Assembly: GCA_018401295.1 (NCBI GenBank)
Contig: JAGYLJ010000007.1
Span: 1-36,812 of the forward strand
Length of the DNA stretch: 36,812 nt
Direction: 5' to 3'
Source of the DNA: a bacterium
Lineage (GTDB): Bacteria; Patescibacteriota; Minisyncoccia; Phycocordibacterales; UBA12079
Part shown: positions 1 through 36,812 of the stretch, one piece after another
Layout: each line of letters opens with the position of its first letter
Position numbering within the stretch: position 1 is the first letter of the stretch
The notes under the pieces: generated by a model
Told to the model about the DNA's origin: nothing
What the model saw: only the letters and a program-made list of their open reading frames with translations
Databases searched by the model: none
Position numbers and translations under genes: made by a program

Positions 1-244
1 TAGTTATCATTACTACAGCTAATACACCAGCTACTCCTATAATTAGAGTAAACATACCCACTAAATATGGTCCTAGTCCAGGAGTATCAGTAACACCAGT
101 TCCCAAAGGAAGTGGTTCTAGAAGTTTATATTCAGGAGCTGTTGAGCCTACTTCAGTTTCAGCTTTTGTAATTAATGGGAATAAGGTTAAAAAACAAATT
201 ACTACCAAAATGATTTTTATAATTTTATTATTTCTTATCAACAT
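1..244 (-). CDS. Pilin-like small membrane protein, C-terminus cut by window edge (MLIRNNKIIKIILVVICFLTLFPLITKAETEVGS...GPYLVGMFTLIIGVAGVLAVVMIT...)
   Basis: Own translation of minus strand; signal peptide plus second TM; start overlaps region of next stop; T4SS gene context. Confidence 0.65.
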   Translation of the reverse strand, partial: MLIRNNKIIKIILVVICFLTLFPLITKAETEVGSTAPEYKLLEPLPLGTGVTDTPGLGPYLVGMFTLIIGVAGVLAVVMIT

Positions 245-246
245 AT

Positions 247-1242
247 TTAATTTGTATTATCTTCAAAATTGACTATAAAATTGTTATCAGTAAATTGTAA
301 AATACTATCCATATTTTGAATTTTAAGCGCTATTTGGGCGGAACCGGTTTTCCCTTCAGGCTGTCTAAGGATAATTTCATTATTATAAAAATTCATTATT
401 TGTCCGTTCATGGTCCATTTATAATTTATATTATTTTGGGGAGAAAAAAAGAAAGGAGAAGCAATAATTTTTATCTCTTCACTACCAAGGCTATATTCAT
501 TTTTAATAACCGTGTTGTACAATGTTCCTAAAAGAGGATCTTGTCTATAAAAAACAATTTCAGGATTTTCGGATCTAAAAGAAATACTTTTCTCTGTTTT
601 TAGTGCTCCATCTACTGATTCAATTGTAACAGTTACGCTTTTAGACCTATTAGTCTGAGGACCTTCTAATGAAAAAGTGTTTTTTCCATAACCCGACTGA
701 AGACCTTTGATTTTCCAATCTTCCTTCCAATTATAGATTAGTTTTTCACTTGAAATTTTTTGACCATTTTTATCAATAAAATTAGGAAGAGCTACTACGT
801 TAACTATAGAATTAGAAGAATTGAGGGCTTTCCCCTTATAAAAAGGCGGTGTGTAGGTATCAGCTTCCCAAATTAAATCTACTTCAGCAGGGGTTATTTG
901 AATTTGTTTTTGAAGTTGTCCATTATTTGATGTATTAACTTGGACAGTTAAAATTGTATTTTCTCCCCAATCTTTGGTTTGGAAAAAAAATTCTTTTTGT
1001 CCTATTCCTCTTTCTTTAATAATACCATCTATAGACCAGAGTATTTCATTCTTTTCTATAGCAAGGCCATATAACTCTACTTTAGCAGAAACTGTTTGGT
1101 TTGCAGATGGATATTCAGGATCTAATTTTAATTCTAAATTATAACCGGAAGAAACTGGGCTGTTGAAAGCTGCCCCGACGGGGATTGCTAAAAATGGAAG
1201 TAAGATAAAGAATAATATTTTGATTTTGTTGTTCATTTTCAT
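247..1242 (-). CDS. Secreted hypothetical protein with Ig/PKD-like repeats, T4SS-associated
   Basis: N-terminal signal peptide; operon position. Confidence 0.6.
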   Translation of the reverse strand: MKMNNKIKILFFILLPFLAIPVGAAFNSPVSSGYNLELKLDPEYPSANQTVSAKVELYGLAIEKNEILWSIDGIIKERGIGQKEFFFQTKDWGENTILTVQVNTSNNGQLQKQIQITPAEVDLIWEADTYTPPFYKGKALNSSNSIVNVVALPNFIDKNGQKISSEKLIYNWKEDWKIKGLQSGYGKNTFSLEGPQTNRSKSVTVTIESVDGALKTEKSISFRSENPEIVFYRQDPLLGTLYNTVIKNEYSLGSEEIKIIASPFFFSPQNNINYKWTMNGQIMNFYNNEIILRQPEGKTGSAQIALKIQNMDSILQFTDNNFIVNFEDNTN

Positions 1243-1246
1243 TATT

Positions 1247-1627
1247 TTAAATATTTTTAATTATTTTACTTATTGGAGTTCCTAAATCTTTTCCTAATGT
1301 TGATTTTAATTTTTTTTCTGCTCTTTCCATAAAAATAGTTGTGGATATCGTGAGTGTCCATATAGGAAAAGAAGCAATTATAGGGATTGCTTCCAATAAG
1401 GAACCCCCTGCTAGAGTAAAGAGTTTCTTTGGGTTATTAGTAAACTTTATTCCTTTTAACATAAACCATAAAAAAAATGTCATCCAAGCAAAAATACTGA
1501 TTAACCAATTTACAAAAGGCCCAATAAAAATCATTGTTAAGAAAGCCTGAATTCCATCAACAAGAACAGCAGTGCTGATCATTAGAGTGGCGGTAATATT
1601 ATCTATTTTAGGATTGTTTTTCTGCAT
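1247..1627 (-). CDS. Multi-pass membrane protein, T4SS-associated
   Basis: Several hydrophobic segments; overlaps the end of the VirB4 ORF. Confidence 0.6.
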   Translation of the reverse strand: MQKNNPKIDNITATLMISTAVLVDGIQAFLTMIFIGPFVNWLISIFAWMTFFLWFMLKGIKFTNNPKKLFTLAGGSLLEAIPIIASFPIWTLTISTTIFMERAEKKLKSTLGKDLGTPISKIIKNI

Positions 1628-3500
1628 CTTTTTTTTGTGTTAACTCATTTACATTTTTTAATTCTTCCATTGGTTTTTTTGTTCCCTCAGAGGATTCCTC
1701 CAGCTCTTTTTCGGACTGTCTTATGGCTAAAATTTGAGATGGGTCGGAAGTGATGATTTGATCTTCAGTATAGGAAGCAATTATTTTTATAGCCACATGT
1801 TTTAAGCCGGTAAAGAAAATACCCTCACCCACATTTGATTCTAGGAGTAAATATTTTTCTTCATCAGTTAAGTTGAATGTTTTTTGTACTACATCAATAC
1901 TGGTGGGTGACTGTTTCAATAACAACTGGATTGATGAGTTGGTAATAATAGGTAGTCCGTAAGGAGAACTTAGGAAGTCATTTACATCTTGAGTAATTGT
2001 GGAAAGGCCTAAGAAATATTTTCTACCTCTCTTAGCTAAACTAAATAGGAATGATGCTGTATCTTCTGTTTTCATCATCCACCAAGCCTCTTCTATCACA
2101 AGTAATCTTTTTCGCAAATTTTTCCTGACAGCATTCCAAATATAATGGGTAATTATATACATAGCCACTGACTTTAAATCATCTTCCATATCTCTCAAAG
2201 AAAAGACTACGAATTTTTTATTAATATCTACGTTAGTAGGTTGGTTAATAAAACCAGACCAAGTTCCTTTAGTGAATTTAGAAAGTTTCTGGGTTAATTT
2301 TTCTGTGCCTTCCATTCCTGATAGAACCAACTCAAAATCAGACAACAAAGGTGGTTCTATATTAGTGAAATCTACATCAGGAGTGATATCTTTCAGTGCA
2401 TATGTCTCTGTTACAGCCTTATCAATTATAGCGTCTTCTTCAGGACTAAGGCCTCCAAACATTACCCGAAATAAACCAACTAAGTTAATTGTATTGGAGC
2501 GTAGTACGTTTGCTTGTGATTCCCCTTCCCTTGCAATTGGTAAATCAAATGGATTGATATGGTGCTCAGAAGTAAGGGATATATTAAAGTACCTTCCATC
2601 CATAGCTTGAGATAAATATTCGTATTCTTTCTCTGGGTCAATCACCATAACTTCTATATCAAACATTAAAGAGCGAAGAATCTCTAATTTTACAGCATAT
2701 GATTTACCCGAACCAGACTTAGCAAATGTTACAGAGTTATAGTTTGGGAGAGAATATCTATCAAAAAGTACTAAACTGGAATTATGTCTATTAATTCCAT
2801 ACAGAATACCTTTATCTGAGGTTAAATCAAAAGAAACAAATGGAAAAATACTAGAAAGAGGAGCTGAATTTAATTTAGAGTGGACCCTTAGAAGGTCTTC
2901 TCCTAGAGGGAGTGTGCTTTTAAAACCCTGTTCTTGCTGAAACAAAGCTGGACGGACATATATCATTTTTGATTCTAAAATAGAGCGAATTTCTGATTCA
3001 GCTGCATCCAATTCTGCTTCTGAATCTCCATAAACTGAGATATAAACTCCAACATCAAATAGTTTTTCTTCAGCCTGTTGTAATTTATCTCGAAGATTTT
3101 CTAAGTTTTGATAGGCTGTATCTAGTGTAGGGTCACGAACTAATCCTTTTGATTCCCTTGCCATTATCTGGCTTTGCACCTCAGCGACTTTCTTTTGAAA
3201 TTGCCTCAAGACTTGGTCGGTGTCTACTGGATGAATAAAAATTGAAATATCAAATTCTTTATCTAAGTTAATAATTGGTGAAAACCAATTATCAGTTAAA
3301 AATTTTGGATATGAGATAACAAAAAAAGTTCTGGCAATCTTTTCTCCTAAACGGGTGTCCTTAGGGGTTATTTTCAAAGCTGAAGGGGCGATGATATCTT
3401 TTAACTCTAGAACTCCTGCATCGTAAATTTCCTGAGGTAAAATAGGTTCTATTTCTATTTTTTTATTTTTTTTACCTAAAAATTGATCTAATATTCCCAT
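1608..3500 (-). CDS. VirB4-family type IV secretion ATPase
   Basis: Walker A AKSGSGKSYAVK, VIDPEKEYEYL, LLVIEEAWWMMK (Walker B), TQDVNDFL motif. Confidence 0.93.
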   Translation of the reverse strand: MGILDQFLGKKNKKIEIEPILPQEIYDAGVLELKDIIAPSALKITPKDTRLGEKIARTFFVISYPKFLTDNWFSPIINLDKEFDISIFIHPVDTDQVLRQFQKKVAEVQSQIMARESKGLVRDPTLDTAYQNLENLRDKLQQAEEKLFDVGVYISVYGDSEAELDAAESEIRSILESKMIYVRPALFQQEQGFKSTLPLGEDLLRVHSKLNSAPLSSIFPFVSFDLTSDKGILYGINRHNSSLVLFDRYSLPNYNSVTFAKSGSGKSYAVKLEILRSLMFDIEVMVIDPEKEYEYLSQAMDGRYFNISLTSEHHINPFDLPIAREGESQANVLRSNTINLVGLFRVMFGGLSPEEDAIIDKAVTETYALKDITPDVDFTNIEPPLLSDFELVLSGMEGTEKLTQKLSKFTKGTWSGFINQPTNVDINKKFVVFSLRDMEDDLKSVAMYIITHYIWNAVRKNLRKRLLVIEEAWWMMKTEDTASFLFSLAKRGRKYFLGLSTITQDVNDFLSSPYGLPIITNSSIQLLLKQSPTSIDVVQKTFNLTDEEKYLLLESNVGEGIFFTGLKHVAIKIIASYTEDQIITSDPSQILAIRQSEKELEESSEGTKKPMEELKNVNELTQKKDAEKQS

Positions 3501-3520
3501 AATGTTTTTTTATTATCTCT

Positions 3521-4156
3521 CTAATTTAGTTGGACAGGTTTTTCTGATTCCCCAGGGTTAAATATTTTATAAAGTAATTCCACCGTTTCTTCTGTCCCTA
3601 ATCTAGCTAATCTAAGGCCTGTTCTAGTAAGTCCTTGTTCTACGACACTTACTCTTTGTTCTAATTGAGTTCGGGCCTCTTCAAATGAATCTGTTTTTTC
3701 TTCTTTATTTTTTGTTTTTCCAAACAAATTACCAAGGCCTCCTCCTCCCTGAAGAGCTGGTGGATTATAGGAAATAACTATAAAAAAGTTTTTGGATACA
3801 ATGTTTACATTTTCTGTGAAGTTTTTTATGAACTCAATGTATTCTTTGGTTTGGATTTTTATTAATTCATTTATTTGTTCTTTCCTCCTGGCTTCCATCA
3901 TAGCGATGTATTGTCGGATATCTAATTTTTTGGATTGGATATAAATTTGTGTGGAATATTCAAGTGAATTTAGAAAATTTTGGAATTGCATAAGGATGGC
4001 GTGTTGTTCATCTTGAGACTTTAGAGCAAAGTTTAGAGAAGATGTCATTAAAATGGAAACCATAGTTCCTCCTTTCAAAATAATAATACCATCTCGTATT
4101 TCTTTAACCGAGACGAAATCCTGTGTTTTTTTTATATTTGTGTTATTTTTATCCAT
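3521..4156 (-). CDS. TraC-like / VirB4-N-like T4SS accessory protein
   Basis: Sits between PrgI and VirB4; sequence style (VSVKEIRDGIIILKGGTMVSILMTSSLNFALKS) matches TraC-like domain proteins. Confidence 0.6.
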   Translation of the reverse strand: MDKNNTNIKKTQDFVSVKEIRDGIIILKGGTMVSILMTSSLNFALKSQDEQHAILMQFQNFLNSLEYSTQIYIQSKKLDIRQYIAMMEARRKEQINELIKIQTKEYIEFIKNFTENVNIVSKNFFIVISYNPPALQGGGGLGNLFGKTKNKEEKTDSFEEARTQLEQRVSVVEQGLTRTGLRLARLGTEETVELLYKIFNPGESEKPVQLN

Positions 4157-4158
4157 AT

Positions 4159-4413
4159 TTACCCTGTTAAATAAGATTTGACTCTCTTTTTAATAAATGC
4201 TTTCCCATAATAAGTTTTTAAATATTTTTCCCTGTGTGTTGCGTCTTGTTGATTTAAACAAGCTTCATAATAAATTAATTTTAACGGTAACCTATTTTTT
4301 GTGGATTGAACTCTACCTTTATTGTGACCGTCAAATCTTAACTTTAAATTTTTTGTGTATCCTGTATAAAATTTATTATCTTGTTTGGATTGTAACACAT
4401 ATACATAAAACAT
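4159..4413 (-). CDS. GIY-YIG nuclease family protein
   Basis: MFYVYVLQSKQDNKFYTGYTKNLKLRFDGHN...KSTKNRLPLKLIYYEA pattern. Confidence 0.92.
   Translation of the reverse strand: MFYVYVLQSKQDNKFYTGYTKNLKLRFDGHNKGRVQSTKNRLPLKLIYYEACLNQQDATHREKYLKTYYGKAFIKKRVKSYLTG
4161..4174. repeat. Left inverted repeat ACCCTGTTAAATAA flanking GIY-YIG ORF
   Basis: Exact reverse complement of 4433-4446. Confidence 0.85.
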
Positions 4414-4432
4414 ATATTCCTAAAATTTAAAG

Positions 4433-4446
4433 TTATTTAACAGGGT
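4433..4446. repeat. Right inverted repeat TTATTTAACAGGGT flanking GIY-YIG ORF
   Basis: Exact reverse complement of 4161-4174; TTATTTAACAGGGTTAA also found at 25650-25666. Confidence 0.85.
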
Positions 4447-4844
4447 TAACTTTCGTTCTGAATATCTAAACTCCAACTTAAATCTTTTAATTTACTATTT
4501 GATAATTTAGGAATATTAAGTTGTTTAACCACATCAACAGTCTCTTTGTCTTTCTTCTTCTTCTTTTCTTCTTTTTTCCAAATATACAATTTATTACCTA
4601 ATAGGTATTTAAAAGCTGACTCAGTTAGCAAAATAAGGGGCCTATTATCTTTTTTATAAAAAGCTAATGCACCAGAGAGCCCCATGATTGGAAGGATTAA
4701 AAGGACGGCTATAAAAAAAGGTAAAAAGGAATATAAAGTAAAACTAATTCCTGCTCCTCCGGCGAGATAGATAAATTGTTTTAAAGTTAAGGGTCCAAAT
4801 ATTTTGTCCTCAACTTCAATAAATTGTGGTACTTCAAATTGCAT
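4446..4844 (-). CDS. PrgI family protein (T4SS)
   Basis: MQFEVPQFIEVEDKIFGPLTLKQFIYLAGG, two TM segments. Confidence 0.85.
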   Translation of the reverse strand: MQFEVPQFIEVEDKIFGPLTLKQFIYLAGGAGISFTLYSFLPFFIAVLLILPIMGLSGALAFYKKDNRPLILLTESAFKYLLGNKLYIWKKEEKKKKKDKETVDVVKQLNIPKLSNSKLKDLSWSLDIQNES

Positions 4845-4907
4845 AATATGAAAGAATTTTTAATTTTGTAAATAATTTTCTAATTTTTTAAATAATTTTC
4901 TAATTTT

Positions 4908-5252
4908 TTAAATTTGACAACTTTTGAAAATCTTTGAAAAAATTGGTGTTAATTCGTGAGCTTCTTTCCACAGCTTTTTACAAATTTCTTTTTTATTTTC
5001 TGACGATTGGGCAATCATTCTTAACCAGTGTTTCGTTTCATTTGCTTCTTTTCCACAAATACGAACTTTATTTTTAAAATCTTTTTTACTACTTGCTTGA
5101 TTTGCTTCCATATAGTTTGCTCCAATACTAGTAGCTGACCTAACTATTTGATTGATTAACGGTTTGTTTATTTCATTTTTTTCTAAACCTTTAGCAAAGA
5201 TTATAACATTTTCTCCAAATTTTGCGGTTCTTTCCTCTAAATCATACTCCAT
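4908..5252 (-). CDS. Four-helix-bundle protein (23S rRNA intervening-sequence protein / S23 family)
   Basis: NQIVRSATSIGANYMEANQASSKKDF...KEANETKHWLRM pattern. Confidence 0.88.
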   Translation of the reverse strand: MEYDLEERTAKFGENVIIFAKGLEKNEINKPLINQIVRSATSIGANYMEANQASSKKDFKNKVRICGKEANETKHWLRMIAQSSENKKEICKKLWKEAHELTPIFSKIFKSCQI

Positions 5253-5314
5253 AATATTTAAAAATTAAAAATTTCAGCATTATTTAAAAATTATAAAATT
5301 AATAATTAAAAATT

Positions 5315-5974
5315 CTATAAATCAAATGGCTCGCGGTATGGATCCATTACATATTTTTTTTCTGGACTTTGCTCAATTTTTTCTTTTGAATCATTTAGAC
5401 TTTCTTTATTGTCTTCATTTTGTGCTACTTTTTTGTCTTCTAATTTCTTAATTTCATTTAAAATTTTTTCATTTTCAGTTGGTTTCGTTATTTTTTGTAG
5501 CTCGTGTTCAGGTTGTTCTATTAAGTTTGTTGTTATTTCTTGGTTGATTTCTGGTGGTATATTTATTGATTCTTTAGGCTTTTCTATCTCTTGTAAAAGT
5601 TCATCTCTTAATCTTTCTTGCTCAATCTCGTCAAAATCATCTTCCTCACTTACTTCCTGTTTTTGAGTAGCGGACCTTAACGAATCTTTAATGTCTTTTA
5701 AAATTATATTATTAACATCTTCAGCAATTTTTTCTGCCGTTTCTCTGTCTAATTCAGTAACTCTCTGAATGTTCTTAACAAAGCTATCAGAACTTTTTAG
5801 TCCGAGCATCACATAACCTATTTCTTTTGTTAGCTCTTCTCCTTCATCAAATTGGAGTCTATATTTATTGACTATATTTTGTAATTTCTCATTGACTTCA
5901 GTAGACGAAATCGCTTCTCTGACATTGTCAGGGATAGAGCGGTATTTTTCTTCTAAGACTTTAAATGGAAACAT
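5315..5974 (-). CDS. Hypothetical coiled/charged protein in T4SS cluster
   Basis: ORF in operon frame. Confidence 0.55.
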   Translation of the reverse strand: MFPFKVLEEKYRSIPDNVREAISSTEVNEKLQNIVNKYRLQFDEGEELTKEIGYVMLGLKSSDSFVKNIQRVTELDRETAEKIAEDVNNIILKDIKDSLRSATQKQEVSEEDDFDEIEQERLRDELLQEIEKPKESINIPPEINQEITTNLIEQPEHELQKITKPTENEKILNEIKKLEDKKVAQNEDNKESLNDSKEKIEQSPEKKYVMDPYREPFDL

Positions 5975-6027
5975 ATTGTTAAAATTTTTAATTTTTTAAT
6001 TTTTAAATAGACCTAAGTTTTTAATTT

Positions 6028-7920
6028 TTATGTTTTGTCTACTTTTGTTTTTTCTTTCGCTTTTGCTAAGTCTTCTTTAGCTTTTTCAATAGCTTCTTTG
6101 AGTTTTAGGTCCTTAATTCTTAATTCTTCCTCTTCTTTATATACAGCCTCCCTAAAATCAGTAAGTACATCCCCTCGATCCTTAGCGTCTTCTAACTGAT
6201 CTTTAGCTCTTCTTAATCTATCCTTTATATTCAAAAGCTCATCATCAGTCTTTATTCCTTCTTGTGCTGTTTTGAGATCTCTTTTCTTTGTAGTTTCTGC
6301 TATGATATCTGCTCCAGCCTGCTTTCTTCCTTTAACAGCTGCTCCTTTTATCATTGTTCCCCAAATTCCACTTGGTTCTTTTGATCCTCTTTTTTGTGCA
6401 TAGGCTTCGGTTCTACTTACCATAACTTTTACTTCATTACCTTTAGCGTCTTTTTTGATTGTTCCATCTTTTTCTCTTTCAAATAGCTCTTTGCCACTAG
6501 CATCTTTTGCTTGTATGTCAGAGTCCCCCTTTAGACTCTTAGCATAGGCTATATCTGCTTTCTTAGCTTCAGCAGTTGTCGTTTTATAGCCACTCTTAAT
6601 TCCTGCTCCTACTCCCATCTTCTTACCCATTTCCGTATTTCTAACATCATAGGATGCATCACCAGCATATCTTAGTGTTTTCAAAGCTAATTTAGAACCA
6701 GCTCCTCCTCTAGCTGCTCTGTTCTGCATCCAATCACTCTCAGCTGCTCGTTGAGCTACACCACCAACAGTTCTTCTTGCTAATCTACCACCTACACCAA
6801 AAGTAGCAGCTCCTGCCCCAGTTTTAATTTTACCTGTTCCCCATTTATTTAGGTTTTTACCCATACTCATCATCCCGCTAGCTCCTGTAGCTCCTAATTT
6901 AGAAGCCGAAATAAGAGAGGCTAATAGTAGACCGATGATTAGAATGAAATTGAAAAGTATTAACATTGTGTCACCTCCTGTGGCTAAGTTTGAAAAACCT
7001 TTACTCTCTAACTCTGAAGCTTTACTGATGTTATCTCTAAAAGTATCACTAGAAACTGCCATAGCCACAACATAAATAAACATCATAAAAACAGGAGCGA
7101 AAAAAGATTCTTTAAAAAGAGTATTCCACCATTGTTTAGAATGACCACTGGTGGCGGGCAGAATCATACCCAAAAATGCCAGAGGTGAAATCATCATCAA
7201 AAACATTAGAACCACAATTCGTTTCATGAGTAAAATAGCACCAGCAAAGAAGATAAAAGCGGTTACAACCAACAAAATAGAACCTAAAACCGCAACAATT
7301 AAAATACTCCCACCATTTAATTTTGAGCCGTGTAAGTCTGTTGATTTAGCATCAAGGTCTCCACTTTTATAAATCGTATGTAAATTTAAAGCACCTGCAA
7401 AAATAGAAGTAATGCCTTTATCCCAATCATCAATACCCCCTGAACTAGCCTTTTCTATTGTGGCATTATAAAAACCAACCGTAAAAACATTAGCAGCATC
7501 AATAATAACTCTAGTAGAAAAAAGACTGAAGTTAATTAAAAGAGCGACCAAGATAACTTTTGTGAGTAATTGTTTCGCCCCGTAAGACTGGATTCCTAAG
7601 ATAGTAGCAATGGAAATAGCTAAAAGTATAAAAATAAAGACCATGTTGGATATATTTCTAAAGATTTCCCAACCAATATCAACCATCCCTGTTTGTTCAA
7701 CAAGTGTAGCAAAATCAATGGTGTATTTTATTACGTAATTAAAGAGAATTCCGGCTATACGAAGTATTTGTGATGAAATAAATATAAGGACATTACCAAT
7801 AGCCATCCAGATTTCTTCCCAATCTGGGGCAGGCCAGGCAGCATTAACAAACTTAAAATTAGTTAGAAAAACCAGTGCTGACAGTAAAGATATTATTTTG
7901 TAATTTTTAAATTTTTTCAT
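6028..7920 (-). CDS. TrbL/VirB6-like polytopic membrane protein
   Basis: Multiple TM segments, Gly/Ala-rich cytosolic tail, position in T4SS operon. Confidence 0.65.
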   Translation of the reverse strand: MKKFKNYKIISLLSALVFLTNFKFVNAAWPAPDWEEIWMAIGNVLIFISSQILRIAGILFNYVIKYTIDFATLVEQTGMVDIGWEIFRNISNMVFIFILLAISIATILGIQSYGAKQLLTKVILVALLINFSLFSTRVIIDAANVFTVGFYNATIEKASSGGIDDWDKGITSIFAGALNLHTIYKSGDLDAKSTDLHGSKLNGGSILIVAVLGSILLVVTAFIFFAGAILLMKRIVVLMFLMMISPLAFLGMILPATSGHSKQWWNTLFKESFFAPVFMMFIYVVAMAVSSDTFRDNISKASELESKGFSNLATGGDTMLILFNFILIIGLLLASLISASKLGATGASGMMSMGKNLNKWGTGKIKTGAGAATFGVGGRLARRTVGGVAQRAAESDWMQNRAARGGAGSKLALKTLRYAGDASYDVRNTEMGKKMGVGAGIKSGYKTTTAEAKKADIAYAKSLKGDSDIQAKDASGKELFEREKDGTIKKDAKGNEVKVMVSRTEAYAQKRGSKEPSGIWGTMIKGAAVKGRKQAGADIIAETTKKRDLKTAQEGIKTDDELLNIKDRLRRAKDQLEDAKDRGDVLTDFREAVYKEEEELRIKDLKLKEAIEKAKEDLAKAKEKTKVDKT

Positions 7921-7955
7921 TATTAATCAATTTTTTCTAAAAACACAATTTATTA

Positions 7956-10127
7956 TTAATTGTGAGAGGTTCGGTATATTGTAAATGGGCCGTTATAACT
8001 TTCTGCCTTACATCTTATCCCATAATAGTCGGTTCCACCTGCCGTTACATATATTGGATCAAGAGAAGGTGGCACACCTATGGCTGGATAGGAAGCAGCC
8101 ATCGTTTGAGGGTCTGTTCCCCATAAAATTTCTTGGCCATTATAGGTTATTTTTTTAACTGAATAAGCGCCAACAGGTAGAGGTTCTGTATATGTGGCCC
8201 CTTTTATCTCAAAAGATTCGTGAACATCTGAAGTCACGTACCATGTGTAACTTTCTTGATAGTTGCTTGCAATTCCATAATCGTCTATATATGAATTAAA
8301 TTGGAGTATCCCGGTGTCTCCTGTTGTCGTCCCTACAGTTATCGTCACTGGACCACAATTTTTAGTGCCTTCTGCTCCTACAACTGTTCCTGTATAGGCT
8401 GTGGTTGCTGTTGGAGTGACAGTTGTTGTCCATGAAATAAGATCTCCTGTTGGCACCGTTATATCATTAATAGTACCAGAAGTGGCTCCCGTTGATGTCC
8501 ATTTTAAGGTTGAACTACCACCAGGAGATATATTTGTTAGTGTTGCTTCTAGAGTGCAGGTTGGTCCTGTTGTTTCAGGAGGAGTATAAATTCCTATTGG
8601 TTCTTGAAAATCCCCCCCTCCATCTTCACAGAGTGCACCTTCTGTTAGTACATCGGCTATTATTGCATCCATAGCTGGTTTAATTGTTCCGTTGTATTCT
8701 AATTCTGCAGTAGCCACATCTTCTTTCCCATGTAGTTCTAGCGCGTTAAAATCATCAATTATTTCTTGAATAGTCGCTGGGTTTGCACCTGTTGTCTCTG
8801 GATTAGCTGCTATGGCTGCTGCAATTCTGTCTAACAATAAACCTAATGTCGTAATATTATCTTCTGCTACTGTGACTTCAGCATCTAGTCTCGCCCAGAG
8901 TGGATTGAGGGTTCCAGTGAGTATTAATTCAGCTGCCGCGATTTTAGCATCTACTTGATCTTGTGTAAGAGTAGGTGGGGTGGCTGAAGTATTAACTACA
9001 TAGCCTTTCCAACAACTAATTTCAGCGTTTACATAAGCTATAGCCGACTCAACGCTAGCTAATGACTGTTCTTTCCAACTCTTGTACTCTTCTTCTAGTA
9101 CGATAGCTGGACTAATTACATCATCTATTAGGCTCTGAATTGTTTTAGCTGGAAGCTCAGAGAAATTTTCTCCGTTTGCTCCTCCAGGATCTGAGTTTAG
9201 AAGGCCTCCGCTTCCTAGAACGGAATTAAGTAATTGATTAAGAAGAGCTCCTACAATTTCGTTGATTTCATCAGCTACTTGTAGCCTTTTATTTCCAGAG
9301 GTCAGAGTATCTGCTAATGTGTCCTCGATTAAACTTCCTGGGGTTTTGGTAGTACATTTGCCGGGTACTTTAACAGGGGTACATACTTCAGTTGTCCCTG
9401 CTCCTAATAGCTCTACTTGGCGGCACTCATCTTTTGTTGTATCTTTTTCACAACTTTCAAATTCAAGCATTCCTCCACCCCAGTTTCCTTTAATGATTTT
9501 TTTGTCTTCAGCTTCTGCCATTTTGAGATTTAAATCAATATAACCTGCTGCATATGCCCCGTAAGCATTATTTTGTGGTTGTGTAAGGACGGAAAATTTG
9601 TTCCAAGACCAATTATTACCAAGATCATCTATAGCACTATTAACATTTTCAAAAGCACTTGATAGAGTACAGCGAGCTTCTCTCTCACTTCCTAATTGAA
9701 GTGTTAAAGCTATTTTAATATCTAAGCTAAACGGGCTACATAGAAAGGCTAAGGGACTTCCATCAATGAAGTCGCCTAAAGTTTGATCAGCAACATCTTC
9801 TAAAAATCCATCAAAATTGGTGATAAAACCAGGACCTCCTTCGAAACCGTTATTTATCCAGTCTACTACAGAGTCAGATACTTGTTCTATTATATTATTT
9901 ATAGCCATCCATGCTATACCATCAAGTATATTATCTTTTATCCACTGTAAATTTTCGAGGACTGTAGTTTCTATATTCGTGAAAAGGTTTTCACCAACTT
10001 CTACTACGGTATCACCAAACCCCCACCAAGCTTCTGTTTCCTTGGGACTGAAAGAAGATCCATAAAAAAAGAAAATAGAGGCAATTAAAATCGAACTAAA
10101 TATTTTTTTATATTTTTTTAAAAACAT
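7956..10127 (-). CDS. Large secreted protein with C-terminal Ig-like domain, T4SS-associated
   Basis: Signal peptide; SPGGSSTLKWTSTGATSGTI Ig-like segment common in Parcubacteria surface proteins. Confidence 0.6.
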   Translation of the reverse strand: MFLKKYKKIFSSILIASIFFFYGSSFSPKETEAWWGFGDTVVEVGENLFTNIETTVLENLQWIKDNILDGIAWMAINNIIEQVSDSVVDWINNGFEGGPGFITNFDGFLEDVADQTLGDFIDGSPLAFLCSPFSLDIKIALTLQLGSEREARCTLSSAFENVNSAIDDLGNNWSWNKFSVLTQPQNNAYGAYAAGYIDLNLKMAEAEDKKIIKGNWGGGMLEFESCEKDTTKDECRQVELLGAGTTEVCTPVKVPGKCTTKTPGSLIEDTLADTLTSGNKRLQVADEINEIVGALLNQLLNSVLGSGGLLNSDPGGANGENFSELPAKTIQSLIDDVISPAIVLEEEYKSWKEQSLASVESAIAYVNAEISCWKGYVVNTSATPPTLTQDQVDAKIAAAELILTGTLNPLWARLDAEVTVAEDNITTLGLLLDRIAAAIAANPETTGANPATIQEIIDDFNALELHGKEDVATAELEYNGTIKPAMDAIIADVLTEGALCEDGGGDFQEPIGIYTPPETTGPTCTLEATLTNISPGGSSTLKWTSTGATSGTINDITVPTGDLISWTTTVTPTATTAYTGTVVGAEGTKNCGPVTITVGTTTGDTGILQFNSYIDDYGIASNYQESYTWYVTSDVHESFEIKGATYTEPLPVGAYSVKKITYNGQEILWGTDPQTMAASYPAIGVPPSLDPIYVTAGGTDYYGIRCKAESYNGPFTIYRTSHN

Positions 10128-10140
10128 TGGTTATTTTTTC

Positions 10141-11106
10141 TTAAAATTTAACATTTTTTTCATTACAAAAAATGATTATTTCTTTGACCTTGTTTGTTAA
10201 AATAAATCCGTTATCAACATAACTTTGGGTGCCTTTAATTCCAGCGATGGGATCTTCAAAGATCGACGACATGTCATAATTGCTATTTAAAAGGTCGTTT
10301 AAAACATTGACTATATCTAGGTGGACGGATGATATATCAGATGGAATAATCATATCCAGTAATTTTTTTTGCATTTCTCTATATTTTTCTGCGTTAAATT
10401 CTAGTTTTTCTAGCTCGGTAGGGTCTTTTTTTTCAAGTGCCCTTTTTACAATTATTACGTCGTGTTCCAAAGTGTCTCCTATTGCAGATACTTCTTTGAA
10501 GTTTTCTACATACTGTTGAAGAGTTTCTTGGTCATCATTTTGAGTTATATTTAAATCACCTAGGGTATATTTTTTTGTGGATTTTGTTTGGATCGATAGG
10601 CTTTTTGTTACCAAATTATTGATAAATTGTTCCTCTTGAATAGTTCCCAACTGATTATTTTGTTTTAGAGCTACATATCCTGCAAATAATTCCCTTGATA
10701 GAATGTCGGTTTGGGTTAGAGGTTCTTCTAGTCCGGAATCTTCTTGTGTACTATTATTAATAGCAATTTTATTATCTAAAAAATCATTTGGTCCAGCAAT
10801 AAGAGGGTTTCTGTTCATTAAGATTTCAGAGTTGTCGTCTGTTCCGTCTCCATCAGTATCTATATTGTTGACGTCAGTTTTCCATAAAGTTTCTTCCCAG
10901 TCTTTTAGTCCGTCCCCATCAGTGTCGTTTTTGAGTGTTTGTTGAATTTCTTTACTAATTACTTTTGTTGTTTCCTCTTGGTTTTTTGTGAGGGAGGATA
11001 TTTTGTTGTTGTTTTTGAATTTAAAAAATAGAAAAAAACAACATAAAATCACTAAGATTGTAGCCAAAGGAATTAGCAGTTTTTTGCTCGGCAAAAACCT
11101 ATTCAT
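10141..11106 (-). CDS. Membrane-anchored protein with thrombospondin type-3-like Ca-binding repeats
   Basis: DTDGDGLKDWEE...NIDTDGDGTDDNSEI. Confidence 0.7.
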   Translation of the reverse strand: MNRFLPSKKLLIPLATILVILCCFFLFFKFKNNNKISSLTKNQEETTKVISKEIQQTLKNDTDGDGLKDWEETLWKTDVNNIDTDGDGTDDNSEILMNRNPLIAGPNDFLDNKIAINNSTQEDSGLEEPLTQTDILSRELFAGYVALKQNNQLGTIQEEQFINNLVTKSLSIQTKSTKKYTLGDLNITQNDDQETLQQYVENFKEVSAIGDTLEHDVIIVKRALEKKDPTELEKLEFNAEKYREMQKKLLDMIIPSDISSVHLDIVNVLNDLLNSNYDMSSIFEDPIAGIKGTQSYVDNGFILTNKVKEIIIFCNEKNVKF

Positions 11107-11147
11107 AATTAAATAAATTATATCAAATTAAACAAATTAATGCTGAT

Positions 11148-11945
11148 TTAGTTGTGAATAACTTCTTTGTTTTTTAGAGAGTTTGTGATACCCACCCATT
11201 CTTTTAGAGATAGGTTTTCCGCCCTTATTTTTAAGGGTATTTTAATGTTTTTGAAAATTTGTTCCAACTCATCCTTTGGGACAAAAGATAAATTGTTGAT
11301 TAACATTTTTCTTTTACTAGAAAAACCAGTTTTAATTAACTGGAAAAAAGATTGTTCATCAATATTTTTAAATAAGTCTTTAGAAATATTGTCTATTAAA
11401 AGTATGGCTGAATCTACTTTAGGTTGTGGAGAAAAGTTTTTAGCGCTAACAGTAGCTATATATTTTGGTTGGCCGTAGGCTTTAATACTTAAGGACAGAA
11501 TACTTTCTTTGTTTGTTGTAGTGATTCTTTTCGCAACTTCTTTTTGTAACATCACGACCACTGTTGTTGGCGGAAAATTAGAAGAAAGAAATCTTCTGAG
11601 AAATTGCCCTGTGATGTAATAAGGAATATTAGCTACAATTTTGTAGGTTGATTTTATTGAGTTTTCTGGTTTATATTCCAAAATATCGCCGTAAATTAGC
11701 TTTAATTTATCATTTTTTATCTCATCCTTGAATTTTTTTTGTAAAAAATCAATTAAACGGTGATCTTTTTCGATAGCAATAACCTTCCCTGCTTTTTCTA
11801 GAAGTTTTTCTGTGAGAATTCCTTTCCCAGGTCCTACTTCCAAAACAATATCACCAGCTTTTAAATTAGCAGTTTTAATTATATAGTTGATGATATTGTT
11901 TGATTTTAAAAAATTTTGTCCTAGTGATTTTTTAGCTTTGATCAT
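11148..11945 (-). CDS. rsmA: 16S rRNA (adenine1518/1519-N6) dimethyltransferase
   Basis: KKSLGQNFLKS, VLEVGPGKGILTEKLL, VANIPYYITGQFLRR. Confidence 0.95.
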   Translation of the reverse strand: MIKAKKSLGQNFLKSNNIINYIIKTANLKAGDIVLEVGPGKGILTEKLLEKAGKVIAIEKDHRLIDFLQKKFKDEIKNDKLKLIYGDILEYKPENSIKSTYKIVANIPYYITGQFLRRFLSSNFPPTTVVVMLQKEVAKRITTTNKESILSLSIKAYGQPKYIATVSAKNFSPQPKVDSAILLIDNISKDLFKNIDEQSFFQLIKTGFSSKRKMLINNLSFVPKDELEQIFKNIKIPLKIRAENLSLKEWVGITNSLKNKEVIHN

Positions 11946-12020
11946 TAAATAAGTATAAGGTTCACAAGGCTAAAAGTCTATAAAGTTAAAATATGAATTT
12001 TGCTTAGTAAAATTCATCAC

Positions 12021-12050
12021 TTGCTACTTATTGCTTATTTCCTTTATACT
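12021..12050 (+). promoter_or_regulatory. Promoter TTGCTA-18-TATACT for UbiA gene
   Basis: Hexamers and spacing read directly. Confidence 0.5.
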
Positions 12051-12059
12051 TACTACAAG

Positions 12060-13589
12060 ATGTTAGAAAGATTTAAGGGAATTATAGAGAAACTAGAAAA
12101 TTCAAGAACACCATTCTATTATTTTGTTTTGTCTTTTCTTTTTGTAACTTTTGTTAGGAGTTTTTTTGAGTGTTTTTCTGATACTGATCCATTTGGAGCA
12201 CTTAAATTAATTTTGATTACTGATTATACTTTGTCTTATATTGTTTTTGCTACGGCCATTATTTTATTGGTCCATCTAGTTACTAAAACTGAATTGATTA
12301 AAGTTGCAAAGGTAATTTTACCTGGTTTTATTGTTTTGATTTCGGTTCCCATTAACGACCTTATTATGAGTGGTGGAAAAGGTTATGATATAGCATATCT
12401 TTTACCTGAAATTCACGGCAACTTGTTGCATAGATTCCTTACTTTTTTCGGAGAATTTTACTCATCAGGTATGGGAGCTACACCAGGAATAAGGGTTGAA
12501 ATAGCTTTTGTCCTGTTGGCGTTTTTTGTTTATTTTTATATAAAAAAAATAAATTTCATTAAAAATTTATTTTCCGTTTTTGCTATTTACTCCATTATCT
12601 TTTCCGTTTTTGCTGTTCCTTATTTTATTAGTTTTTTATTAAAAATACTTAAGTTAGAATTGGAACACCCACAAATATTGACGGTTAATCTATTCCCTTT
12701 GATTTTATTTTTAATTGGTATTTTGTTATTTTATTTTGCAGATAGGAATTATTTCAAGGTTATATTAAAAGATATTCGTCTTTTTAGGTTATTTCATTAT
12801 GAAATGATGTTTTTTGTAGGTGTGTTCGTTGCCTATAAAATTTGTGACCCTGTATTTACAGTGAGTATTTTCTTTTCTTTTCTTTTTGTTCCTATTAGTA
12901 TTGTTTTTGCCTGGCTATACTCTGTGATGACTAATAATATTGAAGATTATGAGATTGATAAAATTTCAAATCAGCAAAGGCCTCTTATAAAGAAAGAGGT
13001 TGATTCAGCTTTATATAATAAAACAGCTTGGTCTTTCTTTTTTCTAGCTCTTATTTACGCTGGCTTTGTTAATTTCGTCTCTTTTTTTGTGATCCTGCTT
13101 TTTATCGGTAATTATTTCCTTTATTCTATGCCACCATTCAGATTAAAGAGAATTCCTTTTTTTTCGAAAACTTTCATAGCTCTTAACTCTTTGGTATTGG
13201 TGATGCTAGGCTTTTCTATTGTTTCTGGAGTTACTATTGAAAATATCCCTGTTTCTGGACCCCTTTTCTTTTCGTTGTTGCTTGTATTGACGGCCATGAT
13301 TAATTTTATAGATATTAAGGACTACGATGGGGATAAGAAAGAAGGGATTAAAACCCTACCAGTTTTGTTGGGTCTAAAAAGGTCAAAGATTTTGATTAGT
13401 ATTTTCTTCGGTGTCCCGTACCTGCTTGTTTTTTTGATTGCAAAAGACTTGATGACTCTTATCATATTCTTTTTGTTGGGGGTCTTTCAGGTTTATTTAA
13501 TAAATAGAGTAGATTATAAAGAGAAGTATGTTTTTACCATATATTTGTTGAGTATATTTTATTTAATATCTAAATATCTTCTCTTTTGA
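12060..13589 (+). CDS. UbiA-family prenyltransferase, polytopic; start revised from 12000
   Basis: NNIEDYEIDKISNQQRPL and DIKDYDGDKKEGIKTLPVLLG motifs; -10 TATACT at 12045-12050 excludes the upstream ATG. Confidence 0.85.
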   Translation: MLERFKGIIEKLENSRTPFYYFVLSFLFVTFVRSFFECFSDTDPFGALKLILITDYTLSYIVFATAIILLVHLVTKTELIKVAKVILPGFIVLISVPINDLIMSGGKGYDIAYLLPEIHGNLLHRFLTFFGEFYSSGMGATPGIRVEIAFVLLAFFVYFYIKKINFIKNLFSVFAIYSIIFSVFAVPYFISFLLKILKLELEHPQILTVNLFPLILFLIGILLFYFADRNYFKVILKDIRLFRLFHYEMMFFVGVFVAYKICDPVFTVSIFFSFLFVPISIVFAWLYSVMTNNIEDYEIDKISNQQRPLIKKEVDSALYNKTAWSFFFLALIYAGFVNFVSFFVILLFIGNYFLYSMPPFRLKRIPFFSKTFIALNSLVLVMLGFSIVSGVTIENIPVSGPLFFSLLLVLTAMINFIDIKDYDGDKKEGIKTLPVLLGLKRSKILISIFFGVPYLLVFLIAKDLMTLIIFFLLGVFQVYLINRVDYKEKYVFTIYLLSIFYLISKYLLF

Positions 13590-13600
13590 TTTCTTCTTTA

Positions 13601-13631
13601 AAAAACTTAGCCCTTGGAGGGCTAAGTTTTT
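13601..13631. terminator. Bidirectional terminator between convergent genes
   Basis: AAAAACTTAGCCCTTGGAGGGCTAAGTTTTT. Confidence 0.85.
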
Positions 13632-15600
13632 ACCATTCTAAATATTCGATTTTTTCATTGTTTTGGCTGTCTGAATGGGAGTATTGAGAGCTTTGATTTT
13701 CATCCTCTAGGAGATTTTCATTGATGTCGGTGATAAATTCAGAGACGTTATTTGTTTTTCTAGAACCAAAAATAGTTCTGCTAGAAGCGTAGGATAAAAA
13801 AAGTTTTTTTCTGGCTCTGGTTAGCGCTACATAAAAAAGCCTTCTTTCTTCTTCTCCCTTGTCTTCATTTTTACCACTGTCCATTTTACTTGGAAACAAT
13901 CCATCTTCTAACCCTGTGATAAATACATAATCAAATTCCAAACCTTTAGAAGCATGGACAGTCATTAGCCTTACAGCGTTGGTCTTTTCTTCTAATTGGT
14001 CTTGATCTGAGGCGAGGGCCGACTCTTCTAGTAATTTTTCTACTCCTTCTCCTAGTGGTAATTTGTCGTACTTAAGAGCTAAAGAAACGAACTCTTTCAT
14101 ATTAGCTAGTCGTTCTAATTCTTCTTCTGTACCATCTCTTAATTTATCATTTAAGCCAGTCTCTTTTATAATAAATTTAATTAAATCAGATGGTTTTTCT
14201 TTTTCACTAACTTCTTTAATTTTATTTAATATTTTTCTAAAATTTGTTATTTTTTCAAGCATAATAGGGCTTAATTCAGTTTCTCTTCGAGATGCTATTT
14301 TAGCAAGGGTAACCTTCCCGATTCCTCGCGGTGGAACATTAATGATACGTTTTAGAGACGTCAAATCATCAGGATTGAGGGCTGATTTTATAAAAGCAAT
14401 AATATCTTTGATCTCTTTTCTATCAAAAAATTTAGTACCTAAAACTTGATAAGGTACGTTAGCATTTAAGAAAGCTTCTTCTAAAACTCTAGATTGAAAA
14501 TTGGTTCGGTAGAGAACAGCTATCTCCTGGGGTGAAATTTTTTCATGAGTAATTAAGTCACTACATCTTTGAGCGATGAAGTAAGCTTCATCATTCTCGC
14601 TGAAGGCGTAATAAACTCCCAACTTCTCCCCCTCTTCATTTTTAGTGAAAAGATTCTTATCTTTACGGAGTTTGTTCTTAGAAATTATTTCATTAGCAGC
14701 GCCTAAAATATTTTGAGTGGAACGATAATTTTGTTCCAACAAAATTGTTTTGGAATTTTTAAAATCTTTTTCAAAATTTAAAATATTTTTTATATTAGCT
14801 CCTCTCCAAGAATAGATATTTTGGTCGCCGTCACCGACGACACAAATATTTTGTTGTGATTGAGATAGAAGCTTAGCGATTTGGTATTGAACTTTGTTTG
14901 TATCTTGATATTCATCAATATGGATATATTGCCATTTATTGTGATATTTGGCTAAAACTTCCTTGTTTTTGTCTAAAAGTAGGGCTGTTTTGAGCAATAA
15001 GTCGTCAAAATCGAGAGCTTTCTCTTGTTGGAGAATTTGCTCATATTTTTGCCAAACCTTATCAACTATTTGAGCAAAGTATTCGTTGCTATGAACACCT
15101 GAGTATTCACTAACTGTTTTGAAGCTACCTTTTTGACGAGAAATAATTGAAAGAATTTTTTTAGGTTCAAATTGTTTTGGGTCAAGATCAAGCTCTCTTA
15201 AGATATCTTTGACAATTTTTGAAGAATCACTTTTGTCTATTATGGAAAAATGTTTAGGAATATCTAATTCTCTAAAGTTTTCTCGGAGAATAAAGACACC
15301 TAAGGAGTGAAAGGTGCGAATGAAGGGTTGATTTTCAAAAGAAATAGGTAAATTTAATTCTTTATCAGTTCTTAGGAGCTCTAAAATACGATCTCGCATT
15401 TCTTTAGCTGCTTTGTTGGTGAAAGTGACAGCTAAGATATTTTCTGGAGCAACACCATTTTTAATAAGGTGTAAAATACGATAAGTAATAGCTCGAGTCT
15501 TCCCTGCTCCTGCTCCAGCTAGAATTAAAAGAGGGCCATCTTTGTGGAGTACAGCTTCTTTTTGTTCAGGATTTAATTCATCTAAGTATGACATCGTCAT
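13630..15600 (-). CDS. UvrD/PcrA/Rep-family DNA helicase
   Basis: LNPEQKEAVLHKDGPLLILAGAGAGKTRAITYRI, VGDGDQNIYSWRGA, LMTVHASKGLEFDYVF. Confidence 0.95.
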   Translation of the reverse strand: MTMSYLDELNPEQKEAVLHKDGPLLILAGAGAGKTRAITYRILHLIKNGVAPENILAVTFTNKAAKEMRDRILELLRTDKELNLPISFENQPFIRTFHSLGVFILRENFRELDIPKHFSIIDKSDSSKIVKDILRELDLDPKQFEPKKILSIISRQKGSFKTVSEYSGVHSNEYFAQIVDKVWQKYEQILQQEKALDFDDLLLKTALLLDKNKEVLAKYHNKWQYIHIDEYQDTNKVQYQIAKLLSQSQQNICVVGDGDQNIYSWRGANIKNILNFEKDFKNSKTILLEQNYRSTQNILGAANEIISKNKLRKDKNLFTKNEEGEKLGVYYAFSENDEAYFIAQRCSDLITHEKISPQEIAVLYRTNFQSRVLEEAFLNANVPYQVLGTKFFDRKEIKDIIAFIKSALNPDDLTSLKRIINVPPRGIGKVTLAKIASRRETELSPIMLEKITNFRKILNKIKEVSEKEKPSDLIKFIIKETGLNDKLRDGTEEELERLANMKEFVSLALKYDKLPLGEGVEKLLEESALASDQDQLEEKTNAVRLMTVHASKGLEFDYVFITGLEDGLFPSKMDSGKNEDKGEEERRLFYVALTRARKKLFLSYASSRTIFGSRKTNNVSEFITDINENLLEDENQSSQYSHSDSQNNEKIEYLEW

Positions 15601-15705
15601 AGTATAACATAAACCAAAAAACCCCCTGAAACTACTCTTTGAAGTAAAGATTAATTTCAGGGAGTTTTTAGGATTATAAATTAAAAATTATAGATTATAA
15701 ATTAA

Positions 15706-15744
15706 AAAAAGGTGGATTTTGGCAAAGCCAAAATCCACCTTTTT
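15706..15744 (-). terminator. Intrinsic terminator AAAAAGGTGGATTTTGGCAAAGCCAAAATCCACCTTTTT
   Basis: Long perfect stem with T tract. Confidence 0.85.
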
Positions 15745-15764
15745 CTTTCTTCTGTTTTTATTCT

Positions 15765-16082
15765 TTATTCTAAATCCTTCTCTAAACTTGCCATTGTACC
15801 TTTCATTTCCTCTTTAAACTCTTTGATTACATTTTCGACCATTTCATCATAATTGGAAATTTTTTCTCTCAAGAAATTGCTAATTTTTTCTGGATCATCC
15901 GTATCTCTTACTTGATCAAACTCAACTTTTTCCTCTTCAGATAACTTTTCCAAAACACTAATAGTCACTCTTTTCAAAATTGACTCAGTTATTGTGTTTA
16001 AAAGTTCAATTTGTTTGTCTTCTGGTAACGTCTCTAAGCCAAGTTCCTTTATAATACTTTCTTGAATTTTTTGATTGTCCAT
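15765..16082 (-). CDS. Hypothetical protein, 105 aa
   Basis: ORF in operon with 16139-18466. Confidence 0.6.
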   Translation of the reverse strand: MDNQKIQESIIKELGLETLPEDKQIELLNTITESILKRVTISVLEKLSEEEKVEFDQVRDTDDPEKISNFLREKISNYDEMVENVIKEFKEEMKGTMASLEKDLE

Positions 16083-16138
16083 ATTTTTTGTTTATCCTTC
16101 TACATGAGGTAGATTAGGGTTGTTTAATTATTAATTAT

Positions 16139-18466
16139 TTAATTTGTTACATTTGCTCTAACCATCCCTATTTTTTTTAATAAATAGTCTCTAAAATTTG
16201 TGAATTCTGTTTTTTCGTAGTCCATTGATTCTTTAAGAATACTATTAAGTAACCCTAATTTTTTAGAATTATCATCAATATATTCAGCTGCGTTAACTGC
16301 TGATGTGAAATTGGATACAGGGTCTTCAGCAATTCTTGCTAAACTCAAATTAACCTCTACTATTTTAGGGTAATTATTGACTTTTAGGGCTTCCGTAAGA
16401 GTATTTTTTAGATTTGTTTTTGTTTCTTCTAGTAACTTTTGTGCTTCTGCAAGTTTACTTTCCATTCCTTTTACAATATCTCCTTGTTGGTCTGCATCAT
16501 GAGTTAAATTCGCCCACTCTTCATGACTTTCTGGGTTGTTTGCATGGAAATCATCAGCAGCATTTCCCATTGTTCCAAGTTGGATTTTTGCTTCTGCTAA
16601 ATCGGCTTGGGTTTTGTAAACATCGGCAAGTGTTTTATCAATATTTGTTTTTACTTCTAAATATTCTGGGGTCTGACTTACGTATTCATGAGTTTGGTCT
16701 GGTATAACTTTTATTTTTGGAATTTCAGTATCAGGTTTCCAACCTTCTATACGTTCTATTGTTTCGCTACTTAAACCTTCTGCGTGGTCAATCAATCCTT
16801 CTCCTTTTATTGTGCTGTTTTTTAGAAGTTCATGGATTTTATCCATGTTAATTTTGTCTCCGACTTTAAGTGAACCGACTTTACCAGACTCTATTCCATA
16901 TTCTTTTGGATTTCCTTCTATTTCTTTAATTAGATTAGCAATAACATTTCGTTTCATTCCTTTTCCTTCCAGCTCTTTAATTTCTGGCATACTTTCCCTT
17001 AAGATGTCCCATAAATTGTCTCCTTTCTCAACCGTATATTCTCCTAGTTTTGCTTGTGCGTCTGTGATGACCTCTTTCCCGTCAACTTCGCTCTCAAAAC
17101 TAAATTCTGTGTTTGCGTTATTATCAAAATCAACAATAGATTCCTCTCCTGGAACTTTAATATCTATTGTCTCTGTTGCTCCTGGTTCAACAGATTGGAT
17201 TCCAATTCCACTCTCGGGGCCAGATTTATCTCCAGCCCAGTCAATTACTCCACCTAATTTTGTTGTAGCCCATTCCCTTGCAGAATCTGGGATAAGTCCC
17301 ATAAAAGCTTTTCCTGCTAACCCAGAACCAACAAACGCTCCTGCTAATCCAGCAACAGCATAACGCTTAAACTTCTGTTTTCCCTTTCCTCCTTCTAACT
17401 CAAACAGTTTTTCATCTAATCGCGCATCACTATTTTTAATGTTATCCATTAGCCCGTTGACTAATTTGATTGTTTCTTTTTCATCTCTTTTTTCTTGCCT
17501 TCTTTTTATTAAACCTTCTAAACCTACAGCGGTGGCTGCACCACCCAAAGTTTTTTGAAGTGTTTTTAGTGATATTACTCCAGCACCTAAAGCTGCTCCT
17601 GTGGCTCCTCCAGCAAAACCAGCTGCTAAACCACCAGTTAGTAATCCAGCTGAGATTAATAGTTTTTTACTTAAAGGCATTTTTCGGTATCCTTCAATAA
17701 CTTTGCCAGCAAATTTCATCATTTTTTCTTTCTTCCCGTCTTCCCCTTTCGCTTCCAATTCCAAGTCTTTTTTTTGGTTGTATAGATAGTTAGCTTCCAA
17801 TACAATTGTTGCTTTTGCAATTTCTCTCATTTTTTCTTCTAACAGCTCAGTCTTCTTTTTTTCGGGTATTTTTTTTTCATTTACTTCTTTTTCTGCTTCA
17901 TCATACATTTTATTTCTTGAGTTTCTTATCTCTTTTAGGTAGTTTTCTTTCTTTATTTTTAATTCAGGAGTTTCCTCTGGTTCTGTTCGGAGTCCTAGTG
18001 CTGCTCTGATTTTCTTCATGCGGTTATATTTACCTGATTCAACACCAATGATTTTTATGTATTCTTCGGCATAAATCCTTCTGGCGTCATTTAAAGGTCT
18101 TAAAACATCTTCCTCTTTATTTTCGTCACTTCTTTCTGTAGTAGTTGCCTCCCCTTCATTAATAGGTGTTGTTTCTGAAGAGTCTTCTGTTTTGGAAGAT
18201 TGTTCCTCAAACTTTACTTGTCTCTTTTCCCACTCTTCTTCTAATTTTTTTTCATCTAATTCAGCTCCGCTTTGCACAAATTCTTTTCCATTTTTTTCTG
18301 TTTCTTTTATTAAATAATCCATCGCATTTCCTTGTTCTTCAGCTTCTTCTGATTTTGTTTTCCCCGTTTCCCAATTAATTTTATTTATCTCCTCATCATT
18401 CCTTTCAGAAAGAGTAGGATCCTCCCCCTCTGTCCCTTTTGAGTTAGTTGGTATTTTTTCGCTCAT
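16139..18466 (-). CDS. Large charged protein with Gly-rich TM segment and LysM domain
   Basis: LLISAGLLTGGLAAGFAGGATGAALGAG; GEYTVEKGDNLWDILRE...LKVGDKINMDKI. Confidence 0.65.
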   Translation of the reverse strand: MSEKIPTNSKGTEGEDPTLSERNDEEINKINWETGKTKSEEAEEQGNAMDYLIKETEKNGKEFVQSGAELDEKKLEEEWEKRQVKFEEQSSKTEDSSETTPINEGEATTTERSDENKEEDVLRPLNDARRIYAEEYIKIIGVESGKYNRMKKIRAALGLRTEPEETPELKIKKENYLKEIRNSRNKMYDEAEKEVNEKKIPEKKKTELLEEKMREIAKATIVLEANYLYNQKKDLELEAKGEDGKKEKMMKFAGKVIEGYRKMPLSKKLLISAGLLTGGLAAGFAGGATGAALGAGVISLKTLQKTLGGAATAVGLEGLIKRRQEKRDEKETIKLVNGLMDNIKNSDARLDEKLFELEGGKGKQKFKRYAVAGLAGAFVGSGLAGKAFMGLIPDSAREWATTKLGGVIDWAGDKSGPESGIGIQSVEPGATETIDIKVPGEESIVDFDNNANTEFSFESEVDGKEVITDAQAKLGEYTVEKGDNLWDILRESMPEIKELEGKGMKRNVIANLIKEIEGNPKEYGIESGKVGSLKVGDKINMDKIHELLKNSTIKGEGLIDHAEGLSSETIERIEGWKPDTEIPKIKVIPDQTHEYVSQTPEYLEVKTNIDKTLADVYKTQADLAEAKIQLGTMGNAADDFHANNPESHEEWANLTHDADQQGDIVKGMESKLAEAQKLLEETKTNLKNTLTEALKVNNYPKIVEVNLSLARIAEDPVSNFTSAVNAAEYIDDNSKKLGLLNSILKESMDYEKTEFTNFRDYLLKKIGMVRANVTN

Positions 18467-18508
18467 AATAATTTTGTTAGTTAATAATTTAATTAATAAT
18501 GATTCTTA

Positions 18509-21250
18509 TTAAGAATTATATCGAGATATTATGTTTTTTTCCACCACCTCTCTTTCGGTACCGTATTTTAGACTACTGAGTTCTTTTAGTTGTTCAGCTA
18601 TTTCTGGGTTGCCTCTTTGAGAATCGACGGTTCGAATATTAAAAGGGGTCTGGGGTTGCCCATTAGCTAAAATTTTGAGGTAGGCTTCTCTGTTGTCTAA
18701 ATTGGCAATATCTTTAGCTTCAAAAGTTGGTTCAAATTGTTTAGCGAGATATTCCGCGTCGTCATTTGAAACTCGGAAGACTGCCATGGAACCGACGTTA
18801 CCGAAGACAGAGTTTTTAATTCCTTCGTCTAGTTGGGCAATAAATTGGTGTGCCATATTTAGGGATAATTTATATTTTCGTGCCTCAGATAAAATAACGG
18901 AAATAGATTCAGTTGTAACATTTTGGAATTCATCAATATATAGGTAGAAATTGGGTGGTGGGGTGCTGGCGTCAACTCGGGAAAGAGCTGCCATTGTAAT
19001 TTTTCCGACGATAATTAGTCCTAGTAGATGAGAGTTAATCTCACCTAGGCGTCCTTTACTTAGGTTGACTAGCAAAATTTTCTTCTGATCCATTATTTCT
19101 CTAAAATTAAAGGAAGATTTTCCTTGGGCGACAATCGGTCGCATAAAGTCATTACTTAAAAAGACATCAAATTTATTGGTAATATATGGAATCATATTTT
19201 TCAGAGAAAGATCACCCTCGCTTTTTTCTGCAATTTCTCTCCAGAACTGAACAACAGTTAGGTTTTTACATTTAGCTAGTTTTTCTTTTCTAAACTCAGC
19301 GTTAGACAAGACTTTAGGGATGTCTAATAAAGTGCCTTTATCTGCTGGATCATCTATCACTAATAGAACAGCATTTCTGAAATACTGTTCAAACATTGGC
19401 CCACCAGATGTCTTCATATCAAATAATTTATTAAAGATAGATAACATTTCATTTACCACAAAAGTTTTTTGTTCGGGATGATTAGCATCATATTCCAACA
19501 TATTCAAACCCATAGGATACTCCATGTTGGCTGGGTCAAAGTAAATAACATCCTCGTATCTTTCTCGGGGAATATTGGCTAAAACAGTCTGGATGTCGGA
19601 TCCGTGGGGATCGATGTAACAGACTCCTTCGCCGTTTTGGATATCCTGAGCAATCATATTCATTAAGAGGCCAGTCTTACCTGTTCCTGTTTGCCCAATC
19701 ACATAAAAATGGCGTAATCGATCTTCTGGTCCGATGTAGATATTACTTTCCATATTGTGGTAAGTATTAGTTCCTAGTAGTGTACCCTGTTTTGGTAGAT
19801 ACATAGGAGCTGGAGCGGTTTTAGCTTTGGTATGTTTAAGCTGGTGGGACGCTTTCATCCCAGTGTTAGGTAGATGGAATATCGTGGTAATCTCCTTGAG
19901 ATTGAGAGGAATGATTTGTTTTTTATTAAATCCTCGGAACGAAAAATCATGAAGGAGTTTTTTTAGATTACTTTTCTTTAATTCCTTGAAAACGATTTTA
20001 TTACCATTTGAATTTTCAAATTGGTTAAAAGAGGCTTCCATGTCGGCTAAAATATTATCAGCCCGGTCTTGAGTTTGAGCAGAACTAACTAAGCGGATAT
20101 TGGTTTGGATAATAGGACTAGCAATTTTAGTTTTTATGTTTTCCACCAACTCATCATCAATGGTCGGGTTGGTGTCCTTGATTTTTGAAGAGCTAAGGAA
20201 GATATCTTTAAACGACTTCGTTAAACCTCCTGCTAATGTTTCTGGAATATCCAGAGCTTTTGATGGAGAGTCTCCTTTTTGAATTTTTGTAAGAGCTTCT
20301 TTATATTTTTGATTGTAGGAATTTTTTTCAGAATTAAAAATTATTTGAATAGCTGCTCCCTCTTCTTTGTTTATTTTTGAAAATGAACTGAGAACAATAT
20401 TAAGTGGGTCATAGTCAAAATCGTCGTAGGTTTTGAGTGGATAAACTGGTTTTTTGGCTAAGGATAACTGCGAACCAGCAAAGGCATAATTTTCAGTGAA
20501 AATATTATAATCATCTTTAGCTTCCTCTACCCTGGCTTCTGAAAAAATAGATAAAATTTGTTTTTCAAATAGATCTTCCTTGCCGCTTGGAATAGAAATG
20601 TAGAAAACAACCTCATCCTCATTATTAGCTATGGCGATTTCTAAACTAAAATAATTAGTATATTTATTTTTACTATCGGACACTGATAACATTCCTGCAT
20701 AGAATTGTTCCATTAGAGAAATTAATTCCTTGAGAGTTTTTTCTGGTGTCTCTCCGTTGTTGGGTAAAGAAACTTCATAGAGAGTCATTTTAAGTATTTC
20801 AAAGAGTGGAGATTTTTCTGGAAGATTTTTAATGGAATGACCTTTTTTAATATATTGAACTAGAAAGCGATGAAAATCATCTTCAAGAGCAGAGTCTCCT
20901 GTTTGCTGGAGGACGGTTAGAGTATTTTTAATTCCTTGCTCTTCGAGTATTCCTAAAAGTTCCCCAATTTTTTCATCACTGGAACGAGGTTCTAAATCAA
21001 GCACGATAGCCTCAGTATTTTTTTCATTGATGCGATGTCCTTCTGTCAGTATCTCTTGAGGTTTAACTTCTGCATATTGTTGGAGAGTTTCCTTGGTGAC
21101 TTCTGCTTGGCTCTCTTGTTTCTCCAGACTAGAGCCTCTCAGAGCTTCTTCTTTTAATTTTATTTGTTTTTTTAAAAAATTTAATTCTTCTTGCGGTGAA
21201 TTAAATTTACCAATACCCTCGAATAGGTTTTGTTCAGGTAGTTTTTCCAT
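18509..21250 (-). CDS. TraG/VirD4/TraD-like T4SS coupling ATPase; start revised from 21298
   Basis: YVIGQTGTGKTGLLMNMIAQDI, YIDPHGSDIQTVL, YLYIDEFQNVTTESI; -10 TATAAT (21258-21263) lies between the two Met options. Confidence 0.88.
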   Translation of the reverse strand: MEKLPEQNLFEGIGKFNSPQEELNFLKKQIKLKEEALRGSSLEKQESQAEVTKETLQQYAEVKPQEILTEGHRINEKNTEAIVLDLEPRSSDEKIGELLGILEEQGIKNTLTVLQQTGDSALEDDFHRFLVQYIKKGHSIKNLPEKSPLFEILKMTLYEVSLPNNGETPEKTLKELISLMEQFYAGMLSVSDSKNKYTNYFSLEIAIANNEDEVVFYISIPSGKEDLFEKQILSIFSEARVEEAKDDYNIFTENYAFAGSQLSLAKKPVYPLKTYDDFDYDPLNIVLSSFSKINKEEGAAIQIIFNSEKNSYNQKYKEALTKIQKGDSPSKALDIPETLAGGLTKSFKDIFLSSSKIKDTNPTIDDELVENIKTKIASPIIQTNIRLVSSAQTQDRADNILADMEASFNQFENSNGNKIVFKELKKSNLKKLLHDFSFRGFNKKQIIPLNLKEITTIFHLPNTGMKASHQLKHTKAKTAPAPMYLPKQGTLLGTNTYHNMESNIYIGPEDRLRHFYVIGQTGTGKTGLLMNMIAQDIQNGEGVCYIDPHGSDIQTVLANIPRERYEDVIYFDPANMEYPMGLNMLEYDANHPEQKTFVVNEMLSIFNKLFDMKTSGGPMFEQYFRNAVLLVIDDPADKGTLLDIPKVLSNAEFRKEKLAKCKNLTVVQFWREIAEKSEGDLSLKNMIPYITNKFDVFLSNDFMRPIVAQGKSSFNFREIMDQKKILLVNLSKGRLGEINSHLLGLIIVGKITMAALSRVDASTPPPNFYLYIDEFQNVTTESISVILSEARKYKLSLNMAHQFIAQLDEGIKNSVFGNVGSMAVFRVSNDDAEYLAKQFEPTFEAKDIANLDNREAYLKILANGQPQTPFNIRTVDSQRGNPEIAEQLKELSSLKYGTEREVVEKNIISRYNS

Positions 21251-21257
21251 AATAATA

Positions 21258-21263
21258 ATTATA
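21258..21263 (-). promoter_or_regulatory. -10 box TATAAT 7 nt upstream of TraG-like start
   Basis: Sequence. Confidence 0.5.
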
Positions 21264-21384
21264 CAGGATTCATTTTTTATTGCATATTTCTTATCCACAA
21301 ATTATTTTTTAGGGAGTTGACTGGGGAGGTGGAATTGGTAAAATTAAAGAGTTGAATTATAAAATATTAGAAGGAATAAAAGCG

Positions 21385-21412
21385 TTGACTTTTTCCTTTA
21401 TTAACATATAAT
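21385..21412 (+). promoter_or_regulatory. Promoter TTGACT-16-TATAAT
   Basis: Upstream of LysM/M23 gene. Confidence 0.6.
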
Positions 21413-21525
21413 TCAGCGGTGGTTAGTAAAGTTGGTAGATGTGACAGAATGGTTAAAAATTAACATTTAGGCTTATTTTACTTAAGAAAAAAGATCCTAT
21501 TTTACCCGGTAGAGGGCTAAAACAG

Positions 21526-22593
21526 GTGACAAAATCAGTTTTTAAACAACTTTTAACAAGTAGTACTATATTTAGTATTCTTTTTGTATCTACCCTCTTA
21601 AATACCCCTTTTGTAGCTAATGCAGGGGTTTTTTCTTTTGTTACCGGTTTATTGACAGGAAAAGAGGAGTTTTTGAGGGATAATAATAGCGATAATTCTC
21701 AAAATATGGCTTTATTAAAGGCTGTAGTGAGTTTCAACCCTAGTCCTTCCGTAGGAGGTGGTGGGACGACTATTGATGGATCAGCTCTCGTGGCAGAGTC
21801 TGGCCCTTCTGGAACTATGGCGAATATTGGAGATAGGCCAACTTCAGACAGAATTGCTACTTATATAGTCAGAAAAGGCGATACTTTAGGCCAAATTGCT
21901 GATATGTTTGGTGTGACCGTAGGGACAATTTTTTGGTCAAATGATATAAAACAAGGGGATTTAATAAAAGAAGGTCAGGTTTTAAGTATTTTGCCTATAA
22001 GTGGAATTAAACACACTATCGTAAAAGGTGACACTTTAGCCAGTGTGGTTAAAAAATATAGCGGAGATTTAAAAGAAACGTTGCAGTATAACGCTTTATC
22101 AGACGAAAGTGTCTTGGCAGTAGGCGATGAAATTATTATCCCAGGAGGAGAAACTCCGATACCTAAGGCTGTAAAGGCCTTAGGCATGGAAGAACTTATA
22201 CGTTTGAACCAGGTGAATGTTCGGGGTACCGGGGGGCCTGATTATTCTAGTTATTATATTAGGCCAATTATAGGAGGTAAGATTTCACAAGGATTACATG
22301 GTTATAACGCTGTTGATTTTGCAGTCCCTCTTGGTACCCCTATTTTTGCAGCTGCTTCGGGTGAGGTTATTATATCTAAGGATAATGGTTACTGGAATGG
22401 TGGTTATGGTAACTATGTTGTTATTAAACATGATAATGGGACACAAACCCTTTATGCACATAACAGTAAGAATATTGTTTGGGTCGGTTCCCAAGTAGTC
22501 CAAGGACAAGTTATTGCTTATATTGGTTCAACCGGGCGCTCAACTGGACCCCATGTCCACTTTGAGGTGCGTGGTGCTAAAAATCCTTTTTAA
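21526..22593 (+). CDS. LysM-containing M23 family metallopeptidase (GTG start)
   Basis: Two LysM repeats (YIVRKGDTLGQIADMFGV; HTIVKGDTLASVVKKYSG), YGNYVVIKHDNGTQTLYAH...STGRSTGPHVHFEVR. Confidence 0.93.
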   Translation: MTKSVFKQLLTSSTIFSILFVSTLLNTPFVANAGVFSFVTGLLTGKEEFLRDNNSDNSQNMALLKAVVSFNPSPSVGGGGTTIDGSALVAESGPSGTMANIGDRPTSDRIATYIVRKGDTLGQIADMFGVTVGTIFWSNDIKQGDLIKEGQVLSILPISGIKHTIVKGDTLASVVKKYSGDLKETLQYNALSDESVLAVGDEIIIPGGETPIPKAVKALGMEELIRLNQVNVRGTGGPDYSSYYIRPIIGGKISQGLHGYNAVDFAVPLGTPIFAAASGEVIISKDNGYWNGGYGNYVVIKHDNGTQTLYAHNSKNIVWVGSQVVQGQVIAYIGSTGRSTGPHVHFEVRGAKNPF

Positions 22594-22629
22594 ATAAATT
22601 CGGAGATTTTTATTTTTATTGAAAAATAA

Positions 22630-22663
22630 AAAAACCGTGGGTGTTAGATATCCACGGTTTTTG
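22630..22663 (+). terminator. Intrinsic terminator
   Basis: AAAACCGTGG...CCACGGTTTTT. Confidence 0.8.
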
Positions 22664-22682
22664 TTTTGTAAATGATTTTGTA

Positions 22683-22876
22683 TTAGATAGATATTTTTTT
22701 ATCAACTAATCGATGTTTATAAGTTAGCCCACCTGCTTCAGGCCCACACCATTCAATAGGATCACTGGCAGTCGGGATATAAGCAACTTTAAGATTTTTT
22801 TACGGTCAGTAAACTCTTGAAAGGCTTTTTCTAAAGTTGGATTGGAAATGCCGCTGGATGTAAGGAGTAATTTCAC
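22683..22876 (-). pseudogene. Truncated, frameshifted fragment of peptidase S51 / dipeptidase E family
   Basis: KLLLTSSGISNPTLEKAFQEFTDRKKI then, after a shift in an A7 tract, KVAYIPTASDPIEWCGPEAGGLTYKHRLVDKKIS*. Confidence 0.7.
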
Positions 22877-22951
22877 ACATTGAGTATGTCAAATTTTTTT
22901 TGAATTCAATAATCTGTGTATTAAAATGTTGTTTATTCATTTTTTTTGAAT

Positions 22952-22977
22952 AATTAGTGCAGTTAACTGCACTAATT
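22952..22977. promoter_or_regulatory. 26-bp perfect palindrome AATTAGTGCAGTTAACTGCACTAATT, trp-operator-like
   Basis: Identical to the 23491-23516 core. Confidence 0.85.
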
Positions 22978-23033
22978 TATAAATAAGTTGTAATTTAAAA
23001 TTAGAAAAATTTTAAACAAGGATTAAATAAAAA

Positions 23034-23474
23034 TTAATTTAGATCTTCTTGGATATCATATTTCCCATACAGCTCATCTAAAAACTTCCATCTACCCTTT
23101 CCGACAATTGGAGGCATTCCCATTCTGAGCACAATATCCATTTCTGTCCAAAAAGTTTTCCTGTTTTTCTTTTGCTTAACTATTTCTAAAATATTTTCAT
23201 ATTCTTCTAAATCAATTTTTATGGCCATTTTCCTGATTGTAGCAATACTTACATTTAAAACTTTATGGATACGATACCATGACATTTTTTCGTATAACAT
23301 AAAAATAATTGAAAACCTTTTGGCTAAAACAACTTTTTCAGAATAGGTAAGTAATTCACCCAAAAAATAATTGATTGAATTTTTAGTATTTAGATTATAA
23401 ATAGTTTCAACTAGCCGATCGTTCATCTTATTGAAAACGCTATCCTCTAATTTCTTTTTTGAAATATTTACCAC
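23034..23474 (-). CDS. TrpR-like (YerC/YecD-type) transcriptional regulator, GTG start
   Basis: LLTYSEKVVLAKRFSIIFMLYEKMSWYRIHKVLNVSIATIRKM. Confidence 0.75.
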   Translation of the reverse strand: MVNISKKKLEDSVFNKMNDRLVETIYNLNTKNSINYFLGELLTYSEKVVLAKRFSIIFMLYEKMSWYRIHKVLNVSIATIRKMAIKIDLEEYENILEIVKQKKNRKTFWTEMDIVLRMGMPPIVGKGRWKFLDELYGKYDIQEDLN

Positions 23475-23485
23475 ATATAAATTAT

Positions 23486-23521
23486 AACATAATTAGTGCA
23501 GTTAACTGCACTAATTATGTT
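23486..23521. promoter_or_regulatory. 36-bp perfect palindrome AACATAATTAGTGCAGTTAACTGCACTAATTATGTT overlapping the TrpR-like promoter
   Basis: Read directly; -10 TATAAT at 23481-23486 abuts it. Confidence 0.9.
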
Positions 23522-23565
23522 GAATTATGTTGGTTGGTGTCCTGCCATCTTTGGGTAATCCATTT

Positions 23566-25119
23566 CTATAAAAGATTTTTGGGTCGGTATTGGAGGGCTT
23601 CTAGAATATGGTTAGAAGTTATTTGACTTTCTCTTTCTATGTCTGCGATGGTTCTGGCGAGTTTGATTATCTTATGATAAGCACGAGCAGATAAACCTAG
23701 CTGTGAGGCTGACTGGTTTAGAATAGTTTGAGTTTGTTTGTCTAGTGTGATGAGATTCTCGATATCTTTAGCGGACATATTACTATTGGTATTAGTTGTA
23801 GAATTCTTAAATCTTTCTTTCTGAATTTTTCTAGCATTGGAGACTCTTTTTTGAATGACGTCAGTTTTTTCCGAGTTACTATCTTTCTGTGAAAGTTTTT
23901 CATGTTTGATATTAGAAACTTCCACCCACATATCTATTCTATCGACAATTGGTCCGGAGATTTTTCTTTGGTATCTAAGCAAAGAAGATGGTGCACAGGT
24001 ACATTCTTTTTCTGTTCCATAATTTCCGCAAGGGCAAGGGTTCATGGTGGCAATTAAAATAAAATCGGCAGGAAAAGTAGTTGACCCTTTTGAACGAGAA
24101 ATATTTATTATACCGTCTTCTAACGGTTGGCGTAGTGCTTCAATAGCCCGTTTTTCAAATTCTGGAAATTCATCAAGGAAAAGAACTCCTTTATGAGCCA
24201 TCGTGACCTCTCCTGGTTTTGGTGTCGTCCCTCCCCCGACGAGAGAAATATAAGAGGCCGTGTGATGAGGGGAACGAAAAGGTGGGTGGGTAATTAATTC
24301 ACCTTTCAATAGACCTGCCACAGAATGTATAGAAGTGGTTTCCAAGATTTCTTCAAAAGAAAGAGGAGGTAAAATATTACAAAAAGCTTTGGCTAACATC
24401 GTTTTGCCTGTGCCTGGTGGTCCGTACATAGCAATGTTGTGACCTCCTGAAGCTGCAATTTCTAAACCACGTTTGGCCATTTCTTGACCTCTAACATCTG
24501 CAAAATCAATTAATGGAGTTGAATCGGAGGAGTTGATTTCTGTTTGTGGTTGTGGTTTTAATTTTTTATCAATGAGACCCTCTGGTTCTTTTAGGTTTTC
24601 ACTTTTTAGGTGGTTAATTAATTCAATTAAATTTTTAACACCGAATATTTTTATATTATCAATTAAAGCTCCTTCTTTAGCGTTTGCTAAAGGTAAATAA
24701 ACTTCTTGGAATCCTTTTCTTTTGGCTTCCCTCACTAAAGGAAGTGTTCCGTCAATTTGACGAAGTTGGCCATCCAGGGTCAGTTCGCCTAGAAATATTT
24801 TTTTAGTTGAGTCAAAATCAATTTCTTCTGAAGCTAGAAGATAAGCGATGGCTATCCCTAAATCAAAATGAGGGCCCTCTTTCTTAATTTTAGATGGAGC
24901 AAGTGAAGCGATAACTTTTTGGTTTTTTTCTTTAGGTGATTTGAAACCACTATTTTTTATAGCTGCAGATACTCTATCTTTGGATTCTTCAACTGCTTTA
25001 TCAGGGAGCCCAACAATAGAGAAAGCATTAAGTGTGTTTTTAGAAATATCTATTTCAATATCAACGATATATGCTTTAAGCATATTTATTTGGGCTGAAT
25101 GTACTTTAGAGAAATACAT
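23566..25119 (-). CDS. comM: ComM/YifB-family Mg chelatase-like AAA ATPase
   Basis: MYFSKVHSAQ..., GPPGTGKTMLAKAFCNILPPL, FRSPHHTASYISLVGGG, MNPCPCGNYG. Confidence 0.95.
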   Translation of the reverse strand: MYFSKVHSAQINMLKAYIVDIEIDISKNTLNAFSIVGLPDKAVEESKDRVSAAIKNSGFKSPKEKNQKVIASLAPSKIKKEGPHFDLGIAIAYLLASEEIDFDSTKKIFLGELTLDGQLRQIDGTLPLVREAKRKGFQEVYLPLANAKEGALIDNIKIFGVKNLIELINHLKSENLKEPEGLIDKKLKPQPQTEINSSDSTPLIDFADVRGQEMAKRGLEIAASGGHNIAMYGPPGTGKTMLAKAFCNILPPLSFEEILETTSIHSVAGLLKGELITHPPFRSPHHTASYISLVGGGTTPKPGEVTMAHKGVLFLDEFPEFEKRAIEALRQPLEDGIINISRSKGSTTFPADFILIATMNPCPCGNYGTEKECTCAPSSLLRYQRKISGPIVDRIDMWVEVSNIKHEKLSQKDSNSEKTDVIQKRVSNARKIQKERFKNSTTNTNSNMSAKDIENLITLDKQTQTILNQSASQLGLSARAYHKIIKLARTIADIERESQITSNHILEALQYRPKNLL

Positions 25120-25286
25120 AGTAAAAAATTTTTAATTTTATAATTTTTAATTTTATAAATAATGTTTAAATATTTAGTTTTTAATTTTTTTAACAAAAAT
25201 TTATGAAATAAATTTCATATTTAAAAATTATAAATTAGAAAATTATTTAAAAATTACTAAATTAAAAATTACTAAATAACCTCTGG

Positions 25287-25649
25287 CTATTTAGTATGTT
25301 CTATACAAGTGGTTGCTGCTGGATTAGCTTCTAACCTTTTTTCCTCAATTTCTTTTTCACAAATATCACATTTCCCAAATGTGTCGTCATCTATCCTCTG
25401 AAGAGCTTCTTTTACATTATTAAATCTTATCTCTAAATCCCTAAGGATAGCCTGTCTCTCACCAAATTCTTCTTGGTCATCAGCGTTGTCATTTGGGTCG
25501 GAATGGTCATCATTTTCATTTGTTTCGGGATCTCCAACTGTTTCCCAATCAGCCTTATTGTCTGGGTTGATTGTTCCGACTGTTTTTAGTTCTTTTTCTA
25601 AAAGTTCTAATTCTTCCTCTAATTTTTTTTTGTAATAATTTTTGTCCAT
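25287..25649 (-). CDS. DksA/TraR-type zinc finger protein
   Basis: TFGKCDICEKEIEEKRLEANPAATTCIEHTK. Confidence 0.85.
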   Translation of the reverse strand: MDKNYYKKKLEEELELLEKELKTVGTINPDNKADWETVGDPETNENDDHSDPNDNADDQEEFGERQAILRDLEIRFNNVKEALQRIDDDTFGKCDICEKEIEEKRLEANPAATTCIEHTK

Positions 25650-25666
25650 ATTATTTAACAGGGTTA
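25650..25666. repeat. Solo copy of TTATTTAACAGGGTTAA (GIY-YIG flanking repeat)
   Basis: Same 17-mer as at 4433-4449. Confidence 0.8.
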
Positions 25667-25668
25667 AT

Positions 25669-26589
25669 TTATCTTGTATGATAAATAGTTGATAATCTAT
25701 CGAAAATTTCTTGTAACGTTATTTTGTTTGTTGTGATGACTAATGTTTCGCTATCAGGAAAAGAGTAAGCAAACAATATTTTCCCTCCACCATCTAGGAT
25801 TGCACGAACGTCTTTATTTTCAACGACAATATCTTTGAATTGGTAAACACTTTCTCTTAATCTGTTTTTGGAAAAAACGATATTATCTTCAACAAAAATT
25901 GATCCTAAATCCTCAAGGATTGTTGCCTCCCATTTTATTATTTCTGGAAAAGAGTCTTCAAACGATCTTGTTTTGAAAATTAGAAAGGGACTGTTTTGTG
26001 TGGTTGAATGAAAACCGAATGTAAAATTTGGTTCTAAAAATCTTAAAAGAGTGCTGGATACCCTAGCGTCCAATATCTCCATAAATTGATTCGTTTCTAT
26101 TAATGTTTTCCCTGTTTGCGTTCCATCCTCAGCTACACTTCTTTTGGTAAAGTATAGTTGGATTAAGGATCCAAGTGGTATATCTAACCGAGTGACTTCA
26201 TCTTGAACAGATTTTGTCAGTTTTAATTTACTAACGTTTTCAAAAAATAAATCTTTTTGGTACTCAGTGTAGATAATTGGTGTGAATTCTACTTCCTGAA
26301 CTTTGATTACAGGTGTTGGTTTTAGAATGTTTAAAAGAAAGACGGAGGCTACTCCTGCTACTAGTAATATAACGCTGACGATTATGAGAGCTGTGTTTTT
26401 CTTTGTCTCGATTCCTATCTTTTTAAATAGTTGTCTTCGTTTACTCTCTTCTTCAATTACTATCTTAGTGGCGGAAAGGTCTTTACTATTAACAATCTCA
26501 GATAAGTCTCCTTGATAAGTCCTAATAGAAGATTTTTTTTTGTCAGCTATCTCCTTATCATTTTGTTGTTGTGTTTGGTTTGGTTCCAT
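25669..26589 (-). CDS. Single-TM hypothetical protein, 306 aa
   Basis: TM segment TALIIVSVILLVAGVASVFLLNIL; ORF overlaps the pnp end. Confidence 0.65.
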   Translation of the reverse strand: MEPNQTQQQNDKEIADKKKSSIRTYQGDLSEIVNSKDLSATKIVIEEESKRRQLFKKIGIETKKNTALIIVSVILLVAGVASVFLLNILKPTPVIKVQEVEFTPIIYTEYQKDLFFENVSKLKLTKSVQDEVTRLDIPLGSLIQLYFTKRSVAEDGTQTGKTLIETNQFMEILDARVSSTLLRFLEPNFTFGFHSTTQNSPFLIFKTRSFEDSFPEIIKWEATILEDLGSIFVEDNIVFSKNRLRESVYQFKDIVVENKDVRAILDGGGKILFAYSFPDSETLVITTNKITLQEIFDRLSTIYHTR

Positions 26590-28684
26590 TTTCTTTTTTT
26601 ATGAAATTAGGATTGGCGTCTTTAATGGAGAGTTTTATTTTACCCCTTCCATCAGTTTCTTTTATTATAACAGGAACTACCATACCTTCGCGAAGAACTT
26701 TGTTTATATCTTCAACACGGAAGGTAGCGATTTCTGAAACATGAACTAATCCGTCTGTTCTTGGTCCAATCTCCACTACAGCTCCAAAGTCAAAAATTTT
26801 ACTAATTTTGCCTTCAAATCTATCACCTACTGAATAAACCTTTGTAATGGCTTCTATCATTTTTTTGGCATTTTCTACAGCAGTTTGATTTCCTTTTATG
26901 TAAACCTTACCATCATCATTAATATCTATCTCGTCCACACCCATTCTATCTTTGATGTGGTTGATAACCTTTCCTCCTGGTCCAATAACTTCTCCTATTT
27001 GTTCTGGTTTGATTTGTATTTTTATAATTCTAGGAGCGTGTGCATACATTTCTGGTCTTGGTTCGGAAATTTCTTTAGTAATAACATCTAGAATTTCTAA
27101 TCTCGCTTTTTTCGCTCTTTCCAACGCTTCAGAAAGAATTTTAATTGAAATTCCACCGACTTTAACATCCATCTGAACAGCTGTGATACCGTCTTTTGTC
27201 CCCGTCACTTTAAAATCCATATCACCATAATGATCCTCTGGCCCTTGGATGTCAGTTAAAATTTTGTAGTTGTCGTCGTTTTCCATCATTAAACCCATAG
27301 CAATACCAGCTACGGGGGCTTTGATAGGAACTCCTGCGTCCATTAGCGCCAAGGTACTGGCACAGGTTGATGCCATTGATGTCGAACCATTAGAAGCCAT
27401 CGCTTCGGAGACAATTCGTATGGTGTAAGGAAAATCATCTTCTTTTGGAAGAACTGCTAATAGGGCTTTTTCTGCTAAAGCTCCGTGTCCAATCATTCTT
27501 CTATTGGTATTACCTACTTTTCCAGTTTCTCCTGTTGAGAAGGGTGGAAAATTATAATGATGAATATAGCGAACTTCTTCCCCAAGGTCTATTCCATCTA
27601 AAGCTAGAGTATCTCTACGTCCTCCTAGCGATAAAGCTGAAAAAACATGGGTTCCACCTCTGTAGAATATCCCTACCCCGTGTGCCATCTGGGCTATTCC
27701 TCCGGCTTGGGCAGAGAGAGGTCTGATTTGGTCCATGGCTCGTCCGTCTACCCTTCTGTTGTTTTCTAATGCTTCTTTATGAATTAAATTATCAATGGTT
27801 TTTTCAAAGAAACCAAGAGCCAAAGAAATATTTGTCTCCCCTGTTTCCTTTTTAAAACTCTTTATCCAATCGTCTTTTAATTCCTCTATTGTTTCATTTC
27901 CTTTTTTGTTAAAAACCATTTCTTCTAATCTAGGTTCGACTTCTTTTTTAAATAGTTTTAAAGCTTCTTCTGATAATTCTGGTTTTTCTATCGTCAATTT
28001 TTCTTTTCCGATTTCCTTAATGATTCCTTTTTGAAATTCTTGCATCTTTTCAATCTCTTCTGATGCTTTTTGAAAGGCTTTATCTGTTGTTTCGTTATTT
28101 ACTTCGTTTGCTCTAACTTCAATCATATTTATTCGTCCGTCTTTCCCGCAGGCAACTAAATCTAATTTGCCTTCTACTCCTTTGAGAAGAGGATTAACTG
28201 TAAAGTCGTCTGATTCATCTATCCCAATTCTGACTGAACTAACTGGTCCGTTCCAAGGGATATCAGAAGTACCCAATGCTAAAGAAGCCGCATTAATAGC
28301 TAAAATATCAGCGCTATATTCTCCTAACGACAAAACGGTGATAATAATTTGGACTTCGTTTCTTATATAATCTTCAAAAAGAGGTCTAACGGTTCGATCA
28401 ACCATTCTTCCTGTTAAAATGGCGTTTGTGGTTGGTTTGCCTTCCCTCCTCATAAACCTTCCTCCTAAAATTTTTCCTACAGCGTAATATCTTTCTTCAA
28501 ATTCAACTGACAAAGGGAAATAATCCAACCCGTCCTTTTGGTTTTTTGATATAACAGCTGTTGCCATTACCACTGTTTTTTCACAACTCAAAATAACAGA
28601 ACCATTAGCTTGGTTAGTTAAATCGGTAAACTGAGCGGTGATTGTTTTATCTCCAATACTTAACTTATATTCTTTTGTTTGCAT
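26558..28684 (-). CDS. pnp: Polyribonucleotide nucleotidyltransferase (PNPase)
   Basis: RNase PH repeats, KH (IGEVIGPGGKVINHI), S1 (GDRFEGKISKIFDFGAVVEI). Confidence 0.97.
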   Translation of the reverse strand: MQTKEYKLSIGDKTITAQFTDLTNQANGSVILSCEKTVVMATAVISKNQKDGLDYFPLSVEFEERYYAVGKILGGRFMRREGKPTTNAILTGRMVDRTVRPLFEDYIRNEVQIIITVLSLGEYSADILAINAASLALGTSDIPWNGPVSSVRIGIDESDDFTVNPLLKGVEGKLDLVACGKDGRINMIEVRANEVNNETTDKAFQKASEEIEKMQEFQKGIIKEIGKEKLTIEKPELSEEALKLFKKEVEPRLEEMVFNKKGNETIEELKDDWIKSFKKETGETNISLALGFFEKTIDNLIHKEALENNRRVDGRAMDQIRPLSAQAGGIAQMAHGVGIFYRGGTHVFSALSLGGRRDTLALDGIDLGEEVRYIHHYNFPPFSTGETGKVGNTNRRMIGHGALAEKALLAVLPKEDDFPYTIRIVSEAMASNGSTSMASTCASTLALMDAGVPIKAPVAGIAMGLMMENDDNYKILTDIQGPEDHYGDMDFKVTGTKDGITAVQMDVKVGGISIKILSEALERAKKARLEILDVITKEISEPRPEMYAHAPRIIKIQIKPEQIGEVIGPGGKVINHIKDRMGVDEIDINDDGKVYIKGNQTAVENAKKMIEAITKVYSVGDRFEGKISKIFDFGAVVEIGPRTDGLVHVSEIATFRVEDINKVLREGMVVPVIIKETDGRGKIKLSIKDANPNFIKKENGTKPNTTTK

Positions 28685-28731
28685 ATTTTTTACTAAGTTT
28701 TTAGAGAAATTAGGTGTTAGTTGTTAGGAGA

Positions 28732-28778
28732 AAATTTGCAATTAAAGTAATTTTTAAAATTATTTTAATTGCAAATTT
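28732..28778 (-). promoter_or_regulatory. 23-bp near-perfect hairpin in pnp leader
   Basis: AAATTTGCAATTAAAGTAATTTT / AAAATTATTTTAATTGCAAATTT, one mismatch. Confidence 0.75.
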
Positions 28779-28825
28779 CCCGCCTAAATAACTAAATAAC
28801 TAAAACCTAAATATCTAATTAATAA

Positions 28826-29371
28826 TTATTTTTTTCTTGAAAAGAACCTTCCGCTGTTTTCTTTGTAATTCATAAGATATTTTTTTGGGTCTTGGCAGAG
28901 ATCAGTAAAATCATCAACAGTTTCAATTAGCTTTGAAGAAGAAGATTTTCCAAAAGCCATTACCTCTACCTGACAACCCTCATTGGTTCTTAAATATTCA
29001 ACTAAAGGTATAAAATCACCGTCACCAGAAATCAACACAATAGAATCTAATTTTGGAGCTAGTTTGATAGCATCAACAGCAATACCTACATCCCAGTCGG
29101 CTTTCTTTGCTCCCCCAAAAAATATTTGAAGGTCTTTGGTTTTTGTTTCTATCCCTAACTTTTCTAGGGCTTCAAAAAAGTTTTTTTCGTCTTCTGATTC
29201 TGTGGTGATAACGTAAGCAATAGCTCTAATTAAAGCTCTGCCAGCCACAGCATCTTCCATTACTTGTTTAAAATTTACTTTTGCCCTATAGAGATTCTTG
29301 GCGCTATGATAAAGGTTTTGAGTATCAATGAAAATCCCTATTCTTTGTTCTTTATGTTTTATAACTGTCAT
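28826..29371 (-). CDS. NYN domain (LabA/DUF88-type) predicted RNase
   Basis: RIGIFIDTQNLYHSAK...KADWDVGIAVDAI...DSIVLISGDGDFIPLVEYLR. Confidence 0.9.
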   Translation of the reverse strand: MTVIKHKEQRIGIFIDTQNLYHSAKNLYRAKVNFKQVMEDAVAGRALIRAIAYVITTESEDEKNFFEALEKLGIETKTKDLQIFFGGAKKADWDVGIAVDAIKLAPKLDSIVLISGDGDFIPLVEYLRTNEGCQVEVMAFGKSSSSKLIETVDDFTDLCQDPKKYLMNYKENSGRFFSRKK

Positions 29372-29476
29372 TTTTTTAGGTTATTAGGTGTTAGCTTTTA
29401 GCTAATTAAAGAAAAAACTAAAGTTTTTTCATTATTAAAAAAGGAATATTTAAAGTTTACCATATCAACTCAAAAT

Positions 29477-29501
29477 AAAAAAACCGCAATGCGGTTTTTT
29501 T
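29477..29501 (-). terminator. Intrinsic terminator at end of rpsO
   Basis: AAAAAAACCGCAATGCGGTTTTTTT. Confidence 0.8.
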
Positions 29502-29772
29502 AGTTTTTGTTTTTTAATCCGAGTGTTTTGACAAGAGAGTCGTATCTTTTCGTATCTTTTTTCTGTAAATATTTTAAATGTGATCTTCTGTCAGCCACCA
29601 TCTGGAGTAATCCTTTGCGGGAGTGGCGATCTTTTTTGTGACTTTTTAAGTGGCTGGCCAATTCGTCTATTTTTTTAGATAACAAAGAAACTTGTGCCTC
29701 TGGGGAACCAGTGTCTGTTTCATGAATTCTTGTTTTTTTGATGGCGTTAGCCTTCTTTTGTTTGGTTAACAT
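29500..29772 (-). CDS. rpsO: 30S ribosomal protein S15; start revised from 29808
   Basis: MLTKQKKANAIKKTRIHETDTGSPEAQVSLLSKKIDELASHLKSHKKDRHSRKGLLQMV. Confidence 0.95.
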   Translation of the reverse strand: MLTKQKKANAIKKTRIHETDTGSPEAQVSLLSKKIDELASHLKSHKKDRHSRKGLLQMVADRRSHLKYLQKKDTKRYDSLVKTLGLKNKN

Positions 29773-29779
29773 TGTTGAG

Positions 29780-29808
29780 ATATTAGCACGAAAGCCCTTA
29801 TTTTGCAA
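29780..29808 (-). promoter_or_regulatory. rpsO promoter TTGCAA-17-TAATAT, 7 nt before ATG
   Basis: Hexamers and spacing read directly. Confidence 0.6.
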
Positions 29809-29890
29809 GGTCTTTTTATTATTTAATAATATAAGCTAAAAGATTGATTAAAATGTAAAACATTGATTTTTATTAGATTAATTGGATTTC

Positions 29891-30023
29891 AGCCCAATTT
29901 TACACTTAGAAGGGAATTTTTTGTAAGGTTAAAGTTATAAACTCCGAGGAAGGAGTTTTTTCCTATAAATAAGGAAAAGTTTATATCTCTGGCCTTTATC
30001 TCTTCTAAGTGTAAAATTGGGCT
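29891..30023. repeat. 133-nt branched inverted-repeat element (22-bp perfect arms, two internal hairpins)
   Basis: AGCCCAATTTTACACTTAGAAG (29891-29912) / CTTCTAAGTGTAAAATTGGGCT (30002-30023); inner TATAAAC/GTTTATA, ACTCC/GGAGT, TTCC/GGAA. Confidence 0.8.
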
Positions 30024-30068
30024 TAAATTTATTGATTTTTATTAATTTTACTATTTTTTCGAGTCTTT

Positions 30069-30095
30069 GTCGCCTTTGCCTTCGGCAAAGGCGAC
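30069..30095. other. 12-bp perfect hairpin GTCGCCTTTGCCTTCGGCAAAGGCGAC
   Basis: Sequence. Confidence 0.8.
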
Positions 30096-30108
30096 CTTTC
30101 GTCTCTTT

Positions 30109-30144
30109 AAGGGTACCATTTCCTTCTTCATAAATAATACCCTT
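30109..30144. other. Hairpin AAGGGTA...TACCCTT
   Basis: Sequence. Confidence 0.6.
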
Positions 30145-30151
30145 GAAAAGA

Positions 30152-30188
30152 CGGGCGAATTTGGTTAAAAAACAACCATTTTCGCCCG
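30152..30188 (-). terminator. Hairpin at 3' end of module 3 (possible terminator)
   Basis: CGGGCGAAAATGGTTGTTTTTTAACCAAATTCGCCCG then TCTTTTC on minus strand. Confidence 0.5.
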
Positions 30189-30191
30189 ATT

Positions 30192-30201
30192 AATACAGAT
30201 T
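30192..30201. repeat. Module 3 3' inverted repeat (AATCTGTATT on minus)
   Basis: Complements AATACAGATT at 31126-31135. Confidence 0.85.
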
Positions 30202-30408
30202 TTAATCCCCTCCTTTTTTTAGGAATCTAAAAATCCAGATTCCAACACAAATTCCGGCTAAAGGAATGACGATCTTTAAAAGATCGTATAATATCCCAGC
30301 AGAAATATCATCTATGAACCCATTGTCAAAGGCTTTCCCTAGACCCCAGAATACCGCAACTAAGACAAATGACGAAAATATTAACTTTCTTCCAAGTTTC
30401 GTTCTCAT
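30202..30408 (-). CDS. Small two-TM protein with basic C-tail, 68 aa
   Basis: SD AAGGAG; KLIFSSFVLVAVFWGLGKAF...LLKIVIPLAGICVGIWIFRFLKKGGD. Confidence 0.7.
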   Translation of the reverse strand: MRTKLGRKLIFSSFVLVAVFWGLGKAFDNGFIDDISAGILYDLLKIVIPLAGICVGIWIFRFLKKGGD

Positions 30409-30409
30409 T

Positions 30410-30739
30410 CTAGAGCTCCTTTTGTTTTTCTGTCCATCTTCTCCAGTCAGAGGTGGTGAGTTTGCTATCCTTCCCCATTAAAACTCTAACTACGAGCCCT
30501 CTATTAGAAAGAAAAAGGTTTATCTGCGAATCGGCCCCTTTCCAAAAAAAGGAAATCCATTCGTAATCTATATTGTGGCTGATTGCCCGGTTACCTTTTT
30601 TATCTAAAGCGTTTTTTGCCCATAGAGCAACTTTTTCCGGGGTTGTTTTTTTGGGGCCTTCAATCTCATCAGCCCAGTTCGCCAGTACTTCAATAATCTG
30701 TTTTTCCCTTTCTGATTCTAAAACAAACGAATGTTCCAT
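30410..30739 (-). CDS. Soluble hypothetical protein, 109 aa
   Basis: SD AAGGAGAGGGAA; in-order operon gene. Confidence 0.7.
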   Translation of the reverse strand: MEHSFVLESEREKQIIEVLANWADEIEGPKKTTPEKVALWAKNALDKKGNRAISHNIDYEWISFFWKGADSQINLFLSNRGLVVRVLMGKDSKLTTSDWRRWTEKQKEL

Positions 30740-30759
30740 TTCCCTCTCCTTTTTTTTGT

Positions 30760-31098
30760 TTATTTCTTATCACTTCCCACCAAGTGCAATGTGCCATGCA
30801 CGGTAAAGTCTTCTCTTTTCCTCTTGTGTGGGGGGGCTTCCCTCCGTTCGTGTTTCCATTTGGTGGTGTAGTACCACTCGAGGACTTTCTTTCTTGTCCC
30901 TCGATAGTATACTGCCGCCACGTGTTCCCCCTGAGCGATTTCGTCAGGGTGCAGTATGTATTTTTTTTGTAGCTTCCCCAAAAGGTTCTCATAGAGAGCC
31001 ATTTTGGTAAGCGGCAGAATGTTTTGGTTTATAGTCTGTCCTGAGACAAAGCCAACCACGAACATAAAAATAAACAAAAACAAAACATTTTTTTTCAT
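30760..31098 (-). CDS. Secreted/lipid-free hypothetical protein with signal peptide, 112 aa
   Basis: SD CAAGGAG; MKKNVLFLFIFMFVVGFVSGQ. Confidence 0.7.
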   Translation of the reverse strand: MKKNVLFLFIFMFVVGFVSGQTINQNILPLTKMALYENLLGKLQKKYILHPDEIAQGEHVAAVYYRGTRKKVLEWYYTTKWKHERREAPPHKRKREDFTVHGTLHLVGSDKK

Positions 31099-31125
31099 CC
31101 CTTTTTCTCCTTGAAGAAAGTTTTT

Positions 31126-31140
31126 AATCTGTATTATTTA
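31126..31140 (-). repeat. Module 3 5' conserved element TAAATAATACAGATT
   Basis: Exact copies at 31947-31961 and 32826-32840. Confidence 0.9.
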
Positions 31141-31171
31141 CCCCCCTATCAGCCTATCTGATGGGGGATTT

Positions 31172-31182
31172 TTTTAAAGAAC
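31172..31182 (-). promoter_or_regulatory. boxA-like element GTTCTTTAAAA, copy 3
   Basis: Matches rrn boxA-type sequence; preceded and followed by hairpins. Confidence 0.6.
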
Positions 31183-31267
31183 TAAACTACTATGAGATTT
31201 CAAACAAAAACTAATGCTTAAAATCTCAATAATAGGGTGAAGCTCAAAAAACGAGCTTCACCTTTGT

Positions 31268-31277
31268 AATACAGATT
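31268..31277. repeat. Module 2 3' inverted repeat
   Basis: Complements the 31947-31956 element. Confidence 0.85.
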
Positions 31278-31294
31278 TATTAAGGGTTTTTTGG

Positions 31295-31504
31295 TTAGAC
31301 AACCATCTCTGTTTTTTTAATTCGGTTTCTTCCTGATAAAAAAACAAAGAAAAATGAGAATGGAAATCCCCATATAGTAAAAAATGTATCTCTTACCCAC
31401 CACTCCCCAGAAGGTATGCTTATCGCTACGGTCATTACTGCTGCAACCACTGAACTTCCAAGAAGTGCAACAATCCAATCACAAATACTGAAAGATTTTT
31501 TCAT
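31295..31504 (-). CDS. Small two-TM protein, 69 aa
   Basis: SD AAAGGAG; hydrophobic segments. Confidence 0.7.
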   Translation of the reverse strand: MKKSFSICDWIVALLGSSVVAAVMTVAISIPSGEWWVRDTFFTIWGFPFSFFFVFLSGRNRIKKTEMVV

Positions 31505-31531
31505 TATCTTTTCTCCTTTCTTTACCTTCGT

Positions 31532-31756
31532 TTATTTTTTCTTGCCGAAAATCATTTTGATCCCGGCGAAAACGATAACGATTGCAAGAACTTGCCCTAA
31601 CAACGGGCCTAATCCTGTGATAACCGCATTGCGCAGGTTACTAAGAGCATTTATCAGAATAGTGGGATCAATTGCACATACAGTGATTCCGATTCCGACC
31701 ATCGTCCAAAGGAATCTCTTCGGGGTTCCCAAGAAAAACTTTACCCATTTATTCAT
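31532..31756 (-). CDS. Small two-TM pilin/holin-like protein, 74 aa
   Basis: SD AAGGAGG; ...GPLLGQVLAIVIVFAGIKMIFGKKK. Confidence 0.75.
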   Translation of the reverse strand: MNKWVKFFLGTPKRFLWTMVGIGITVCAIDPTILINALSNLRNAVITGLGPLLGQVLAIVIVFAGIKMIFGKKK

Positions 31757-31916
31757 TTTTTTCCTCCTTGTAGATAAATGTACCTTTACAGGTAAGACAG
31801 GTATATATTTTGTGGTCTAAAAATTCACTAGCCCACGCCTCATTTCTGTCAGGACCGACTATCGCGGAACCTTGTTGATCAAGATTTTTCCCGCCACAGT
31901 TTTCACAACGCATCAT
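31749..31916 (-). CDS. 55-aa zinc-ribbon-like protein absent from the ORF track (MMRCENCGGKNLDQQGSAIVGPDRNEAWASEFLDHKIYTCLTCKGTFIYKEEKNE)
   Basis: Own translation; CxxC...CxxC; SD GAGGAG; 8-nt overlap with downstream ORF start. Confidence 0.8.
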   Translation of the reverse strand: MMRCENCGGKNLDQQGSAIVGPDRNEAWASEFLDHKIYTCLTCKGTFIYKEEKNE

Positions 31917-31946
31917 ATTTTTCTCCTCAAGAGGTTTTTCAATTTT

Positions 31947-31961
31947 AATCTGTATTATTTA
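31947..31961 (-). repeat. Module 2 5' conserved element TAAATAATACAGATT
   Basis: Exact repeat. Confidence 0.9.
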
Positions 31962-31989
31962 TCCTGTTGGATATTTCCGACAGGATTTA

Positions 31990-32003
31990 TTTTAAAGAAC
32001 ATC
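31990..32003 (-). promoter_or_regulatory. boxA-like element GATGTTCTTTAAAA, copy 2
   Basis: Identical to copy 1. Confidence 0.65.
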
Positions 32004-32161
32004 TCACTTGGTAATTGGATTACCAAGTGATTTTTCTACTACAAAACCTCAATTCAAACAAAACAAATTAAGATTTTGATAATAGGGGTGAATTTGATTG
32101 AACAAATCAACTTCACCCTGCCAGGAGAACCCACCCGTGTGGGCTCTCCTTTTGAACGAAC

Positions 32162-32171
32162 AATACAGATT
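32162..32171. repeat. Module 1 3' inverted repeat
   Basis: Complements the 32826-32835 element. Confidence 0.85.
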
Positions 32172-32172
32172 G

Positions 32173-32270
32173 TTGTCTACCACCCCCGAATGGGCGGTGT
32201 CCGCCGTGTGCGGACTATCGATGACCCCGAACTTGTGGGTCGGCATGCCCCTGGGTGGGGTGGTAGACAA
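32173..32270 (-). ncRNA. 98-nt GC-rich multibranched structured element (closing stem TTGTCTACCACCCC/GGGGTGGTAGACAA)
   Basis: 14-bp closing stem with internal hairpins 32199-32215 and 32223-32241. Confidence 0.55.
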
Positions 32271-32282
32271 GATTGACGGAGT

Positions 32283-32621
32283 TTAGGCAACCGTCTCTAA
32301 CTTTTTGGCAAGTTCTACATCTTGCCCAAAAGTTGAGAGATCTATTTTTCCTTGCCCTGCCAATCTTCCTCCGTTTACCCACCAACTTTTTGGTTGGTCT
32401 TCTGGGGAAATGATCACCTCTTTCCCCCCCTTCTTATCTTTTATGAAAAGGGACATTCCCTTTTCAGAGATATTGAGAAATTTTTTAAATCTCTCGTCCT
32501 CTGTGTTCCAACTACCGTTTTCATGGTAGTAAGAACAAACATTTATTATACTGTCATCCCATGGACAGGAAGACTTATAATAAAAGCCAGAGGGGACGAA
32601 GGACACCCCTCCCAGCTCCAT
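32283..32621 (-). CDS. Hypothetical protein, 112 aa (module 1)
   Basis: ORF with AGGA upstream; sole ORF of the module. Confidence 0.65.
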   Translation of the reverse strand: MELGGVSFVPSGFYYKSSCPWDDSIINVCSYYHENGSWNTEDERFKKFLNISEKGMSLFIKDKKGGKEVIISPEDQPKSWWVNGGRLAGQGKIDLSTFGQDVELAKKLETVA

Positions 32622-32825
32622 TGTGTTCCTGGGTGTTCTCCAATAGGTTATGAAAACCCTTTCGAAGAGGGCCGAGGTTGAGATAACTTTATTCCGTCAC
32701 CAAGTAAATCTCTGATTGTTATACTTACTCAATCAACAATCAGCCCAACTTACTTGGTAACGAAATTAAAGAAAGAAAATCTAAGACTTTATGGACTTTT
32801 GACTTTATAGACTTTCGACTCTTCT

Positions 32826-32840
32826 AATCTGTATTATTTA
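32826..32840 (-). repeat. Module 1 5' conserved element TAAATAATACAGATT
   Basis: Exact repeat. Confidence 0.9.
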
Positions 32841-32866
32841 CTCACCAGACTATTTCTGATGAGAAT

Positions 32867-32880
32867 TTTTAAAGAACATC
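32867..32880 (-). promoter_or_regulatory. boxA-like element GATGTTCTTTAAAA, copy 1
   Basis: Sequence. Confidence 0.65.
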
Positions 32881-32999
32881 TCTCTTTATTGAGAGAGCTA
32901 TAAAAATAAGGGTTTTTCTTATTTTTATAGCTCTGCCAACAAAAATGGGCTTCTTCCGTGAGGAAGAAGCCCATTTTTGGCTATTTCGCAGAAATAGCC
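32880..32999 (-). other. Array of four adjacent hairpins in the leader of the structured locus
   Basis: 32979-32999, 32941-32978, 32894-32934, 32880-32897. Confidence 0.8.
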
Positions 33000-33071
33000 A
33001 TATTTTAAGCCATTTTTTTGCAAAAACTCCTTCCTCAAAGAATCTTTTATTTAGTTTTTAACTCTGTTTAT

Positions 33072-33100
33072 ACTATAACACCTATCATTTTATTTGTCAA
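33072..33100 (-). promoter_or_regulatory. Promoter P2: TTGACA-17-TATAGT
   Basis: Near-consensus sigma70. Confidence 0.85.
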
Positions 33101-33145
33101 GCTTTTCTGTCAATTAATTTACTTACCTTTCTTAACCACATTTAA

Positions 33146-33174
33146 ATGATAACACAGGTCGTTTTATTTGTCAA
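33146..33174 (-). promoter_or_regulatory. Promoter P1: TTGACA-17-TATCAT
   Basis: Near-consensus sigma70, similar sequence to P2. Confidence 0.8.
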
Positions 33175-33189
33175 GCATTTTTCTTAATA

Positions 33190-33220
33190 AAAACAGGGGT
33201 GTTTAGAACACCCCTGTTTT
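33190..33220. terminator. Strong bidirectional terminator AAAACAGGGGTGTTTAGAACACCCCTGTTTT
   Basis: Perfect stem, T tract. Confidence 0.85.
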
Positions 33221-33248
33221 TTTGTTTTGTGATATTCGCTAGAGTTAT

Positions 33249-33566
33249 TTATTCTGTCGAATTAATTAATTCATCAGCAATCAAATTAGCTCTCATTATA
33301 AGGTAGTCAGTACTATCGAAGTCCTCCCCTCTTTTGGTAGCTTCTTTCTCTGCTATTGTTCCCATGTTTATAAATTTTTGTTCATGCAAACCTAATGAGA
33401 TCTTCCCAGCGTCTATATCTTGGGCCAACTTAAAATTTCCTCTTTTCCCGAGAATCTCAACAACTGTGTCTTTTAAATTACCAACTTCTAATTCAGCGGT
33501 AGAAATCTCTGTTTCTAAATCTTTTTCTGGCTTATCAAAATTTTCAAAACTCATTGCTTCTTTCAT
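33249..33566 (-). CDS. Hypothetical protein, 105 aa
   Basis: ORF followed by strong terminator. Confidence 0.6.
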   Translation of the reverse strand: MKEAMSFENFDKPEKDLETEISTAELEVGNLKDTVVEILGKRGNFKLAQDIDAGKISLGLHEQKFINMGTIAEKEATKRGEDFDSTDYLIMRANLIADELINSTE

Positions 33567-33671
33567 AATATTTTTTATTAGTGACTAATGAAAACATTTT
33601 AACATAATTTCCCAAAATAAAAATATTTTACTGATGTCGCACAATATTTATAGTTGAGATATAATAAAGTT

Positions 33672-34592
33672 ATGAATTTGAAACAATTAAAAAGAGAGTA
33701 CTTAGAATATTTAGAAATAGAAAGAGGTCGGAGTCTCAAAACCGTCGAAAACTATGATAGATATCTTAGTAGTTTTCTTAACTTTGCTAAGATGGAAGAA
33801 CCACAAGCTATTAGTGACGAAGTGGTTAGACAATATCGCCTCTGGCTAAATCGTCAAACGACTCACACTGACGATACTCTCAAAAAAAGAACTCAGAATT
33901 ATTATCTGATAGCTCTGCGAGGCTTTTTGAAATACTTAGTGAAAAGAGAGATTAAATCTCTCCCACCAGAGCGAATTGAATTAGCTAAAGTCTCAGAGAG
34001 ATCTCTTGATTTAATCTCGGCTGAAGAGTTAAAAAGACTTCTAGATGCCCCTGATAATAAGGATATAAAGGGCCTAAGAGATAAGGCTCTTTTAGAATTG
34101 TTGTTTTCTACTGGTCTGCGGGTGTCTGAATTATGTGCCTTAAATAGTGATATGGATTTGAAAAAGGATGAAATGTCAGTACGGGGTAAAGGTGATAAGG
34201 TGAGAGTAGTTTTCTTTTCTGATGAAGCTAAACAGGCCGTAAAAGAATATTTATCTAAACGTAAGGATATGAATGATGCTTTGTTTACCTCATTGAACTC
34301 TAAAATTAAGAAGCCCATAAACCTACGGACGGGCAAGGAAGAAAGTCGGCTGACTCCCCGCTCGGTAGAAAGGTTGGTTAAACAGTATGCGATTAAAGCG
34401 GGCATTACTAAGAAAGTTACACCCCATATTATCCGCCATTCTTTTGCTACTGATCTGTTGCAGAATGGTGCAGATTTGCGTTCTGTGCAAATGATGTTGG
34501 GACATTCTAATATTTCTACTACTCAGATTTATACCCATATGACAGACAAACATTTGAGAGAAACTCATAAGAAGTTTCATAACAAACAATAA
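33672..34592 (+). CDS. XerC/XerD-like tyrosine recombinase; start revised from 33654
   Basis: LFSTGLRVSELCAL, HIIRHSFATDLLQNGADLRSVQMMLGHSNISTTQIYTH; -10 TATAAT at 33660-33665. Confidence 0.93.
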   Translation: MNLKQLKREYLEYLEIERGRSLKTVENYDRYLSSFLNFAKMEEPQAISDEVVRQYRLWLNRQTTHTDDTLKKRTQNYYLIALRGFLKYLVKREIKSLPPERIELAKVSERSLDLISAEELKRLLDAPDNKDIKGLRDKALLELLFSTGLRVSELCALNSDMDLKKDEMSVRGKGDKVRVVFFSDEAKQAVKEYLSKRKDMNDALFTSLNSKIKKPINLRTGKEESRLTPRSVERLVKQYAIKAGITKKVTPHIIRHSFATDLLQNGADLRSVQMMLGHSNISTTQIYTHMTDKHLRETHKKFHNKQ

Positions 34593-34666
34593 ACATCAAT
34601 GATGTTTAAATTTTCAATTTCTAATTTCTAATTTTCAATAAATTTTCAATGTTTAAATGTTCAATG

Positions 34667-34700
34667 AAAACGAATTTTGGCGAAGCCAAAATTCGTTTTT
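34667..34700 (+). terminator. Terminator AAAACGAATTTTGGCGAAGCCAAAATTCGTTTTT
   Basis: Perfect stem plus T tract. Confidence 0.85.
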
Positions 34701-34728
34701 TAAAAATTAAAAATTCATAGAAATGTTC

Positions 34729-34801
34729 TAAAGGACATTTCTATGAGTTATCCACAGTGTGTCCTTTACAGTGTCCTTTATATAATTTATCATAAAGGAC
34801 A
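34729..34801. repeat. Four copies of TGTCCTTTA/TAAAGGACA around a DnaA-box-like TTATCCACA
   Basis: 34729-34737 (-), 34760-34768 (+), 34772-34780 (+), 34793-34801 (-); TTATCCACA 34748-34756. Confidence 0.8.
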
Positions 34802-34925
34802 GTTGGTTCTTTGAAATGTAGTTTATAAGTTCATAATTTTTGTTTATGTAGTTAATTTGTTCTTTCGTTTGTTCTTTTGTGAAGAAAATTAAAAGAAGGC
34901 CTCTGTTTTCTTTTATACATATATA

Positions 34926-34959
34926 AGCCCCGTCCGTTATAAGGAAGGGGCTTTTTTTT
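34926..34959 (+). terminator. Intrinsic terminator AGCCCC...GGGGCTTTTTTTT
   Basis: Stem plus T tract. Confidence 0.8.
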
Positions 34960-34979
34960 GTTTAATAATGTTTGAGAAA

Positions 34980-35011
34980 CAAAAACTTAGACCTCGAAGG
35001 GCTAAGTTTTT
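34980..35011. terminator. Terminator-like hairpin AAAAACTTAGaCC...GGgCTAAGTTTTT
   Basis: Sequence resembles the 13601-13631 terminator. Confidence 0.7.
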
Positions 35012-35040
35012 CGAAAGTTTTCATGTGAAACGACGATTTA

Positions 35041-35071
35041 AATAATTTGGTAATCGGATTACCAAATTATT
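35041..35071 (-). terminator. Terminator-like hairpin AATAATTTGGTAATCGGATTACCAAATTATT
   Basis: Overlaps CCA gene stop. Confidence 0.6.
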
Positions 35072-36542
35072 TTACCCAGTGTTTGTCGCGGATAGCTTTT
35101 ATCTCCTTAGCTTCCCTCTCGTCTTTTTTTTCTTTTCCTTTTTCTCCTAATTCCTTTAATTCTGCCAGAGGCAGTTTTGAGAGTTCTTTTGTTCTTTTTT
35201 CTAGGTATTTAATGGTATTTAATTTAGGATCGTCTAAGATTTCTTCCATAAGAGCATTCAGAATAAAACCTATTTTAGGTCCAGGTGTTTCCCGTGTAAC
35301 ATCTATAATGCGATTTCCGTCTATTTTAAGCATTTTCACCGAGACAGGGTCTTTCATAGCTTCCTCTATCATAGCCTTATATTTTCTTAATCTATAAGGG
35401 TTTTCCTTAGGTCTCCCCATTCCAATTCTGTCACAAGCCCTTAATTTCATTAAATCCCATACATTTTCTGGCCCAACATTGCTTATAATTCGCCTTACAG
35501 CTGAAAGCGTTATTTGGTCTATGTCTGAGAAAAATAGGTGATTTCTGACTAACTTAGTAACAATATCAATGGTTTGGTTGGGATATCTCAATCTAGTTAA
35601 GATTTCACGTGAAACTCTTTCCCCTACTACATCATGGCCATAAAAGGTGGATTCTCCTTTTTCTTGGTTCCACCTTTTAGTATGTGGTTTTGCTATATCA
35701 TGCAATAAAGCAGATAACCTTATATTTAAAGGCCAATTTTTGTCGGCTGAATGTTGTAAAGCTCTTAAATTATGTTCCCAAATCGTATAAATATGGGCTC
35801 CCTTTTGGGTTTCTCCTATACCTTTCTCTAATTCTGGGATAATATATTGTAAAATACCTAGTTTTTGAGCCAAAATTATTCCATCCATGGGTTTTTCAGA
35901 CATCAATATTTTATTAAATTCCTCACGGATTCTTTCTTGGGAGATGTTTTTCAAATTATCAGCAAATTTTACAATTGATTCTTCTGTTTTTCCTTCAATA
36001 ATAAAGTCTAATTCGACAGAAAAACGAATAGTTCTCAATAAACGAAGGGCATCCTCACTAAAACGATCTTCTGGTTTGCCGACAGTTCTGATAGTTTTAT
36101 TCTTTAGATCTTCTTGTCCTTTATAAAGGTCAACTAATGTTTCGGATGAAACGTTATAGGCTATTGCGTTTATTGTAAAATCCCTTCTTTTTAGGTCATC
36201 TTCCAGTTTATCACTAAAGGAAACTGAATCAGGATGTCGGTTGTCCGAATAACCACTTTCTAGACGATATGGTGTTATTTCTATGGTTTTAAGTGTTTCT
36301 TCTGATGTTTCATCTGAAACAACCCCAACTGTACCAAATTCATTTTCATAAAAACTATGCTCAAAAAGACCAATAATCTGTTCTGGCTTGGCATTTGTTG
36401 TTATATCCCAATCTTTTGGTTTTCTTTTTAATAAAAGGTCGCGAACACAACCTCCTACTAAATAAGCTTCAAAACCTGCTGTTTCAAGGGTTTTTGTTAC
36501 ACGTGTAACCTCTTGGGGAATTTTTAGACTTAGATTTTTCAT
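35067..36542 (-). CDS. cca: CCA-adding tRNA nucleotidyltransferase / poly(A) polymerase family with HD domain
   Basis: YLVGGCVRDLLLKRKPKDWDITTNAKPEQI, RRDFTINAIAYN, LLHDIAKPHTKRW. Confidence 0.93.
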   Translation of the reverse strand: MKNLSLKIPQEVTRVTKTLETAGFEAYLVGGCVRDLLLKRKPKDWDITTNAKPEQIIGLFEHSFYENEFGTVGVVSDETSEETLKTIEITPYRLESGYSDNRHPDSVSFSDKLEDDLKRRDFTINAIAYNVSSETLVDLYKGQEDLKNKTIRTVGKPEDRFSEDALRLLRTIRFSVELDFIIEGKTEESIVKFADNLKNISQERIREEFNKILMSEKPMDGIILAQKLGILQYIIPELEKGIGETQKGAHIYTIWEHNLRALQHSADKNWPLNIRLSALLHDIAKPHTKRWNQEKGESTFYGHDVVGERVSREILTRLRYPNQTIDIVTKLVRNHLFFSDIDQITLSAVRRIISNVGPENVWDLMKLRACDRIGMGRPKENPYRLRKYKAMIEEAMKDPVSVKMLKIDGNRIIDVTRETPGPKIGFILNALMEEILDDPKLNTIKYLEKRTKELSKLPLAELKELGEKGKEKKDEREAKEIKAIRDKHWVK

Positions 36543-36577
36543 TGTTTTTGTTCTTTATAAAGGATTCGCACACAAGT

Positions 36578-36720
36578 CACTAATGATTTTGTTGGTGCTT
36601 CGCACTTCAAAATCATAAGTGTTTGCGTCCTCCTATTTCCCAACTCGCTTCGCTCGCTATGGGAAATTTTTTGCTTCGCAAAAATTGGATAAAAAACAAA
36701 GCAGTTTGTTTTTTTATCCC
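36578..36720. repeat. Cluster of four consecutive hairpins, three with GCTTCGC-type cores (REP-like)
   Basis: 36578-36621, 36635-36667, 36666-36687, 36688-36720. Confidence 0.6.
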
Positions 36721-36812
36721 CGCCTTATAGTTGCTCCTTGCAGTTGCAACATATTCCGGCTTTCGCATCCTGCTCGAAAGCCAAGCAGTTGGATCGTTCC
36801 GAGTACACAACT

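Follow-up and report, generated by a model that had tools for sequence, protein, structure and literature searches.

The window (the whole stretch of DNA analyzed, 36,812 nucleotides from a Paceibacteria-type Patescibacterium) carries a gene for a 146-aa protein of the TrpR superfamily, with matched perfect palindromes on both sides. We consider it probable that protein and palindromes form a self-binding module: the protein would read the palindromes flanking its gene and repress itself, and the dispersed non-promoter sites seen in genomes with related genes would have arisen in place. The locus comprises the following:

23034 to 23474, minus strand: gene for the 146-aa TrpR-superfamily DNA-binding protein, with a GTG start and including the stop codon
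23486 to 23521: upstream palindrome, perfect over 36 bp, a putative operator; its 26-bp core (23491 to 23516) is identical to the downstream copy
22952 to 22977: downstream palindrome, perfect over 26 bp, identical to the upstream core
23481 to 23489, minus strand: extended −10 element TGTTATAAT, read directly, with its hexamer at 23486 to 23481

As the first-pass annotation had noted, the sequence AATTAGTGCAGTTAACTGCACTAATT occurs in the window as two identical perfect copies (22952 to 22977 and 23491 to 23516), one on each side of the gene; 100 dinucleotide shuffles put the expected number of matches at 0, even at 3 mismatches. The downstream palindrome starts 57 nt beyond the stop codon, and the upstream copy does extend, as claimed, to a perfect 36-bp palindrome against the −10 box. 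The genome scan for additional copies that had been proposed covered the remainder of an assembly that totals 619 kb and is 77% complete; it yielded one further near-copy of AATTAGTGCAGTTAACTGCACTAATT with 2 mismatches, at G000:C12:69587. It is a solo 68-bp perfect palindrome with no adjoining TrpR-like gene, located between a kinase-like and a phosphoenolpyruvate-synthase-like gene (named by eye from their translations). Elsewhere in the window, type IV secretion-like genes were recognized by eye at 1608 to 4156 and 18509 to 21298 (minus strand), with a VirB4-like protein, also named by eye, split over two adjacent ORFs (3521 to 4156 and 1608 to 3500).

The 146-aa protein scored 45.8 bits against Pfam PF01371 (Trp_repressor; gathering score 27; E = 6.4e-12), 25.4 bits against the NCBIfam TrpR equivalog TIGR01321 (below its cut-off of 67.25), and 29.2 bits against TIGR02531 (YerC/YecD, which is HisR; below its cut-off of 42.2). 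An AlphaFold2 model made with 24 relatives had a pLDDT of 87. The first 41 matches returned by Foldseek from the PDB were all TrpR or YerC-like, with TM scores (target) of 0.64 to 0.81 and probabilities of 0.94 to 1.00, at E-values of only 0.03 to 0.8. The protein is a member of the TrpR superfamily by profile and by modeled fold, and to that extent its earlier description as TrpR/YerC-type stands; judged by the family cut-offs, however, it lies outside both TrpR and YerC/HisR. Two features distinguish it from these families: the N-terminal arm, M-x-H/N-[IV]-S-K, and a C-terminal GMPPxxGKGRWKxL region that close relatives conserve. Pfam and NCBIfam profiles and Foldseek identified no transposase, nuclease, or other catalytic domain. 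The nearest public relatives come from metagenome-assembled Candidatus Paceibacterota. In phylum-level relatives (L248, L251 to L254, L260, and L263), the conserved C-terminal region is another one, YPxYFWPxxLL, which points to a protein family that may have exchangeable tails.

The role for tryptophan proposed in the first-pass annotation found no support. TrpA (PF00290), the only trp gene tested, was detected in 0 of 11 family genomes and in 14 of 14 controls, and a tryptophan regulon was rejected because TrpA was missing from all 11. Alignment by eye presumably places Met83, a bulky residue, at the position of TrpR Gly85 in the tryptophan pocket, and we take Lys82 to be the equivalent of TrpR Arg84. 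The proposed likeness to the trp operator is slight: the published TrpR consensus, TGTAcTnGTnnACnAgTACA, shares only the central GTnnAC and the outermost T (PMC9413887). The palindrome had also been put forward as a rare operator for a YerC-type protein; that source equates YerC with HisR, for which 20-bp palindromic operators are already published, with autoregulation in about half of genomes (PMC9413887). The window site, TAGTGCAGTTAACTGCACTA, is unlike the HisR operator, cacTTTAnnnnnnTAAAgtg.

A search of 397 related genomes found homologs in 54, with no more than 4 in any one genome and some interrupted by stops, and 67 homologous loci from one order were taken for comparison. Matched palindromes lie on both sides of the gene at 60 of the 67 loci, each pair with a sequence particular to its locus, while 7 have no matched pair by the criterion used; palindromes do, then, accompany orthologs in other genomes. 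When the upstream flank of one locus was set against the downstream flank of another, 63 of 328 swaps matched, a null value inflated because the common TACGATATATCGTA type is present at many loci. L066 and L068, both among the 60, encode plain YerC-like proteins and were excluded from the covariation set, leaving 58 loci in which the half-site frame is constant (T at −2 in 58/58, C at −5 in 55/58, and T at −7 in 53/58). In the sister species G003 and G004, the genes are orthologous and occupy the same places, and between the two species the upstream and downstream palindromes have changed together. G002 and G005, of the same genus, lack the gene. Paralogs within one genome have identical half-sites in just 1 of 18 pairs; half-sites from different genomes are also seldom identical (24 of 1,635 pairs), so the paralog differences show diversity and not proven avoidance.

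A profile search of a phylum sample, which may also catch plain YerC-like proteins, matched in 110 of 380 genomes, and at 16 of the best 29 loci matched palindromes flank the gene on either side, in some cases with another frame. At L066 (in G033, a Patescibacterium), the plain YerC-like protein is bracketed by HisR-type sites (CTTTAnnnnnnTAAAG), one centered 36 nt ahead of the match and the other 29 nt beyond it, which suggests that the both-sides layout is not confined to the new family. At L013, L039, L053, L057, and L070, which come from several families, the gene is located within or next to a tRNA Cys/Leu(TAA)/Lys/Leu(TAG) cluster.

The strongest evidence for the predicted binding is covariation between residues and bases. 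Mutual information, computed over the 58 loci for protein columns against half-site positions, gave z-scores of 16.6 for residue 3 and bp −1, 15.9 for residue 78 and bp −4, 14.5 for residue 45 and bp −1, and 12.7 for residue 43 and bp −1; the highest for any other residue was 5.4. His3 goes with A(−1) in 34/34 cases and Asn3 with T(−1) in 10/10; Ser78 goes with G(−4) in 34/39 and Thr78 with A(−4) in 11/11. We also counted coincident changes on the branches of a tree built without the tested residues. Support was strong for residue 78 with bp −4 (6 changes, P = 0.0005) and residue 82 with bp −4 (6 changes, 0 of 2,000), and moderate for residue 3 with bp −1 (3 changes, P = 0.0075). Residues 43 (P = 0.09) and 45 (P = 0.49) were not significant in this tree-aware test, so part of their covariation reflects shared ancestry. 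Residues 78 and 82 align with Ala80 and Arg84 in the recognition helix of TrpR, both listed among its DNA contacts in PMC9413887. Covariation shows recognition-helix residues 78 and 82 as the predicted readers of bp −4 and N-terminal-arm residue 3 as that of bp −1, and residues 43 and 45 probably read bp −1 as well; binding of the protein to the palindrome that flanks its gene is strongly supported by these comparisons of sequence.

Such base-specific covariation with the protein would be unexpected if the palindromes were RNA or DNA hairpins, such as terminators, and the protein association were secondary. Long, perfect, locus-specific arms would fit hairpins, as would the frequent location of copies at 3′ ends or in convergent spacers and a terminator scan that flags the upstream palindrome. 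Most sites, however, lack a U-tract by eye, and copies lie within housekeeping genes; we regard the hairpin reading as scarcely probable at all.

On the minus strand, the window palindrome runs into ATG-T-TATAAT, an extended −10 element (TGnTATAAT) 6 nt ahead of the GTG codon, with base 23486 common to palindrome and hexamer; by this placement the message is leaderless or near-leaderless. A two-hexamer promoter scan did not report the element because there is no −35. TGnTATA(A/C)T also directly follows the palindrome at L007 and L010, and over the 58 loci the center of the upstream palindrome is a median of 30 nt ahead of the start codon, and exactly 18 nt ahead at ten of them. The overlap of the upstream palindrome with the promoter makes autorepression likely, as the first-pass annotation had predicted; control by tryptophan, which it had envisaged, is unsupported.

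Further cognate palindromes, from 1 to about 27, are present in the genomes that carry the gene. With the copies at the gene included, TACGATATATCGTA occurs 27 times in G051, 21 in G192, 14 in G373, and 13 in G198, and TNCAGTTAACTGNA occurs 29 times in G029 and 11 in G063. The reversed control pattern gave 0 in every genome in both searches; one control match appeared when a third pattern was used in a small search run afterward. Among genomes without a detected gene, the TACGATATATCGTA pattern was found in only 2 of 16, at 1 to 2 copies, and G002, G006, G010, G021, and G022 have 1 to 2 copies despite no detected gene. Dispersed copies often come as doublets. Several Paceibacteria genomes (contigs of L103, L104, L113, L226, and G346) share another perfect palindrome, CCTGCCTGCCGGCAGGCAGG, which sometimes lies near the sites.

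The contexts of 72 solo clusters were assigned with a simple ORF caller, some of whose short ORFs may be spurious: 31 are in tandem, 15 in convergent, and 2 in divergent spacers, 20 are in ORFs, and 4 are at contig edges. Fourteen of the 20 in-ORF clusters lie in frames of at least 250 aa, which by eye include AlaS, TsaD, MiaA, UvrC, YchF, and a Mur ligase. A promoter regulon was rejected, since solo sites avoid divergent spacers. For an ordinary amino-acid-type repressor with a metabolic regulon, like TrpR or HisR, one would cite the TrpR fold, the promoter overlap of the upstream palindrome, and the 20-bp operators and frequent autoregulation of HisR (PMC9413887). The solo contexts, the sites within ORFs, the paired downstream copy, the lack of TrpA, and a tryptophan pocket that is not conserved all speak against such a repressor, which we judge very unlikely.

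The number of sites is what recommends a chromosome-architecture protein, an analogue of those that use parS, matS, or SlmA sites, with the palindromes as its binding array. Some species have about 10 to 30 perfect palindromes per genome, intergenic and intragenic and arising in place, and in G346, where the census covered 550 of about 605 kb, this type accounts for about half of the perfect palindromes that are 20 bp or longer. The distribution of the gene is patchy, however (54 of 397 genomes), specificity changes fast, several different paralogs can share a genome, and some genomes have very few copies; the window genome contains just a single additional perfect copy, which makes a chromosome-wide role doubtful in that case. 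An architectural function appears unlikely. The dispersed sites appear to be neither an ordinary regulon nor the product of classical transposition, and it is plausible that the module's own protein occupies them.

How sites arise could be followed at a few genes. In MiaA, in TsaD (against genus-mates of G373), and in YchF, sites show no indel relative to orthologs, and insertion of a palindrome was rejected for these genes. Alignment gaps near the site at L142 (a membrane-protein gene) and L144 are ambiguous for insertion, and the TsaD loop of G051 is indecisive, its length varying between families. Of the two arms of the MiaA site, the left (FYI codons) is shared by every ortholog, and the right repeats it in inverted form. 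At the same TsaD codons, G373 and G341 have palindromes with different but perfectly symmetric arms; family palindromes of different sequences occupy the variable loop of TsaD in four genomes (G051, G373, G341, and, imperfectly, G024; L140, L149, L159, and L309). Among 215 perfect-core sites with arms of at least 10 bp, the mean further extension was 3.9 bp against 0.45 expected, and 63% were extended by at least 3 bp against 3% expected, in sequence specific to the locus. The orthologous solo sites L106 and L107 differ by a concerted change (A5/T5 versus A6/T6), and at L103 and L104 one flank has been replaced by the inverse of the other. From these cases (MiaA, L142, YchF, and the two orthologous pairs), a template switch that copies one arm onto the other would be the simplest account, though the cases are few. 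G240 has a site downstream of atpC that is absent from the orthologous spacer of G343; the two spacers are highly diverged. In G240 and G343 (L265, L266, and L274), sites adjoin a second palindrome family (GGTTCAACC/GGTTGAACC), inside repeats that are similar in part.

Such turnover is one reason to consider a selfish, REP/RAYT-like system, in which mobile palindromes, their founding copies flanking the gene, would be mobilized by the TrpR-like protein with host enzymes. The flanking of the gene on both sides, the frequent doublets, the match of repeat type to resident gene, the differing half-sites of paralogs (17 of 18 pairs), and the patchy distribution all suit this. The protein has no transposase domain, however, and the MiaA, TsaD, and YchF sites formed by substitution with no inserted DNA. 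Several gene loci are syntenic across species and even families, although the overall distribution is patchy, so the gene is not recently mobile. At the sensitivity used, searches of phages, plasmids, and viral contigs turned up no relatives, and such an origin was rejected; a distant profile search of genome contigs found only the same family. A selfish system is improbable on this evidence. A bolder proposal, that the protein makes its own sites, is distinctly unlikely: bound at half-sites or imperfect palindromes, it would stall replication and provoke a hairpin template switch, leaving perfect palindromes in place, including in essential genes. This would amount to a sequence-specific palindrome-writing drive with neither transposase nor nuclease.

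We therefore favor the self-binding module set out at the start. The protein, probably a dimer, would bind a palindrome of about 20 bp, 5'-NNTNCRNTN|NANYGNANN-3', in which −7 T, −5 C, and −2 T are nearly fixed and the remaining positions would be tuned to each protein. Bound upstream, it would likely repress its own promoter, and the downstream copy likely permits bridging or looping across the gene. Dispersed copies, where testable, would have begun by substitution in place and been perfected with locus-specific arms as one arm was copied onto the other at a hairpin. They would be most likely non-promoter binding sites (for DNA bridging or as roadblocks) or by-products of the module, and not the promoter operators of a regulon.

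To our knowledge, very few operators have been experimentally defined in Patescibacteria, and a literature search pairing Patescibacteria/CPR with TrpR or with palindromes yielded no relevant work. For a regulator family of this phylum, the comparison offers a protein-DNA recognition code that can be read in part, predicted from sequence alone, whose residue-base pairs (bp −4 with 78 and 82; bp −1 with 3) could be tested with a few mutants. What goes beyond the first-pass annotation is a palindrome specific to its locus, its coevolution with the protein, and copies dispersed genome-wide: a self-bracketed module in 54 of 397 related genomes whose dispersed sites do not fit a normal regulon or classical mobile repeats. 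The symmetric arms pose a concrete question, how palindromes are made and kept.

The protein resembles E. coli TrpR in its fold, in the GTnnAC center of its site, and in covariation at the equivalents of Ala80 and Arg84, and as with the trp operator, a promoter-overlapping palindrome of about 20 bp would mediate autorepression. Unlike TrpR, it scores far below the equivalog cut-off, has a bulky Gly85 equivalent and no TrpA in its genomes, uses an N-terminal arm that covaries with the center of the site, has an extra C-terminal GxGRW region, and has sites on both sides of its gene as well as dispersed ones. Rickettsia palindromic elements are in-frame insertions of about 100 to 150 bp inside protein-coding genes; the sites described here also lie within coding genes but span 16 to 32 bp and, where tested, arose by substitution. 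YerC, or HisR, is the nearest named family by profile and likewise has lineage-specific 20-bp palindromes and frequent autoregulation; its sites, however, are promoter operators of his genes with the consensus cacTTTAnnnnnnTAAAgtg, and the available part of the source mentions no downstream or dispersed copies (PMC9413887). REPIN/RAYT systems share a gene flanked by palindromes that match a dispersed family in the same genome, one type per gene and often in doublets, and RAYT is a Y1 HUH transposase (PMC3116915). The module differs from them in having a TrpR fold and no nuclease domain (by Pfam and NCBIfam), in palindromes that are fully perfect with locus-specific arms, and in intragenic copies that, at MiaA, TsaD, and YchF, formed without insertion.
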